From Actinospica robiniae DSM 44927 (lineage in GTDB: Bacteria > Actinomycetota > Actinomycetes > Streptomycetales > Catenulisporaceae), in NCBI RefSeq assembly GCF_000504285.1, contig NZ_KI632511.1, forward strand, positions 7,732,154 through 7,796,153: a stretch of 64,000 nt of DNA, given 5' to 3'. Below, piece by piece: positions 1-64,000 of this stretch (positions within the stretch are counted from its first letter, which is position 1; every line of letters begins with the position of its first letter). Made by a program: the position numbers and the translations under genes. The notes under the pieces are model-generated. The model searched no databases and was not told the DNA's origin. It saw only the letters and a program-made list of their open reading frames with translations.

Positions 1-1
1 G

Positions 2-1468
2 GCCCGGGCGGACCCGAAGAACTGGACCGAGCGCACCCCCGGCACCGGCTTCGCCGGCCTGGCCCAGATCACCGCGATGCTCCTCGGCGTGCTCGGCGCC
101 TGTGCGGTGCTGGCCCGCTTCGCCTGGTGGCTGGTGCCGCTGGTGCTGATACCGGCCCTGATCCAGGGTCTGACGCTGGCCCGGCGCAACCGCGCCTTCA
201 TGCTCAACTGGCGGGCCTCCTACCCGCACATGCGGCGCGGCAGCATGTGGGAGAGCACCGCGAACGATCCGGGCACCAGCAAGGACATCCGGGTCTACGG
301 ACTCGGCGACTGGATCGCCGACGCCATCCGCGAGCACGCGGTCCGCGCCTTCACCCCGATCTGGGCCAAGCTCACCGCCAAGGACGAGTGGTGGGCGCTG
401 GTGATCGTCGGCATTCCCTTTTCCATCGCCTTGGCCGTGGTCGGCCACGACGCCGCCACCGGCCGCACCACGGTGGCGGTCGAGTCCGCGGTGTTGGCCG
501 CGGGATGGTCCATCTTCCAGGCCATGGGTTGGAACGACAGCGTCATCTCGGTGGTCTCCGCGGGCGAATGCCTGACCGCGTACGGCGCGCTGCGTGAGGC
601 GCTCGCAGAGCCCGAAGCCACCGCCGCCGCCACGGAGGCCGCGCCCGTCGACGGACTGCCCGACCGGGTGCCGCTGATCCGCTTCGAGGGCCTGGGTTTC
701 CGCTACCCGGGCACCGAGCGCACCGTGCTGGACGAGATCGATCTGGAGATCAAGCCCGGCGAGCTGCTCGCCCTCGTGGGCCTGAACGGCGCGGGCAAGT
801 CCACCCTCATCAAACTCCTGTCGATGCTCTACACCCCGACCTCCGGCCGGATCACCGCCGACGGCGTCGACATCGCCGACTACGGCCACGCGGCTTGGCG
901 CGCCCGGATCTCGGTGGTGTTCCAGGACTTCGTGAAGTACCAGCTGAGCGCGGCCGAGAACGTGCTGCTGGGCCGGGGCGGTCTGGCCCCGGACCGGGAG
1001 GAGCTGGAGCTCGCGGCGCAAGAGGCCGGCTTCGGCGAGGTGCTGGCCCGGCTGCCAGACGGCTGGGACACGCCGTTGGCCCGCGCCCGCACCGGCGGCG
1101 TCGACCTGTCCGGTGGCCAATGGCAGCAGCTGGTGCTGACCCGGGCCCTCTACGCGCTGCACAAGGGCGCGAAGCTGCTCGTGCTGGACGAGCCGACCGC
1201 GCATCTCGACGTGCGCACCGAGTTCGACGTCTTCCAACGCCTGGCCGAGCGCCGCGGCGGCGCGAGCATCGTGCTGATCTCGCACCGCCTCTCCACGGTC
1301 CGCTACGCCGACCGGATCGTGCTGCTCGACGGGGGCCGGATCACCGAGAGCGGCTCGCACGACGAGCTGATCGCCCGCGGCGGCGAGTACGCCCGGATGT
1401 TCGCCATCCAGGCCGAGCGGTTCCGGGCCGGGTTCGAGGACCACATCGAGGAAGGGGAGCTGCTGTGA
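2..1468 (+). CDS. ABC exporter, fused membrane and ATPase domains (5' partial)
   Basis: The reading frame is open from base 2, so the true start lies upstream of the window. The visible 488 residues hold the end of an ABC transmembrane domain (hydrophobic segments near residues 25-50 and 130-180) and then a full nucleotide-binding domain. Walker A reads GLNGAGKST, the signature LSGGQWQQL and Walker B LLVLDEPTA, followed by an H-loop in LISHRLST. The signature has QWQ where QRQ is usual, a variant I associate with peptide and natural-product exporters. The stop overlaps the GTG of the next half-transporter by 4 bases, so the two are co-translated and probably form a heterodimer. The substrate cannot be told from the window. 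Confidence 0.88.
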   Translation, partial: ARADPKNWTERTPGTGFAGLAQITAMLLGVLGACAVLARFAWWLVPLVLIPALIQGLTLARRNRAFMLNWRASYPHMRRGSMWESTANDPGTSKDIRVYGLGDWIADAIREHAVRAFTPIWAKLTAKDEWWALVIVGIPFSIALAVVGHDAATGRTTVAVESAVLAAGWSIFQAMGWNDSVISVVSAGECLTAYGALREALAEPEATAAATEAAPVDGLPDRVPLIRFEGLGFRYPGTERTVLDEIDLEIKPGELLALVGLNGAGKSTLIKLLSMLYTPTSGRITADGVDIADYGHAAWRARISVVFQDFVKYQLSAAENVLLGRGGLAPDREELELAAQEAGFGEVLARLPDGWDTPLARARTGGVDLSGGQWQQLVLTRALYALHKGAKLLVLDEPTAHLDVRTEFDVFQRLAERRGGASIVLISHRLSTVRYADRIVLLDGGRITESGSHDELIARGGEYARMFAIQAERFRAGFEDHIEEGELL

Positions 1469-3294
1469 CGTCCGAGGAGTACTCGCCGCGGGTCTCCCGC
1501 CGCGCCTATTTCGGCCTCGCCGCCGAAATGCTGCACCTGGCCTGGAAGCGGATGCCCGCCCGGTTCGCGCTCATCGTCGGCCTGCAGGCGGCCCAGGTGG
1601 GGTTGACCGCCGCCATCGCGTTGGGCATGCGCGCGGCCGTGAACGACGCCATCGCGGGCCAGGCGCGGGCCGCGGCCGTGGCCGGCCTCGTGGTCGCACT
1701 CGCCTGTGCCAGCAGCATGTTCTGCGGTGCGGTGGTCGGCGGTTCCACGATCTACGTGGTGGAGCGGGTGGCGCTGCTCGATCTGATGCCGCAGGTGCAC
1801 CGGAACGTCGCCACGCTCGAGGGCATCGAGCATCTGGAGCGCACCGACTTCCTGGACCGGCTCACCATCGCCTCCTACGGCAGCTGGAACCTGATGTACG
1901 GGTTCCTCGCCGCCGTCCGGGTGTGCTTCACCGTCTTGCAGCTCGGTGTCACCCTGCTGCTGCTCGGCACCCTCGACCCGTGGCTGATGAGCCTGCTGGT
2001 GTTCGCGGGCGTGCCGCTGTGGTTTGAGCGGATCGGCAAACGCGGCGTGATCAAGGCCGAGACCGACACGGCCGAGCAGTTCCGGCTGCAGCGCCACCTG
2101 TTCGAGGTGGCCACGGACCCGGGCTCGGGCAAGGAGATCCGGGTGGCCGGCTCCGGCACCGAGATCGCCCGGCTGCAGCGGGCCGCCTGGGACAAGGCCG
2201 CCGAAGGCCGGTTCCAGGCCCAGGTGCGCGCGGCGATCTGGAAGCTGGCCGGATGGATCCTGTTCGCCCTCGGCTTCGTCGCCGCGCTCTGGCTGGTGGT
2301 CTACCGGGCCGCGCACGGGCACGGCAGCATCGGCGACATCGTGCTCTCCATCACCGTCGCGACCACGCTGCGCGGGGCGTTGCAGGGCACTGTCGCCGAG
2401 TCCGTCGGAGCGGCCGCGGCCGGCCGCGTGGTCGCTCCGTACCTCTGGCTGCGCTCCTACGTGGCCGAGGAGCGCGCGCGGGCGCAGGGCACGGACTCGC
2501 CGCCGGACGTGCTGTCCGAGGGCATCGTGTTCGACGACGTGACCTACACGTATCCCGGCACCGACCGCACGGCGCTGGACGGGGTGAGCCTGTCCATCCC
2601 GCCGGGCTCGGTGGTCGCCATCGTCGGCGAGTACGGCTCCGGCAAGACCACCTTGGTCAAGCTGCTGAACAAGTTCTACTGCCCGGACTCGGGCCGGATC
2701 CTGATCGACGGGGTCGACCTGGCCGATCTGGACACCGACGCCTGGCGGGAGCGCTCGGCCGCCGCGTTCCAGGACTTCGGCCGGTTCAAGACGCTCTTCT
2801 CGCGCAACGTGGGCTTCGGCGACCTGCCGCGGCTCGACGACCGCACGGCCGTCGCCGCCGCGGTCGCCGAGGCCAACGCGCAGGAACTGGTCGAGCGGCT
2901 TCCGCAGGGTATGGACACCGAACTCGGCGTCGAGACCGGGGGAGTGGACCTGAGCGAAGGCCAGTGGCAGAAGGCGGCGCTGGCCCGCGCCTCCATGCGC
3001 ACCCAGCCGCTGCTGTTCGTGCTGGACGAGCCCACCGCCTCCCTGGACGCGCCGAGCGAGCAGGAGATCTTCGAGCGCTACATGCGCCGGGCGCGTGGAC
3101 TGTCCCGGCGCACCGGAGCGGTCACCGTGATCGTCTCGCACCGCTTCTCCACCGTCGCCGGGGCCGACCTGATCCTGGTGCTGGCGGACGGGAAGGTCGT
3201 CGAGGCGGGCCGGCACGAGGAGCTGGTGGACCGGCCCGGCGGCCGGTACGCGGACCTCTACGGGCTCCAGGCGGCGGCGTACAGTGCCTCATGA
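1465..3294 (+). CDS. ABC exporter, fused membrane and ATPase domains
   Basis: 609 residues from GTG at 1465, chosen because it gives a 4-base overlap with the upstream gene and a normal half-transporter length; the frame is open further upstream, but that part only shadows the first gene. The N-terminal 330 residues carry the membrane domain with several hydrophobic helices; the ATPase domain follows. Walker A is GEYGSGKTT, the signature LSEGQWQKA and Walker B LLFVLDEPTA. The signature has Glu in place of the second Gly of LSGGQ, so one ATP site of the predicted heterodimer may be weak, as in asymmetric ABC exporters (inference). It is the likely partner of the truncated gene before it. Confidence 0.88.
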   Translation: MTSEEYSPRVSRRAYFGLAAEMLHLAWKRMPARFALIVGLQAAQVGLTAAIALGMRAAVNDAIAGQARAAAVAGLVVALACASSMFCGAVVGGSTIYVVERVALLDLMPQVHRNVATLEGIEHLERTDFLDRLTIASYGSWNLMYGFLAAVRVCFTVLQLGVTLLLLGTLDPWLMSLLVFAGVPLWFERIGKRGVIKAETDTAEQFRLQRHLFEVATDPGSGKEIRVAGSGTEIARLQRAAWDKAAEGRFQAQVRAAIWKLAGWILFALGFVAALWLVVYRAAHGHGSIGDIVLSITVATTLRGALQGTVAESVGAAAAGRVVAPYLWLRSYVAEERARAQGTDSPPDVLSEGIVFDDVTYTYPGTDRTALDGVSLSIPPGSVVAIVGEYGSGKTTLVKLLNKFYCPDSGRILIDGVDLADLDTDAWRERSAAAFQDFGRFKTLFSRNVGFGDLPRLDDRTAVAAAVAEANAQELVERLPQGMDTELGVETGGVDLSEGQWQKAALARASMRTQPLLFVLDEPTASLDAPSEQEIFERYMRRARGLSRRTGAVTVIVSHRFSTVAGADLILVLADGKVVEAGRHEELVDRPGGRYADLYGLQAAAYSAS

Positions 3295-3319
3295 CGGGCG
3301 CAGGCGCTACCGTGGGCCT

Positions 3320-3883
3320 GTGATCGACATCGAGGGCGGACCGCCGACGGCTGATATCAGGACCCTGTCGAGTCGGGTCGTGTACGAGAACCCGTGGATG
3401 CAGGTGCGCGAGGACGCGATCGAGCGCACGGACGGCTCGAGCGGGATCTACAGCGTGGTGGACAAGGGCAACTACGCGGTCGTGGTCCCGTACGAGAACG
3501 ACGGGTTCTGGCTGGTCGAGCAGTACCGCTACCCGGTGCGCAAGCGCTCCTGGGAGTTCCCCATGGGCACGTATCCGGACCGGCGCATGGGCGACCCGCT
3601 CGAGCTCGCCCGGCGGGAACTGCTGGAGGAGGCCGGGTTGCGGGCCGAGCGCTGGGAGCTGCTCGGCGAGATGTACTGCGTGCCCGGATTCTCCTCGCAG
3701 AGCGGACACGTCTACCTGGCCACCGGGCTGACCCGGGGCGAGGTCGAGCGCGAGCCCGAGGAGCAGGACATGCGCCTCGGCTTCTTCCCCCGGGCCGAGG
3801 TGGAGAAGATGATGCGCGACGGCACGATCCAGGACGCGCAGACGCTCGCGTGCTACGGCTATCTCCTGTTGCACGGCAAGTGA
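3320..3883 (+). CDS. Nudix hydrolase (ADP-ribose pyrophosphatase-like)
   Basis: 187 residues from GTG at 3320; an ATG at 3284 would overlap the transporter and add 12 unlike residues. The core Nudix helix is present as RRELLEEAGL, with the catalytic REXXEE glutamates intact. The front half of the Nudix box (GX5E) is degenerate: GTYPDRRMGD does not have Gly and Glu at the normal spacing. The layout (EFPMGTY before the box, YCVPGFSSQSGHVYLA after it) resembles the ADP-ribose pyrophosphatase branch, which hydrolyses nucleoside diphosphate-linked compounds. It lies 25 bases after the ABC genes on the same strand and could belong to their transcript. Confidence 0.8.
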   Translation: MIDIEGGPPTADIRTLSSRVVYENPWMQVREDAIERTDGSSGIYSVVDKGNYAVVVPYENDGFWLVEQYRYPVRKRSWEFPMGTYPDRRMGDPLELARRELLEEAGLRAERWELLGEMYCVPGFSSQSGHVYLATGLTRGEVEREPEEQDMRLGFFPRAEVEKMMRDGTIQDAQTLACYGYLLLHGK

Positions 3884-4093
3884 ATCCGGCCTGAAACGGG
3901 ATGATCCGCCACCCGGACAATGCAGCAGGCTCATTTCGTCGGCTGTCGGGCGGCGCGCGGACGGGCGTGGTTCATCCGCACGACACCTGGCGTGGAAACA
4001 GTGTCGTCGTTTGTGTCCACGCCCTCGACGCCGCCGTGGCGGATCTCGAATCCCACGGCGGTTTCTCACGCCGCTGAAAGGCAGCAGATCTCT

Positions 4094-6616
4094 GTGACTG
4101 GAAGAGTCCCAGCCTCCCAGCCCGCCCCCTCCCGCCTCACCCGCCGCCGCGCCGCCCTCGGCGCGGTCCTCGCGAGCACGCTCGTGGTCGGCGCGGTCGT
4201 CGTGCCGGTGGTCGCCAACGCGAGCAGCACCACCGCCCTGACCGCCGGCGACCTCGTGGTCTACCGCGTCGGCGACGGCAGCAGCTCGCTCGGCAGCGCC
4301 GCCGTGCCGGTGTTCCTCGACGAGTACAACACCTCCGGCTCGCTCGTGACCTCGATCGAGCTGCCCACCGCGGACAGCGGCGCGGCGCACGAGCTGACCG
4401 GCTCGGGCAGCGCGGCCTCGGAGGGCGAGCTCACCCTTTCCGCGGACGGCCGCTACCTGCTCGCCCCCGGCTACCACCAGGCCGTGGGCACCTCGAGCGT
4501 CGCGAGCACGGACGACGTCACCGTCGCCCGGGTCGGCGGCGACGGCACCGTCGACACCTCGACGATGCTCGGCGGCTTCGCCGACGGCAACAACGTGCGC
4601 GGCGCCACCAGCACCGACGGCACGGGCATCTGGGTCTCCGGCGCGAACGAGGGAATCGGCTACACGACCCTCGGTTCGAGCTCCTACACCCAGGTCAACA
4701 GCTCGAACGTGCGCCAGATCGAGGTCGTGGACGGACAGCTCTACACCACCTCGTCCAAGAGCGGCATCGGCGTCTCGACCGTGGGCAGCGGCACCCCGAC
4801 CGGCTCCGGCCAGTCCCTGGCCAACCTGCCGGGCAGCCCGGAGGGCAGCGGCGACCCGTACAGCGCCGTGCTGCTGAGCCTGTCCGGCGGCTCGACCCCG
4901 GACACGCTCTACGTCTCGGACAACTCCGGCGGCAAGATCGAGAAGTTCTCGCTGGTCAGCGGCAGCTGGAAGGCCGAGGGCAGCAAGAGCCTGTCGAGCG
5001 TGGTGGACCTGACCGGTTCGGTGGTCGGCGGCCAGGTCGTGCTGTACGCGACCGGCAGCGGCTCCTCCGGCACCAGCGGCACCCTTTCGAAGGTCACTGA
5101 CACCGCCGGCGCCGGCGCGAGCATGTCCGGCTCGGTGACGACGCTCGCCACCGCCGCCTCCAAGGAGGCCTTCCGCGGCGTCGCCTTCGCCCCGAGCGGC
5201 GGCGCCGCCGCCAGCGCCTCGGCTTCGGCGTCCGCTTCCGCGTCGCCGTCGGCTTCGGCCTCCGCTTCGGCCAGCGCGTCGGCTTCGGCCTCTGCCTCGG
5301 CCAGCGCCTCCGCGTCGCCGTCGCCCTCAGGCAGCAAGACGCCCACCGTCTCGGCGACCCCGTCCACGCTGCTGGGCGCCGTGTCCAACACCAAGAACCC
5401 GACCGCGACCATCACGGTCGGCGACGCCTACTACGGCGCCGCGGCGGTCACCCTGACGGCCAAGTCGTCCAAGACGAGCGTCGTGCCGAGCACCGGCATG
5501 GTCTTCTCCGGCACCGGCGCCACCCGCACCCTGACGGTCACGCCGGCCGCGGCCGGCTACTCGACGATCACCATCACGGCCACCGCCACCGGCGGTGGCA
5601 CGGCCACGACGACGATCTCGTACGCCGCCTCCCTCGCCGACTCGTCCGACCCGTCCGCCGACTACTACTCCGGCATCGGCAACGCCTCGGCGATGATCGA
5701 CGCCGGCAACGGCTACTTCCTCATCGGCGACGACGAGACCGACGTGCTCTACCTCTACCAGCACGGCGTGACCCAGCCGGTCAAGACCTTCGACTTCACC
5801 TCGAAGCTGCCCTACGGCACCGACGAGGTCGACATCGAGGCCGCGGCCAAGATCGGCAACCGCATCTACTGGACCGGCTCGATGAGCAACACGAACAGCG
5901 GCAACGCGGCCCCCGAGCGCAGCACCGTGTTCGCCACCGACATCACCGGCACCGGCGCCTCCACCAGCCTGAGCTACGTGGGCGCCTACACCGGTCTGCG
6001 CACCGACATGATCAACTGGGACAAGTCGAACGGCAACGCGCTCGGCCTGTCCTCCTCCACCGGCAGCGGCACGGACCCGAAGACCACCTCCGGGTTCAAC
6101 CTCGAAGGGCTCGAGTTCGCGCCGAACAACACCACCGCGTACTTCGCCTTCCGCGCGCCGCTGGAGACCACCTCGTCCCGCACGAACGCGCTGATCATCC
6201 CGGTCACCAACCTGGACGCGCTGGTCACCGGCAGCGCCGGCACGGCGACCTTCGGCAGCGCGATCGAGATGAACCTCGGCGGCCTCGGCTTCCGCGACAT
6301 CCGGAAGAACGCGGACAACCAGTACGTCATCCTGGCCGGCACCTCCGACGGCGACAACGACCAGGCCGCGCTCTACTCGTGGGACGGCGTCGCCGGCGAC
6401 GCCCCGGTCAAGGACGCGGTGACGGTGCCGACCCCGGCCCCCACCGCCGCCTGGGAGGCCATCGGCGTCGTGCCCGACCCGCTGGCCGCGGGCAGCTCGG
6501 TCTACCTGATCCAGGACGACGGCGACGTCACCTGGTACAACGACGACAACACGTCGAAGAGCGGGCTGAGCGCCGCGGACATGAAGTTCCTCGGCGACTC
6601 GATCACCTGGAAGTGA
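4094..6616 (+). CDS. Secreted two-domain beta-rich protein with Ser/Ala linker
   Basis: 840 residues from GTG at 4094, chosen because it places a twin-Arg-like basic stretch (LTRRRAALG) and a hydrophobic signal segment ending near VANASS at the N-terminus; the frame is open further upstream to 3920 without signal-like sequence. Residues about 45-365 are Gly/Ser/Thr-rich and look like a beta-propeller. About 370-415 is a Ser/Ala repeat linker, about 415-515 an Ig-like segment. The C-terminal 320 residues resemble DUF3616-type domains (pattern NLEGLEFAPN then RAPLETTS and a GGLGFRDI block). Probably extracellular; no enzyme motif is visible. A pair of hairpins follows the stop. Confidence 0.75.
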   Translation: MTGRVPASQPAPSRLTRRRAALGAVLASTLVVGAVVVPVVANASSTTALTAGDLVVYRVGDGSSSLGSAAVPVFLDEYNTSGSLVTSIELPTADSGAAHELTGSGSAASEGELTLSADGRYLLAPGYHQAVGTSSVASTDDVTVARVGGDGTVDTSTMLGGFADGNNVRGATSTDGTGIWVSGANEGIGYTTLGSSSYTQVNSSNVRQIEVVDGQLYTTSSKSGIGVSTVGSGTPTGSGQSLANLPGSPEGSGDPYSAVLLSLSGGSTPDTLYVSDNSGGKIEKFSLVSGSWKAEGSKSLSSVVDLTGSVVGGQVVLYATGSGSSGTSGTLSKVTDTAGAGASMSGSVTTLATAASKEAFRGVAFAPSGGAAASASASASASASPSASASASASASASASASASASASPSPSGSKTPTVSATPSTLLGAVSNTKNPTATITVGDAYYGAAAVTLTAKSSKTSVVPSTGMVFSGTGATRTLTVTPAAAGYSTITITATATGGGTATTTISYAASLADSSDPSADYYSGIGNASAMIDAGNGYFLIGDDETDVLYLYQHGVTQPVKTFDFTSKLPYGTDEVDIEAAAKIGNRIYWTGSMSNTNSGNAAPERSTVFATDITGTGASTSLSYVGAYTGLRTDMINWDKSNGNALGLSSSTGSGTDPKTTSGFNLEGLEFAPNNTTAYFAFRAPLETTSSRTNALIIPVTNLDALVTGSAGTATFGSAIEMNLGGLGFRDIRKNADNQYVILAGTSDGDNDQAALYSWDGVAGDAPVKDAVTVPTPAPTAAWEAIGVVPDPLAAGSSVYLIQDDGDVTWYNDDNTSKSGLSAADMKFLGDSITWK
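5205..5335 (+). repeat. Low-complexity Ser/Ala(/Pro) coding repeat
   Basis: About 130 bases inside the secreted protein gene repeat the codons GCC/GCT/GCG and TCG/TCC/TCT/AGC, giving a linker of alternating Ala and Ser with occasional SPS. The DNA is a degenerate 6-base repeat, a likely site of slipped-strand length change. The linker joins the propeller-like N-terminal part to the Ig-like and C-terminal domains. Confidence 0.85.
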
Positions 6617-6675
6617 TCAGGGCATTGCCCTGATCGACCCTGGCCCCGCCGGCGAGTTCTCGCCGGCGGGGCCAG
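6615..6675. terminator. Tandem hairpins, bidirectional terminator
   Basis: Two perfect hairpins stand between convergent genes. The first (6615-6623 with 6627-6635) has a 9-bp stem and a 3-base loop and overlaps the stop codon of the secreted protein gene. The second (6640-6654 with 6661-6675) has a 15-bp perfect GC stem and a 6-base loop. The second ends 4 bases before the stop of the minus-strand AAA ATPase gene. There is no clear T-run, as is common in GC-rich actinobacteria. It probably ends transcription from both sides. Confidence 0.75.
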
Positions 6676-6679
6676 GCCG

Positions 6680-7795
6680 TCATATGTACAGGCCGGTGGA
6701 CGGCTCCGGCCCGACCGGCTCCGTCTCCTCGCGCCCGGCCTTGCGCGCGTAGAGCGAGGCGAGCGTCATCGGGCCGGCCACGCGGCGCCCGTCGCCGAGC
6801 CAGGACTCCGCCTCGGCCGCGGTGAGCGGACCGACCTCGATCTGCGCGAGGCAGCGGCCGGGGCGCACCACGGCCGGATGCAGCCGGTCCAGCGGTTCGT
6901 TGGTGGTGATGGCGATCAGGATGTTCTGGCCCTGGCCGAGCAGCCCGTCGGTGAGGTTCAGCAGGCGCGAGAGCGCCTGGCCCGCGGTGCTCTTCGCCTC
7001 GCCGCGGATCAGCTCGTCGCAGTCCTCGAGGATCAGCAGCCGCCACCGCCGGTCGTCGTCGTCCTCGCCCATCACCACTTCGAGCAGGTAGCCCGGATCC
7101 GCGAACATGCGCTCGGGATCGAGCACGCAGTCGGTGCGGCACCACTTGCCCCAGGCCCGGCCGAGCGCCCGCAGCGCGTTCGTCTTCCCGGTGCCGGGCG
7201 GGCCGTGCAGCAGCACCAGCTTGCCGTTGATGTCGTCCGGGCCGGTCTTCATCAGCCGGTCCAGCTGGTCGGCCACCGCGCCCGAGTAGTTGGACCGCAC
7301 CTCGGCCCACTCCGGCGCCTCGATGCTGCGCTCCTGGTTGACCGCGCCGCCCCCGGTCGCGTGCCAGAACCCGAGCTTGACCCGGTCGTCGCGCTGCGTG
7401 GCCTTCTTGCGCACCAGCTTCGCGGCCTGCTCGGCGATCTCCCGGGCCAGCTCCATGCTGACCGCGGAGACCGAGACCCCGCCGTGGCCGGGGTTGTAGC
7501 GGTACACGAACAGGCTCCAGCCGTCGCCGACCGCGAACAGGGCGCGCTGGTTGCGGGTCCGGCCCTCGCGCAGCACGCGGGCGCCGTCCGGCAGGCGCCA
7601 CTCGCCCTTGCGCACCCGCCCGAGTCCGAGGCGGTAGGCGTGCGGCTCCCGGCCCTCCGCGTACGCGGACAGGTAGAGGAACCGGGTGATCTCGTGGAAG
7701 TCGACGCTGTGGTCGAGCACGCCCCAATCCAGCCAGGGCGCGTCGACGAGGTCGCGCAGCAGCTCGCGCGCAGTCGCGGATTCACCGCCCGTCAT
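6680..7795 (-). CDS. DUF5925-type AAA ATPase
   Basis: 371 residues from ATG at 7795 (GTG at 7801 is an alternative two codons earlier; neither has a clear ribosome site). The N-terminal half (about residues 1-190) looks like the DUF5925 region found ahead of AAA domains in actinobacteria. The C-terminal half is an AAA module: Walker A GPPGTGKT, Walker B LLILEDCDEL, sensor-1 IAITTNEP and an arginine-finger-like RPGRCL. It resembles the ATPase core of BCS1/FtsH-type proteins but has no membrane segment or protease. The substrate is unknown. It stands alone, convergent with the secreted protein gene and divergent from the molybdate block. Confidence 0.8.
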   Translation of the reverse strand: MTGGESATARELLRDLVDAPWLDWGVLDHSVDFHEITRFLYLSAYAEGREPHAYRLGLGRVRKGEWRLPDGARVLREGRTRNQRALFAVGDGWSLFVYRYNPGHGGVSVSAVSMELAREIAEQAAKLVRKKATQRDDRVKLGFWHATGGGAVNQERSIEAPEWAEVRSNYSGAVADQLDRLMKTGPDDINGKLVLLHGPPGTGKTNALRALGRAWGKWCRTDCVLDPERMFADPGYLLEVVMGEDDDDRRWRLLILEDCDELIRGEAKSTAGQALSRLLNLTDGLLGQGQNILIAITTNEPLDRLHPAVVRPGRCLAQIEVGPLTAAEAESWLGDGRRVAGPMTLASLYARKAGREETEPVGPEPSTGLYI

Positions 7796-7933
7796 GGTCA
7801 CGACCAGTCATGATCCGGCAACCGCGGAAGGGAGTCCACTGATTAAGCCGGGCCGCGGGCTATCGAAAGCGTAACGACTGGGCGGATGCGAGGCTGAGTC
7901 GGCGGATGGCTCGCAGCTGCGGCGTTAAGCTCG

Positions 7934-8359
7934 TTGAATGTGACGCAAACGCGAGATTTCCGAATCGGCGAGGCGGCTGACCTGCTCGGGGTCAGCGCGG
8001 ACACCGTGCGGCGTTGGATCGACGCGGGCCGCCTGCCGGCCCGGCGCGGCGACGCCGGAGAGGGCGGGCACCGCACCATCGCGGGACCCGACCTGGCCGC
8101 CTTCGCCACCACCTTCGCGGACCACGAGGAGATGGAGCGGCACGGCTCGCTCTCCTCGGCCCGCAACCGGATGCGCGGGATCGTCACCCGGGTGCTGCGC
8201 GACGGGGTCATGGCCCAGGTCGAGATGCAGGCCGGCCCGCACCGCATCGTCTCGCTGATGAGCCGTGAAGCCGCCGACGCGCTGGGGCTCGAGCCCGGTG
8301 TGCTCTCGGTGGCCGTGGTCAAGTCCACCAACGTCGTCGTCGAACGGATCGAGATCTGA
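7934..8359 (+). CDS. Molybdate-responsive regulator: HTH plus Mop/TOBE domain
   Basis: 141 residues from TTG at 7934 (GTG at 7940 is equally possible; no ribosome site is visible, so the message may be leaderless). Residues about 8-60 form an excisionase/MerR-like helix-turn-helix (IGEAADLLGVSADTVRRWID). Residues about 72-140 form one Mop/TOBE domain (RNRMRGIVTRV to VVKSTNVVVERIEI), which binds molybdate or tungstate oxyanions. Its stop shares one base with the start of modA. It is likely a sensor that adjusts the molybdate uptake operon, a compact alternative to ModE (inference from domains and position). Confidence 0.85.
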   Translation: MNVTQTRDFRIGEAADLLGVSADTVRRWIDAGRLPARRGDAGEGGHRTIAGPDLAAFATTFADHEEMERHGSLSSARNRMRGIVTRVLRDGVMAQVEMQAGPHRIVSLMSREAADALGLEPGVLSVAVVKSTNVVVERIEI

Positions 8360-9177
8360 TGAACCGTCGTTCCCGCCTGACCGCCTCCGCGCTCGCCCTC
8401 GCCCTGGCGGGCCTGCTGCCGGCCGCGTGCTCGTCCTCGGCGACCCCGGCCGCGAGCACCTCGACCCCGGCTTCGGCCGCGTCCTCCGCCGCGCCCGCGA
8501 TCTCCGGCACCGTCACCGTCTTCGCCGCCGCCTCGCTGCAGAAGACCTTCACCTCGCTGGCCACCACCTTCGAGCACGACCACCCGGGCGTCACGGTGAA
8601 GTTCTCCTTCGGCGGCAGCGACACCCTGGCCGCGCAGATCACCCAGGGCGCGCCGGCCGACGTGTTCGCCTCGGCGAACACCTCCACCATGCAGACGGTG
8701 CAGACGGCCGGGGACGCCACCGGCACCCCGACCGTGTTCGTCAAGAACACCCTGGAGATAGCCACCGCCCCGGGCAACCCGAAGAACATCAAGACCCTGG
8801 CCGACCTGGACAAGTCCGGGATCAAGGTCGCGCTGTGCGCCAAGACCGTCCCGTGCGGCTCGGCCGCGGTCAAGGCCCTGGCCGCCGCCAAGGTCTCGCT
8901 CACCCCGGTGACCTACGAGACCGACGTCACCAGCGCCCTGACGAAGGTGGAGCTCGGCGAGGTGGACGCGGCGCTGGTCTACCACAGCGACATCCTCGGC
9001 GCCGGCGGCAAGGTGGACGGCGTGGTCTTCTCCACCGCCTCCGACGCCGTCAACTCCTACCCGATCGACGTGCTCAAGGGCGCGCCGAACCCGACCGCCG
9101 CGGCCGCTTTCGTCGCCTTCATCCTCTCCTCTCCGAGCCGGCAGGTGCTGCTGGCCGCGGGCTTCCAGGCACCGTGA
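8359..9177 (+). CDS. modA: Molybdate ABC transporter substrate-binding lipoprotein
   Basis: 272 residues. An N-terminal signal peptide ends in the lipobox LLPAACSS, so the mature protein should be lipid-anchored outside the membrane. A Ser/Ala/Thr tether follows, then the type II periplasmic binding fold opening with TVFAAASLQKTFT, the usual ModA start. Typical ModA stretches include FSFGGSDTLAAQITQGAPADVFASA and the C-terminal YPIDVLKG. It captures molybdate for the ModB channel. The start shares one base with the Mop regulator stop, and the stop overlaps the modB GTG by 4 bases, so the three genes are one operon. Confidence 0.92.
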   Translation: MNRRSRLTASALALALAGLLPAACSSSATPAASTSTPASAASSAAPAISGTVTVFAAASLQKTFTSLATTFEHDHPGVTVKFSFGGSDTLAAQITQGAPADVFASANTSTMQTVQTAGDATGTPTVFVKNTLEIATAPGNPKNIKTLADLDKSGIKVALCAKTVPCGSAAVKALAAAKVSLTPVTYETDVTSALTKVELGEVDAALVYHSDILGAGGKVDGVVFSTASDAVNSYPIDVLKGAPNPTAAAAFVAFILSSPSRQVLLAAGFQAP

Positions 9178-10004
9178 CCCGAACCGCCGGCAGGACCGGG
9201 CGGCAGCGGCGGCGGCGAGGCCCGGGCACCCGTGCCCCGGCCCTGCTGCTGCTGCCTTCCCTGATCGGACTGGCCTTCCTGGTCCTGCCGGTGGTCGGCC
9301 TGCTCGTGCGCACGCCCTGGCGGCAGCTGACCCGGGATCTGTCCGCCGGCGACACCTGGACCGCGCTGCGGCTGTCGCTGGAGTGCGCCACCGCCGCCAC
9401 CGGAGTCAGCCTGCTGTTCGGCATCCCGCTGGCCTGGCTGCTGGTGCGCACCGACCTGCCCGGCCGCGGCCTGGCCCGCGCGCTGGTGATGGTCCCGCTC
9501 GTGCTCCCGCCGGTGGTCGGCGGCATGGCGCTGCTGCTCGTGTTCGGCCGCGCGGGGATCCTCGGCATCTACCTCGACCGCTGGTTCGGGGTGAGCCTGC
9601 CGTTCACCACGCCCGGCGTGATCATGGCCGAGACCTTCGTCGCCATGCCCTTCCTGGTGGTCTCGGTGGAGACGGCGCTGCGCACGCTGGACCCTGACAT
9701 CGAGGAGGCCGCGGCCACCAGCGGGGCGAGCACCTGGCAGATCTTCCGCCACATCACCCTGCCCAACCTGCTGCCCGCCATCGGCGCGGGCGCGGTGCTC
9801 GCCTGGGCCCGCGCGCTCGGCGAGTTCGGAGCCACCATCACCTTCGCCGGCAACTTCCCGGGCACCACGCAGACGATGCCGCTCGCGGTCTACCTTGCCT
9901 TCCAAGAGGATCCGCAGTCGGCGATCGTGCTCAGCGTGGTGCTCCTGGCCGTCTCCATCACCGTGCTGGCCGCGCTGCGTGACCGCCTGTTCACCCGCGT
10001 GTGA
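9174..10004 (+). CDS. modB: Molybdate ABC transporter permease
   Basis: 276 residues from GTG at 9174, which overlaps the modA stop in a GTGA arrangement; the longer frame upstream only shadows modA. After a basic N-terminus there are about six membrane segments. The cytoplasmic EAA loop is clear (EEAAATSGASTWQIFRHITLP), as is the C-terminal RALGEFGATITFAGNFPG typical of ModB/CysT permeases. It forms the membrane channel for molybdate. The ATPase ModC that should energise it is not found next to it; the following gene is a LytR-CpsA-Psr protein. Confidence 0.92.
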   Translation: MTRTAGRTGRQRRRRGPGTRAPALLLLPSLIGLAFLVLPVVGLLVRTPWRQLTRDLSAGDTWTALRLSLECATAATGVSLLFGIPLAWLLVRTDLPGRGLARALVMVPLVLPPVVGGMALLLVFGRAGILGIYLDRWFGVSLPFTTPGVIMAETFVAMPFLVVSVETALRTLDPDIEEAAATSGASTWQIFRHITLPNLLPAIGAGAVLAWARALGEFGATITFAGNFPGTTQTMPLAVYLAFQEDPQSAIVLSVVLLAVSITVLAALRDRLFTRV

Positions 10005-10070
10005 ACTCAGCGAGTTCTCAGCCGTCGAAGGCAACCACCCGCGTCGACCGGACGTCACAGTACGCGCAGG

Positions 10071-11849
10071 ATGACAGGGGTGGAGGACAGGGTGTCGGAC
10101 GACACGCAAGGCCTTGGCGGGCCGGACTTCGAGCAGACTCAGCACACGGACACCGGCCCGGACGACGCGGCGCACGCGGAGACGGCCGACGGGTTCGGCG
10201 TGATACTCGAACAGGCGCAGGCCACCGAGGAATACGTCGAGCAGAACCAGCGCCGGGACCGCATCGCGCGCCGGGCGAGGCGGCGCCGCCGGATCAGGTA
10301 CGCGCTGCTCTCGACGACCGTGACGGTCTCGCTCGTCGTCGCCGCCGGGTTCGTCTACCTCGCCTACGACGCCCAGCACCTGACCCGCAACCTCAAGCAC
10401 ACCGCCCTGCTGCCGGTCGGCGTGACCGAGCCGCCGGAGCAGGTGGACGCCTTCGGCCGGTCCGCGATCAACATCCTGCTGCTCGGCTCGGACACCCGGT
10501 CCAGCAGCGCGGACTGCTCGCTCGGCGGCGCCTGCGTGCAGGGCGGGGACAACGCCGGTGCTAACGGCGACAGCGAGATGGTGGTGCACCTGTCCGCGGA
10601 CCGGAGCAACGCGACCGTCGTCTCCATCCCGCGCGACACCGAGACCGACCTGCCCGAGTGCGCCGGCGGCGGCCGCGGCATGATCAACAGTGCCCTGCAA
10701 TACGGCCCGGACTGCCAGGTGGCGGCCGTGGTCAAGCTCACCGGCATCACCATCGACCACTTCGTCGAGTTCGACTTCTCCGGCGTGGTGGACCTCTCCA
10801 GCGAGCTCGGCGGCGTCCCGGTGTGCGTGAGCGCGGCGGTGCACGACCCGTACTCGAAACTGACCATCGGCGCCGGTGTCACCGATGTGCAGGGCAAGCA
10901 GGCGCTGCAGTTCCTGCGCACCCGGCACGCCTTCTACGACGGCTCCGACCTCGGCCGGGAGCAGGCCACGCACATCTTCATGTCCTCGATGCTGCGCAAG
11001 GCGAAGCAGAACGCGACCCTGACGAACATCGGCGAGATGCAGTCGCTCGCGGAGACGGTGACCAAGTACACCACCGTGGACAACGGGCTCGACAGCGTCA
11101 CCTCGCTGATCGAGCTGGCCGACGACTTCGGCCAGGTGGCCTCGAACCGGGTCACCTTCCTGACCATGCCGTGGGATCAGGACACGAACACGAGCGACCC
11201 GAGCTACCAGGCCCGCGTGGTCGAGGACCCGCAGGCCGTGCAGCTGTTCGAGGACATCAAGAAGGACAAGTCCTTCACCACCGCGGGCGAGGTCGAGACG
11301 CTCTCCGCGGGTTCCAGCACCAGTCCGGACCTCTCCTCGCCCTCGCCGTCCTCGAGCTCGGCGGCCGGGTCCGGGGGTGAGCAGGACGCGGCGGCGGCCG
11401 CGGCGTCCGAGGCCGCGGTCGGAGCGTCCGAGACCGCGGCCGCGCGCACCCACCCGATGCACGTGGTGGTGGTCAACTCCTCCGGGGCGACGAACCGCTA
11501 CCAGACCGTGGTGCAGCAGCTCTTCCAGGACGGCTTCGTCTACTCCTCCGGCAGCGACGCCACGAGCACGGTCGCGAGCACCACGCTGGTCTACTCGTCG
11601 AAGGAGGTGAAGGCCGCCGCGGAACTCGCCGGGGACCTGCATCTGCCGCCCTCGGCGCTCCAGGAGAGCGGCACCGGCACCACGCTCACGCTCACCATCG
11701 GCACCGACTGGCCCACCGGAAGCACGTACTCCGCGGCGGGCACCGCTTCGGCGAGCGCGGCCATCAACGTGCCGAGCCAGTCCTACGAGGAGAACGGCGC
11801 GGACGCCGGCGTCTGCGTGCAGGCCAACCCGGAGGACGAGACCCACTGA
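10071..11849 (+). CDS. LytR-CpsA-Psr family protein with LytR_C domain
   Basis: 592 residues. An acidic cytoplasmic N-terminus (about 1-75) and an Arg-rich stop-transfer patch (RRARRRRRIRY) precede one membrane segment near residues 85-105. The LCP catalytic domain follows: NILLLGSDTR, the SIPRDTETDLP segment and FLRTRHAFYDGSDLGREQ hold the conserved Arg and Asp residues that bind polyprenyl-phosphate substrates. A Ser/Ala linker leads to a C-terminal LytR_C-like domain (MHVVVVNSSGATNRYQ onward). LCP enzymes attach polymers such as teichoic acids or arabinogalactan to peptidoglycan. Length and layout fit the actinobacterial long form. Confidence 0.9.
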   Translation: MTGVEDRVSDDTQGLGGPDFEQTQHTDTGPDDAAHAETADGFGVILEQAQATEEYVEQNQRRDRIARRARRRRRIRYALLSTTVTVSLVVAAGFVYLAYDAQHLTRNLKHTALLPVGVTEPPEQVDAFGRSAINILLLGSDTRSSSADCSLGGACVQGGDNAGANGDSEMVVHLSADRSNATVVSIPRDTETDLPECAGGGRGMINSALQYGPDCQVAAVVKLTGITIDHFVEFDFSGVVDLSSELGGVPVCVSAAVHDPYSKLTIGAGVTDVQGKQALQFLRTRHAFYDGSDLGREQATHIFMSSMLRKAKQNATLTNIGEMQSLAETVTKYTTVDNGLDSVTSLIELADDFGQVASNRVTFLTMPWDQDTNTSDPSYQARVVEDPQAVQLFEDIKKDKSFTTAGEVETLSAGSSTSPDLSSPSPSSSSAAGSGGEQDAAAAAASEAAVGASETAAARTHPMHVVVVNSSGATNRYQTVVQQLFQDGFVYSSGSDATSTVASTTLVYSSKEVKAAAELAGDLHLPPSALQESGTGTTLTLTIGTDWPTGSTYSAAGTASASAAINVPSQSYEENGADAGVCVQANPEDETH

Positions 11850-12280
11850 CCGCCGGCGGGCCGCCCCGAGGAGGAATGGGGTCAATGCGGGCGCGTACGT
11901 TGTGCACATTGCGCCCGCACATGCATGCGCAAAATGGGGCGCATGTGTGGGTGTTCCACAGCTTCGGGCGGGCATTTTCTTAAGGTCCGGGGGCTATCGG
12001 ATGCACGCGCCTCGGGATACGCTTCCAGCGGTACCGTGGTTTCGCGTTTATCGCTCTGCAGACCCGTGGTGACCTGCACTTTCGGGCACCGCGAGTGAGG
12101 GTGTGGACGCGGAGCGTACCCGAGGCGGCGGGTACGTGGATCGCCTTTCGCGAAGGCTGGTCCGGGTCCTTGACGAGTGCGGCGCAGGGACAGGGAACAG
12201 CGGTGGGTTCGCGGGTGGTGGTCCGGACCGGTACGGCCCAGAACTGAACCCTTTCAAGATCCCGCTGGAGTGGAACTACC
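11850..12280. other. 431-base gene-free stretch with two inverted repeats
   Basis: No convincing gene is seen between the LCP gene and the RsbW-like gene. Near the LCP stop there is an inverted repeat gcgggcgc / gcgcccgc (11887-11894 with 11911-11918) around a 16-base loop that itself contains TGTGCACA. A second pair, atgcgc / gcgcat (11925-11930 with 11939-11944), follows at once. Together they could end LCP transcription or be a regulatory site. The remaining 300 bases presumably hold the promoter and leader of the downstream gene; I could not pick out reliable -35/-10 boxes. Confidence 0.5.
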
Positions 12281-12892
12281 GTGGCGCGTCAGTCAAGCCG
12301 CATCGCGCGCCGAGTCTTGGTCTCGGCCATGGGCGTACGATCCGTGCGCTCGATCTCTCCACAGCTCGTCCTGGGCCTGGTGGTCACCGAGCTGACCGCG
12401 CCGGCCGCCCTGTCCGAGGCCCGCCGGCTCACCGTCGGCGCCCTGGAACGGTGGGGGCTGGCCGAACGGGCCGGCGACGCCGCCCTGGTCATCAGCGAAC
12501 TGGCCGGCAACGCGCTGCGGCACGGCAGCGGACCGGTCGAACTCATCCTGCGGCGCAAGCCCACCTCCGGCGGCCCCGCCGTGATCTGCACCGTGAAGGA
12601 CGCCGGCAAGTGGCGCGGCTCGGACGTGCCGGACCGCGACGAGATCGAATCCGACCTCGACGCCGAGGGCGGCCGGGGCCTGTTCATCGCCCGCGAGCTG
12701 GCCGACTCGCTCATCGTTCGCGCCCCGCGCTACCGGGCGGGCACCACCGTCACGGCCACCTTCACCGCCGCCGCCGGCGAGGCCGAGGGCAGCCGTGCCG
12801 CCGGAGCGGGCAGCGCGGTGGCCCGTGGAGCGCGCGCCTGGGAACGCCGGGTGCGCCGGGCCTGGCCGCTGCGCGGCGCCGCCGGCTCCTGA
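12281..12892 (+). CDS. RsbW-like ATP-binding protein (HATPase_c)
   Basis: 203 residues from GTG at 12281, with GGAG 10 bases upstream deciding the start. The central part shows the GHKL ATPase pattern: an N-box ISELAGNALRHG and a G1/G2-like KDAGKW...EGGRGLFIARELAD. This is the fold of anti-sigma factor kinases such as RsbW/SpoIIAB, which bind or phosphorylate partner-switch proteins. Such stand-alone proteins are abundant in streptomycetes and their relatives. The C-terminal 35 residues are Arg/Ala-rich and have no clear role. No anti-anti-sigma or sigma gene adjoins, so the partner is unknown. Confidence 0.85.
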   Translation: MARQSSRIARRVLVSAMGVRSVRSISPQLVLGLVVTELTAPAALSEARRLTVGALERWGLAERAGDAALVISELAGNALRHGSGPVELILRRKPTSGGPAVICTVKDAGKWRGSDVPDRDEIESDLDAEGGRGLFIARELADSLIVRAPRYRAGTTVTATFTAAAGEAEGSRAAGAGSAVARGARAWERRVRRAWPLRGAAGS

Positions 12893-13173
12893 AGAGCGGC
12901 TGAAGAGCGGATGAGAAGCGCAGGTGGGGACGCGCCGCACCGCAAGAGCCTGATGACAGGGTTCTAAGTAACCAAGGCTCGAAGATTTCAGCATATCGCA
13001 CAGGTCAATGCTTCGTGGGCTGATGCACGGAATCGTTGCGAAACCGTCATGGTGCTGCCACCTGCCGGTCGCGTCTAAGGCCCCTGCGACGGATGTCATG
13101 GTCTCGCCCCCGAACGGGCCCGTGCCGACTACCCACCGGCGCGGCGCGACCCCACTTTGGAGCGTGACCCACC

Positions 13174-14169
13174 ATGCGCCACACCGTCCTGCGTGCCCTC
13201 GGTTCGGCCGCCGCCTGCGGCCTGGCCGCCTCGGCCCTGGCCGCGGCTCCCGCCCACGCCGCCACCGACCCGTACTCCGCCTTCGTCTGGAACACCGGCT
13301 CGGCCAGCGAGCCGGCCATCTACAACTTCATCAACTCGGCCACCAAGTCGATCGACATGACGATGTACGAGTTCGTCGACACCACGGCCGTCAACGACCT
13401 GGTGGCCAAGGAGAAGGCCGGCGTGACCGTGCGCGTCGTGCTCGACGGCCAGCACACCTCGTACAACGCCGCCGCCATCAAGGCCCTGAAGGCGGCCGGC
13501 GTCGGCATCACCGAGTCCAACACCTCCCGGTTCACCTACACGCACCAGAAGACGATCACCGTCGACGGCACCGAGTCGCTGATCCTCACCGGGAACCTGA
13601 CCTCGAGCTACTACACCACCACCTGTGACTACGGGGTCTTCGACACCGACGCCGCCGACGTGGCCGCGATCGAGGCCGTGTTCAACGCCGACTACGCCAA
13701 CAAGGCGATCACCCCCGGCGCCGGCGACGATCTGCTCTGGTCGCCGACCACCGCCACCACCAAGCTGCTCTCGATCATCAACGGCGCCACCAAGACCCTG
13801 GACATCGAGGAGGAGGAGTTCTCCAGCTCCACCCTCGTCAACGCGGTGGTGGCCCGGGCCAAGGCCGGCGTGAAGGTCCGCGTCGTGGTCGAGTACCCGG
13901 CCGACTACTCTTCCGAGGTCTCCGAGATCAAGGCGGCCGGCGGCACCGTCGTCGGCTACTCCAGCAGCACCGGTTACTACATCCACGCCAAGGCGGTCGT
14001 GGCCGACTACGGCCTGTCCACCGCCGCGGTCGAGGTCGGCTCGATGAACTGGACGAGCAACTCGCTCAGCGACAACCGGGAGCTGGGCATCCTGGTCAAG
14101 GACACCGGGGTCGAGGGCGTCATCGAGACCCAGTTCGACGCCGACTACGCCGGCGGCACCCTCCAGTAG
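13174..14169 (+). CDS. Secreted phospholipase D-like protein
   Basis: 331 residues with a Sec-type signal peptide cut near APAHA-AT. Two HKD motifs are complete: HQKTITVD near residue 127 and HAKAVVAD near residue 272, each HxKx4D. The two motifs belong to two repeats of the PLD fold. The enzyme is compact, closer in size to PLD-like nucleases/phosphodiesterases than to streptomycete phospholipase D of about 500 residues, so the substrate (lipid or nucleic acid) is open. GGAG lies 11 bases before the ATG. It appears to be a single-gene unit. Confidence 0.85.
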   Translation: MRHTVLRALGSAAACGLAASALAAAPAHAATDPYSAFVWNTGSASEPAIYNFINSATKSIDMTMYEFVDTTAVNDLVAKEKAGVTVRVVLDGQHTSYNAAAIKALKAAGVGITESNTSRFTYTHQKTITVDGTESLILTGNLTSSYYTTTCDYGVFDTDAADVAAIEAVFNADYANKAITPGAGDDLLWSPTTATTKLLSIINGATKTLDIEEEEFSSSTLVNAVVARAKAGVKVRVVVEYPADYSSEVSEIKAAGGTVVGYSSSTGYYIHAKAVVADYGLSTAAVEVGSMNWTSNSLSDNRELGILVKDTGVEGVIETQFDADYAGGTLQ

Positions 14170-14252
14170 GGCGCCGGCCGGGGAGGCGCTCACCCGCTCC
14201 GCGGACGCTCGTGACCTTCGACCTGTAGGCACCGGGGAAAAGGCAGGGTAGC

Positions 14253-14485
14253 GTGGTGTGGGTGAGCATCTTCTTGGAACTGTTCAGCCCGGGCGGTCGG
14301 CACCGTGTCGACGAGCAGGAGCGTCTCGAGCACACCCGCGAGGTCGAGGGTGTCTCGGTGCCCGGCAGGGGCCCGATCGACCTCGGTTCCGGCGTCGTCC
14401 TGATCAAGCCTTCGGCCTCCCTCCCGTCGCGGCGGGAAGAGGAGGCCGAAGGTGACACCGACGCCGAAGGCGACGGGGACGAGGT

Positions 14486-14489
<4 letters not shown>
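14253..14489 (+). CDS. Small DUF6191-like protein
   Basis: 78 residues from GTG at 14253 (GTG at 14262 is also possible). The segment LELFSPGGRHRVDEQERLEHTREV followed by PGRGPIDLGSGVVLI resembles small actinobacterial proteins grouped as DUF6191. The tail is strongly acidic (EEEAEGDTDAEGDGDE). Function is unknown. Its TAG stop overlaps the TAG stop of lon on the other strand by 4 bases, which leaves no room for a terminator between the two convergent genes. Confidence 0.6.
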
Positions 14490-16861
<2,372 letters not shown>

Positions 16862-16898
16862 GTACGCTCCTCGGTTCGTCGTCGCCGGAGACCGGCCA

Positions 16899-16927
16899 CG
16901 AAGTTGAGTCTGACCTACTCAACTTCG
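16899..16927. promoter_or_regulatory. HAIR-like operator (HspR site) for lon
   Basis: A perfect inverted repeat of 11-base arms separated by 7 bases: cgaagttgagt - ctgacct - actcaacttcg. The core GTTGAGT-N7-ACTCAAC differs from the published HAIR consensus CTTGAGT-N7-ACTCAAG only at the outermost base of each arm, and the spacing is exact. It sits about 42 bases upstream of the lon ATG and covers the TAG stop of the preceding M48 gene. In Streptomyces lividans lon is a known HspR/HAIR regulon member, so the position fits. HspR itself is not in the window. Confidence 0.8.
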
Positions 16928-18132
16928 CGTAGACGACCGCTGTTCCCGCCTTTGTTCGCTGTGCGCGAACGCTCCCACTCCCGCGCGTGCTCGATCCGGG
17001 CCGGCACCGGGGGGTGGGTGAAGAAGAGCGCGACCCGCGCCGGGTGCGGCTCGAGGTCGGCGACGTTGCGCACGCCCAGGCGGCGCCAGGTGGAGACCAT
17101 GGCGGCCGGGTCGCGGGTCAGGTCGAGGGCGAACTGGTCCGCCCGCCGCTCGATCCGGCGGCTGTAGAGGTTGTACAGCGGCCCGAGGACGCCGCCGAGA
17201 AGGCTGGAGACGGCCAGGCACAGCGCCAGCGCGCGCGGGTCGGCGGCGCCGGTCACGTGCGCCGCGTCGTGCAGCGCGCCGAGGCCGAGCGCCCACGCCA
17301 GCACCGCCACCGAAGCCGCCAGGCCGCAGGCGCTCAGCGCCGTGCCCGTCACCACGTCGCGGCGGGCCGCGTGGCCGAGCTCGTGTGCGGCGACGCTCGC
17401 GATCTCGTCGGGGGAGCAGTGCTCGATCGTGGTGTCCCACAGCACGATCCGGCGGGTGCGGCCGAAGCCGGAGACGTAGGCGTTGTCGGCGGTCGTGCGC
17501 TTGGACGCGTCCGACACGAGTACGTCGCGCACCTGCACGCCCGAATCCCGTGCGACGGCGAAAAGGCGCTCGCGCAGCTGCCCGGCTTCGAGCGGGCGGA
17601 ACTTGTTGAACATCGGCTCGATCACCACCGGCATCAGGAAGGAGAACACGAACACCAGCGCCACTCCGGCCGCCCCGACGATAAGCGGCCAGGTGTGCGG
17701 CGCGTGCCGGGTGATGGCGAAGAACCCTGTCGACGCGCCCGCCATCAGCAGCCCGAGAAGCAGGAACCCGCGCAGCGAGTCGAGCCAGTACAGGCTGCGC
17801 GAGCGCGTGCTCAGGCCCCACGCGTGGTTGATCCGCTCGCTCCACAACGAGAACGGGAGCGCGGCCAGCCACAGCACGATCCGCAGCGCGAGCGCGCCGA
17901 GCGTCGCCGTCGCGGCCCACCCGCCGCCGGCCACGTCGCCCGCCGCCCGCGACAGGCCGCTGCCGAGCGGGGTGAATCCGAACACGCACACGACCGCGAT
18001 CCCGGTGGCCGTGGAGCCGTAGCGCAGCGGCGCCGTGGCCCGCTTGCGCTCCCGCGACCGCGCGTACTGCTCGGGCGTGAAGTCAGGTTCCGGCTCGGGG
18101 GTCGCGGCCGGCCGGTTCGGTGTCTCGGTCAC
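16915..18132 (-). CDS. M48 family membrane metalloprotease (Ste24/HtpX-like)
   Basis: 405 residues. A charged N-terminus is followed by about five to seven membrane segments. The zinc site HELGH lies near residue 250 (SVAAHELGHAARRDV) and the third ligand Glu in RRIERRADQFALDL. Length and the late ERRAD motif match CAAX protease 1/Ste24-type enzymes more than the shorter HtpX. Such proteases handle membrane-protein quality control. It lies directly upstream of lon on the same strand, 53 bases away, with the HAIR dyad over its stop codon, so the two could be partly co-transcribed. Its start overlaps the small upstream reading frame by 50 bases. Confidence 0.87.
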   Translation of the reverse strand: MTETPNRPAATPEPEPDFTPEQYARSRERKRATAPLRYGSTATGIAVVCVFGFTPLGSGLSRAAGDVAGGGWAATATLGALALRIVLWLAALPFSLWSERINHAWGLSTRSRSLYWLDSLRGFLLLGLLMAGASTGFFAITRHAPHTWPLIVGAAGVALVFVFSFLMPVVIEPMFNKFRPLEAGQLRERLFAVARDSGVQVRDVLVSDASKRTTADNAYVSGFGRTRRIVLWDTTIEHCSPDEIASVAAHELGHAARRDVVTGTALSACGLAASVAVLAWALGLGALHDAAHVTGAADPRALALCLAVSSLLGGVLGPLYNLYSRRIERRADQFALDLTRDPAAMVSTWRRLGVRNVADLEPHPARVALFFTHPPVPARIEHAREWERSRTANKGGNSGRLREVE

Positions 18133-18445
18133 GTTCCCATTCTGCGGCTTGGGCGGCCCGGGCGGCTTGGACCGCTTCGCGCTGCGGGGGCGCCGTGATC
18201 CGATGCCGTAGATCCCACAGCCGCGCGGCGCAGCGCGCGCCCTGCCGGGCCACTCCCGGGCCGGTGATCCCGCAGATCCCGCACAGGATCGCGGCCGGCT
18301 CCGGGTGCCGGATCGTGGCCGTCGCCAGCACCGTGAAGCACACCAGCCAGGCGCCGTCCACGGCCAGCAGGCGCTCGGCCGCGAGCCGTCGCGCCGGCTT
18401 CCTGCGATGCCGGGCCGTCCCGCGGCCCGCGGAAACCGTAGCCAT
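18083..18445 (-). CDS. Small hypothetical protein with hydrophobic segments
   Basis: 120 residues; not recognised. An Arg-rich N-terminus precedes two hydrophobic stretches (about residues 28-45 and 50-65), then an Arg/Ala-rich tail. It overlaps the start of the M48 gene by 50 bases in another frame, larger than usual, so either the M48 start or this gene may be misplaced. Upstream DNA is relatively AT-rich, as promoters are here, but no ribosome site is seen. It may be a small membrane protein or a chance frame. Confidence 0.4.
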   Translation of the reverse strand: MATVSAGRGTARHRRKPARRLAAERLLAVDGAWLVCFTVLATATIRHPEPAAILCGICGITGPGVARQGARCAARLWDLRHRITAPPQREAVQAARAAQAAEWERDRDTEPAGRDPRAGT

Positions 18446-18518
18446 GAAGTAATGCTAGGAAATCAATACCGTCATGCACGACGACACGCCGATGATCATC
18501 TCGGATGATCCCGGCTTG

Positions 18519-20213
18519 TCACTGTGTCGGGACGTCGATCCCGGAGATGCTGCCGTTGTACTCGAAGCTGCTGATGGTGTAGGTCCACGTACCGGATCCG
18601 GCCGGGGCGTGGTCGAAGGTGTCATAGCTCGCCAGCGAGCCGCCCGCGGGTACGTTCTTGGTGAAGCTCGGGTCGTCCGTGCACGCCGTCGCCGAGGACT
18701 TCACACTCGCGTCGTCCGTGGCGAGCTTTCCTTCGTCCGGGGTGTCGTAGGTGCAGCCGAACGGCTGAGTGGTGCTGGTGTTGTTGGTGTAGCGCAGGTC
18801 GGCCTGCACTGATCCGTCCGAGTTCACCTTGACGTCCACCAGGTAGACGCTGGAGTAGTCGAGGAGGTCGGTGGCGACCAGCCGGTTCACCTTGTACGTG
18901 CCCGGCTTGTAGCTCAACACATCCCCGGAGGAAGCGGCCGACGCCGGAGTCGAAGCCGCAGGCGCGGAACTCGCCTCTGTCGCCGAACTCGTGTCGACCG
19001 CCGACTGCTGCGCGACCGGGCTGACGGATGCAGTGCTCGTATGGCTGGTGGACGGGCCGGGGCAGCAGTTCCGATTGCCCTGGGCCAGCACCACGGCCGT
19101 CGCCGTGACGGCCGCGACCACCACCGCCCCGCCGGTCGCCAGCAGGGCGTTGCGAGTCCGGTGCGACGCCGCGGCCGGCGGCGGCATCGGCGGCCGCAGC
19201 AGCGGCGTCGGCGGGGTGAGCGCGACGTGCGGCCGGTCGGAGTAGGCCGGCGGGCGCGGCGGCGCGCTGCGCGGCATCACGGTCGGCGCGGCCGAGACCG
19301 CCTGCTCGCTGTTCCCAGCCAGCAGGCGCTGCACCTCCTGGCGTCGTTCGCCGAGCAGACCCCTGACGCTCTCCGGCAGCCACAGCGCGTCGTGCAGCAC
19401 GGTCTCCTGGCCGACGACCTCGAGGTGCTCGAGCAGCTGCGCGGGCGTCGGCCGGGCCGCGGGCTCGCGCACCAGCATCGGCGTGACCAGGGTCTTGATG
19501 AAGTCCGCAACGCCGGCGAGATCCGGCGCGTCGCTCACCGTGCGGTGCGCGACCGCCAGCGCGTCGCCCTTGCCGAACGGCCCTACCCCGCGTGCGGCGT
19601 ACACCAGCACGCAGGCGAGCGCGAACATGTCCGCGGCCGCGGTCGGATCCCGCCCGCTGAGCACCTCCGGCGCGATGTAGCCGGGGGAGCCCACCGCCAT
19701 GCCGACGGCGGTGAGCGAGGTCAGCGAGTCGTCGCCGAGCGCGATCCCGAAGTCGATGACCACCGGCCCGTCCGGCGCCAGCAGGATGTTGTGCGGCTTG
19801 ACGTCCCGGTGCACCAGCCCGGCGCGGTGGATCGCGGCCAGCGCCTCGGCCAGCCCGCCGGCCAGCGCGGTCACGGTGGCGGGCGGCAGCGGTCCGGCGG
19901 TCTTGACCGCGTCCGCCAGCGAGGGCGCGGGCACGTACTCGGTGGCGATGTACGGCCGCTCGCCGGTCGTGTCCGCGTCCACCACGCTGGCCGTGTAAAG
20001 CCCTGACACCGACATCGCCGCCCGGGCCTCGCGGGCGAAGCGCTCCCGGTAGTTCGGCTGGTTCGCCAGGCCCGCCCCGATCACCTTCACCGCCACGGCC
20101 CGGCCGGCCGGCGAGGTGGCCAGGTAGACCCGGCCCATGCCGCCGTCACCGATCACCGCGCGCAGGCGGTACGGCCCCAGCCGTCTCGGATCGTCCCCAC
20201 CCAAACCAAGCAC
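18519..20213 (-). CDS. Receptor-type Ser/Thr protein kinase
   Basis: 564 residues from GTG at 20213. Residues about 12-270 form a PknB-type kinase domain: glycine loop IGDGGMGRVYLA, Lys in AVKVIG, catalytic loop HRDVKPHN, metal site DFG and APE as APEVL. A Pro-rich juxtamembrane region leads to one membrane segment near residues 355-378. Outside the cell lies a Ser/Thr-rich stalk and then a domain of about 130 residues with a Cys pair (FGCTYDT and TACTDD) that resembles telokinin-like/DUF4352-type sensor folds. Outside signals would set kinase activity on cytoplasmic targets; none is evident nearby. Confidence 0.9.
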   Translation of the reverse strand: MLGLGGDDPRRLGPYRLRAVIGDGGMGRVYLATSPAGRAVAVKVIGAGLANQPNYRERFAREARAAMSVSGLYTASVVDADTTGERPYIATEYVPAPSLADAVKTAGPLPPATVTALAGGLAEALAAIHRAGLVHRDVKPHNILLAPDGPVVIDFGIALGDDSLTSLTAVGMAVGSPGYIAPEVLSGRDPTAAADMFALACVLVYAARGVGPFGKGDALAVAHRTVSDAPDLAGVADFIKTLVTPMLVREPAARPTPAQLLEHLEVVGQETVLHDALWLPESVRGLLGERRQEVQRLLAGNSEQAVSAAPTVMPRSAPPRPPAYSDRPHVALTPPTPLLRPPMPPPAAASHRTRNALLATGGAVVVAAVTATAVVLAQGNRNCCPGPSTSHTSTASVSPVAQQSAVDTSSATEASSAPAASTPASAASSGDVLSYKPGTYKVNRLVATDLLDYSSVYLVDVKVNSDGSVQADLRYTNNTSTTQPFGCTYDTPDEGKLATDDASVKSSATACTDDPSFTKNVPAGGSLASYDTFDHAPAGSGTWTYTISSFEYNGSISGIDVPTQ

Positions 20214-20237
20214 GGCGACAGCCTAGTACGCCGCGTC

Positions 20238-21656
20238 CTAAGGCCGAAGAGCCGCGCCCGCCCCGCGTACCTCCTCGAGCAGCAGGCTGACATCGCCGGC
20301 GTCGGTCAGGGGGTTGATCAGGCAGGCGCGCAGTATCGCCCGGCCGCGGAACGTCGAATCGGTGATGAAGGCGCGGCCCGCGGCCTGCACCGCCGCCGCC
20401 GAAGCGGCGGTGAGCCGATCCGCCTCATCGGGCTCTGATCCGGCCGGGGCGTAGCGGAAGGCCACGATCGAGGTCTCGACCGGTGCGGCGAGTTCGAAGT
20501 CGGGGTCGCGCTCGACCAGCTCGCCCAGCAGCCGCGCGGTCGAGGCGCACGCCGTGATGTCCGCGGCCACGCCCTCCCGGCCGCGCGCCGCGATCGCGGC
20601 CCACACCGGCAGCGAACGCGGCGGCCGGGTCTGTTCGATGCCGTACTCGCTGTACCAGCCGAGCTCTCCGGCCGCGTCGTCGCGCAGGTACGCCGGCACG
20701 TAGGAGAACGTCTCGCGCAGCTGCGCGCGGTCGCGCACGAGCAGGCAGCCGACGCCGGCCGGCACCTGCAGCCACTTGTGCGGGTCGAGCGCGAGCGAAT
20801 CGGCCCGCTCCATGCCGGCGTACCGGTGCGCGATCGCCGGATCGAGCACGCCGAGGCCGCCATAGGCGCCGTCCACGTGGAACCAGAGTCCTTCTTCGGC
20901 GGCGATCGACGCGAGCTCGTCGAACGGGTCGACCGCTCCCGTGCTCACCGTGCCGGCCGACCCGACGATCAGGAACGGCACGGCACCGGCCGCGCGGTCC
21001 GCCGCGATCGCCCGCCGCAGCGCGTCCACCTGCAGACCGCCGGATTCGTCCACCGGCGCGACGTGCAGGTTCTCCGAACCGATGCCGAGCAGCTCGACGG
21101 CCTTGCGCACGCAGGAGTGCACTTCCTCGCTGCCGTACGCGACCAGGCGCGGAGCGCCGGACAGGCCGTGCGCGCGCACGTCCCACCCCGCCGCGGCCAG
21201 CGCGCGCTGGCGCGCCGCGCCCACCGCCACGATCGTGGCCATCGACGCGCCGGACGTCAGCAGCCCGGCGCCGGGCTCGTGCGGGAACCCGACCAGCTCG
21301 GCGATCCAGCGCACCGCCGCCCGCTCCAGGTGGACGTCGCCGTGGTCGCCGCCGGCCGACGACGGGTTCATGGCGGCGGCCAGCAGCGCCGCCGCGACGC
21401 CGGCCGGGTGCGGGGCCGCGTTGACCCAGCCGAAGAAGGCCGGGTGCCCGTTGCCCATCGGGTAGGCGAGCACGTCGCGCTCGAGCGCCTCGAGCACCTG
21501 CTCGGCGTCGAGGCCCTGGTCCGGCAGCGCCTGTCCGGCCAGGCCGACCCGCAGCGCCGGCGGCGTCGGCCGCCACACCGGGCCGTCGGCGAGGCCGTCG
21601 AGGTGCCCGGCGGCGATGCGGGCTGCGGTCTGGAGGATGTCGTGCGCGTCTGCCAT
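20238..21656 (-). CDS. PLP-dependent decarboxylase (group II)
   Basis: 472 residues from ATG at 21656; the longer frame upstream runs through the divergent Nudix gene and is rejected. The pattern fits the aromatic-L-amino-acid/glutamate decarboxylase family: LTSGASMATIVAVGAAR, the PLP-binding Asp/Ala segment HVDGAYGGLGVLD, and the Schiff-base Lys in LDPHKWLQVP. It converts an amino acid to its amine with loss of CO2; tryptophan, tyrosine, DOPA or 2,4-diaminobutyrate are all possible. It lies 24 bases downstream of the kinase stop side and is divergent from a Nudix gene. Confidence 0.87.
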   Translation of the reverse strand: MADAHDILQTAARIAAGHLDGLADGPVWRPTPPALRVGLAGQALPDQGLDAEQVLEALERDVLAYPMGNGHPAFFGWVNAAPHPAGVAAALLAAAMNPSSAGGDHGDVHLERAAVRWIAELVGFPHEPGAGLLTSGASMATIVAVGAARQRALAAAGWDVRAHGLSGAPRLVAYGSEEVHSCVRKAVELLGIGSENLHVAPVDESGGLQVDALRRAIAADRAAGAVPFLIVGSAGTVSTGAVDPFDELASIAAEEGLWFHVDGAYGGLGVLDPAIAHRYAGMERADSLALDPHKWLQVPAGVGCLLVRDRAQLRETFSYVPAYLRDDAAGELGWYSEYGIEQTRPPRSLPVWAAIAARGREGVAADITACASTARLLGELVERDPDFELAAPVETSIVAFRYAPAGSEPDEADRLTAASAAAVQAAGRAFITDSTFRGRAILRACLINPLTDAGDVSLLLEEVRGAGAALRP

Positions 21657-21731
21657 GCGCCCCACTTTATGCTCACCGCGGAGGAACCCGACGCCCACCT
21701 CGGATGACGTGAGTGTGGCAGGATCTTCGAC

Positions 21732-22229
21732 GTGACGACGATCGGCTTCACCCCGGAGGAGACCGCCGCCTGGTACGCCTCGGTCCCCAAGCTCGCCCTG
21801 TCCGCCAACGCGGTGCTGCGCGACCCGGAGGGCCGGGTGGCGATGGTGCGCAACACCTACCGTGAGGGCTGGTCGCTGCCGGGCGGCGTCGTCGACGACA
21901 ACGAGGCCCCCGCCGACGCCTGCGTGCGCGAGGTGCGCGAGGAGCTCGGCCACGACGTGGACGGCCCCGTGCGGCTGCTCGCGGTGCAGTGGGCCGAGCG
22001 CGGCGAGGGACCGGTGCAGTTCCTCAGCCTGACCTTCGACGCCGGGGTGTGCCCGGACCCGGCCGCGCTGCGGCCGCAGGAGGAGGAGATCGCCGAGATC
22101 GCCTTCTTCGCCGTGGACGAGCTGCCGCCGGGGCTGCGGCCGTTCATGCGCGCACGGATGGACGCGATCGTCGAGGGCGGCTTCCACGACGTCGCCTATC
22201 TGGAGTCACACCTGCCGCGGCACCCGTGA
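21732..22229 (+). CDS. Nudix hydrolase
   Basis: 165 residues from GTG at 21732. The Nudix box is complete: GGVVDDNEAPADACVREV followed by REELGHD gives GX5EX7REVXEELG. The box comes at about residue 52, after an NTP-pyrophosphohydrolase-like strand pair (LSANAVLRDPEGRVAMVRN). The substrate cannot be told. It is divergent from the PLP decarboxylase and its 3' end overlaps the convergent sirtuin gene by 24 bases. Confidence 0.88.
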   Translation: MTTIGFTPEETAAWYASVPKLALSANAVLRDPEGRVAMVRNTYREGWSLPGGVVDDNEAPADACVREVREELGHDVDGPVRLLAVQWAERGEGPVQFLSLTFDAGVCPDPAALRPQEEEIAEIAFFAVDELPPGLRPFMRARMDAIVEGGFHDVAYLESHLPRHP

Positions 22230-22991
22230 GAGCTCGGCCACCAGCGCCGGCAGGGCCTCGGAGATCGGCTCCCGGACCAGCTCGGTGGCCAGATCGTCGT
22301 AAGGGGTCGGCTCGTTGTTGACGATCACGAGGTCGGCCCCGGCCGCCACCGCGATCTCGCACAGCCCGGCCGCCGGATGCACCCGCAGCGAGGTGCCCAC
22401 GGCCAGGAACACCGCCGCGGCCCGGGCGAACTGCCCGGCCCGCCCGTTCACGTCCTCGTCCAGGAACTCGCCGAACATGACGGTGGCCGGCTTGAGGATC
22501 CCGCCGCAGCGCTCGCACTTCGGGTCCGGCTCACCCGCGTCCACCCGCGCGGCGATCTCGTCCAGCGTGCCGGTCCAGCCGCACTTCGCGTGCGTGCACA
22601 GCACCTCGAAGATGTTGCCGTGCAGCTCGAGCACCTTGCGCGGGGACGAGCCCGCCTTCACGTGCAGCCGGTCCACGTTCTGGGTCAGGATCCGCACCGA
22701 GCGGTGGCGCTCGAGCTCGGCGAGCGCGAGGTGGCCCGGGTTCGGCTCGGCCGTGCGCGCAGGATTGTTCCGGCGGGCGTTCCAGGAGCGTTCGCGCAGC
22801 TGCGGATCGCGCATCTAGTCCACGATGTTCGCGGTGAGCTCCGCGATCGGGTTCTGCGTCCACAGGCCCTGCGGGCTGCGGAAGTCCGGGATCCCGGAGT
22901 CGGTGGAGATACCGGCGCCGGTGAGCACGGCGATCGGGCCGGGGCGGTCGCGCCAGGAGGGGCCCTCGAGCCCCGCGGCGGAGTTCGTCAT
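22206..22991 (-). pseudogene. Sirtuin (NAD-dependent deacetylase), broken by in-frame amber codon
   Basis: From ATG at 22991 the frame encodes the NAD-binding start of a sirtuin ([21 protein letters not shown]), reads 58 codons, meets TAG at 22817-22815, and then continues in the same frame from an immediate ATG for 202 more residues. The rest is intact: TQNVDRLH, LHGNIFE, zinc cysteines in CTHAKC and CERCGG, VMFGEFL, and VGTSLRVHPA. By memory of the family, the stop falls where a Tyr is common, so TAC to TAG is the simplest event. Restart at the ATG would give a fragment lacking the GAGIS loop, hence no deacetylase. Alternatives are a sequencing error or amber readthrough. Confidence 0.82.
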
Positions 22992-23144
22992 GCGGCCAGG
23001 CTAATCGCGCCCGTCAGCGCTCTTCCACAGGATTTCTACGAACCGCGCCCTCGGACCGCGGGCGCAGCCGAGCACGCGCCGCGCCCCCCGCGGCGCTGCG
23101 CGTGCCCTCCCCTCCGCGGCCACTGCGCGTTTTCGGCGGGCGCG

Positions 23145-23801
23145 TCAGCGGTCCTCCACCGAGATCCGCAGCGCCCGGGCGAAGTCCACCGCCAGCTCCA
23201 CCGCCTGGGAGCTGTCGATGACCGCGCCCTTGAGGTTCTCGAACCCGTCGACGCACTCGAGCACGGTGGCGTCCCGGAAGTCGGCCCTGGCCAGCCTGGC
23301 CTTGGCGAACTTGCCGTCGCGCACCGCCGAACCGGGAAACGACACCTCCCGCAGCGAGGCGCCGCTGAAGTCCACGTCCCGCAGGATGCAGTCCTCGAAG
23401 ACCACCTCGTGCAGCTCGGCGCCGCGCAGGTTCACCGCGTCCAGCTTGCAGCGCTGGAACACCACCCGGCGCAGCTGCGCGCCGAAGGCCTCGATCCCGG
23501 CGAACGAGCAGGAGAGCACGCTCGCGTCCAGCCACTCGCTCTCGGCCAGGTCGCCGCTGAGCACCCGCCCGCCGCGCCACCAGACGTCGGTGAACCGGGC
23601 CCGGCGCATCCGTACGCCCTCGAACACGACGTTCTCGAAGGCGCACTCGGTGAACCGGCTGCTGCCGGCGTCCGCGTCCGCCTGGTGCAGCGCGTCGAAG
23701 TGGCACAGGTCGTGGTCCCCGTCGCGCAGCAACGGGCCCCGGTGCGGATCGAGCGCGTGCGCGAACGGGAGCTCGTCGATCTCCCGGGCGATCTTCGTCA
23801 T
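23145..23801 (-). CDS. Pentapeptide-repeat protein
   Basis: 218 residues from ATG at 23801; the frame is open further upstream but only shadows the DJ-1 gene. From about residue 45 to 185 the chain follows the A(D/N)LXX-type pattern with F/L every fifth residue (for example FENVVFEGVRMRRARFTDV, LRGAELHEVVFEDC, LRDVDFSGASLREVSF). These repeats fold into a right-handed square beta-helix. Some members protect DNA gyrase from inhibitors, but most have no known role. It lies on the same strand as the DJ-1 gene 59 bases upstream. Confidence 0.88.
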   Translation of the reverse strand: MTKIAREIDELPFAHALDPHRGPLLRDGDHDLCHFDALHQADADAGSSRFTECAFENVVFEGVRMRRARFTDVWWRGGRVLSGDLAESEWLDASVLSCSFAGIEAFGAQLRRVVFQRCKLDAVNLRGAELHEVVFEDCILRDVDFSGASLREVSFPGSAVRDGKFAKARLARADFRDATVLECVDGFENLKGAVIDSSQAVELAVDFARALRISVEDR

Positions 23802-23860
23802 GGTCCCACCGTAACCGGAGCCGCCGACAGAACCCCTCGTGGCGGCGGCCGCCGCCGCCC

Positions 23861-24496
23861 TCACCCGGTCTTCCTGGACCGGGCCATTCCGGAGAGCTCG
23901 ACGATGCGCGGGCCGGCCTTGGCCGGCGATCCGGCGTCGAACGGCGGCTGCGGGTCGTACTCGATGCCCAGCTGGATCGCCTTGGCCATGTCCTCGCCCA
24001 GGATCTCGGCGACCAGGGTCAGGGCCAGGTCGATGCCGGCCGAGACGCCCGCGCCGGTGACGATCCTGCCCTGGCGCACGACCCGTTCGCTCGTGTACGT
24101 GGCGCCGGTCCGCTCGAGCAGCTCGGTCGCGGCCCAGTGCGTGGTCGCCTTGAGACCGCGCAGCAGTCCGGCCGCGCCGAGCACCAGCGAGCCGGTGCAC
24201 ACGGACGTGGTCCACTGCGTGGTCGCGTGCACCCGGCGGATCCAGTCGAGCAGCACCTCGTCCGTCATCCCGGCGCGCGTGCCCCAGCCGCCGGGCACGA
24301 GCAATATGTCGGCCGCCTCGATCTCGTCGAAGGACGCGTCGGCCTGCAGGCCCAGCATCCGGCTGTCGGTGCGCACGACGCCCTTCGCGGCCGCCGCGAA
24401 GACGACCTTGGCGTCGGGCATCGAGCGCAGCACCTCGTACGGCCCGATCGCGTCGAGGGCGGTGAAGTCGTTGAAGATCGGAATCACGATGTCCAT
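23861..24496 (-). CDS. DJ-1/PfpI family protein (isonitrile hydratase-like)
   Basis: 211 residues. The fold starts MDIVIPIFNDFTALDAIGPYEVL, and the nucleophile elbow is SVCTGSLVLGAAGLL with Cys near residue 99, followed by KATTHW. This is the DJ-1/PfpI layout shared by isonitrile hydratases and the N-terminal domain of GlxA-type regulators. The next gene upstream carries the same domain fused to an AraC DNA-binding domain, so the two probably act in the same pathway. No helix-turn-helix is present here. The enzyme's substrate is unknown. Confidence 0.85.
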   Translation of the reverse strand: MDIVIPIFNDFTALDAIGPYEVLRSMPDAKVVFAAAAKGVVRTDSRMLGLQADASFDEIEAADILLVPGGWGTRAGMTDEVLLDWIRRVHATTQWTTSVCTGSLVLGAAGLLRGLKATTHWAATELLERTGATYTSERVVRQGRIVTGAGVSAGIDLALTLVAEILGEDMAKAIQLGIEYDPQPPFDAGSPAKAGPRIVELSGMARSRKTG

Positions 24497-24549
24497 GCCT
24501 CGATGCTGTCAGGACTCGGACATGGCGGCAATGACGCGCAGGCGACAGA

Positions 24550-25545
24550 TTACGCCATGGCGCTCCCGCCGCCCGGCGCCGTGAACCCGGCTCCGGTGGC
24601 CGCGAACCGCCCCCGGTACTCGTGCGGAGCCACCCCGAGCAGCCGCTGGAACGAGCGCTGCAGCGTGCGCAGCGTGCCGAATCCGCACACGCGCGCGATC
24701 CGCTCCACCCCGTCGTCGGTGGTCTCCAGCAGCCGGCACGCCGCCTCCACCCGGGCCGCCTCCACGTACCCGGCCGGGCTGTGCCCCGTCTCGCCGTGGA
24801 AGACCCGCAGGAACTGACGCTCGCTCAGCCCGACCCGGTCGGCCAGCGCCGGCACGGACAGGTCCGCGCCGGGATGCTCCGCGATGAACCCCAGCAGGTC
24901 CCGGATCGGCTCCCGCGTCGGCCGCTGCGCCCGCAGCTGCACCGAGAACTGACGCTGGCCGCCCGGCCGCTGCACGAACACGACGAGCTGGCGCGCGATC
25001 TCACGTGCCGCGGCCGCGCCGTGATCCTCCTCGACCAACGCCAGAGCGAGATCGATGCCGGCGGTCACGCCCGCCGAAGTGGACACCGCGCCGTCCCGGA
25101 TGAAGATCGGATCCGCGTCCACGCTCACCTTCGGATACCGCGCGGCGAGTTCCTCGGCCCGGCTCCAGTGCGTGGTCGCCTTCCGCCCGTCGAGCAGCCC
25201 GGATTCGGCCAGCAGAAGCGCGCCGTTGCACACGGATGCCGTCCGGCGGCACGATCTCGACGCCCGCGCGATCCACTCGGGGTATTCGGGCCGCCTGATC
25301 GCCACGTCCAGACCCCGGCCGCCGACCACGATCAGCGTGTCCGCGCCCGCGAACGGCGTCGCCGCCTCGGCCACCACCGCAAGGCCGCTGCTGGAGATCA
25401 CCTGACCCGGGTCCAGGGCCAGGGTCCGCAGCGTGTAGCGCCCCGGCGAGTACCGGTCGGCCTGCGAGAAGACCTCCAGCGGGCCGGTCAGATCAAGCAT
25501 CTGGAAGTCCGGGAAGATCAGGAAGGCGATCTCACGGGCCGTCAT
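24550..25545 (-). CDS. GlxA-type AraC regulator with DJ-1/PfpI domain
   Basis: 331 residues from ATG at 25545, which overlaps the ADP-ribosylglycohydrolase stop by 4 bases (ATGA). Residues 1-180 form a DJ-1/PfpI domain with SVCNGALLLAESGLL and KATTHW. Residues about 215-315 form a double helix-turn-helix AraC domain: LSVPALADRVGLSERQFLRVF and VERIARVCGFGTLRTLQRSF. Such proteins sense a small molecule through the DJ-1 domain and switch nearby genes. The neighbouring stand-alone DJ-1 gene is a natural target. Confidence 0.9.
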   Translation of the reverse strand: MTAREIAFLIFPDFQMLDLTGPLEVFSQADRYSPGRYTLRTLALDPGQVISSSGLAVVAEAATPFAGADTLIVVGGRGLDVAIRRPEYPEWIARASRSCRRTASVCNGALLLAESGLLDGRKATTHWSRAEELAARYPKVSVDADPIFIRDGAVSTSAGVTAGIDLALALVEEDHGAAAAREIARQLVVFVQRPGGQRQFSVQLRAQRPTREPIRDLLGFIAEHPGADLSVPALADRVGLSERQFLRVFHGETGHSPAGYVEAARVEAACRLLETTDDGVERIARVCGFGTLRTLQRSFQRLLGVAPHEYRGRFAATGAGFTAPGGGSAMA

Positions 25546-26564
25546 GCCGACGCGTCCGCCAGGCCGGTCGCGACGGCCCCGAGCCGGTCCGCGTACTCGA
25601 TCCGCTCCCGCCATCCGCTCGGGAAGGCCTCGATTCCCAGCGCGGCCCCGGCGAACGCGCCTGCCAGCGCGGCGATCGAGTCCGAGTCGCCGCGCGTGCG
25701 CGCCGCCCGCCGCAGCGCCGCGTGCGGATCGTCGCGGTAGAGCAGGAAGCACAGCAGCGCGGTCGCCAGCGCCTCCTCGGCGATCCAGCCCTCGCCCGTC
25801 GCGTCGCAGGGATCTGTATCGCGGTCACCGGCCGCGATCGCCGCGTCCAGCCGGTCCAGCACCGCGAGGCACTCGTCCCAACCCCTGGCCATGAAGGCCT
25901 CGGGCGACGTGTCGTGGCTGCGCGACCACAGGTCGCCGAGCCAGCCGTGGTGGTAGACCTCGCGCTGCTGCAGCGCCCGATCTCGCAGGGCTGACGGCAC
26001 GTCAGCGGGGTCCATGCCTTCGAGCAGCCACCAGGTGGCGAACGCGGTCAGCTCGCTGGCAGCCAGTCCGGTGGGGTGGCCATGCGTCAGCGCGGCCTGC
26101 AGCTGCGCGGCCCCGGCGCGGGTCGAGGACGAGAGTCTGCCGACGAGCCCGACCGGCGTCACGCGCATGTTCGCGCCGCAGCCCTTCGACCCGGGTATCG
26201 TCGCGCGGACCCACGGCTTGCCCTCGGCGAGGTCTCCGCACGCGCGCAGGCACGTCATGCCCGGCGCCCGGTTGTTATCCGGCGAATGCGCCCAAAGGAC
26301 GAAGCGGCGCGTCCATACGGGTGCGAGCACCTCCGCCGAGAGTGCTGTCCCCGTCTCGAGCACTTCGAGCAAGCCCTCGCCGACCGCGAGCGCCATCTGC
26401 GTGTCGTCGGTCACCAGCGCCGGCTCCGACAGATCGGATGGGCCACCCGAGCCGAAGCTGCGGTCGATGTCGGCAAGCGTGAGGAATTCCGTCGGCTTGC
26501 CGAGTGCGTCTCCATAGGCGAGCCCGAATATCGACCCCGAAACCCGTTCGTGCAGCGTCGTCAT
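25542..26564 (-). CDS. ADP-ribosylglycohydrolase family protein
   Basis: 340 residues. The two metal-binding motifs are present: TDDTQMALAV near residue 52 and RGDSDSIAALAGAFAGA near the C-terminus. The start GSIFGLAYGDALGKPTEF is typical of the ARH/DraG family. These enzymes remove ADP-ribose from proteins or small molecules, with two Mg ions in the active site. It is the first gene of a minus-strand run that continues with the GlxA-type regulator, the DJ-1 protein, the pentapeptide protein and the broken sirtuin. Confidence 0.88.
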   Translation of the reverse strand: MTTLHERVSGSIFGLAYGDALGKPTEFLTLADIDRSFGSGGPSDLSEPALVTDDTQMALAVGEGLLEVLETGTALSAEVLAPVWTRRFVLWAHSPDNNRAPGMTCLRACGDLAEGKPWVRATIPGSKGCGANMRVTPVGLVGRLSSSTRAGAAQLQAALTHGHPTGLAASELTAFATWWLLEGMDPADVPSALRDRALQQREVYHHGWLGDLWSRSHDTSPEAFMARGWDECLAVLDRLDAAIAAGDRDTDPCDATGEGWIAEEALATALLCFLLYRDDPHAALRRAARTRGDSDSIAALAGAFAGAALGIEAFPSGWRERIEYADRLGAVATGLADASA

Positions 26565-26591
26565 ACGGCCGATCGTAGATGTCCTAAGGCC

Positions 26592-27221
26592 CTATACGCC
26601 GAGGACGACCGTGGCGGCGAGGACATCGGCCGCGGAGCGGCGGCCGCGCACCAGCACGGTCTCACCCACCTTCAGCTGTTCGCGGCTGAAGGGATGCGCC
26701 AGCGCACCGAAGCGGGTCGTCGCGCCCAGTTGCACCGTCACGTGTTCGCCTGTAGCGAGGAGGTGGCCGGTGAAGGAGCCCGAGCCGATCGACTCGATGA
26801 CCACCCGAACGTCGACTGCGCGGCCGAGCTTGGCGGCAGCGGTTGCGGTCGCGACGGCGCCGGGCGTCGGGGCGGCTCCGCTCGTGGTGGTGTTCGCGGC
26901 CGGCCCGGAGGAGCCGACCGCCTCGTACGCGCCGAACCCGACGGCGACGGCCAGCGCGGCGGCGCCGGCCAAGACGGCGATGCTGCGCAGGCGTCCGCCG
27001 CTCCCGTTCCCCCGCCCGCCCGGCACCGCCGGGGCCGACGGGTCCACCGGGCCCGACGCCGTGGGAGAGGGCGGATCGGCCGCGTACTCCGGCGGAAATG
27101 AATACGCACCTTGAGTCTCCTGCTGGGCCCGGTCGTCGGCCCGCCGCGCCCGGAAGGCGTCGAAGGCGCCCCACGGCTCCGGCGCCGGATCCGGCTGCTC
27201 GCCCTCGTTCTGGCTGGACAC
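26592..27221 (-). CDS. Membrane-anchored protein with small beta domain (DUF5666-like)
   Basis: 209 residues from GTG at 27221, with GGGGAG about 11 bases upstream; earlier starts give an unlikely Arg/Ser-rich extension. A Pro/acid-rich cytoplasmic part (1-85) precedes one membrane segment near residues 90-112 (SIAVLAGAAALAVAVGFGAYEAV). A short Thr/Ala stalk and a domain of about 75 residues follow outside (VDVRVVIESIGSGSFTGHLL to TVVLGV), which looks like the small OB/DUF5666 beta domain. Function is unknown. Confidence 0.68.
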   Translation of the reverse strand: MSSQNEGEQPDPAPEPWGAFDAFRARRADDRAQQETQGAYSFPPEYAADPPSPTASGPVDPSAPAVPGGRGNGSGGRLRSIAVLAGAAALAVAVGFGAYEAVGSSGPAANTTTSGAAPTPGAVATATAAAKLGRAVDVRVVIESIGSGSFTGHLLATGEHVTVQLGATTRFGALAHPFSREQLKVGETVLVRGRRSAADVLAATVVLGV

Positions 27222-27422
27222 TTCGGTTCGGCTCCCCGCTCGGCTCGCTCGGCTGTGCTGGCAGCGCCAGTACACCCGATCGAGGGTAAAGAGCGCGTCA
27301 ACGCCGCTCCGGCCTGCGGCGCAGGTGGAAAACCGGTTGCGGCCCGCTGCCCGGTATGCCAGGGTCGGCAGTTCGCCCCTCTTCCCCCCGTCTTCGTCCC
27401 CTGACGCCTGTGGAGCCGCCGC

Positions 27423-28214
27423 ATGCGCGTGTACCTGACCGCTGCCCGATTATCGCTGCGACGCAACCTCGCCTACCGGTCCTCGGCCGCCGCCGGGGTG
27501 GTGACCAACACCGCCTTCGGCTGCATCCGCGCCTACGTGCTCGTCGCGCTGTGGAAGCAGAAGCCCGAGATCAACGGCTGGGACCTCGCCGACGCCTGCA
27601 CCTATGCCTTCCTCACCCAGGCCCTGATCGCGCCGATGGGCGTGTTCATGAACGGCACCGAACTCGGCCCGCGCATCCGCAACGGGGACGTGGCCGTCGA
27701 CCTCTACCGTCCGGCGGACTTCCAGTCCTGGTGGCTCGCCCTCGACGCCGGCCGCGCGGCGGGTGCCGCGCTGCTGCGTTCGCTTCCGCCGGTCCTGCTC
27801 GGCGCGCTCGTCTTCCCCGTCGCCCTGCCCCTCTCGCCGGTGCGCTGGGCCGCGTTCCTGCTGTGCTGCGCGGTCGGATACCTCGTCAGCTTCTCACTGC
27901 GCTACCTGATCAGCCTCATCGCGTTCTGGACCATGGACGAGCGCGGCATGGCGTCGATCACCCTCGCGGTCGGCTTCTTCTGTTCCGGGATGATCCTGCC
28001 GCTGACGATCATGCCCGGCGCGCTCGGCGCGATCGTCCAGCACACGCCGTGGGCGGCCATGATCCAGCTCCCGGCTTCGGTCCTGCTCGGCACCCAGCCC
28101 GGTGGAGCGGCCTACGCGCTCGCGTTCGGCCTGACCTGGGCGCTGATCCTGCTGGCCGCCGGCCGCCTGCTCACCGAAGCCGCGCGGCGCAAGGTGGTGG
28201 TGCAAGGTGGCTGA
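27423..28214 (+). CDS. ABC-2 family permease
   Basis: 263 residues with six hydrophobic segments. The opening MRVYLTAARLSLRRNLAYRSS and the layout fit the DUF990/ABC-2 permeases that occur in pairs with an ATPase of the FGQRTTLWWDLP type. It is the first gene of a three-gene exporter operon; its end overlaps the second permease by 8 bases. The substrate is not known. Confidence 0.86.
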   Translation: MRVYLTAARLSLRRNLAYRSSAAAGVVTNTAFGCIRAYVLVALWKQKPEINGWDLADACTYAFLTQALIAPMGVFMNGTELGPRIRNGDVAVDLYRPADFQSWWLALDAGRAAGAALLRSLPPVLLGALVFPVALPLSPVRWAAFLLCCAVGYLVSFSLRYLISLIAFWTMDERGMASITLAVGFFCSGMILPLTIMPGALGAIVQHTPWAAMIQLPASVLLGTQPGGAAYALAFGLTWALILLAAGRLLTEAARRKVVVQGG

Positions 28215-29031
28215 GTCCGCCGAACGCCCGCTGGCCGCCCCCGTCGCCTACCTCCTGCTGGTGCGCATGTGGTCGCGCTCGGTCTGGCAGTACCGCACCT
28301 CGCTGGTGTTGACCGGACTCGGCCAGATGCTGACCACCTCGCTCGACCTGATCGCGATCTTCGTGCTCTACTCGCAGGTCACCGTCCTGGGCGGATTCAC
28401 CCTGCCGCAGACGCTGTACCTCTACGGCACCACCCGGCTCGCCTTCGCCCTGTCCGATCTCGTCGCCAGCGGCGTCGAGAACCTCGCCGACTCGATCCGG
28501 CTCGGCACCTTCGACCTCGTCCTCATCCGCCCGGTCAGCACGCTCGCGCAGGTGCTCGCGGACCAGTTCACCCCCAAGCGACTCGGCAAGCTCGTGCCCG
28601 CCACGGCCACCCTCGTCTGGGCCCTGATCGACCTGCCGGTGCACTGGACCGCGCCGAAGATCGCGGTGTGCCTCGGCACGATCCTGTGCGGGTTCGTGCT
28701 CTACTGCGCCTTCTGGGTCCTGTCCGGCTGTATCAGCTTCCTGGCCGTGGACGCCCGCGAGGTGGCGAACACCTTCACCTACGGCGCCGAGTTCGCCAGC
28801 GAATACCCGCTGACCATCTTCGGCCGTCCGCTCGGGTTCGCCCTGACCTTCGTCCTGCCGGTCGCCTTCGTCACCTGGCAGCCCTCGCTCTACGTGCTCG
28901 GCCACCCCGACCCCTTCGGCCTGCCCGGCTTCCTGCGCCTCGCCTCGCCGGCGGCCGCCGCCCTGTTCTCCGCCCTGGCCGTGCTGGCCTGGCGCGCGAG
29001 TATCCGCCGCTATCGCTCGACCGGGAGTTGA
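28207..29031 (+). CDS. ABC-2 family permease (second subunit)
   Basis: 274 residues from GTG at 28207, inside the 3' end of the previous permease. It has about six membrane segments and the DUF990-like pattern (YLYGTTRLAFALSDLVASGVE, then ADSIRLGTFDLVLIRPVS). It differs enough from the first permease to suggest a heterodimeric channel. The ATPase gene starts 5 bases after its stop. Confidence 0.87.
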   Translation: MAESAERPLAAPVAYLLLVRMWSRSVWQYRTSLVLTGLGQMLTTSLDLIAIFVLYSQVTVLGGFTLPQTLYLYGTTRLAFALSDLVASGVENLADSIRLGTFDLVLIRPVSTLAQVLADQFTPKRLGKLVPATATLVWALIDLPVHWTAPKIAVCLGTILCGFVLYCAFWVLSGCISFLAVDAREVANTFTYGAEFASEYPLTIFGRPLGFALTFVLPVAFVTWQPSLYVLGHPDPFGLPGFLRLASPAAAALFSALAVLAWRASIRRYRSTGS

Positions 29032-29036
29032 CCGCC

Positions 29037-29861
29037 GTGACCACCGTGCCCGCCCAGGCCCCCCAAGCCGCCGCCGCCTCCGCCGCGCAGATCGATCCGA
29101 TCATCCTGGCGGAGGGTCTGACCAAGGTCTTCACCTCCCGCAAACGCGCCGGCCGGCTGCGCCGGGAACGCAGCGACTTCACCGCCGTCGACGGCATCGA
29201 CCTGCGCGTCGCGCCGGGCGAACTGGTCGGCTACATCGGCCCGAACGGCGCCGGGAAGTCCACCACCATCAAGATGCTGACGGGCATCCTGACCCCGACC
29301 GCCGGCACGCTGCGCGTCGCCGGCTTCGAGCCGCAGCGCGACCGGGTCAAGCTGGCCCGGCGCATCGGCGTCGTGTTCGGGCAGCGCACCACCCTGTGGT
29401 GGGACCTGCCGCTGCTCGACTCGTTCACGCTGCTGCAGCGCCTCTACCGGATTCCGCCGGAGCGCTACGCGGCGAACCTCGCCTACTACACCGAGGCGCT
29501 CGACCTCGGGCCGTTCCTCGACCGGCCGGTGCGCCAGCTGAGCCTCGGCCAGCGGATGCGCGGCGACATCACCGCGGCGCTGCTGCACGATCCGGCCGTG
29601 GTGTACCTGGACGAGCCCACCATCGGCCTCGACGTGGTCTCCAAGCACGCGGTGCGCGAGTTCCTGCACGATCTCAACACCCGTACCGGCACCACGATCC
29701 TGCTCACCACGCACGACGTCGACGACATCGAGCGGCTGTGCTCCCGCGTCGTCGCCATCGACCACGGCCGCGTCACCTACGACGGTCCGCTGGACCAGCT
29801 GCGCGCGGAGCGGGACCTCGAAACGGTCGTGCGCGAGCTCTACACCCGGCAAGAGGTCTGA
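29037..29861 (+). CDS. ABC transporter ATP-binding protein
   Basis: 274 residues from GTG at 29037, with GGGAG 9 bases upstream; a TTG at 29028 is too near that site. Walker A GPNGAGKST, the family-specific VVFGQRTTLWWDLP, signature LSLGQRMRGD (Leu for the first Gly of LSGGQ), Walker B VVYLDEPTIGLD and H-loop TTHDVDD are all present. This is the motor for the two permeases. The set resembles exporters of the ABC-2/DUF990 type seen across Firmicutes and Actinobacteria. Confidence 0.92.
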   Translation: MTTVPAQAPQAAAASAAQIDPIILAEGLTKVFTSRKRAGRLRRERSDFTAVDGIDLRVAPGELVGYIGPNGAGKSTTIKMLTGILTPTAGTLRVAGFEPQRDRVKLARRIGVVFGQRTTLWWDLPLLDSFTLLQRLYRIPPERYAANLAYYTEALDLGPFLDRPVRQLSLGQRMRGDITAALLHDPAVVYLDEPTIGLDVVSKHAVREFLHDLNTRTGTTILLTTHDVDDIERLCSRVVAIDHGRVTYDGPLDQLRAERDLETVVRELYTRQEV

Positions 29862-30035
29862 TTCCCCCGTTCCGGCTGCTCCGCCACCCGTAGACGAACC
29901 TGTTGATACGAAAGGGTGACTTGTCCGCGAGTCTGTCCCGCTCCGCTCACCCGCTCGGATGACGATGGCCACGGGGGCGCATTCCATCCGACGGCGTAGA
30001 ACGCGGTCGATTCCAACCACAGCGGAGGTGGCCCG

Positions 30036-30902
30036 ATGAGCGGAGCGGCAAAGGCACGGAGCAAGGCCAGGCCCAAGCGGCCGACCGGTCGGCCGGCCGA
30101 GGAACGCCCGGGAACCGAGGCCGAGGACTCGATCGTCGCACGGCCGTTCGATCAGCTCGGCACCGTCCCCGGCCCCCGAACCGGGCCGGGGACGGGCGTG
30201 GACGGCAGGACCGGCCCGACCCTGACGGTCGTGGAGGCGCCGGCCGAGAGCGTGTTCGCGCGCGGCTACCCGGCCCCGGCCGACGCCGTGCGCTGCGCGA
30301 TGCTCGGCTCGCCGCCGACCTTCTGGTTCGACGGCGACGCGGGCCGGCTGACCGTGTCGGTGGAGGCGGGCCGGCTGGTCGCCGCGGGCGTGGCCTTCGT
30401 CTCCGAGGACGTGGCGGACCTGGTGGCCGCGGCCGTGCTCAACCACGACGGCGAGCGGGCCGACGCGGTCGAGCCGGTGCGCGCCGCGCTGGCCGAGATG
30501 GCGGCGCGGGCCGGGCAGGAGCCGGTGGAGATCGTGGTGGACCTCTCCGGCGACAGCCCGCGGCTGGGCTGGCTCTCCCGGTTCGACCCGGCGCCCTGGG
30601 TCACCTGGCACGACTGGTGGGCCGCGTTCGCGGTGTCCGCGGCCGGCCGGCTGACCACCGCGCTGGCCGGCGCCGGCCGGACCGGCGACTACGACGACTG
30701 CTTCACCGCGCACGGGCTGCGGGTGGCCCGCTGCGCCGAGCCCTGCTGCGCGAGCCCGCTGACGGACCGTCATCCGGCCTGGCCCGGGATCTGGACCACG
30801 GCCGGGGGCGCGCTCGGACCGGTGTGCGCCGCGACCGCCGACGCCGGCGCATGGCCGGCCGGTCTCCTGGCCGCGGCCCCACACCGCGTCACGGAAGAGT
30901 AA
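30036..30902 (+). CDS. Hypothetical protein with basic N-terminus and Cys pairs
   Basis: 288 residues; not recognised. The first 30 residues are rich in Lys, Arg and Pro. The middle (about 65-200) is Ala/Val-rich and mixed alpha/beta, without membrane segments. Near the C-terminus there are five Cys residues (DDCFTAHGLRVARCAEPCCASP and GPVCAATAD) that could bind a metal. GCGGAGG lies about 9 bases before the ATG, and codon use matches the neighbours, so the gene is real. It stands between an ABC exporter operon and an MFS gene, with its own upstream gap. Confidence 0.7.
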   Translation: MSGAAKARSKARPKRPTGRPAEERPGTEAEDSIVARPFDQLGTVPGPRTGPGTGVDGRTGPTLTVVEAPAESVFARGYPAPADAVRCAMLGSPPTFWFDGDAGRLTVSVEAGRLVAAGVAFVSEDVADLVAAAVLNHDGERADAVEPVRAALAEMAARAGQEPVEIVVDLSGDSPRLGWLSRFDPAPWVTWHDWWAAFAVSAAGRLTTALAGAGRTGDYDDCFTAHGLRVARCAEPCCASPLTDRHPAWPGIWTTAGGALGPVCAATADAGAWPAGLLAAAPHRVTEE

Positions 30903-30951
30903 CGATTCGGTCGGGGGAGCGGGAAGTCGGAATCCAGCCCCCGGAAGGGTG

Positions 30952-30971
30952 GTTAGTTTACATTAGCTAAC
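30952..30971. promoter_or_regulatory. TTAGCTAA-type dyad before MFS gene
   Basis: The spacer before the MFS gene holds GTTAG-N10-CTAAC, whose right half includes the perfect palindrome TTAGCTAA (30963-30970). It is 25 bases from the ATG and next to an AT-rich TATATT. Similar TTAGCT cores lie before the paralogous MFS gene and the MarR gene at 59.4-59.6 kb. It is a candidate operator for a MarR-type repressor. Confidence 0.5.
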
Positions 30972-30995
30972 TATATTTCCGGGTAAGGATCAGGC

Positions 30996-32741
30996 ATGGC
31001 CAAAGACGGGTCGATATCCACGGTCGGGGCCCCGACCCTCGCTCCCCACTCCAGATTCGGGCATTTCCGGCACGCGATGAGCGCCGGCCCGGAGCACTCG
31101 CACTACAAGTGGGTCGCGCTCACCAACACCACCGTGGGCATGCTGCTCGCCACGATCAACTCCTCGATCGTGCTCATCTCGCTGCCGGCGATCTTCAACG
31201 GCATCAAGCTCAACCCGTTGGAGTCCTCGAACACCAGCTACCTGCTGTGGATGCTGATGGGCTACATGCTCGTCACCGCGGTGCTGGTGGTCACCCTCGG
31301 CCGGCTCGGCGACATGTACGGCCGGGTGAAGCTCTACAACATGGGCTTCGCCATCTTCACGGTCTGCTCCGTGATCCTCTCGGTGGACCCGTTCAGCGGC
31401 GGACACGGGGCGCTGTGGCTGATCGGCTGGCGCGTGGTGCAGGCCGTCGGCGGCTCGATGCTGATGGCCAACTCGGCCGCCATCATCACCGACGCCTTCC
31501 CCGCCAACGAGCGCGGCATGGCGCTCGGCATCAACATCGTCGCCGCGCTGGCCGGCTCCTTCATCGGCCTCGTGCTCGGCGGCGTGCTGGCGTCCTGGGA
31601 CTGGCGCTCGATCTTCTGGGTCAACGTCCCGATCGGCGTCATCGGCACCGTCTGGGCGTACAAATCGCTGCACGAGACCGGCGTCCGGCGGCCGGGCAAG
31701 ATCGACTGGTGGGGCAACATCACCTTCCTGGTCGGCCTGACCGCGATCCTCGCCGCGATCACCTACGGCATCCAGCCCTACGGCGGCCACACCATGGGCT
31801 GGACCAACCCGCTGATCCTGACCGGCCTGATCGGCGGCGTCGTGGTGCTCGGGCTGTTCCTGTTCATCGAGTCCCGCGTGGCCAACCCGATGTTCCAGCT
31901 CAAGCTGTTCCGCAACGTCGCGTTCTCCAGCGGCAACGGCGCCTCGTTCCTGATCGCGGTGGCGCGCGGCGGCCTGCAGTTCATGCTGATCATCTGGCTG
32001 CAGGGGATCTGGCTGCCGCTGCACGGCTACAACTACGAGGACACCCCGCTGTGGGCGGGCATCTACCTGGTCCCGCTGACCATCGGCTTCCTGGTCTCCG
32101 GCCCGGTCTCCGGCAAGCTCTCGGACAAGTGGGGCCAGCGCTCCTTCGCCGTGGCCGGCCTGCTGCTGATGGCGGCGACCTTCGGCGGCATGCTCGCGCT
32201 GCCGACGAACTTCAGCTACCCGGTCTTCGCGCTCCTGATCTTCCTCAACGGCGTCGGCGGCGGCCTGTTCTCCGCGCCGAACACCTCGATGATCATGTCC
32301 AGCGTGGGCCCGGAGATGCGCGGCGCCGCCTCCGGCATGCGCTCGACCTTCATGAACGCGGGCAGCCTGTTCTCCATCGGCGTGTTCTTCTCGCTGATGG
32401 TGATCGGCCTCGCCAGCCAGCTGCCGCACGCCATCGTCACCCAGCTGACGGCGCAGAACGTGCCGGCGGGGGTGGCCCAGCAGGTCGCCGCGATCCCGCC
32501 GGTCGGCGTGCTGTTCGCCGCGTTCCTCGGCTACAACCCGATGCAGCAGCTGCTCGGCGACAAGGTGCTCAACAACCTGCCGCCGCAGAACGCGCAGACC
32601 CTCACCGGCCACCAGTTCTTCCCCAACCTGATCGCCGGCCCGTTCCAGCACGGCCTGATGATCGTGTTCTGGCTGGCCATCGGCATGAGCGTGGTCGGCG
32701 CCGCCGCCAGCCTGGCCAAGCCCCGCCGCGCGTCTCTCTGA
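30996..32741 (+). CDS. MFS exporter, DHA2 (14-segment) family
   Basis: 581 residues with about 14 membrane segments. Motif A is seen as [11 protein letters not shown] and motif C-like glycine-rich text follows in the fifth segment ([12 protein letters not shown]). DHA2 exporters use the proton gradient to push drugs or metabolites out. AAGGA lies about 6 bases before the ATG. It is closely similar over its whole length to the MFS gene at 57.6-59.4 kb (both start [11 protein letters not shown] or [11 protein letters not shown]), so the two are paralogues. Confidence 0.92.
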
Positions 32742-32911
32742 GCGCCGCCGCCGAGGACGCCGTCGGCCCCGTGCCGCGGCCGCGCGCGCCGACCCGCGCG
32801 CGGCCGCACCCCCGCCCGCCCCGCCGCTTCGCCAGCGGCGGGGCGGTGTCGTCGGCGGAGGCGTCTCAGGTGCCGAAGATCCGCTAGCCTCTGACGCCGG
32901 AGGGATCAAAC

Positions 32912-33910
32912 GTGAAGACGGAACGCAGATTCGCCGACGCTCGCCGACTGGCCGGTGTCGTACGGGAAGTGTTCGGGGCCGATCGCAGCGTCGTGGACGT
33001 GGACCGGCTGGCGGGCGGTAGCAAGAAGGGCGTCTACCGGGTCACCCTGGACGACCGCACCAGCACCATCGTCTACATCTGGAGTGCCGAGGAAGACTAC
33101 TGGGACGGGCTGCTGCCGGAGTCCGCGGCGGACCCGGAGGACGTGTTCGCGCACTCGTCCGGCATCGACCTGTTCGAGATGGCCACGCGCCGACTGGAGG
33201 CGGCCGGGGCGCGCTCGCCGCGTCTTCTGTTCGCGGACCGGAGCCGGCGGCTCTATCCGGCGGAGATAGCCGTGGCCGAGGATGTCAGAGGCGGCACGCT
33301 GGAGCGGCTGCTCGAGACCGATCCGCAAGCCGCGAAGGCGCCCCTGGAACAGCTCGGGGAGATGCTGCGGGAGATGCACCGGTACCGGGCCCCCGCGTTC
33401 GGCAAGATCGCGTTCGTCGACGGCGGCGGCGTGTCGAAAGGCGGCACGTGCGAGGCGGCCCACCTGCAGCCCACGCTGGCGAACATCGCGTTCGCCGCGG
33501 AGCGTGACGCGCGTGCGGCCAAGGGGCGCGAGCAGTTGGAGGACAAGCTCCAGGCGCTCTACGCGGCGGTCGAGCCGCGCTCGGAGTTCGGGCTGGTGCA
33601 CGGCGAACTCGGCCCCGACCACGTGCTGATCGGCCCGGACGGCGAGCCCGTCCTGATCGATGTCGAAGGGCTGATGTACTTCGACGCCGAGGTCGACCAC
33701 ACCTGGATGAGGATGCGCTTCCAGGAGCACTACCAGCCGCTGCGCAATCCGGACCTCGACCCGGTCCGGATGAAGTACTACCAGTACACGATGCATCTCG
33801 GCCTGGTCGGCGGGCCGCTGCGGATCGCGGAGGGCGACTTCCCGAACCGGGAGTGGATGCTCGCGGCCGCCGACTATCACCTGAAGCAGGCTCTGGCGTA
33901 CGAGGTCTGA
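32912..33910 (+). CDS. Aminoglycoside phosphotransferase-like kinase
   Basis: 332 residues from GTG at 32912 with GGAGGG 7 bases upstream. The kinase-like fold is recognised from GGSKKGVYRVTLD (nucleotide loop), a LVHGELGPDHVLI catalytic segment and LIDVEGLMYFD (metal segment). The usual catalytic HGDxxxxN is HGELGPDH here: Asp is replaced by Glu and Asn by His. I believe this HGELGPDH form recurs in an actinobacterial subfamily, so it may have a changed chemistry rather than be dead. Substrate unknown; no resistance function should be assumed. Confidence 0.75.
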   Translation: MKTERRFADARRLAGVVREVFGADRSVVDVDRLAGGSKKGVYRVTLDDRTSTIVYIWSAEEDYWDGLLPESAADPEDVFAHSSGIDLFEMATRRLEAAGARSPRLLFADRSRRLYPAEIAVAEDVRGGTLERLLETDPQAAKAPLEQLGEMLREMHRYRAPAFGKIAFVDGGGVSKGGTCEAAHLQPTLANIAFAAERDARAAKGREQLEDKLQALYAAVEPRSEFGLVHGELGPDHVLIGPDGEPVLIDVEGLMYFDAEVDHTWMRMRFQEHYQPLRNPDLDPVRMKYYQYTMHLGLVGGPLRIAEGDFPNREWMLAAADYHLKQALAYEV

Positions 33911-33941
33911 TCCACGCCGGCTCCACGCCGCCGGGGCACTG

Positions 33942-34613
33942 TCATGCCCCGGCTGCGTCGTCCGCAGACCGCAAGCCCTCGCACGCCCCCAGGATCAGCT
34001 CCACCAACTCCGCGAACCGCCGGTCGTCGTCCTCGAAGATCTCCCGCCCGGCCTCCGCGACCAAGGGGTAGGCGTCGCTGTCGACGCGCGCGTCCCGGTC
34101 ACGCAGGTCGTAGCGCGGGTCGCCGGCGGCTTTGGCCTGGATCACGGACTGCTCCTCGATGCAGAAGCCGATGACGAAGTGGTGCAGCAGCACGTTCGCC
34201 TGGGCGGCGGTGCGGACGGTGAAGCCCTGGCGCATCATCGCGGCGAGGCGTGGCTCGCGGCGGCGCAGTACCTCGACGTCGGTCATGGTGGTGCCGGTCG
34301 CCATCTTGGCGCCGTCCCGGTGTGCGAGTAGTTCGGTGCGGGCGATCCGCGCGTATGCGGCGAGGGCTGTGCGCCAGGGCTCGTCGACCGACCGCTCCTC
34401 GAGCCGGAGGCTGATGCGCCGCCAGATCTCCGTGCCCATCTCGTCCAACAGCTCCTGCTTGGACCGCACGTGCCAGTACAGCGCCGGCGCCTGCACGTCC
34501 AGCCGCGCGGCGACCTTGCGCAGCGTCAGCCCGTCGAGCCCTTCGGCGTCGAGCGTGTCCAGAGCCGCGCGCACGACGTCTTCCTTCGCCAGTCCCTTGC
34601 TCATCCTCGCCAC
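33942..34613 (-). CDS. TetR family repressor
   Basis: 223 residues. The N-terminal helix-turn-helix is LTLRKVAARLDVQAPALYWHVRSKQELLDEM, very like TetR itself, and the C-terminal part resembles the TetR_C_1 ligand-binding domain. The gene is divergent from an MDR oxidoreductase. Two identical 13-base palindromes lie in the 69-base gap, one only 9 bases upstream of this gene's start, so it most likely represses both itself and the oxidoreductase. Confidence 0.92.
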   Translation of the reverse strand: MARMSKGLAKEDVVRAALDTLDAEGLDGLTLRKVAARLDVQAPALYWHVRSKQELLDEMGTEIWRRISLRLEERSVDEPWRTALAAYARIARTELLAHRDGAKMATGTTMTDVEVLRRREPRLAAMMRQGFTVRTAAQANVLLHHFVIGFCIEEQSVIQAKAAGDPRYDLRDRDARVDSDAYPLVAEAGREIFEDDDRRFAELVELILGACEGLRSADDAAGA

Positions 34614-34622
34614 CTTGACAGT

Positions 34623-34635
34623 TTAACGCCGTTAA
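34623..34635. promoter_or_regulatory. TetR operator O1, TTAAC-N3-GTTAA
   Basis: Perfect palindrome TTAAC-GCC-GTTAA, 9 bases upstream of the TetR ATG. It is the same consensus as the second site 34 bases away. Position and identity point to self-repression by the TetR protein. Confidence 0.8.
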
Positions 34636-34655
34636 GTGCACCATCGGAAGGGCAA

Positions 34656-34670
34656 CTTAACAACGTTAAG
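34656..34670. promoter_or_regulatory. TetR operator O2, CTTAAC-N3-GTTAAG
   Basis: Perfect palindrome CTTAAC-AAC-GTTAAG. It runs into the AAGGAGG ribosome site of the MDR gene, so a bound repressor would block its transcription and perhaps its start region. Centre-to-centre distance to O1 is 34 bases, about three helical turns. Confidence 0.8.
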
Positions 34671-34682
34671 GAGGACCGGGCG

Positions 34683-35657
34683 ATGAAGGCAGCGGTGGTG
34701 CGGCAGGCGGACGGCCGGCCGGAGTACGGGGAGTTCGACGAGCCGCGGGCCGGCGAGGGGGAGGAACTGGTCGAGCTGGTGGCGGCCGGGCTGCACCAGC
34801 TGGTGCGCTCCCGGGCGCACGGCAGGCACTACAGCACCGACAACGTCTATCCGCTGGTCCCGGGTGTGGACGCGGTGGCCCGGACGCAGGACGGAACGCT
34901 CGTCTACACCGGCAACCCGCGGGCGCCGTACGGCACGATGGCCGAGCGCATCGCGGTGGCGCGGCGGATGCGCTTCCCGCTGCCGGACGGTACCTATGAG
35001 CGCGCGGTGCAGGTCGCGGCTGGGATGAACCCGGGCATGTCGTCGTGGCTGCCGTTGCGGTGCCGGCGGACGAGCGAGGGCGCGGAGCAGACCGGCGGCG
35101 TCGTCGCCATCGTCGGCGCCACCGGCACCTCCGGCCTGATGGCGGTGCAGAACGCGCTGGCGCTCGGCGCGGAGCGCGTCATCGCGCTGGGCCGGAACGA
35201 GGAGGCGCTCGAACGCGCGCGGGGCTATGGCGCGGCGACGGCGAAGTTGGCTGAGGACAGGGAATCGACCGTCTCGGCGATCCTCGAGGCCCTCGACGGC
35301 GGCACGCCGGACATCGTGCTCGACTACGTGTGGGGTGCTCCCGCGGAGGCGATGTTCGCCGCGCTGAGCGGCAGGCAGCAGGCAGCGGAGGAGATCGAGT
35401 ACGTCCAGATCGGCGCGCTGGCCGACATGGACGCCGCGCTGCCGGCTTCGCTGCTGCGGAGCCGGAGGATCCGGGTCAGGGGAAGCGGCCTCGGCTCGGT
35501 GAGTGCGGCCACGATGATGCGACTGATGCCCGAGTACGTCGAGCGCATCGCCGGCGGCGGCGTCGACGTGCCGGTCGAGACCCATCCGCTCGCCGACGTG
35601 GCCGAGGCGTGGAGCGCGACTCCCGCCGACGGGTCGCGGATCGTGTTCACACCCTGA
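34683..35657 (+). CDS. MDR family quinone oxidoreductase-like protein
   Basis: 324 residues from ATG at 34683 with AAGGAGG about 8 bases upstream; the longer frame shadows the TetR gene. The N-terminal GroES-like part is followed by a Rossmann fold with the nucleotide loop GATGTSGLMAVQNALALG. No zinc ligands of the classical alcohol dehydrogenases are visible, so it is of the quinone-oxidoreductase branch using NAD(P)H. It is likely induced by the compound that frees the divergent TetR repressor. Confidence 0.85.
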   Translation: MKAAVVRQADGRPEYGEFDEPRAGEGEELVELVAAGLHQLVRSRAHGRHYSTDNVYPLVPGVDAVARTQDGTLVYTGNPRAPYGTMAERIAVARRMRFPLPDGTYERAVQVAAGMNPGMSSWLPLRCRRTSEGAEQTGGVVAIVGATGTSGLMAVQNALALGAERVIALGRNEEALERARGYGAATAKLAEDRESTVSAILEALDGGTPDIVLDYVWGAPAEAMFAALSGRQQAAEEIEYVQIGALADMDAALPASLLRSRRIRVRGSGLGSVSAATMMRLMPEYVERIAGGGVDVPVETHPLADVAEAWSATPADGSRIVFTP

Positions 35658-35672
35658 GGGCCCCGAGTCGGC

Positions 35673-35690
35673 GGTCCGATGAACCGGACC
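35673..35690. terminator. Short hairpin between convergent genes
   Basis: ggtccg / cggacc (35673-35678 with 35685-35690) with a 6-base loop lies in the 73-base gap between the MDR gene and the convergent secreted protein gene. The stem is short and has no T-run, so it is only a possible terminator. Confidence 0.35.
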
Positions 35691-35730
35691 CGCGGTCGTC
35701 GCGTCCGCGAGTCCGGTCCTGGCGCGAAAA

Positions 35731-36183
35731 TCAGGAGTAAGAAATGGAATCGAGCTCGCAGGTACGGATCAGCGGCCCGTAATAGGGGTAGAGCGCGCAG
35801 GTCCAGTTCGCGGTCGCCGTCGAAGTCCCCGGCGTCAGGCTGTAGGTGTAGCCCTCCCACATGCTGTTCTCGACGTAGCCGTTGCCGCCGCAGTAGGTGT
35901 CCAGCGCGACACTGCTCGCGGAACTCGGCACGACGAAGGTGACTTCCTTCTCGTACGAGTTGACGACATAGCCCGAAGCGCCCAGCGCGGTGTACGTCCA
36001 GCCCGAACCGTAGTTGATTTCGAACCCGTACATCATCGTGCCGTCCGCGCAGGTGACGTACGAGTTGATCGTGCGGGTGCCGTCCGCCGCGGCGAACTGC
36101 GGAGTGGCGCCGACCAACAGCAGCGACGCCGCGGCCAGGGTGCCGGACGTGACCGCGCGACGGCGAAACATTTCGAAAGCCAT
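35731..36183 (-). CDS. Small secreted protein of unknown function
   Basis: 150 residues from ATG at 36183, chosen because GGAG lies 6 bases upstream; ATG at 36195 or 36237 would lengthen the signal region. The signal peptide (MAFEMFRRRAVTSGTLAAAS to FAAADG) has an AxA cut site. The mature domain of about 115 residues is Tyr/Ser/Thr-rich with four Cys, probably two disulphides (VTCADG, DTYCGGNG, WTCALY, RTCELD). I do not recognise the family. The upstream region is unusually AT-rich. Confidence 0.72.
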   Translation of the reverse strand: MAFEMFRRRAVTSGTLAAASLLLVGATPQFAAADGTRTINSYVTCADGTMMYGFEINYGSGWTYTALGASGYVVNSYEKEVTFVVPSSASSVALDTYCGGNGYVENSMWEGYTYSLTPGTSTATANWTCALYPYYGPLIRTCELDSISYS

Positions 36184-36326
36184 TTCCCGCTCCATTCCGA
36201 TGGCGAGTGGGGTGCGTAGGTATACGGATACCGGCACTCGCGCATCGGAAGAAAGCAGGCCTGGAATATCTGGCGACCGGTCAGAATATTGATATCGATG
36301 TTCATGGCGCCCGATACTGGGCCGGG

Positions 36327-36342
36327 GAGTTCACGTGAACTC
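36327..36342. promoter_or_regulatory. Perfect 16-base palindrome GAGTTCACGTGAACTC
   Basis: An uninterrupted 8+8 palindrome centred on CACGTG lies 144 bases upstream of the small secreted protein start and 38 bases downstream of the phosphoesterase stop. With no loop it is more like a protein-binding site than a terminator. The bound factor is unknown. Confidence 0.5.
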
Positions 36343-36348
36343 GCGGCG

Positions 36349-36364
36349 CCGGCCGACCGGCCGG
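36349..36364. terminator. GC hairpin after phosphoesterase gene
   Basis: ccggcc / ggccgg (36349-36354 with 36359-36364) around a 4-base loop, 16 bases after the minus-strand phosphoesterase stop. No T-run follows on the minus strand. A possible terminator for that gene. Confidence 0.35.
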
Positions 36365-36379
36365 TGAAATTTTCTCGCC

Positions 36380-37783
36380 TCAGCTCTGCGCGGGGATCCC
36401 GCGGCGCAGCAGTTCCGTCGCCTCCGCCTCGGTGCGCGGCGCCGGGATGGCCACGCCGGCCGGGAGCTGGCGGGCGAGCAGGTCGGCGTAGACCTCCTGC
36501 AGGTGGGTCGGGCGGCCCGCGGCGGGGGTGACGGCGCCGGAGACGGGGACGGTGACACCGCTCAGCGGGTCGTCGGTGCGCGGCGCCGGCAGGGTGAGCG
36601 CACCGCCGACGTCCACCGCAGCGGCGTCGCGCGCGGTCAGCGGCGCGAGCCCCCACCGCTTCTCGATCGTCTTGAGCACGCTGGTGTGGTCGAACGGGGT
36701 CGCGCCCGCCGGCACCCGGTAGACCGTGCCCGCCTCGATCAGCGGCGAGACCAGCACGGTGGGCACCCGCGGGCCGAACCGGGTGAAGTCGAACCCGTAC
36801 TCGCCCGCGGTGTTGTCCGGCGGGGTGGCGCCGACCGGCGGCGCGACGTGGTCGTAGAGGCCGCCGTGCTCGTCGTAGGTCAGGATGAACAGGGTGCTGT
36901 TCCAGTCCGGGCCGTTGCGCAGCGCGGTGTAGACGTCGTGGATCAGCTGCTCGCCGAGCGCCACGTCGTAGTTCGGGTGCTGGCTGTTGCCGGTCGCGCT
37001 CCAGGACGGCTCGAGGAAGGCGAAGCCCGGCAGGGAGCCGGCCGCCGCGTCCCGCTGGAAGTCGGTGAACAGGCCGAAGTGGGACGCGGGCGCCTGAGCG
37101 AGGTCCGGGAACGTGTGCCTGGTCAGCGGCTGAGCGTCGTAACCGTAGACCTTCCACTCCACCCCGGCCGCGCCGAGCGAGGCGCAGATCGACGGGGAGG
37201 TGAAGGTCTTCGTCTTGTCGTCCATGTGGCCCTGGCTGGTGCCGGAGAGCGCGAACGCGCGGTTCGGCAGCGTCTCGGTGGGCGCCGAGCCGAACCAGTG
37301 GTCGCAGACGGCGAAGCCGCGCGCCAGCGCCGAGAGCACCGGCAGCGCCTCCGGGGTGTAGCAGCCCATGATGTCGGCCGGCTGCGTGCCGGCGACGATC
37401 GACCAGCCCTCCTTGGCCTCCCAGCCGAGGGTGTAGGCGTAGTCCGTGACGAAGCCGCTCATGGTCGCGGCCGGCGGGTTCGGCGCCGTGGTCGCGCCGA
37501 ACAGCTGGCTGTTGGTGGCCGCGTAGCCCTCGCCCGGATCGGCGCCGGGCATGAAGTACGCGTTCGGCGTCGTCGGCGAGATCGGGAACACCGGCACCGC
37601 CTTGCCGTCCGTGCCCGGGTTGGACTCCGTCCCGCCGAGGCCCTCGAACGGCTGGCCGGTCGGCGAGACGTTGCCCGAGTCCTGATACAGGTAGCCGAGC
37701 ATGTGGTCGAACGAGCGGTTCTCCAGCATGAGCACCACGATGTGCTCGATCGCCGCGAGCCCGCCCGCCGCGCTGTCCGTCAT
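36380..37783 (-). CDS. Phospholipase C / acid phosphatase-like phosphoesterase
   Basis: 467 residues from ATG at 37783; the upstream extension of the frame is unlike the family. The phosphoesterase signature IEHIVVLMLENRSFDHMLGY is at the very start, and the metal residues appear in GFVTDYAY, NRAFALSGTSQGH, FILTYDEHGGLYDHV. This is the alkaline-phosphatase-fold family of phospholipase C and AcpA-type acid phosphatases. Unlike the Tat-exported phospholipases, no signal peptide is visible with either start, so it may act in the cytoplasm or leave by another path. Confidence 0.87.
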   Translation of the reverse strand: MTDSAAGGLAAIEHIVVLMLENRSFDHMLGYLYQDSGNVSPTGQPFEGLGGTESNPGTDGKAVPVFPISPTTPNAYFMPGADPGEGYAATNSQLFGATTAPNPPAATMSGFVTDYAYTLGWEAKEGWSIVAGTQPADIMGCYTPEALPVLSALARGFAVCDHWFGSAPTETLPNRAFALSGTSQGHMDDKTKTFTSPSICASLGAAGVEWKVYGYDAQPLTRHTFPDLAQAPASHFGLFTDFQRDAAAGSLPGFAFLEPSWSATGNSQHPNYDVALGEQLIHDVYTALRNGPDWNSTLFILTYDEHGGLYDHVAPPVGATPPDNTAGEYGFDFTRFGPRVPTVLVSPLIEAGTVYRVPAGATPFDHTSVLKTIEKRWGLAPLTARDAAAVDVGGALTLPAPRTDDPLSGVTVPVSGAVTPAAGRPTHLQEVYADLLARQLPAGVAIPAPRTEAEATELLRRGIPAQS

Positions 37784-37915
37784 CTTTCGTCGCCTTTCCC
37801 GCGAGTGCCTGGGTTCAGCATGGCACTGGCCGGTGACGAAAAACGCACGCACAGTGAAACGGCGGTGGATCCCACCCCCCAGAGCGACGGCGGGCGGGAT
37901 CCACCGGCCCGGTCT

Positions 37916-38425
37916 CTAGCTGCGTTGCAGCGTCAGCGGATCCGAGCCGAGCGATCCGGCGGAACCGGTCGCCTCGGCCGATCCGCCCGCGGGCGTTGCC
38001 GCGACGGAGGTGACGCGCGAGGTGTGGGCCGGGTCGGTGCACGCGGCGCTGTGCGCCTGGGACGTGTACGTCACTCCGCCCGCGGTCCAGACGATCTCGT
38101 CGCCGCTCGCCTGCCAGGCTCCGGTCGCGGCGGGGGCGCCGAGGTAGAGCTCGGACACCCTGCCGTCCGCCTCGAAGTCGAAGGCCACGTCGTCGCGTCC
38201 GGCGACGGTGTAGGTCCCGGCGAAGTCCGGCGTCCCACCGTCGCAGTGGGCTGAGCCGGGCATGGCGCCGGGGGTCGTACTGGGACTCGTACTACTGGGT
38301 GCGATGGCACCGGACGAGGGGGTGGCGGTATGGCGGGCGGCGTCGGCATAGGCGATGGGGGCCACCGCGAGCACCACGGTCCCGGCTCCGATCCACTTCA
38401 GCAAGCGCGACGCGCGCGTCATCAT
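37916..38425 (-). CDS. Secreted hypothetical protein
   Basis: 169 residues from ATG at 38425 (a second ATG follows at once), with GGGGAG 6 bases upstream. The N-terminal signal (SRLLKWIGAGTVVLAVAPIAYADA) has an AxA-type site near residue 28. A Ser/Thr/Pro-rich stretch follows, then a small domain with two Cys (AHCDGGTPD and SAACTDP) and a FAGTYTVAGRDDVAFDFEADG strand pattern. The family is not recognised. Confidence 0.68.
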   Translation of the reverse strand: MMTRASRLLKWIGAGTVVLAVAPIAYADAARHTATPSSGAIAPSSTSPSTTPGAMPGSAHCDGGTPDFAGTYTVAGRDDVAFDFEADGRVSELYLGAPAATGAWQASGDEIVWTAGGVTYTSQAHSAACTDPAHTSRVTSVAATPAGGSAEATGSAGSLGSDPLTLQRS

Positions 38426-38548
38426 GATTGCTCCCCTTAAGTGCTGGCAGAGCCCACCCCTCGCGGGCTCTCACGCTCAAGTCTGCTGGTCAGGGCAGGC
38501 GGGCGCGCTCGGGATTAGGCCGTACGGGGAGGGCGTCGGGCCGCGCGC

Positions 38549-39004
38549 TCAGCGGCCCACCGGGCGCCAGGAGATCGGCGAGGAGAGCACCATCGTGGAC
38601 GAGGGGGTGCCGTGGTCGGCGAGCCGGTCGATCAGCTCCTCGAACTCGGCCATCGAGCGCACCGCCACCCGCAGCAGGCAGCACGAGTCGCCGGTCAGCC
38701 GGTGCACTTCGAGGATCGCCACGGTCTGGTCGATCACCTCGGGGTGGCGCAGCAGGCAGTTCGGGCCGTAGCAGGACATCCGCACCAGCGCGGCCACCGT
38801 GCGCCCGACCTTGGCCGGGTCGATGTGCGCGTGGTAGCCGGTGATCACGCCGTGCTCCTCGAGCCGGCGCACCCGCTCGGCCACGGCCGGCGAGGACAGC
38901 TTCACCCGGCGGCCGAGTTCGTTGTAGGAGAGCCGCCCGTCCTGCTGCAATTCGTCGATCAGCAGCCAGTCGACTGCGTCTGGAAAGTCAACCCGGCCGT
39001 TCAC
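38549..39004 (-). CDS. Lrp/AsnC family regulator
   Basis: 151 residues from GTG at 39004. The N-terminal helix-turn-helix (LLIDELQQDGRLSYNELGRRVKLSSPAVAERVRRLEEHGVI) is followed by the RAM ligand-binding domain. It is divergent from kynA-kynU with only 81 bases between starts, so it probably controls tryptophan catabolism in response to tryptophan or a kynurenine. Lrp-type control of kyn genes is known in other bacteria (for example KynR in proteobacteria). Confidence 0.9.
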   Translation of the reverse strand: MNGRVDFPDAVDWLLIDELQQDGRLSYNELGRRVKLSSPAVAERVRRLEEHGVITGYHAHIDPAKVGRTVAALVRMSCYGPNCLLRHPEVIDQTVAILEVHRLTGDSCCLLRVAVRSMAEFEELIDRLADHGTPSSTMVLSSPISWRPVGR

Positions 39005-39085
39005 CTTGCGATCATAACCCGGAGCGGCTCAGACGGTTCGCGACGCCCATTCATCTTTCCCGGCCGCTGCGGTTCCATAAAGGAC

Positions 39086-39793
39086 ATGATGACCGACGAA
39101 GCCCGCCGGCGAACCGTTCCCAGCGAGTACGCGCAATATGCAGCCCTTGATGAGCTCCTGCACCTGCAGTGGCCGCGGACGAAGGCGCCCGCGGAGCTCT
39201 CCTTCCTGATCACCACGCAGGTGATGGAGCTCTACTTCAAGCTGCTCGAGCACGAGTGGACGGCGGCCTGCGCCAAGCTGGACGCCGACGACGTGCGCGG
39301 CGCCCTGGTCGATCTGCGCCGCGGGCACGGCGTGCAGGACGCGCTGATCGCCTCCTGGGAGGCCCTGCGCACGCTCACCCCGGCCGAGTTCGACGAGTTC
39401 CGCGAGGCGTTCGGCGCGGCCTCCGGGATCCAGTCCGAGCTCTACCGCGAGCTCGAGCAGGCCCTCGGCGTGCCCTCCCCGAGCCACCCGGACGCGCCCA
39501 GCCTCGAGCGCAGCGCGGCCGGCCTGCTCCAGCGGCGCGGCTTCGACGGCTGGCTGGCGGTCTACCGCGCCGCCGATCACAACCCTGACCTGTTCGACCT
39601 GGGCGAGGCGCTCTACGACGCGGCCGAGCGCTTCACCCGGTGGAAGCAGCGCCACCTGATGGCGGTCTGGCGCTCGATGGGGGAGAAGACCGGCTCGGCC
39701 GGCACCTCCGGCGCGGAGTGGCTCGCGCGCGGCGTGCACCAGAAGTATCTTGCGGAACTGTGGAACGTGCGGACCGAAGCGTGGGTGGCCTGA
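39086..39793 (+). CDS. kynA: Tryptophan 2,3-dioxygenase
   Basis: 235 residues from ATG at 39086 (ATG at 39089 follows at once), near an AAAGGA site. It catalyses the heme-dependent opening of the tryptophan indole ring to N-formylkynurenine. The family regions are present: LSFLITTQVMELYFKLLEHE in the N-terminal part and RHLMAVWRSMGEKTGSAGTSG in the C-terminal part, the latter holding the heme-ligand His. The distal FxxxHQ segment reads FLITTQ, so the usual distal His looks replaced by Thr. It shares one base with kynU. No formamidase gene adjoins. Confidence 0.85.
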   Translation: MMTDEARRRTVPSEYAQYAALDELLHLQWPRTKAPAELSFLITTQVMELYFKLLEHEWTAACAKLDADDVRGALVDLRRGHGVQDALIASWEALRTLTPAEFDEFREAFGAASGIQSELYRELEQALGVPSPSHPDAPSLERSAAGLLQRRGFDGWLAVYRAADHNPDLFDLGEALYDAAERFTRWKQRHLMAVWRSMGEKTGSAGTSGAEWLARGVHQKYLAELWNVRTEAWVA

Positions 39794-41031
39794 TGACGGA
39801 GACGACGACGGCGCTGGGGCGCAGCTCCGTGGCGGAGCTGGCCGAGCGCGCCGCCGCTCTCGACGCGGCGAACCCGCTCGGGCACTGCCGCGAGCGGTTC
39901 CTGCTGCCGGAGGGTAAGACGTACCTCGACGGCAACTCCCTCGGCGCGCTGCCGGCCGCCGTGCCCGACGCGATGCGCGACGCGGTGCACCGGCAGTGGG
40001 GCGAAGGGCTGATCGGCTCCTGGTTCGGCGAGCAGTCCCGCTGGTGGGAGCTGCCGCACCGGCTCGGCGACAAGGTCGGCGCCCTCATCGGCGCGGCGCC
40101 CGGGCAGACGGTCGTGGGCGATTCCACCTCGGTGCAGATCTTCAACACCCTGGTCGCCGCGGCGCGGCTGCGCGAGGGACGCGGCGTCCTGCTCACCGAC
40201 GCCGGCCACTTCCCGACGGACGCGTACCTCGCGGACTCGGTCGGCGATCTGCTCGGCCTGCGGGTGGAGCGGGTCAAGCCGCAGGAGCTGGCGGACGCGA
40301 TCGCACGCCACGCCGAGGACGTGGCCGTCGTCGCGTTCCCCGCGGTCGACTTCGCCACCGGCGAGCGCTGGGACATCCCCGGGCTGACCAAGGCGGCGCA
40401 CGACGTCGGCGCGGTGGTCGTCTGGGACCTCTGCCACGCCGCGGGCGCGTTCCCGGTCGAGCTCGACGCGTGGGACGTCGACTTCGCCGTCGGCTGCACG
40501 TACAAGTACCTGTCCGGCGGACCGGGCGCGCCGGCTTTCGTGTACGCGAGCAGCCGCCACCACGGGCAGATGCGCCAGCCGCTGACCGGCTGGACCGGCC
40601 ACGCCGACCCGTTCGCCATGCGCGGCAGCTACACCCCGGCCGACGGCATCGGCCGGGCCAGGATCGGCACGCCGACGATCCTCTCGATGCTCGCCCTCGA
40701 GGCCGCTCTCGGCGCCTTCGACGGTGTGGACCTCGACACCCTGCGCGCGCAGAGCCTGAGCCTGACCGGGTTCTTCATCGAGTGCTGCGACGCGCTGCTG
40801 GCGCGGCACGGCTTCGGCCTGATCACCCCGCGCGAGCCGGAGCGCCGCGGCGGCCAGGTGACGCTGCGTCACCCGGACGCGGCGACGCTCGTCCCGGCCG
40901 CCGCCGCGCGCGGTGTGGTGGGGGACAAGCGCGAGCCCGACCTGCTGCGTTACGGCTTCAACGCCCTCTACAACACGCACGCCGACGCCCTGCGCGCGGC
41001 GCGGACGCTCGCGGAACTGATCGAGGCCTGA
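39793..41031 (+). CDS. kynU: Kynureninase
   Basis: 412 residues from ATG at 39793, which shares one base with the kynA stop. The PLP Lys is in GCTYKYLSGGPGAPAF, and family segments YLDGNSLGALP, DSTSVQIFNTL and WDLCHAAGAFPVEL are clear. It splits kynurenine to anthranilate and alanine (or 3-hydroxykynurenine to 3-hydroxyanthranilate). With kynA it forms a two-gene operon for tryptophan breakdown; the formamidase step must be supplied elsewhere. Confidence 0.94.
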   Translation: MTETTTALGRSSVAELAERAAALDAANPLGHCRERFLLPEGKTYLDGNSLGALPAAVPDAMRDAVHRQWGEGLIGSWFGEQSRWWELPHRLGDKVGALIGAAPGQTVVGDSTSVQIFNTLVAAARLREGRGVLLTDAGHFPTDAYLADSVGDLLGLRVERVKPQELADAIARHAEDVAVVAFPAVDFATGERWDIPGLTKAAHDVGAVVVWDLCHAAGAFPVELDAWDVDFAVGCTYKYLSGGPGAPAFVYASSRHHGQMRQPLTGWTGHADPFAMRGSYTPADGIGRARIGTPTILSMLALEAALGAFDGVDLDTLRAQSLSLTGFFIECCDALLARHGFGLITPREPERRGGQVTLRHPDAATLVPAAAARGVVGDKREPDLLRYGFNALYNTHADALRAARTLAELIEA

Positions 41032-41051
41032 TACGGGGCTCAGCGGACGCG

Positions 41052-41097
41052 CGGAAGCGGGGCGGTACCGGAGTTCTCCGGTACCGCCCCGCTTCCG
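41052..41097. terminator. Strong bidirectional terminator hairpin
   Basis: A perfect 21-bp stem (41052-41072 with 41077-41097) and a 4-base loop stand between the convergent kynU and ahpD genes, 21 bases after the kynU stop. A short T-containing stretch (ttctgctc) follows on the plus strand. Confidence 0.85.
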
Positions 41098-41125
41098 TTC
41101 TGCTCAGGCCCTGTTCAAGCTCTGC

Positions 41126-41656
41126 TTAAGCCAGTGCCTGCTCGCCGTCGAGGGTGGCGGCCGCGGCGTGGATCACCGCCGCGATGCGCACCGCCTCGTG
41201 GATCGGCTCGCGGGTCCAGCCCGCGTTGCGCAGCACCTTCTCGTGCGACTCCAGGCAGCGGCCGCAGCCGTTGACCGCGGAGACCGCGAGGCACCACAGC
41301 TCGAAGTCGTTCTTGTCGACCCCGGGGTTGCCGATCACCTGCATCCGCAGCCGGGCCGGCAGATTGGCGTACTCCTCGTCGCCGATCAGGTGCACGGTCC
41401 GGTAGTAGATGTTGTTCATGGCCATCACCGAGGCTGCGGCCTTCGCGGCCGTCAGGGCCTCGGCGGTCAGGTGGCCCTTGGCCTCCTCGACCAGCTCCTG
41501 GATCACCCGGGTGCTGCGGGAAGCCAGCGCCGTGGCCACCACCGTGCCCCACAGCTGCTGTTCCGGCAGCTTGGAGGTGGTGATCACCGAGCTCAGGTTC
41601 AGCCGGGTGTCCTTGGCGTAGTCGGGTATGGCCGCCTTGAGCGCGTCCAGGCTCAT
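41126..41656 (-). CDS. ahpD: Alkylhydroperoxidase AhpD
   Basis: 176 residues from ATG at 41656; the longer frame is a shadow of ahpC. The active CxxC is in [17 protein letters not shown], with the conserved Glu and His of the AhpD proton relay nearby. In actinobacteria AhpD recycles AhpC in place of AhpF. It lies 32 bases after ahpC on the same strand, as in mycobacteria and streptomycetes. Confidence 0.94.
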
Positions 41657-41688
41657 CCGAGTAGCTCCCTCGTCTTGCTCGTGCCGTC

Positions 41689-42243
41689 TTACTTCTGCGC
41701 CAGCAGCTGGGCCGCGTCCAGGGTCTCCTGGCCGTTCTGCCAGTTGCACGGGCACAGCTCGTCGGTCTGCAGGGCGTCGAGCACGCGCAGGACCTCGTCC
41801 ACGTTGCGGCCGACGGAGCCCGCGGTGACCATCGCGAACTGGATCGTGTTGTCCTGGTCCACGATGAAGGTGGCCCGGTCGGCCACGCCCTCGTCGTTGA
41901 GCACGCCGCAGGCCGCGACCAGCTCGCGCTTGCCGTCGGCGAGCATCGGGAAGGGCAGGTCGTTGAGGTCCTTGTGGTCCCGGCGCCAGGCCAGGTGGAC
42001 GAACTCGGAGTCCACCGAGACGCCGAGGACCTGGGCGTCGCGGTCGGCGAACTCGCTGTTGAGCTTGCCGAAGGCGGCGATCTCGGTCGGACAGACGAAG
42101 GTGAAGTCCTTCGGCCAGAAGAAGACGACCTTCCAGTCCTTCTCCAGCTTCTGGCTGTTGATCGTCTGGAACGCGGTGGCGGCGTCGTTCGAGACCACAC
42201 CGGTGAGCTCGAAGTCGGGGAACTTGTCGCCAATGGTCAGCAT
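41689..42243 (-). CDS. ahpC: Peroxiredoxin AhpC
   Basis: 184 residues. The peroxidatic Cys is in [17 protein letters not shown] and a resolving Cys pair is in [11 protein letters not shown]. It reduces hydrogen peroxide, alkyl peroxides and peroxynitrite, with AhpD as its electron partner. It is first in the ahpC-ahpD operon and divergent from oxyR across a 134-base gap that contains a candidate OxyR site. Confidence 0.96.
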
Positions 42244-42326
42244 GTGCCTGGATCCTCCGGGGTTGTGCGGGGCTGTGCGAGACGGCTCGTGGCCGTTGAT
42301 CTTCGGTGCGTCCAGACTGGCATGTT

Positions 42327-42347
42327 CTTATTGATCGGAGAAATAAG
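42327..42347. promoter_or_regulatory. Candidate OxyR operator, CTTATT-N9-AATAAG
   Basis: Perfect inverted repeat CTTATT-N9-AATAAG with the T-N11-A spacing of LysR-type sites, in the ahpC/oxyR gap and 31 bases before the oxyR ATG. It is the only clear dyad in the gap. Confidence 0.65.
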
Positions 42348-42377
42348 CCCCGGAGCGGATCATGATAGGAATTGGTT

Positions 42378-43313
42378 ATGAATAGCCGCGTCCCGTCCGT
42401 CGCGCAGCTGCGCGCGTTCTCCGCCCTGGCCGAGAAACTGCACTTCAGGGACGCCGCGGCGGAGCTCGGGATGAGCCAGCCGGCCCTGTCCGGGGCGGTC
42501 GCGGCCCTGGAGGAGACCCTCGGTACCCGCCTTGTGGAACGCACCACACGACACGTGCTTCTCACTCGATCGGGGGAAGCGGTAGCCGAGCGTGCCCGGG
42601 CCGTGCTGGCCGGGATCGAGGAGCTGGCCGAGGCCGCGCAGACCACCGGGCGGCCGTTCACCGGAAATCTGCACCTCGGGGTGATCCCGACGGTCGCGCC
42701 CTACCTGCTGCCCGCGCTGCTGCGCCCGCTCAAGTCCCGCTACCCGGAGCTGGAGCTGGTGCTGCACGAGGAGCAGACCGCCTCGATCCTGGACGGGCTG
42801 GCCTCGGGCCGGCTCGACCTGGCCGTGGTGGCGACGCCGGTGCAGGGCACGAACCTGACCGGCCTGCCGCTGTACGACGAGGACTTCGTGCTGGTCTACC
42901 CGGGCGACGATCCGCGCGCCTCGCGCGAGCCGGTCCCACTGGCCTCGCTGCGCGAGATGCCGGTGCTGGTGATGGAGGAGGGCCACTGCCTGCGCGACCA
43001 GACGCTGGAGGTCTGCCACGAGGCAGGCGGCGAAGGACTCGCCTCGACCCGGGCGGCCAGCCTGGCCACGCTGGTGCAGCTGGTGGCGGGCGGGCTCGGG
43101 GTGACGTTGCTGCCCAGCACGGCGGCCGCGGTCGAGGCCCGGCCGGGCTCCGGGCTGGTCGCCGCGAAGTTCTGCGATCCGGCGCCGGGCCGCAGCATCC
43201 TTCTGGTGCACCGCTCATCCAGTCCGCGGGCGCCGGAGTTCGAGCAGCTCGCCCAGACGATGCGCCAGGCGGTCAAGCGGCACCGGATGGCGGTGCGGCT
43301 GCCGCCGGATTGA
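42378..43313 (+). CDS. oxyR: OxyR, peroxide-sensing LysR-type regulator
   Basis: 311 residues from ATG at 42378 with AGGA 7 bases upstream (an in-frame TTG at 42372 is less likely). The N-terminal helix-turn-helix [26 protein letters not shown] is followed by the substrate-binding-like domain. The sensing Cys pair is in [18 protein letters not shown], with the spacing of Cys199 and Cys208 in E. coli OxyR. It should switch on ahpC-ahpD when oxidised. Confidence 0.93.
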
Positions 43314-43324
43314 GCAGCTCGGTG

Positions 43325-44002
43325 CTAGGGCAGGCGCCAGTCCAGCGGCGCGGCGCCCTGCGCGACCAGCGCCTCGTTAGCGCGGCTGAACGGGCGTGAG
43401 CCGAAGAACCCGCTGTCGGCGGACCTCGGGCTCGGGTGAGCTGACTCGATGCAGGGCACGCCGGCGCCGAGCAGCGGACGCAGGTTGCGGGCGTTGCGGC
43501 CCCAGAGGATCGCCACCAGCGGGCCGCCGCGCGCGGCCAGCGCCTTTATCGCCTGGTCGGTGACCGCCTCCCAGCCCTTGCCCTGGTGCGCGTTGGCCTG
43601 GCGCGGGGCGACCGTGAGGGCCCGGTTGAGCAGCAGCACACCGCGCTCGGTCCACGGGGTCAGGTCGCCGTTGGCGGGTGCGGGCAGGCCGAGGTCCTGC
43701 TGGTACTCGGTGAAGATGTTGATCAGGCTCTGCGGCAGCGGACGCACCTGCGGGGCGACGGAGAAACTCAGTCCCACCGCGTGTCCCGGGGTGGGGTACG
43801 GGTCCTGACCTACGATCAGCACCCTGACGTCGTCGAAGGGCTGCTGGAAGGCGCGCAGGACCTGCGGTCCGGGCGGGAGGTAGGAGCGGCCCGCGGCCAG
43901 CTCCGCCCGCAGGAAGTCGCCCATCGCCGCCACGCGGTCGGCGACCGGTTCCAGGGCCTCGGCCCAGCCGTGGTCCACCAGATCCTTGAGGGGTTGCGCC
44001 AT
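43325..44002 (-). CDS. ung: Uracil-DNA glycosylase
   Basis: 225 residues from ATG at 44002, which gives the usual family length; earlier starts add a Pro/Gly-rich extension. Catalytic motif [17 protein letters not shown] and the minor-groove loop [14 protein letters not shown] are present. It removes uracil from DNA to start base-excision repair. It is convergent with oxyR (11-base gap). Confidence 0.96.
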
Positions 44003-44129
44003 AGCGGGCCACTCTACCGCGTGCGGCCGGGTATCAGGGGCCGATGTCATCGCTCGGCCCCCGACACCCGGCCGCGTCCCCGTCTCCCCCGATCCAGCCC
44101 CCGGCTGACTCGGTTCGCGCATCACGGCA

Positions 44130-44885
44130 TCAGACCTCGTCGGTCGGCTCCGCCGCCGCGTCCGCCGGATCGGCGGCGAGGATCTTGTAGAGCGACTGGC
44201 GCGCGCGCACCAGGATCTGCTTGGCCTCCTCGCGCTGCGCCGCGGTGCCGACCTCGTTGACCTGCCGGGTGGCGGCGACCAGCTGGCCGATCAGCTCGCG
44301 GTAGTGCAGGAACTCGCCGAACCGGGTGCCCTGCTCGCCGATCTGCCACAGCTGGCGCAGGTGATCGGCGTTCTGCTCGGCGTGCTCGCGGCCGGCCGCG
44401 GTGAGGGCGAACAGCTTGCGGCCGTTGCCGTCGGTGGGCTCGATCAGCCCCTCGTCCTCGAGCTGCGAGATGGCCGGGTAGACCGAGCCGGAGCTCACCC
44501 GCCACAGGCCGCCGGTGCGCTCGTTGATCTCCTGGATGATCTGGTAGCCGTTGCGCGGCTCCTCGCTCAGCAGCGAGATGATCGCCGCGCGCACGTCGCC
44601 GCGCCCGGCCCGGCCGCGTCCCCGGCCGCGTCCGCGCGGGCCGAAGCCGAAGTCCAGGTCGCCCGGGCCGAAACCGGGGCCGTGCGGGCCGCCGTGGCGC
44701 CCCGCGAACGGGCCGAAGCCCTCCTCCTCGCCCGGGAACGGGCGGCCGAACGGGCCGTGCATGTGCCGGCCGTGCTCGGGGCGTCCGCGCCCCTCGCCGC
44801 GACGGCGCTCGTCGGGATCGCCGCGCCGTCCTCGGCGCTCGGGTCCGGGGCCTTCGAGACCTTGATTGAAGTAAGCGTTCCTCAT
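44130..44885 (-). CDS. PadR family regulator with long Arg/Gly N-terminus
   Basis: 251 residues from ATG at 44885 with AAGGAGAAG about 8 bases upstream. The first 95 residues are rich in Gly, Arg, Pro and Phe (for example [14 protein letters not shown]). The PadR winged helix follows: [21 protein letters not shown], then [22 protein letters not shown]. The C-terminal helices serve for dimerisation. It is divergent from trmB, with two dyads in the gap. The basic tail could add DNA binding or phase behaviour (inference). Confidence 0.9.
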
Positions 44886-44933
44886 GGTCGTTCTTCTCCT
44901 TGATCGGTGATCCACGGATAGGATCAGGTTCTG

Positions 44934-44967
44934 TCGAAGCATCTCTTCGATGTGTTAACGATATATC
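44934..44967. promoter_or_regulatory. Two dyads in the padR/trmB gap
   Basis: TCGAAG-N5-CTTCGA (44934-44950) and the palindrome GATATATC (44960-44967) inside an AT-rich stretch TTAACGATATATCTATAA. PadR proteins often bind AT-rich dyads in their own promoter. Either may be the operator. Confidence 0.5.
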
Positions 44968-45019
44968 TATAACTCTCGTCAGGCAAGCCGTCCGCGACGT
45001 ACGGCTAGGCTTGGCCCAG

Positions 45020-45772
45020 ATGACCACGTCAACCGCCCCCGCCCCCGTCGACGCGACCGCCGACACCGACGTCCTCGCGCCGCCGGCCCGCCACGTGCGC
45101 ACCTTCAAGCCGCGCCGGGGCCGCATCACGAACGCGCAGAGCGCCGCGCTGGACCGGCTCTGGCCGCAGTGGGGGTTCGAGATACCGTCCGAGGCCGATG
45201 CCCCGCTCGCCCGCGAAGAGCTGTTCGGCCGCAGCGCGCCGCTGGTGCTGGAGATCGGCTGCGGCATGGGCGACGCGGTGATCGCGATGGCCGCAGCGGC
45301 GCCGGAGCACGACTTCCTGGCCGTGGACGTGCACACGCCGGGCCTGGGCAACGTGCTGGCGATGGCCGAGCGGGCCGGGCTGACGAACGTGCGCGTGGCC
45401 GCCGGCGACGCCATCGACCTGCTGCGCGACCTGGTGCCGGCCGCCTCCCTGGAAGCCGTGCACGTCTACTTCCCAGACCCGTGGCCCAAGGTGCGCCACC
45501 ACAAGCGGCGCATCATCCGGCCCGACGCCGCCGGGCTCATCGCCGGCCGGCTGCGCCCCGGCGGCCGCCTCTACTGCGCCACCGACTGGGCCTCGTACGC
45601 GGGCGAGATGCTCGAGGTGCTCGGCGCCGAGCCGCTACTGCGCAACGCGCACGAGGGCTACGCCCCGCGCGCAGCCCACCGGCCGGTCACCAAGTTCGAG
45701 GCCCGCGCCGTCGAGGACGGCCGCGAGGTCTTCGATCTCTGTTTCCTTCGCCTCCCGGCTCCGCTAGCCTGA
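45020..45772 (+). CDS. trmB: tRNA (guanine-N7-)-methyltransferase
   Basis: 250 residues from ATG at 45020; the frame is open upstream, but the added 40 residues fall in the promoter gap. The SAM site is LVLEIGCGMGDAVIAMA and the family mark is VYFPDPWPKVRHHKRRI. It methylates G46 of many tRNAs. Its start region shares the AT-rich gap with padR. Confidence 0.93.
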   Translation: MTTSTAPAPVDATADTDVLAPPARHVRTFKPRRGRITNAQSAALDRLWPQWGFEIPSEADAPLAREELFGRSAPLVLEIGCGMGDAVIAMAAAAPEHDFLAVDVHTPGLGNVLAMAERAGLTNVRVAAGDAIDLLRDLVPAASLEAVHVYFPDPWPKVRHHKRRIIRPDAAGLIAGRLRPGGRLYCATDWASYAGEMLEVLGAEPLLRNAHEGYAPRAAHRPVTKFEARAVEDGREVFDLCFLRLPAPLA

Positions 45773-45806
45773 CCTCGCCGGTAAGGCGCGAGGGGGAGGG
45801 GCGCGG

Positions 45807-46505
45807 ATGTCCGATACGACCGAGATCGTGCTGGCGAGACACGGCGAGGCCGTGATCAACCTGCGGTTCCTGGAGAACCTCGACGGGGTGTGCACCGGCC
45901 TGACCGAGCGCGGCCGGGGCCAGGCCGACCTGCTCGGCGCCCGCCTGGCCGAGCGGATGGCCGGACCTCGCCGCTTCGACGTGCTCTGCCACTCCCCGAT
46001 CCGCCGCGCGGTCGAGACCACCGAGCGGGTGCTGGCCGCGCTCGGGCCCTGCGACCTGCCGATCGAACAGGTCGAGGACCTGCGCAGCGCCGACCACGGC
46101 CCGGTCGGCGGCAACCCGTGGGACCCGGCCACCAACCGGATCGGCACCATCCCGCCCTTCGCCGCGGACCAGGAGCCGAATCCGGGCGCGGAGAGCTGGG
46201 CGTCCTATCTGGAGCGCTCCAGCCGGGCGCTGCTCGAACTCGCCCGCCGCCACGCCGGGCGCCGGGTGCTCGTGATCGCCCACGCGGAGACCGCCGGCTC
46301 GGCCCTGCACGCCTTCCTGCGCCTGCCCTGGGAGGCCGCGAGCCTGATCTATCCGCTGGTCAGCCACACCGGACTGACCGGCTGGCGGCACGCGCGGCGA
46401 GCCCTGCCGGGGGCCGACCCGGCCGGCCAGTGGGCTCTGATGTACGCGAACGACGACACGCACCTGCCGGTCGCCGACCGGATCTGGTCCCGCGCGCCAC
46501 AATGA
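45807..46505 (+). CDS. Histidine phosphatase family protein
   Basis: 232 residues. The catalytic RHG is in EIVLARHGEAVINL, the second His in VLVIAHAETAGS and an acid residue in the LRSADHGPV segment. This is the phosphoglycerate-mutase-like branch; the substrate may be a phosphosugar, nucleotide or protein. It follows trmB by 34 bases on the same strand. Confidence 0.87.
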   Translation: MSDTTEIVLARHGEAVINLRFLENLDGVCTGLTERGRGQADLLGARLAERMAGPRRFDVLCHSPIRRAVETTERVLAALGPCDLPIEQVEDLRSADHGPVGGNPWDPATNRIGTIPPFAADQEPNPGAESWASYLERSSRALLELARRHAGRRVLVIAHAETAGSALHAFLRLPWEAASLIYPLVSHTGLTGWRHARRALPGADPAGQWALMYANDDTHLPVADRIWSRAPQ

Positions 46506-46509
46506 TCGA

Positions 46510-46953
46510 GTGGCTCGGTTCGAACGTCCCGTGATCAGGCTCGGCGCCGCCCTGGCGACGTGCGCGCTCGCGGGCTGCTCGGCCACCGGCCAGAGCGTCG
46601 GACGGGTCGTCGCGGTGGACGGCACCGCGTGCTCGAGTACGGCCGCCCCGCCCGTGGGCATGACCGTGGTCACCCTGGCCGAGCTGCCGCCGGCCGCCAT
46701 CAGCACCCTGAAGTTGATCGCCGCGGGCGGGCCCTACCCGTACGACGAGGACGGCACCGTCTTCGGCAACTACCAGCGGCTGCTGCCGCGCGAGCCCGAC
46801 GACTATTACCACGAGTTCACCGTGGCCGCGGCGGGCGAGCGCAGCAGGGGGCCGCGGCGCGTGGTGACCGGCTCCGGAGGGCAGGACTACTACACGCCGG
46901 ACCACTACACCAGCTTCGACTGGATCTCCTGCGGGTCTCAGACCTCGCGGTAG
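46510..46953 (+). CDS. RNase Sa-like guanyl ribonuclease, lipoprotein
   Basis: 147 residues from GTG at 46510 (GTG at 46531 also possible). A short signal ends in the lipobox CALAGCSAT. The mature domain closely follows streptomycete RNase Sa from memory: ELPPAAISTLKLIAAGGPYPY, then YYHEFTVAAAGERSRGPRR and DHYTSFDWISC. These hold the catalytic Glu, Arg and His of the N1/T1/barnase superfamily and the two Cys that pair. It cleaves RNA after guanine. A lipid anchor rather than free secretion is unusual. No barstar-type inhibitor gene adjoins. Confidence 0.87.
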   Translation: MARFERPVIRLGAALATCALAGCSATGQSVGRVVAVDGTACSSTAAPPVGMTVVTLAELPPAAISTLKLIAAGGPYPYDEDGTVFGNYQRLLPREPDDYYHEFTVAAAGERSRGPRRVVTGSGGQDYYTPDHYTSFDWISCGSQTSR

Positions 46954-47225
46954 TGCTCGACCGTCGGGGTGGCGGCGAAGTACGGGCCGATCAGCGCGCG
47001 CCAGCGCGGGAAGCGGTCGGACTCGCGGAAGTTGACGTTGTGCGCCTCGAGCGATTCCCAGCCCACGAGCAGCAGGTAGCTCTCGCCGCGCTCGACCCCG
47101 CGGTGCATCCGCGCCCACAGGAAGCCCTCGGTCTGCGCGAGCAGTTCCTTGGCCTGTGCGTAGGCGGATTCGAACTTCTCCGAGTCGGCCTCGGCGATGG
47201 TGAATTCGGCATGCTCGACGATCAT
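46938..47225 (-). CDS. Antibiotic biosynthesis monooxygenase (ABM)-fold protein
   Basis: 95 residues from ATG at 47225 (ATG at 47240 or 47285 also possible). The chain MIVEHAEFTIAEADSEKFESAYAQAKELLAQ then GESYLLLVGWESLEAHNVNFRESD shows the ferredoxin-like ABM dimer fold. Such proteins range from quinol monooxygenases to ligand-binding stress proteins. Its end overlaps the convergent RNase gene by 16 bases. Confidence 0.8.
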   Translation of the reverse strand: MIVEHAEFTIAEADSEKFESAYAQAKELLAQTEGFLWARMHRGVERGESYLLLVGWESLEAHNVNFRESDRFPRWRALIGPYFAATPTVEHYREV

Positions 47226-47272
47226 GCGCACAGCGTACATTCCCACCGCCGCGGGCGGGTAGGGGAACCGGT

Positions 47273-48016
47273 GTGGCTGACGCAACCTTAGTTGACGCGC
47301 AGGACCTGTTCCACGGCCTGCCCCGCCGATACGACCTGCTCGCGGAAGTGCTCTCCTTCGGCCAGAACCGGCGCTGGCGGCACGCGATGGTGGACGCGGC
47401 GCTGCGTACCTCGCCGGACGCGGTCCGGGTGCTGGACGTGGCGACCGGCACCGCCGGCGTGGCCCTGTACTGGACCGATCAGTCCCGGGTGGAGGTGACC
47501 GGGGTGGACCTGACCGAGCAGATGCTGCGGCGCGGCCGGGAGAACGTGGCCCGGCGCGGCCGCGCGGACCGGATCAGGCTGCTGCAGGGCCGGGCCGAGC
47601 ACCTGCCGTTCCCCGACGCCTCCTTCGACGCGGTGACCTTCACCTATCTGCTGCGCTACGTGCGGGACCCGGCCGCGACCATGGTCGAGCTCGCCCGGGT
47701 GCTCAAGCCCGGGGGAGCGCTGGCCAGCCTGGAGTTCGCGGTGCCGGGCAACCCCGGCTGGCACGCGGCCTGGGTCGGCTACACCCGGGGCGTGCTGCCG
47801 CTGGCCGGAATGCTCACCGGCGGCCGGGAATGGGGCCACGTCGGCAACTTCCTAGGCCCCTCGATCAGCGACCACTACAAGGCCCACCCGGTCGATCGCA
47901 TCGTCGACTACTGGCACGGTGCCGGGGTCGAGGACGTGCACACGCGCCGGATGAGCCTCGGTGGCGGGCTGGTGATGTGGGGCCGCAAGGGCACCGGAAG
48001 CGAAGCGGATGGCTGA
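47273..48016 (+). CDS. UbiE/MenG-like class I methyltransferase
   Basis: 247 residues from GTG at 47273. SAM motif I is VRVLDVATGTAGVAL, and the region FDAVTFTYLLRYVRDPAATMVELARVLKPGG fits the UbiE/COQ5 group of quinone methyltransferases. The C-terminal part (FLGPSISDHYKAHPVDRIVDYW) is also UbiE-like. It overlaps the next gene, a membrane protein, by 8 bases. With that gene and a polyprenyl synthase it may work in a prenylated-quinone or terpenoid pathway. It may or may not be the housekeeping menaquinone enzyme. Confidence 0.82.
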   Translation: MADATLVDAQDLFHGLPRRYDLLAEVLSFGQNRRWRHAMVDAALRTSPDAVRVLDVATGTAGVALYWTDQSRVEVTGVDLTEQMLRRGRENVARRGRADRIRLLQGRAEHLPFPDASFDAVTFTYLLRYVRDPAATMVELARVLKPGGALASLEFAVPGNPGWHAAWVGYTRGVLPLAGMLTGGREWGHVGNFLGPSISDHYKAHPVDRIVDYWHGAGVEDVHTRRMSLGGGLVMWGRKGTGSEADG

Positions 48017-48776
48017 GGCGGCCTCCGACGCGGCCGTCGCGCGGCCGGCATTCTACGCGCGCGGCGGCGGCCCGGTCGGTGACTGGATCACCCTGCTGCA
48101 TCCCCCTTACACGGCCTGGCACCTCGGCTACGTCGGCATCGGCGCGGCGCTGGTGCCGAGCCTCGACTGGGGCGTGTTCTGGGCGAGCCTGGCCGCCTTC
48201 GCGCTGGCGGTCGGTGTCGCGGCGCACGCGTTGGACGAGTGGAACGGGCGGCCGCTGCGGACCGAGATCAGCGACCGCGCGCTCTGGGCCGCGGCGGGGC
48301 TCAGCCTGGCCGGGGCGGTCGCGCTGGGTATCAGCGTGCTGCGCCACTCGGGCTACGCGCTGCTGCCGTTGATCGCGGCCGGCATAGTCCTCGTGCTCGG
48401 ATACAACCTCGAGCTGTTCGGCGGAGCGCTGCACACCGACCTCGGTTTCGCCCTCGCCTGGGGCGCATTCCCGGTGCTGGTCGGGTATGTGGCGCAAGGA
48501 CCGCGCTGGACGATGGCAGGGTCCTGCGCGCTGGTGCTGGCCGCCGTCGCCGCGACGGCGTTCTCGGCCGCGCAGCGCCGGCTGAGCACGCCTGCCAGGA
48601 CCCTGCGCCGCAGGGTCCTGGAGGTGACCGGGCAGATCCGCTATGCCGACGGCGAGGTGGGCGCCCTCGAGCGCGACGCCCTGCTCAAGCCGCTCGACGG
48701 CGCGCTCAAGCTCCTGTCCGCGGTCGCGCCACTGGTGGCGGCTGCGCTGCTGCTCTACCGCTGGGATACGCGGTGA
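48009..48776 (+). CDS. Polytopic membrane protein (distantly UbiA-like)
   Basis: 255 residues from ATG at 48009, overlapping the methyltransferase by 8 bases. About seven membrane segments are visible. The segment AHALDEWNGRPLRTEISDRAL and later YNLELFGGALHTDLGFALAWG recall the order of the two Asp-containing loops in UbiA prenyltransferases, but the NDxxDxxxD motif itself is not complete. It may be a divergent prenyltransferase or an unrelated membrane protein. Its last 71 bases overlap the convergent polyprenyl synthase gene. Confidence 0.7.
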   Translation: MAEAASDAAVARPAFYARGGGPVGDWITLLHPPYTAWHLGYVGIGAALVPSLDWGVFWASLAAFALAVGVAAHALDEWNGRPLRTEISDRALWAAAGLSLAGAVALGISVLRHSGYALLPLIAAGIVLVLGYNLELFGGALHTDLGFALAWGAFPVLVGYVAQGPRWTMAGSCALVLAAVAATAFSAAQRRLSTPARTLRRRVLEVTGQIRYADGEVGALERDALLKPLDGALKLLSAVAPLVAAALLLYRWDTR

Positions 48777-49797
48777 CGGCGTCCACCAGCCCTACCAGCT
48801 CGGCACGCACGGATTCGTCGGCGAGCGGCAAGGCCTCGGCGTACTGCAGGGCGCGTGCGCCGAGGCGCGCGATCCGGCGTTCCACCGAATCCTTCGCCCC
48901 GCAGGCGACCAGCAGCGCGCGCAGCTCGGCCACGGCCTGATCAGTGCCCTGCGTCAGTAGGGAGGCCAGCCGGTCGGCGTCCGGCCTGGCCAGCCTCGCC
49001 ACGGCCTCGGCCAGCAGCACGGTCCGTTTCCCGTCGCGCAGGTCGTCGCCGGACGGCTTCCCGGTCGCGGCCGGATCGCCGAACGCGCCGAGCAGGTCGT
49101 CGCGCAGCTGGAACGCCACGCCCAGCGCGTCCCCGTACGCGCCGTAGCCGGCCAGCAGTTCGGCCGATCCGCCCGCCAACGCGGCACCGAACCGGGCCGG
49201 GCCGGTGGTCGTGCAGGCGGCGGTCTTCGCCCGCGCCACCTCCAGCGCCGCGGCCACCGACGTCTCGCCCTCCGCCTGGGTGAGCAGGTCCAGGTACTGG
49301 CCCTGCATCGTCAAGGCCCGCATATCGTCGAAGACCGGCCGGGCCCGCGCGACCGCCTCCGGCCCCAGCCCGCAGGTGCGCAGCAGCTGGTCCGCCCAGA
49401 CCAGGCACAGGTCGCCCGCCGTGATCGCGGCGGACATGCCGAACTGCTCGTCCGGCCCGAACCAGCCGGCCCGCCGGTGCTGCTCGCCGAAGACGCGGTG
49501 CACCGCCGGAGCGCCGCGCCGGGTCGCCGAACCGTCCATGACGTCGTCGTGGATCAGCGCGCACGCGTGCAGCAGCTCCACCACCGCGGCCGCGCCGAGC
49601 ACCTCCGGCGTCAGCGGCGCCCCGACCCCGCGCCAGCCCAGCAGGACGAACTGCGCCCGCAGCCGCTTGCCGCCGCGCAGCACCAAGTCGGCGATCGGCG
49701 CGTAGAGCCCCGCGATCCGCGACGACGGGGCCTCGGCCATCCGTTGTTTGAAGAACCAGTGCAATACCTCGTCGATCGAGCCCGCGGGAGTATCCAC
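48706..49797 (-). CDS. Polyprenyl diphosphate synthase
   Basis: 363 residues from GTG at 49797. The first Asp-rich motif is ALIHDDVMD and the second QLRDDLLGAFGD; GGKRLRAQFVLLGW at residue 42 is the isopentenyl-diphosphate-binding part. It condenses IPP units to a geranylgeranyl or longer diphosphate. The C-terminal 15 residues (AAAQPPPVARPRTGA) are a low-complexity tail and lie in the 71-base overlap with the convergent membrane protein gene. Confidence 0.93.
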   Translation of the reverse strand: MDTPAGSIDEVLHWFFKQRMAEAPSSRIAGLYAPIADLVLRGGKRLRAQFVLLGWRGVGAPLTPEVLGAAAVVELLHACALIHDDVMDGSATRRGAPAVHRVFGEQHRRAGWFGPDEQFGMSAAITAGDLCLVWADQLLRTCGLGPEAVARARPVFDDMRALTMQGQYLDLLTQAEGETSVAAALEVARAKTAACTTTGPARFGAALAGGSAELLAGYGAYGDALGVAFQLRDDLLGAFGDPAATGKPSGDDLRDGKRTVLLAEAVARLARPDADRLASLLTQGTDQAVAELRALLVACGAKDSVERRIARLGARALQYAEALPLADESVRAELVGLVDAVTAYPSGRAAAQPPPVARPRTGA

Positions 49798-49818
49798 TCT
49801 TTCCGTCTACACCAGTTC

Positions 49819-50760
49819 TCAGAGTCCTGCCAGGTCCGCCAGCGTACGGGTCTGTTCATCCATGATGCGCAAGCACTCGGTCGGGTTGCCCGCGGCTGCT
49901 GCGGCGACGGCTGACTCGGTCAGCTTCGCGACGCCCCAGGCGAAGATCCGCGCCGGATCCACGTCGAGCTCGTCGCCCAGCAGCCTGCCGCGCGAGGTCA
50001 ACGCCGCGGCCGGCCGGGCCGTGGCGAACGGCGGATCGACCTGCTCGAGCAGCGGCCACGGATCGAAGGCGGCGTCGCCGGTGAGCGGCTTCGCGTCGAT
50101 CGCGAGCCATGGCGAGCGCTCGGCGGAGAGCACGTTGCCGGGATTGAAATCACCGTGCAGCACGACGGATCGCGTTGCGGACGCCGGCAGGGAGCGCAGA
50201 AGGCTGAGGCCCGTGCGGACGAGCCCTACGTCGGCTTCGGCGGGCACTCGGCTCAGGCGTTCCTCGGCCATCTCCGCCCACCAGCCCATCTGAGCGGCCA
50301 CCGGCTCGATCGCACTCCCGGCGGCGGACTCGGCCGGCAGCCAGAGGTCCCGCAGCAGCGACGCGCCGATCAGAAGCCGCGCCTCGGCGGAGAGGTGGTC
50401 GGCGTCGACGAGCTTGGCACCAGGCTCGCAGAGTTCGAGCAGATAGGCCGTGCGAGCGGGGTCGTGACGCAGCAGCCGCACCGCACCGTTGCCGTCCCAG
50501 AGCCGCAGGCCGTCCGCCTCACTCCACGCCTCTCGATGCGGGAACCCGACCTTGAGCACCGCGCGTTCCCCGCTCGGCAGCTCCACCGGCGCGACCCAAG
50601 CGCCGGATCCGCCCGCGTACGGCCGGCCCGGCCGCAGCTGCCAGTCCGCCCGCAGCGAGCCGACCAGCTCCGGCAGCCGCGCCAGCCAGGCCCGCCCGTC
50701 CTCCGCCACGCTCCCGCCGAAGACGAGGTCGAGCCGTCCGAGTTCCAGATCGATCTCCAT
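49819..50760 (-). CDS. Aminoglycoside/hydroxyurea kinase-like phosphotransferase
   Basis: 313 residues from ATG at 50760; the frame upstream shadows the divergent DinB gene. The kinase-like motifs are intact: SVVLHGDFNPGNVLS (HGDxxxxN) and WLAIDAKPLTGDAAFDPWPLL, with LKVGFPHREAWSEADGL holding the ATP Lys. The layout fits the APH(6)/hydroxyurea phosphotransferase family. Many relatives act on unknown compounds, so resistance is not implied. Confidence 0.85.
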   Translation of the reverse strand: MEIDLELGRLDLVFGGSVAEDGRAWLARLPELVGSLRADWQLRPGRPYAGGSGAWVAPVELPSGERAVLKVGFPHREAWSEADGLRLWDGNGAVRLLRHDPARTAYLLELCEPGAKLVDADHLSAEARLLIGASLLRDLWLPAESAAGSAIEPVAAQMGWWAEMAEERLSRVPAEADVGLVRTGLSLLRSLPASATRSVVLHGDFNPGNVLSAERSPWLAIDAKPLTGDAAFDPWPLLEQVDPPFATARPAAALTSRGRLLGDELDVDPARIFAWGVAKLTESAVAAAAAGNPTECLRIMDEQTRTLADLAGL

Positions 50761-50804
50761 CCGGAAAGTCTCGCAGAGTCGGCGTCCCCTGAGATGCTTG
50801 CGAC

Positions 50805-51377
50805 ATGACGAAGAAGTGGGATTCCAACAGTCACGACGAGCGGGTGGCGCTGCTCGGGTTCCTGGACCACCAGCGGGGAGCGCTGCGCATCGCCACGCAC
50901 GGCCTGACCGACGAGGAGGCCCGCAGCACCCCCTCCGCCAGCACACTGAGCCTGGCCGCCCTGATCAACCACGCCGCCGCGGTCGAGCGGAACTGGACCA
51001 ATATCCTGCGATCCGCGGGCAAGCCGAACGGCCCGGCCGAGCACGTGGCCTCGTTCCAGCCGGGCGAGAAGACGCTCGAGGAGCTGCTCGCGGACTACCG
51101 GGAGGCGGCGGACGTCATGGACGCCGCCATCCTCGCCGCGTCCGACCTCGACGCCCTCGTCCCGGTCCCGGCCGGCGTGCCCTGGTTCCCCAAGGACATC
51201 GAGGCCTGGACCGTGCGCTGGATCGTGCTCCACATGATCGAGGAGACCGCCCGGCACGCCGGCCACGCCGACGTGATCCGCGAGTCCGCGGACGGAGCCC
51301 AGGCCGTCGAGCTGCGCGCCGCCGTCGAGGGCTGGCCGGAGGACGGCTTGGTCAAGCCGTGGCGCAAGCTCACCTAG
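50805..51377 (+). CDS. DinB family protein (DUF664-like)
   Basis: 190 residues. The four-helix DinB fold is suggested by LGFLDHQRGALRIATHGLTDEEARSTPSAS, LAALINHAAAVERNW and WIVLHMIEETARHAGHADVIRE. The three metal-binding His (NHAA, HMIE, HAGHAD) are present. Family members include mycothiol- and bacillithiol-dependent transferases. It is divergent from the antibiotic-kinase-like gene (44-base gap). Confidence 0.88.
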   Translation: MTKKWDSNSHDERVALLGFLDHQRGALRIATHGLTDEEARSTPSASTLSLAALINHAAAVERNWTNILRSAGKPNGPAEHVASFQPGEKTLEELLADYREAADVMDAAILAASDLDALVPVPAGVPWFPKDIEAWTVRWIVLHMIEETARHAGHADVIRESADGAQAVELRAAVEGWPEDGLVKPWRKLT

Positions 51378-51541
51378 GCGACGACGGGGATGGCCCGCGC
51401 TGAGTCAGGCCACGAGCCGGGCGGATACCGCTTGCGGCCACGGCTGATCGCGGGCATCATCGTCTCGTCCATCGTTCCCGATGACCATCGAAACCATATG
51501 CTGATTTCAGAAGTGGAGGCCGTCGAGACCGCTGCCGCCCG

Positions 51542-53011
51542 ATGACGGGACACGGCACGCCGGTGAACTCGGCGATCTTTCCGCAATCCCTTGCCCTGGC
51601 CGCGATATCCGCGCGCAGGTTCGGCGTCACCCCGGCCATGATCGAGGCGGCCGCGCGCCGACGCTCGGCCGGGGATTGGCGCGGCGCCTGTGCGGCCGCG
51701 GCCGTCCATCCTCACCTCGACCCGCGCTCGGTACGGCATCGGCACGGTGCCGAAATCGCCGCGCTGCTGCGGACCGACCTGCGCAGTCTCGCCCCCGATC
51801 TGCTGCGCTGGCACTTTCCGCGCGCCCGGCACGACGCCGGCCATCTGCTGACGGGCATGTGGGTGCAGCTCGCCGACTACTCGGACGCGGGCGCGCCGAT
51901 CACGTTGGTGGCGGCCACGCCGCGGGGCGCCCCGGCCGGCCAGCGCATCATCCTGACCCTCCTCGAAGGCAGCCGTCGGCGCGTCGGCCCGCATCCCCTG
52001 ACCGGGCATCGGATGTTCTGGGACGCCGCGTCGGCCCCGGCGCTCGCGCGGTTGTCCGGGGACCTCGGCCGGCGCGCGACGCAGGCGGCGCGCCAGATCA
52101 CCGCGTACCAGGACCTCGGCCAGGTCGAGAGCGCCTGGGCGGCCGCCGGAATCGACCTGCGGAGCGGCTGTTCGCCCAAGCTGGCCGCGTTCCCGGTGAA
52201 CCTGCCGGTGCTGGTGACCGAGGCGCGTCGAGCCTTGCCGGGCGTCGATCGGGCCGTCATCCGGTGCTCCGGAACGGCGATCGCGCTGAGCGGGCTCGAC
52301 CGATCCGATCCCGGCACGGTCACGGCGGACGTCGTACCGTTCGCGGACGTCCAGGGCCTGCCGATCGTGCCGACGGCCGCCTGGGCCAGGCCCGTCGACG
52401 CGGAGCTGCTCCGGTTGGGCCTGCTCGGGCCGCAAGACCTGCATCCGCTGGTAGCCGCGGCGCTCGCCCCGGGCGCCGAGGCCACCAAGCCGCAGACCTC
52501 GCGCGACCTGCTGTACGGCACCGTGCCCTGGTACGAAACAGGGTCCGCGGACGCCGACGCCATCCTCGTGCGCTGCGGCGACGAACGGCATCGACTCTCA
52601 CGGCGCGACGGCGATTGGCAACCCGATCACCACGACAAAGCAGGACGTGAGGGGCTGCTGAGCCTGCTCGGCGGCGTCGGGGATCCATGCCGGCAGGCTG
52701 CGAGGTATCTCAGCACCGGCAGACACGTGCTCGACCTCATCGACGCCCTCGTGGCGCATGGGCGCGTGGACGAAGCGCTGGACGTGATGCGCGAGCACGT
52801 CGACGCGTCCGCGGACCCGAGGGAGTACCTGCTCGGCGACGGCACGGCCTTCGGCGCCGTGCTCGACGCAGTGCGCCGAGACGATCTGCGCATCCAGATT
52901 GACCTCGCCGGCTGCGCCCCGGCCGGTGAGACCGGCTTTGCGCACCGGGCCGGACCCCGTATCCGCCGCACGTCCCGAAAGGGGGCGTCGGCCCGACTGA
53001 AGAAAAGGTGA
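51542..53011 (+). CDS. Unrecognised protein linked to MoxR/VWA genes
   Basis: 489 residues; no known catalytic motif seen. The N-terminal 90 residues are helical and Ala/Arg-rich (AARRRSAGDWRGACAAAAVHPHLD, then LAPDLLRWHFPRARHDAGHLL). A mixed alpha/beta middle follows, and a C-terminal helical part (DLIDALVAHGRVDEALDVMREHVDAS) ending in a basic tail (SRKGASARLKKR). Its stop lies at the start region of the MoxR gene (the TGA overlaps a possible GTG there), so it is co-translated with it. It may be the substrate, adaptor or effector of the ATPase pair. Confidence 0.75.
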   Translation: MTGHGTPVNSAIFPQSLALAAISARRFGVTPAMIEAAARRRSAGDWRGACAAAAVHPHLDPRSVRHRHGAEIAALLRTDLRSLAPDLLRWHFPRARHDAGHLLTGMWVQLADYSDAGAPITLVAATPRGAPAGQRIILTLLEGSRRRVGPHPLTGHRMFWDAASAPALARLSGDLGRRATQAARQITAYQDLGQVESAWAAAGIDLRSGCSPKLAAFPVNLPVLVTEARRALPGVDRAVIRCSGTAIALSGLDRSDPGTVTADVVPFADVQGLPIVPTAAWARPVDAELLRLGLLGPQDLHPLVAAALAPGAEATKPQTSRDLLYGTVPWYETGSADADAILVRCGDERHRLSRRDGDWQPDHHDKAGREGLLSLLGGVGDPCRQAARYLSTGRHVLDLIDALVAHGRVDEALDVMREHVDASADPREYLLGDGTAFGAVLDAVRRDDLRIQIDLAGCAPAGETGFAHRAGPRIRRTSRKGASARLKKR

Positions 53012-53013
53012 TC

Positions 53014-54219
53014 ATGACTCTGACCATGCCGTCCCCGTCCGTGGCGACCCAGACTACCGAGATCCAGACCGCCGACCGCCTCATCGCGCTCACCCGGGTC
53101 AGCAGCACCGCACCCGGCACCGACCCGGCCGTTCAGGCGCTCGCGCTGGCGACGGCCGCCAACCTGCCGGTGCTGCTGTGGGGCCAGCCCGGAATCGGCA
53201 AGTCCTCCACGCTCACCCAGCTCGCCGACGGCCTCGATCTTCCGCTGGAGACCGTGATCGCCAGCGTGCACGAGCCCTCCGACTTCGCCGGACTGCCCGT
53301 CATCGGCGCCGATCCGGCCGCCCAGGGCGTGGCCATGGCACCGCCGGACTGGGCCGTGCGCCTGAGCCGGACCGGCAAGGGCCTGCTGTTCCTCGACGAG
53401 CTCTCCTCCGCCCCGCCCGCCGTGCAGGCCGCGCTGCTGCGCGTGGTCCTCGAACGCCGCGTCGGCAGCCTGGCTCTGCCCGAATCCGTGCGCATCGTCG
53501 CGGCCGCGAACCCGGCCAACAGCGCGGCGGACGGCTGGCAGCTCGCCCCGCCGCTGGCCAACCGCTTCGTCCACCTGGCCTGGGTGCACGATCCCGAGAT
53601 CGTCGTGCGCGGATTGGGCGGTACCTGGCCGTACATCCCGCTGCCGCGTCTCGATCCCGCCCGTCTGGAACGCTCCGTCGCCCGCGCGCGATCCGCGGTG
53701 TGCGGCTTCCTGACCGCGCGTCCCGACTACACACACCGCATGCCGACGTCCGCCAACTCGCGTGGCGGAGCGTGGCCTTCGCCGCGCACGTGGGAGATGG
53801 TGCTGCGGCTGCTCGCCTTCGGCTACGCGGCGGGTGCGGACATCGAGGCCATCGCCCTGGCCGTCCGCGGCGCCGTGGGCGACGGAGCCGGGATGGAACT
53901 GCTCGCGTTCCTCGAACAGCGCGACCTGCCCGACCCCGAAGAGGTGCTCGCGGATCCGGACGGCGCCGACGTGCCCGCGCGCGGAGATCGCGTACACGCC
54001 ATGCTCTGCGCCGTCGTGGACGCGATCAAGCGCGACGCGACGCAAGCACGCTGGGAAGCCGGCTGGACACTGGTGGCCCGGCTCGCCGAGCTGGTCCCGA
54101 TCGACCTGCTCGTCGCCCCCGCCATGCAGCTCGCCGATCTGCGCGACCCGCTCTGGGCCGCACCCGAGCAGCTCGATCGCCTCAGCGCCCTCGGCGAGGT
54201 GTTGGCATGGGCGGACTGA
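53014..54219 (+). CDS. MoxR-type AAA+ ATPase
   Basis: 401 residues from ATG at 53014, with AAAAGG about 5 bases upstream (GTG at 53008 is an alternative that overlaps the previous stop). Walker A is LLWGQPGIGKSS, Walker B LLFLDELSSAP, and sensor-1 lies in RIVAAANPANS; the pre-sensor region ends LANRFVHLAW. MoxR ATPases remodel or activate protein complexes and nearly always pair with a VWA-domain protein, as here. The extra C-terminal helical domain (after about residue 235) sets it apart from short MoxR proteins. It overlaps the next gene by 13 bases. Confidence 0.9.
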   Translation: MTLTMPSPSVATQTTEIQTADRLIALTRVSSTAPGTDPAVQALALATAANLPVLLWGQPGIGKSSTLTQLADGLDLPLETVIASVHEPSDFAGLPVIGADPAAQGVAMAPPDWAVRLSRTGKGLLFLDELSSAPPAVQAALLRVVLERRVGSLALPESVRIVAAANPANSAADGWQLAPPLANRFVHLAWVHDPEIVVRGLGGTWPYIPLPRLDPARLERSVARARSAVCGFLTARPDYTHRMPTSANSRGGAWPSPRTWEMVLRLLAFGYAAGADIEAIALAVRGAVGDGAGMELLAFLEQRDLPDPEEVLADPDGADVPARGDRVHAMLCAVVDAIKRDATQARWEAGWTLVARLAELVPIDLLVAPAMQLADLRDPLWAAPEQLDRLSALGEVLAWAD

Positions 54220-55544
54220 GCTCGCCCGCGCGGCCCGAGGCGCTGGACCCGGCAGCAGAGATCGACATGGCCAAACTGCTGGCGGCGCGTCGCACGGCGG
54301 TGGCCGCGGCTCCCTACCTCGCCACCGCATTGCACGCGCTGACGATCGTCCCCAGCTACGGCGTTCCCACCATGGCAGTGGACAGATACTGGCGCTGCTA
54401 CGCGTCGCCCGCGTTCGTGGCCATGACCGAGCTGCCGGACCTGGCCGTCGTCTGGCTGCACGAGGTCTCCCACCTCGTGCGCGACCACCATCGCCGAGCC
54501 GAAAGGCTCATGGAACGCAGCAGGAACCACAAGAGCGCCGGCACGCCCGCGCTCGACCCGGAGCATCCGCTGGCCGCACGGATCCGCATGAACATCGCCA
54601 TGGACTGCGAGATCAACGACGATCTGGTGGAGAGCTTCGGCGACGAGACGACGGTGAAACTGCGCCTTCCCAAGGGCGCGGTGACCCCGATGGGATTGCA
54701 GATCAAGAACGGCGCGCTGTTCGAGGAGTACGTCAGACTGCTGCCGAAGCTGGTCCTGAACGGCGACCTGGCCTGGGTGGAGTGCGGATCCGGTGCGCAC
54801 GGGGGCGAGGCGCCCTGGGAACTCGACGGCTCCGGCGCGCAGGCGATCGGTGAGTTCGAGGCCGCTGCGATCCGCTTCCGTGTGCGCGAAGCCCTCCTCG
54901 ACAAGCGGAGGTGGGGAACGGTGCCGCAGGGCTGGAAGCGGTGGGCCGAAGGCGGCGCGGAGCCGATGCAGGACTGGCGCGCGCTCCTCGGCAGCACGCT
55001 GCGCGGCTGCCTGGCGGCCGGCCGGGGCGCCGGCGACTACAGCTACCGGCGGCCGAGCCGGCGCGCCGCTTCGCTCGACGGCTCGGTGGTCCTGCCCAGT
55101 CTTCGCAGCATCCTGCCGCGCGTGGCCGTGGTCGTCGACACGTCGGGCTCGGTGACAGATGCCGACCTCGGCAGCGCCCTGGCCGAGGTGGCCGCGATCT
55201 GCCGGTCCGTCGGCGCGCACGGCAGCCAGGTCGGCGTCTACAGCTGCGACGCCGCCGTGCACACCGTGCAGCAGATCTGCCGCGCGGAGGAGCTCAACCT
55301 CGTCGGCGGCGGCGGAACGGACATGCGCAAAGGCATCGGCCGCGCGGCCGCCGCCCGCCCGAGACCGGACGTCATCGTCGTGCTCACCGACGGGTTCACG
55401 CCGTGGCCGGCCGACAACCCGGGCGGCCGCGTGATCGCGGGCATCTTCGGCTCCGACTCCCGATACAGCGAGGACGATGACGACGATGACTACGCGCCTT
55501 CGCTGCCCCCGGACTGGATCGAGACGGTGCGCCTGTGCAGGTGA
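54207..55544 (+). CDS. Metallopeptidase-like plus VWA-domain protein (DUF2201 type)
   Basis: 445 residues from ATG at 54207, which overlaps the MoxR gene by 13 bases; the longer frame shadows that gene. The N-terminal domain has a zinc-type motif HEVSH (VVWLHEVSHLVRDHHRR) near residue 87. The C-terminal VWA-like domain starts with VAVVVDTSGSVTDADLG, giving an intact DxSxS metal site, and has the later Thr/Asp positions (GGGGTDMRKGI, VLTDGFTPW). This pairing is that of DUF2201 proteins. It is the usual partner of a MoxR ATPase. Confidence 0.87.
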   Translation: MGGLSSPARPEALDPAAEIDMAKLLAARRTAVAAAPYLATALHALTIVPSYGVPTMAVDRYWRCYASPAFVAMTELPDLAVVWLHEVSHLVRDHHRRAERLMERSRNHKSAGTPALDPEHPLAARIRMNIAMDCEINDDLVESFGDETTVKLRLPKGAVTPMGLQIKNGALFEEYVRLLPKLVLNGDLAWVECGSGAHGGEAPWELDGSGAQAIGEFEAAAIRFRVREALLDKRRWGTVPQGWKRWAEGGAEPMQDWRALLGSTLRGCLAAGRGAGDYSYRRPSRRAASLDGSVVLPSLRSILPRVAVVVDTSGSVTDADLGSALAEVAAICRSVGAHGSQVGVYSCDAAVHTVQQICRAEELNLVGGGGTDMRKGIGRAAAARPRPDVIVVLTDGFTPWPADNPGGRVIAGIFGSDSRYSEDDDDDDYAPSLPPDWIETVRLCR

Positions 55545-55579
55545 TGCCCGGTCAGGCGCGCCCGCTCAGACCATGTCAC

Positions 55580-56629
55580 TCAGATCAGGTAGAGCACTGC
55601 GTAGGCTGCCAGCCAGTGTTCGATCATGTAGTCGGAGCCGCTGACGTTGGCCAGCTCGGGCTCGGCGTGGCGGGCGGCTGCTTCGAGCATGACCGGGATG
55701 CGCGCGTCCGCGGCGGGCAGGTGCTCGGCCAGCCGTCGCCAGCACCAGGCCCGGCTCAGGTTCAGGCCGTGCAGGTGGGCGATCTGGCCGTCGCTGTCGT
55801 CACCGACCATGGCGACGGTGAACAGCTGCTTCGGCATGCCCTCGGCGATCCCCGGAAGGAAGGCGTCGAGCCAGGGCAGCGCGCGCTCCGGCTCCCACAG
55901 CTCCGTCACCAACTCGGCCTCGACCAGCGCGGGGGAGAGGAAGTCGGAGGCGTCGGGCTCCCAGGCCCCCGGGTAGTCGGCGTCTGCGGCGTACCAGCGT
56001 TCCACCGCGTCGCGGATGCACTCCAGCAGCCCCGGATCGCCCGCGTCCGCGCTTCGGCGGGCGAAGTCCAGGCTGATCCGCAGGCCGAAGGCGGTGTTCG
56101 AGTGCGCGCCGCGGCGGCTGGGATACGGGCTCTTCGGCAGGTAGGCGAGGAAGGCCTCGACGATGGCGTCGGTCAGCGGCGTCATCGCGGCCGCCCAGCG
56201 CCGCCCGTCCGGGTCGTCCCAGCCGGCCAGCTCGTCGGTGAGCGCGAGCGCCCAGCCCCATCCGTACGGCCGCGCCGGACGCAGCCCGGCGCGGAAGCTG
56301 GCGGCCTCGACGGCCAGATTCGCGGTGGTGAGGTTGGCCTCCAGCACGCTCCGGATCTCCGCCTCGTCCAGCACGCCCGGGAGGGTGCGCAGCAGCCGCA
56401 CCAGCACCCAGTGCATCTCCACGCAGGAGTGCCAGTCGAAAGAGCTGGAGAAGGCGGGGTGGATGTCCCGCGGCGCGTGCGCGAAATCGCCCGGCCGCCG
56501 CATCAGGCGGGACAGATGGTAGGGGAACTCCCGCCGCAGGTTCTCCACCGCCGTCGCGGCGAAACCGGCCGCCTGATCGGCCAGCAGCGCGCGCCGCCGT
56601 TCCGCCGCGGTCTCGAGGTCAAGGCTCAT
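55580..56629 (-). CDS. DUF2891 family protein
   Basis: 349 residues. The segment HPAFSSSFDWHSCVEMHWVLVRLLRTLPG near residue 57 and repeated helical WxWxL patterns (YGWGWALALTDELAGW) mark the DUF2891 family, which looks like an alpha/alpha toroid related to glycoside-processing or lanthionine-cyclase-like folds. No enzyme activity is established. It is convergent with the VWA gene (35-base gap) and divergent from a thioesterase gene. Confidence 0.85.
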   Translation of the reverse strand: MSLDLETAAERRRALLADQAAGFAATAVENLRREFPYHLSRLMRRPGDFAHAPRDIHPAFSSSFDWHSCVEMHWVLVRLLRTLPGVLDEAEIRSVLEANLTTANLAVEAASFRAGLRPARPYGWGWALALTDELAGWDDPDGRRWAAAMTPLTDAIVEAFLAYLPKSPYPSRRGAHSNTAFGLRISLDFARRSADAGDPGLLECIRDAVERWYAADADYPGAWEPDASDFLSPALVEAELVTELWEPERALPWLDAFLPGIAEGMPKQLFTVAMVGDDSDGQIAHLHGLNLSRAWCWRRLAEHLPAADARIPVMLEAAARHAEPELANVSGSDYMIEHWLAAYAVLYLI

Positions 56630-56651
56630 CGCTACCCCTAAGTGCGTCGAC

Positions 56652-57068
56652 GTGTTCGAACGTGGAGTTTATCGAGTGACGTTGGCTAGGGTGGGCCGGG
56701 TGATCCGTGAAGTCAGCGAAGCCGACACCGCGCAGGCGCTGGGCAGCGGCGACGTCCCCGTCCTCGCCACGCCCCGGCTGATCCAGTGGCTCGAGGCCGC
56801 CACCGTCGAAGCGGCCGGCCCCTTCCTCGAAGCCGGCCAGACGTCGGTCGGCACCGCCATCAGGATCGACCACCTGCGCGCGACCCCGGTCGGCGGCCGC
56901 GTGGAGCTGACCGCCACAGCGCCGAAGAGCCCGACCGGCCGACGCCTGACCTTCCCCGTCAGCGCCGTCGACGCCGACGGGGAACAGGTGGCGACCGGCG
57001 AGATCGAACGCGCGATCGTGGACCGGGCGCGCTTCCTCGCCGGGCTCGGCGGCGCCTCAGCGGGCTGA
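56652..57068 (+). CDS. Hotdog-fold thioesterase (FlK-like)
   Basis: 138 residues from GTG at 56652 (GTG at 56679 is a possible shorter start). The chain VLATPRLIQWLEAATVEAAGPFLEAGQTSVGTAIRIDHL followed by LTFPVSAVDADGEQVATGEIERAIVD fits the fluoroacetyl-CoA thioesterase-like hotdog group. It probably hydrolyses a small acyl-CoA. It ends 2 bases before the stop of the convergent isochorismatase gene. Confidence 0.82.
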   Translation: MFERGVYRVTLARVGRVIREVSEADTAQALGSGDVPVLATPRLIQWLEAATVEAAGPFLEAGQTSVGTAIRIDHLRATPVGGRVELTATAPKSPTGRRLTFPVSAVDADGEQVATGEIERAIVDRARFLAGLGGASAG

Positions 57069-57070
57069 GA

Positions 57071-57637
57071 TCACAGGGACTTGATCCACTCGGCGACCTC
57101 GACGATCTCCGCCTGACGGGGGAACACCTTCTCCAGCAGCACGCGGTGGACCTCGGGATCGGCGTCCAGGCAGCCGTCCGACAGGACGGTCAGCCGGAAG
57201 TCGAGGTCCGCCGCCTGACGCAGCGTGGAGAGCACGACGCCGCTGGTCGCGATGCCGGTCAGGACGAGGCTGTCGACGCCCCGTGCCCGCAGCACCAGGT
57301 CCAGGTCGCTGCCGGCGAACGCGCTGACCCGCTTCTTGGTGATCAGGATGTCGCCGGGACTCGGCGCGACGTCCGGGTGTACCCGCGCGTCCTCGGCGCC
57401 CTCGGCGAAGCCGCCGCTCAGCGCCAGCGTGCTGAAAGTCTTGTTGCGCGGGCTGATCTCCGGGTGTCCGTCGCGGAAGCCGACGACCACGTGGAGGACC
57501 GGGATCTCGGCCCGGTGCGCGGCGTCGATCGCCTCGCGCAGCCGCGGGAGGTAGCCGGCCGCATTCTCGGAGCCGGCGAACCGGTCCACGATGGCCTGCT
57601 GCACGTCCATCACCAGGAGGGCGCTGTTGCTCGTCAT
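57071..57637 (-). CDS. Isochorismatase-family hydrolase lacking the catalytic Cys
   Basis: 188 residues from ATG at 57637, which overlaps the MFS stop by 4 bases (ATGA); the longer frame upstream shadows the MFS gene. Catalytic Asp (LLVMDVQQAIVD) and Lys (ITKKRVSAF) are present. The nucleophile Cys of amide-hydrolysing members is replaced: the segment reads GIATSGVVLSTLR. PhzD-type isochorismatases also lack it and use Asp chemistry, so a vinyl-ether hydrolase role is possible. Coupling to an exporter and MarR suggests a detoxification or metabolite-export operon. Confidence 0.87.
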   Translation of the reverse strand: MTSNSALLVMDVQQAIVDRFAGSENAAGYLPRLREAIDAAHRAEIPVLHVVVGFRDGHPEISPRNKTFSTLALSGGFAEGAEDARVHPDVAPSPGDILITKKRVSAFAGSDLDLVLRARGVDSLVLTGIATSGVVLSTLRQAADLDFRLTVLSDGCLDADPEVHRVLLEKVFPRQAEIVEVAEWIKSL

Positions 57638-59394
57638 GCTCGATCTCGTTTCGATGCGCGGGCGGGGGAGGGCGCGGCGGGCGGCCGGCCGGCGCGGACG
57701 GCGGGCCCGCGCAGCCACGAGGCCAGCGCCGCGATCAGACACATGATCAGGGCGAAGGTGAACACGATGATAAGGCCGTGCTTGAACGGGTCGGCGATCA
57801 GGTTCGAGAAGAAGCTGTGCCCGGTGAGCGTGGCCTGCTGGGACGGCGAGAGCTTGGCCAGAGTGGGCCCGAGCAGGCTCTGCATCGGGTTGTAGCCGAG
57901 GAACGCGGCGAACAGGATCGAGACCGGCGGCAGCGAGGCGACCTTCGCCGCGTCCGGGCCGGACACCCCCTGCGCGGTCAGGCCGTGCACGAGGGCGGCG
58001 GGCAGCGCGCTGGACAGGCCCACCACCATGATGGTGAAGAACAGGCCGATGGACAGGGTCATCCCGGAGTTCTGGAAGGTCGAGCGCATCCCCGAGGCCG
58101 CGCCGCGGCGGTTGGCCGGAACCGCGTTCATGATGCCGGCCGTGTTGGGCGCCGCGAACAGCCCCATCGCCAGTCCGTTGCACAGCAGCAGGGCGGCGAA
58201 GTAGCCGTAGCCGAAGTTCACCGGCAACAGCATCAGCAGTCCGAAGGTGGCGGCCGCGGCGAGCATCCCGCCGGTGGCGAACGGCCGGGCGCCGAAGCGG
58301 TCGGACAGGTACCCGGAGGCCGGCCCGGCGATCAGGAACCCGCCGGTCAGCGGCAGCATGTAGATCCCGGCCCACAGCGGCGTGGCGGTGAAGTCGTACC
58401 CGTGCAGCGGCAGCCAGATCCCCTGCAGCCAGATGATCAGCATGAACATCAGCCCGCCGCGGCCGATGGAGGACAACAGCGAGGCGATGTTGCCGGCGGC
58501 GAAAGCGCGCACGCGGAACAGGCTCAGGTCGAACATCGGGTCGGTGACCCGGCTCTCCACGACCAGGAAGGCCGCGAGCATGGCGACGCCGCCGGAGAGC
58601 AGGCTCAGTACGAGCGGATTGCGCCAGCCCATGTCCGCCCCGCCGTAGGGCTGCAGCGCGTAGGTGATCCCGACCAGCACGGCGATCAGGCCGAGGCCGA
58701 AGAGCAGATTGCCGGGCAGATCGAGCCGCCCGCCCTCCTTCGTGCCGACCTCGCGCAGCTTGCGGTAGGCCCAGACCGTGCCGAAAAGGCCGATGGGCAC
58801 GCTCACGTAGAAGATCAGGTGCCAGTCCACCGCGGCCAGCAGCCCGCCCGCGACGAGCCCGATGAACGACCCGGCGATGCCGGCCACGGCGTTGATGCCG
58901 AGCGCCATGCCGCGCTGGTGCCGTGGAAAGGCGTCGGTCAGGATCGCGGCGGAGTTCGCCATGATCATCGCGCCCCCGACCCCCTGCACGATCCGCATCG
59001 CGATCAGGTACAGGGCCGCCCCCGTCCCGCCGAAATAGGTCACCGACGCCGCCAGCGAGCCGGCGGTGAAGACGGCGAAGCCGAGGTTGTACATCTTCAC
59101 CCGGCCGTACATGTCGCCGATCCGGCCGAAGCTGACGACCAGCACGGCTGTGACGACCATGTAGCCCATCAGCATCCACAGCAGGTAGCTGGTGTTCGAG
59201 GGCGTGAGCGGATCGACCTGGATGCCGCGGAAGATGGCCGGCAGCGAGATCAGCACGATCGAGGCGTCGATGGTGGCCATCAGCACGCCGATCGTGGTGT
59301 TCGTCAGAGCGACCCACTTGTAGCGCCCGGCGTCGTGCGGTGGCTCGGCCGCATCCTCCGGGAGGCTCGACGCGGAGTTGACGACGGAGGTCAC
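57634..59394 (-). CDS. MFS exporter, DHA2 (14-segment) family
   Basis: 586 residues from GTG at 59394 with GGGAGG 5 bases upstream. About 14 membrane segments; motif A reads [11 protein letters not shown]. It is a close paralogue of the MFS protein at 31-32.7 kb, with matching segments such as [11 protein letters not shown] and LAAALVHG-type late loops. It is translationally coupled to the isochorismatase gene and divergent from marR, which likely controls both. Confidence 0.93.
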   Translation of the reverse strand: MTSVVNSASSLPEDAAEPPHDAGRYKWVALTNTTIGVLMATIDASIVLISLPAIFRGIQVDPLTPSNTSYLLWMLMGYMVVTAVLVVSFGRIGDMYGRVKMYNLGFAVFTAGSLAASVTYFGGTGAALYLIAMRIVQGVGGAMIMANSAAILTDAFPRHQRGMALGINAVAGIAGSFIGLVAGGLLAAVDWHLIFYVSVPIGLFGTVWAYRKLREVGTKEGGRLDLPGNLLFGLGLIAVLVGITYALQPYGGADMGWRNPLVLSLLSGGVAMLAAFLVVESRVTDPMFDLSLFRVRAFAAGNIASLLSSIGRGGLMFMLIIWLQGIWLPLHGYDFTATPLWAGIYMLPLTGGFLIAGPASGYLSDRFGARPFATGGMLAAAATFGLLMLLPVNFGYGYFAALLLCNGLAMGLFAAPNTAGIMNAVPANRRGAASGMRSTFQNSGMTLSIGLFFTIMVVGLSSALPAALVHGLTAQGVSGPDAAKVASLPPVSILFAAFLGYNPMQSLLGPTLAKLSPSQQATLTGHSFFSNLIADPFKHGLIIVFTFALIMCLIAALASWLRGPAVRAGRPPAAPSPARASKRDRA

Positions 59395-59450
59395 GGATCC
59401 TCCCGCGAGATCGGGGACGGGGATCGGATGCGCGGAACGAAGGACTACCT

Positions 59451-59461
59451 CCTTAGCTTAG
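59451..59461. promoter_or_regulatory. TTAGCTTA core before the MFS operon
   Basis: CCTTAGCTTAG lies about 57 bases upstream of the MFS GTG in the divergent MFS/marR gap. Its core differs at one base from TTAGCTAA before the other MFS gene. Candidate MarR operator. Confidence 0.45.
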
Positions 59462-59585
59462 ATAACGAGACCGAGGCGCAGAAGACCTCCGGCCCCCACC
59501 GCGCTCGCCACCGCCGCCCCCGTACCGCCACTCAGTCGTCACACGCTCGTTCCGCGAACACTGTGCATGCAGCTCAGGCCCTAGT

Positions 59586-59604
59586 CATTAGCTCTGCTTT
59601 AGAC
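59586..59604. promoter_or_regulatory. CATTAGCT core and TTTAGACT before marR
   Basis: CATTAGCT (59586-59593) matches the sequence before the MFS gene at 30.96 kb exactly. It is followed by TTTAGACT, a plausible -10 region about 20 bases before the marR ATG. Repressor binding here would give self-control. Confidence 0.45.
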
Positions 59605-59617
59605 TTACCCTGGCTCC

Positions 59618-60124
59618 ATGACGGCCGCCCCGCCCTCCCCGCCCGACCGCAGGTCGCTGGCCGAGGACCTCTCCGACCATCTGTCGGCCCTCAACCGCAC
59701 GGTGCGCCGCCACGTGCGCTCCCAACTGCACTTCGAGCCGTTGGCCGGAGCGCAGGGGGAGCTGCTGCGGCTGGTGGTCGAGCGTCCGGGCATCAGCGTC
59801 TCCGCGGCCGCCAAGGAGCTCCGGCTGGCCGCCAACTCGGTCTCCACCCAGGTCCAGCAGCTCGCCCGGCTCGGCTACCTCAGCCGCGACCCTTCGCCCC
59901 TCGACCGCCGCGGCGCCATCCTCAGCGCCACCCCAGCCGGCCGCGAACGACTGGCGCGCTGGGCCGACGAGCGGGCCGAACTGTTCGCCCGTCAGCTCGA
60001 CCGCCTCAGCATCCCCGACCTCGACGCCCTCGCCGCCGCCCTGCCCGCCCTGCGCGCACTGGCCGAGGCGATCAGCACCGACGAGAACGCGGCGGCCACA
60101 GGGGGACTAGAGCTAAGGAGCTGA
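59618..60124 (+). CDS. MarR family regulator
   Basis: 168 residues. The winged helix is ISVSAAAKELRLAANSVSTQVQQLARLGYLSRDPSPLDRRGAIL, with the Asp-Arg-Arg wing typical of MarR proteins. The C-terminal helices form the dimer interface. It is divergent from the MFS-isochorismatase operon and should be its repressor, freed by a small phenolic or drug ligand. Confidence 0.9.
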   Translation: MTAAPPSPPDRRSLAEDLSDHLSALNRTVRRHVRSQLHFEPLAGAQGELLRLVVERPGISVSAAAKELRLAANSVSTQVQQLARLGYLSRDPSPLDRRGAILSATPAGRERLARWADERAELFARQLDRLSIPDLDALAAALPALRALAEAISTDENAAATGGLELRS

Positions 60125-60168
60125 GAACCAGCACTGCGATACTCGGGGGTCAGGCTTCGAAGACAAGG

Positions 60169-60300
60169 TCAGCGGGCTAGCATGACGCGCAGTGCATCGA
60201 TCACCACATCCGGCGCCTCCTCGGCCATGAAGTGACCGCAGGTGACAGTGGTGTGCTGCAAGTCCGGTGCCCATGCCTGCCAAAGCTTGGCCGCGTCGTA
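60169..60300 (-). pseudogene. 3' remnant of an alpha/beta hydrolase
   Basis: The minus-strand frame gives YDAAKLWQAWAPDLQHTTVT then CGHFMAEEAPDVVIDALRVMLAR and a stop. This is the C-terminal end of an alpha/beta hydrolase of the haloacetate-dehalogenase type, with the catalytic His in CGHFMAEEAP. Upstream of about 60300 the text turns to unrelated DNA, so the first 85% of the gene is missing. It joins directly to the SARP-like remnant on the other strand. Confidence 0.68.
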
Positions 60301-60301
60301 G

Positions 60302-61098
60302 CGACGACCCGGTCCAGGCCGCGCGGCTGGCGGCGGCTGCCGAACGCACTCTGGCGGCGCTGCCGGTCGCGCCGTCCACCGAGGCGGCCCGCTGCCGGCT
60401 GCTGGCCACGCTCGCCCTGGAGCTGCGCGGCGCCCGCGATCCACGCGGGCCGCAAGCCGCTGCCGAGGCCGAGCGGCTGGCCGAGAACCTGGGCGAACCG
60501 GCGCTTCTCGCCCTGGCACTCAATGGACAGTTCCTGCATTCCTGCACCCGGGCCGGGCTGGCCGCCCGGCGCGACCGTATCGGCGCGCGGATCGTCGAGC
60601 TCGCCGACCGGCACGACCTGCCGAGTTCCCAGGTCCTCGGGCATCTCGTCCGGCTCCAAGCCCGCGGGGCACTCGGCGACTTCACGGGCGCCGACCACCA
60701 CGCCGCCACGGCCGACCGGCTCGCCGACCGGTACGAGCGCCCGCTCGCGACCGTCTTCACCCGCTGGTACCGGGCCATGCGCCTGGCCGCGCACGGCCAC
60801 CCGGACGCGGCCCGCCAGGCGTATCAGGCGGCCGAGGAGGAATTGGCCGCCGGAGGGATGCCGGGCCTACGAGGCCCGGGCCGCTCTGCGTTCCGCGCCC
60901 GAACCCCCTGCGGACCTGATGTATGAGGCCACTTACTGCCTCCTGGCGGCCGCCGCGATCGAGCTGCGTGACCGGCCGGCCGCGGCGCGCTGCCGGAGCG
61001 CGCTGCTTCCGGCGTCCGGAGAGTTGGCGGGGGCCGGCAGCGGCATGGTCACGGTGGGGCCGGTGGACCGGTGGCTGCACGACCTGGAAGCCCTTTAG
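60302..61098 (+). pseudogene. Remnant of a SARP/BTAD-type regulator, with frameshift
   Basis: From about 60302 one frame gives an Ala/Leu-rich helical-repeat text (DDPVQAARLAAAAERTLAAL onward) like the C-terminal TPR half of SARP/AfsR-type regulators. Near 60862 the text jumps frame to AYEARAALRSAPEPPADL then YEATYCLLAAAAIELRDRP and ends GAGSGMVTVGPVDRWLHDLEAL. The tail GSGMVTVGPV is the usual end of such regulators. Both the DNA-binding start and a piece in the middle are absent, so it cannot be functional. The family call is from memory. Confidence 0.65.
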
Positions 61099-61140
61099 TC
61101 CGGCGGTTGCGCAGACGGTTCCAGGACTCTGCGCGCCGAT

Positions 61141-62079
61141 CTACCCCGCCAGCGCCTTCGCCAGCCGCTTCACCGGGTTCGTCAGGCCGTACTGTTCCGC
61201 CAGCTTCTCGAGCTCGTCCGGATGCCGCGGCGTCGTCGGCAGCGCGGAGTCGACCGGCGTCGTCGGCGCCTCGGCACGGACCCGGACGACTTCGGGGGCG
61301 ACGGCGAGGTAGTCGGCGGCGGCCTCCAGCTTCTTGCGCACGGCGGGCTTGAGCGCGGAGGCCGGGTCGGCGGCGGCCGCGAGCAGGCCGGTGAGCGAGC
61401 CGTACTCGGCCAGCAGGGTCGCGGCGGTCTTCTCGCCGACGCCGGCGACGCCGGGCAGGCCGTCGCTCGGGTCCCCGCGCAGCGTGGCGAAGTCCGCGTA
61501 CTGCGATCCGGTCACGCCGTACTTCTCGGTCAGCTGCGCGTCTTCCAGCACTTCCAGCTTCGCCACGCCGCGGGCGATGTTGAACACCCGCACGCCCGCG
61601 CCGTCGTCCACCAGCTGGAACATGTCCCGGTCGCCGGTGACCACGTCCACCGGGCCGCCGTCCTCGGCGCGGTGGCGGGCGGCGTAGGCGGCGATCGCGT
61701 CGTCTGCCTCGTGGCCCTCGGCCCAGCCGTCGGCGATGCCGAACGCGGCCAGCACCTCGAGCAGCATCTCGACCTGCGGGCTGAGCGTGTCCGGGACCTC
61801 CTCCACCGCGGTCCCGCCGGAGCCGGCCGGCGCCTCCTGCGCGACCCGGTGCGTCTTATACGAGGGCAGCAGCGCCACTCGGAACGCCGGGCGCCAGGCC
61901 GCGTCGAAGCACGCGACGAGGCGGTCGGGCCGGTGGTGGGTCACCAGGTGCGAGATGAAGTCCAGGGTGCCGCGGACCGCGTTGACCGGCCGGCCGTCCG
62001 GCGCCGCGATCGACTCGGGCAGGGCGAAGTACGCGCGGAAGTACAGCGTCGGGGTATCGAGCAGCATCAGTCGGGACAC
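61141..62079 (-). CDS. 5'-3' exonuclease
   Basis: 312 residues from GTG at 62079 (ATG at 62067 also possible). It matches the N-terminal nuclease domain of DNA polymerase I but stands alone: LLDTPTLYFRAYFALP, EGHEADDAIAAYA, VVTGDRDMFQLVDD, and the H3TH segment LPGVAGVGEKTAATLLAEYG. The metal-binding Asp cluster is intact. It trims RNA primers or flap DNA in replication and repair. Confidence 0.94.
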   Translation of the reverse strand: MSRLMLLDTPTLYFRAYFALPESIAAPDGRPVNAVRGTLDFISHLVTHHRPDRLVACFDAAWRPAFRVALLPSYKTHRVAQEAPAGSGGTAVEEVPDTLSPQVEMLLEVLAAFGIADGWAEGHEADDAIAAYAARHRAEDGGPVDVVTGDRDMFQLVDDGAGVRVFNIARGVAKLEVLEDAQLTEKYGVTGSQYADFATLRGDPSDGLPGVAGVGEKTAATLLAEYGSLTGLLAAAADPASALKPAVRKKLEAAADYLAVAPEVVRVRAEAPTTPVDSALPTTPRHPDELEKLAEQYGLTNPVKRLAKALAG

Positions 62080-62112
62080 GCGACCAGCATGGCACGCGCC
62101 ACCGACAGCACG

Positions 62113-63306
62113 TCAGAGGAACGTGCGCCCTTCGCCGCGGTACGTCGGCACGGTCGCGGTCACCTTGTCACCCTCGATCGTGTGCAGTTCGGCGAAGCGC
62201 TCGCACAGCTCGCCGGCCTTGGCGTGGCGGAACCACACCCGGTCGCCGACGGCCAGGTCGTCGGCTCCGGCGCCGAGCAGCGGGGTCTGCACCTCGCCCG
62301 CGCCCTCCTGGGCGTCGTAGTGCAGCTTGGCCGGCAGATACGGCTGCGGCAGGCGGTCCCAGCCGGGCGCGCCGGAGGCGAGGTAGCCGCCGCCGAGCAC
62401 GGTGACCACGCCGCGGCCGGGCCGGCGCGTCACCGGCAGCGCGAACATCGCCGCGGGACGGCCCGCCACCGCGCGGTAGCCGTCGAACAGGCGCGGCTTG
62501 AACAGTCCGGAGCCCGCCGCTATCTCGGTGATCGAGTCCTCCGCGGCGGTGCGGTCGACCGAGCCGGTGCCGCCGCCGTTGACGAACTCGAGCTGCGCGA
62601 TCTCCTTGACCGCCGCGACGATCTCGGCCCGGCGCTCGGCCAGCTCGGCCGCGCTCAGGCCCTGCATCGCCCGGACCGCCAGGCCCCGGGCCGGACGCCC
62701 CGGCGGCCGGTCGCCCACGCCGGCGATCTGCGCCTCGTACGCCATCAGGCCCACCAGCCGCAGGCCGGTGCGGTCGGCCGCCTCGCGGGCCACCGCCGAG
62801 ACCGCCTCCACGCTGTGCAGCGGCGAGCGCAGCGCGCCCACCCGCACCCGGCCGCGCAACGGCCGCCAGGACGCGTCCACGTCCACGCTGATCCGGATCG
62901 GGGCCGCGTCCGCGATCTCGGCCACGGCCTTCTCGATGAAGTCCAGCTGCTCGACCGAATCGGCGGTCAGGGTGATCACGTCCGCCGCCATCGGGTCGGC
63001 CGCCAGCCGGCGCAGCGCGGCCCGGTCCGCGGTCGGGTAGGCCACCAGGATGTCGGAGAACCCGGACTCGGCCAGCCACAGCGCCTCGGGCAGGGTGAAG
63101 GCCATGACGCCCTCGAAGCCGTCCATCTCCAGCACGGTGCGCAGGATCTCGCGGCAGCGCACGGACTTGGAGGCGACCCGGATCGGCTTGCCGGCGGCCC
63201 GGCGCACCAGGTCGGCTGCGTTCTCGCGCAGCGCCGCGAGGTCGACCACCGCCAGCGGGGGGTCGAGATGCGCGGTGGCGTGGTTCAGCCGTTCCAGGTC
63301 CTTCAC
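62113..63306 (-). CDS. PLP-dependent alanine racemase-fold amino acid deaminase/aldolase
   Basis: 397 residues from GTG at 63306. The PLP Lys is in RVASKSVRCREIL near residue 47, and the barrel continues with GVMAFTLPEALWLAESGF and VGLMAYEAQIAGVGD. The C-terminal domain (LPAKLHYDAQEGAGEVQTPL then GDRVWFRHAKAGELCERFAELH) resembles D-serine dehydratase/D-threonine aldolase-like proteins, with the metal-binding His and Cys. The exact substrate, possibly a D-amino acid, is not known. Confidence 0.85.
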   Translation of the reverse strand: MKDLERLNHATAHLDPPLAVVDLAALRENAADLVRRAAGKPIRVASKSVRCREILRTVLEMDGFEGVMAFTLPEALWLAESGFSDILVAYPTADRAALRRLAADPMAADVITLTADSVEQLDFIEKAVAEIADAAPIRISVDVDASWRPLRGRVRVGALRSPLHSVEAVSAVAREAADRTGLRLVGLMAYEAQIAGVGDRPPGRPARGLAVRAMQGLSAAELAERRAEIVAAVKEIAQLEFVNGGGTGSVDRTAAEDSITEIAAGSGLFKPRLFDGYRAVAGRPAAMFALPVTRRPGRGVVTVLGGGYLASGAPGWDRLPQPYLPAKLHYDAQEGAGEVQTPLLGAGADDLAVGDRVWFRHAKAGELCERFAELHTIEGDKVTATVPTYRGEGRTFL

Positions 63307-63492
63307 GCTAGTGACCTTCCCATGCGCGTTACGGGAGGGACGAGACCGAGAGTGTCCCGGAACGGTTGCGAGTTGATGACCGAGGACGGGGCCTGGTGGA
63401 AGTCAGCCGAGCGGGTCGGTGGGCCGGTATAAGGTGCACACGTTGAAACGTCTTTTCGGCCTCGCCGCGGCGCGGTCGACGGAGGGAGCGGC

Positions 63493-64000
63493 GTGGATCC
63501 GCAGGCTGGCTGGCCTTGGCCGCCCGAGCCGCCCCGGCCTCCCGTCCGGCCCCGGCGGTCCCCCGCACGGGTGACGGCGGCGCTGGCCGTGGTGGCCGTC
63601 GCGGTCGCGGCGCTGGTCGGCGGCCTCGCCCTGTCCGGTGCCTCACCGGCCCGCTCGGACGCGCTGCCGGGCGACGACGCCGGCCCCAACCAGGTCGAGG
63701 CCGGGGCGCTGTGGCGCAGCGAGCCCGCGGACAAGATCCTCCCGCCGCAGTTGGACCGCGAGGGCACCGAGGCCTACTACCGGCTGGCGGTCAACCCGGA
63801 CGAGAGCTGCGAGCAGCTGCCCGCCCCGTTCCGCCGCGCGCTCGGCAAGGCGGGCTGTTCCCACGTGCTCGAGGCGACGTACCTCGACTCGACCGAGTCC
63901 GTCGTGGTGACGCTCGGCGTGGTGGTCACGAGTGGCAGCGAGGCCGAGCGCACGTCGCTGTTCCGGACTTGGACGGCGGACTCGTTCGCGCGGCAGTACA
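63493..64000 (+). CDS. Membrane-anchored hypothetical protein (3' partial)
   Basis: 169 residues visible from GTG at 63493, with GGAGGGAG 5 bases upstream; the frame runs off the window. A Pro-rich cytoplasmic head (VDPQAGWPWPPEPPRPPVRP) is followed by one membrane segment near residues 28-50 (VTAALAVVAVAVAALVGGLA) and an external domain with two Cys (ESCEQLPAP and KAGCSHVLEA). The ending VVVTLGVVV is beta-like. Not recognised; layout is common among actinobacterial cell-surface proteins. Confidence 0.78.
   Translation, partial: MDPQAGWPWPPEPPRPPVRPRRSPARVTAALAVVAVAVAALVGGLALSGASPARSDALPGDDAGPNQVEAGALWRSEPADKILPPQLDREGTEAYYRLAVNPDESCEQLPAPFRRALGKAGCSHVLEATYLDSTESVVVTLGVVVTSGSEAERTSLFRTWTADSFARQY

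Follow-up and report, generated by a model that had tools for sequence, protein, structure and literature searches.

Strains of Streptomyces venezuelae with one or both cobB genes deleted have been described (PMC11229371), which indicates that sirtuin loss is survivable there. The window, by which we mean the whole stretch of 64,000 nucleotides from Actinospica robiniae DSM 44927 analysed here, carries a sirtuin gene divided by one in-frame stop, and we regard it as probable that this is a recent nonsense allele, with the stop at codon 59, of a dispensable and vertically inherited sirtuin in the strain or species. The parts of the gene are as follows:

22206..22991, minus strand: sirtuin (SIR2 family) gene with one in-frame stop (PF02146, E 9.7e-42 when the stop is read as X)
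22818..22991, minus strand: the first 58 codons, which hold GAGIS and DFR (PF02146, E 1.5e-7)
22815..22817, minus strand: premature TAG (codon 59), a position that is Tyr in 38/39 orthologues examined (translation, orthologue alignment)
22206..22814, minus strand: downstream 202-codon frame from ATG, with TQNVD, LHG and the four Cys kept (PF02146, E 7.5e-30)

The frame comprises 261 codons before its final stop, running from M through NIVD, stop, MRDPQ to QV, stop; 58 codons precede the TAG, and the ATG of the 202-codon frame follows at once at 22814. Besides the TAG, the translation of 22206-22991 revealed no indel or further stop, and a genome-wide sirtuin search gave a match to this gene that likewise contains one TAG. 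Each piece alone matches the Pfam SIR2 profile, and the frame joined by X at the stop covers profile positions 1-180 of 180; matching both separately and as one whole, the two frames are one gene and not a product of chance. GAGIS, DFR (as DFRSP), TQNVD, LHG (as LHGN) and four zinc-site cysteines, which we take to be the sirtuin motif set, are all present. As a family member the gene has a full-length SIR2 domain and these motifs, and lacks a single uninterrupted frame, being broken by the TAG at codon 59. The closest solved chain by sequence is that of a Sir2 family protein (1ma3_A, E 1.4e-40). The initial annotation had described two intact sirtuin halves in the same frame, with only TAG between them and ATG next, and both the translation and the PF02146 matches bear this out.

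Codon 59 was compared in 39 orthologous loci, one from each of 39 other genomes in the order, these being the loci examined among 48 other genomes with matches at E 1e-25 or better. The set leaves out the window gene itself (L001, L003), the second sirtuin (L002, with Phe at the site), L033, which is the same gene as L032, and repeats of the same genes (L173-L181). Tyr is found in 38 loci (36 TAC, 2 TAT), Cys in one and a stop in none; the single Cys belongs to G051, where the gene is frameshifted. In further, mostly more distant loci (the best 80 of 560 confirmed matches, among which L044 and L045 apparently duplicate L013 and L015) the site holds Phe in 57, Tyr in nine, Ala in seven, Arg in one and Asn in one, with a gap in five and a stop in none. 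Judged by these aligned sequences, Tyr is the rule for close orthologues and Phe in the wider family. A split shared by homologues, which the initial annotation had named as evidence against its reading when it proposed an alignment with relatives, did not appear in that alignment: an in-frame UAG is kept in 0/39 orthologues and in none of the best 80 of 560 loci. The claim that the stop falls on a Tyr position holds for close orthologues (38/39 Tyr). The accompanying claim of a TAC to TAG change is right as to the Tyr position and need not be right as to TAC as its source, since the codon there is TAT in both congeners (G001 and G002), with no stop in the aligned gene; the G001 copy has its N terminus cut off by the contig end.

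The codon after the site is most commonly ATG (25/39 orthologues) and is CTG in both congeners, so that TAT CTG in the congeners stands against TAG ATG in the window and two neighbouring bases differ. We considered a single tandem event or a tiny inversion behind these adjacent changes, and dropped both because adjacent pairs occur at about the expected number: across the 506 sirtuin sites where the congeners agree, the window differs at 48, with six adjacent pairs, against roughly 3 to 5 expected at that rate by our own arithmetic, which makes the pair of bases at TAG/ATG unremarkable. Stops inside other orthologues, seen in 16 best matches among those listed, were likewise set aside as natural gene ends. 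All 16 stop-containing alignments extend at least to query residue 197, which takes them over the natural end. Three were checked: in G045 the stop comes at residue 258, counted on the full protein, and G055 and G050 have none (alignments to 255 and 254, respectively); the other 13 apparent stops are presumably natural ends too. At a separate locus (L038, G024:C14:77500-79600) a TAG stands opposite residue 12 of the window protein, ahead of the conserved domain, and this codon probably precedes the true start.

The surroundings of the gene are conserved in the congeners. In G002, ten genes including the sirtuin lie in common order (9/9 tested neighbours found), from a protease that we take to be HtpX-like to the gene after the ADP-ribosylglycohydrolase; in G001, 5/10 genes including the sirtuin (4/9 neighbours) were found, as far as its contig end. 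The near neighbours in the window are:

21732..22229, plus strand: NUDIX hydrolase, convergent, its 3' end overlapping that of the sirtuin by 24 bases
23145..23801, minus strand: pentapeptide-repeat protein
23861..24496, minus strand: DJ-1/PfpI family protein
24550..25545, minus strand: regulator with a DJ-1/PfpI domain and an AraC-type helix-turn-helix
25542..26564, minus strand: ADP-ribosylglycohydrolase, not adjacent to the sirtuin

L178 and L180 likewise have a NUDIX match (35-36% identical) close to their sirtuin. The loss had been placed next to an ADP-ribosylglycohydrolase gene; this gene is 2.55 kb off, with three genes between, and no functional link between it and the sirtuin follows from the neighbourhood.

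The rates of change in the sirtuin look normal. Nei-Gojobori estimates against G001 gave dN 0.137 and dS 0.614 (dN/dS about 0.22), inside the range of about 0.18 to 0.47 for four comparable neighbouring genes against the same congener; against G002 they were dN 0.174 and dS 0.402, a ratio that again falls between those of neighbouring genes. Private residues in 224 sites number 18 in the window's genome (stop counted) vs 19 in G001. As in a nonsense pseudogene, the close orthologues are stop-free; relaxed selection and further decay were not seen, which is compatible with a young stop. Normal rates together with the lack of any other lesion mean that the stop is young, or that the gene still works or the stop is harmless, or that the base is wrong.

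The window sirtuin is dispensable within the order. Sirtuin matches at E 1e-25 occur in 151/197 genomes, the window's included, and none were found in 46/197. In G051 (L036, G051:C1:6735300-6737400) the orthologous sirtuin is frameshifted and the site codes for Cys, not Tyr, which looks like a separate loss unless the assembly is in error. In another genome a full sirtuin match has a partial one beside it (G155:C1:288303-288770, 1-157) with an internal TAA, which may be a broken paralogue. The genome of the window encodes another sirtuin, at position 9108913, whose frame of 298 aa is intact; it is 31% identical, scores above the NF003738 cut-off and has Phe at the position of the window gene's stop. 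The absences in the order, this intact second sirtuin and the deletion strains make a loss believable and unremarkable.

We therefore favour ordinary gene loss as the most likely explanation, with nothing to suggest that the stop codon is read in a special way. On this view, a nonsense change at codon 59 has recently knocked out the sirtuin in the strain or species; translation from the normal start should yield only 58 residues, so that most of the NAD-binding fold, and with it the catalytic His, is not made. The window gene would then be a young pseudogene or null allele, with a distinct second sirtuin intact elsewhere. The TAG is present in the assembly, and the stop-free orthologues share the surrounding gene order; we infer a genuine base and a dead product.

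The main rival, which we consider unlikely and less likely than recent gene loss, is that the assembly holds a wrong base or a minority allele at the TAG, and the cell has an intact sirtuin. The undecayed remainder of the gene would fit this, as would the nine other genes compared with G002, all open, with the TAG as the sole lesion seen there. Against it, the genome is assembled into a single contig of 9.9 Mb, and long reads, where they are used, lead mostly to indels, not to substitutions; the codon after the stop also differs from both congeners. Nor does the assembly look rich in false stops: of its 72 matches to short-chain dehydrogenases, a few of them partial, none contains a stop, a rate that cannot test one base.

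It is very unlikely that a near-cognate tRNA or a condition-dependent mechanism reads the UAG usefully, so that some full-length sirtuin is made. The two intact halves and the apparently normal constraint are what one would see under such read-through; the tRNA set, the PylS search and the use of TAG in this genome tell against it. The Rfam tRNA model followed by ARAGORN on all 53 tRNAs found in the genome gave no CUA anticodon (0/53), leaving the suppressor read-through raised in the initial annotation unsupported; a loose CTA anticodon-arm pattern matched five times, vs 22 in a reversed control, and ARAGORN placed no tRNA at any of the five. For pyrrolysine insertion, the genome has no match to PylS (TIGR02367); in the control, matches occurred in 13/14 named genomes and passed the cut-off in only one, so that weak matches mean little. 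TAG ends two of the nine genes inspected (sirtuin included), and the orthologues of these two end within about six codons of the TAG point in both congeners; two nearby genes thus use UAG as a plain terminator. With no CUA anticodon among the tRNAs found, no PylS match and TAG at usual gene ends, UAG seems to act here as a normal stop codon. Further, no examined relative has UAG at that site.

That ribosomes restart at the ATG after the TAG and make a 202-residue protein with its own function is highly improbable. Bacterial ribosomes are known to reinitiate near a stop, the ATG follows the TAG immediately, and with CTG in both congeners it may have arisen on the window's lineage; against this, ATG is the commonest codon at the position in the 39 orthologues, and so need not have been made for restart. 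The fragment would be without GAGIS and DFR and, as the NAD-binding fold would lack its first part, no sirtuin activity is expected of it. Over the 20 bases that precede the ATG at 22814, pairing with an assumed 16S end sequence reaches -3.0, weaker than the region median of -4.1; this argues against restart with low power, since the normal start at 22991 itself pairs weakly (-1.5). The papers listed by a literature search on restart were, judged by title, not on point. Given the weak upstream pairing and the usual codon at the position, the earlier suggestion of a meaningful restart found no support. Least credible of all is a sirtuin functional behind its UAG through a near-cognate tRNA at a controlled level, with the deacylase dose set by termination efficiency.

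Under recent gene loss, the strain is probably without one of its two sirtuins, and would offer a natural knock-out for studies of actinomycete lysine deacylation. For the family, the locus is one more sign that a sirtuin of the window type can be lost, and it carries little weight beyond annotation.

Set beside bacterial nonsense pseudogenes, the window gene is alike in its one stop, its otherwise intact sequence and its uninterrupted orthologues, and as known from the assembly alone it shows no difference from them. It resembles Sir2/CobB sirtuins in its full profile match, its catalytic and zinc motifs and a gene order common with a congener. The nearest NCBIfam model is NF001753 (PRK00481.1-3), against which it scores 230 bits, below the cut-off of 243; unlike bacterial Sir2/CobB sirtuins, it is broken by one TAG. 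The genome resembles the two-sirtuin set of Streptomyces (CobB1 and CobB2; PMC11229371) in having two sirtuin genes, and differs in that one of the two is broken; the likeness to the CobB1/CobB2 pair is one of gene number.
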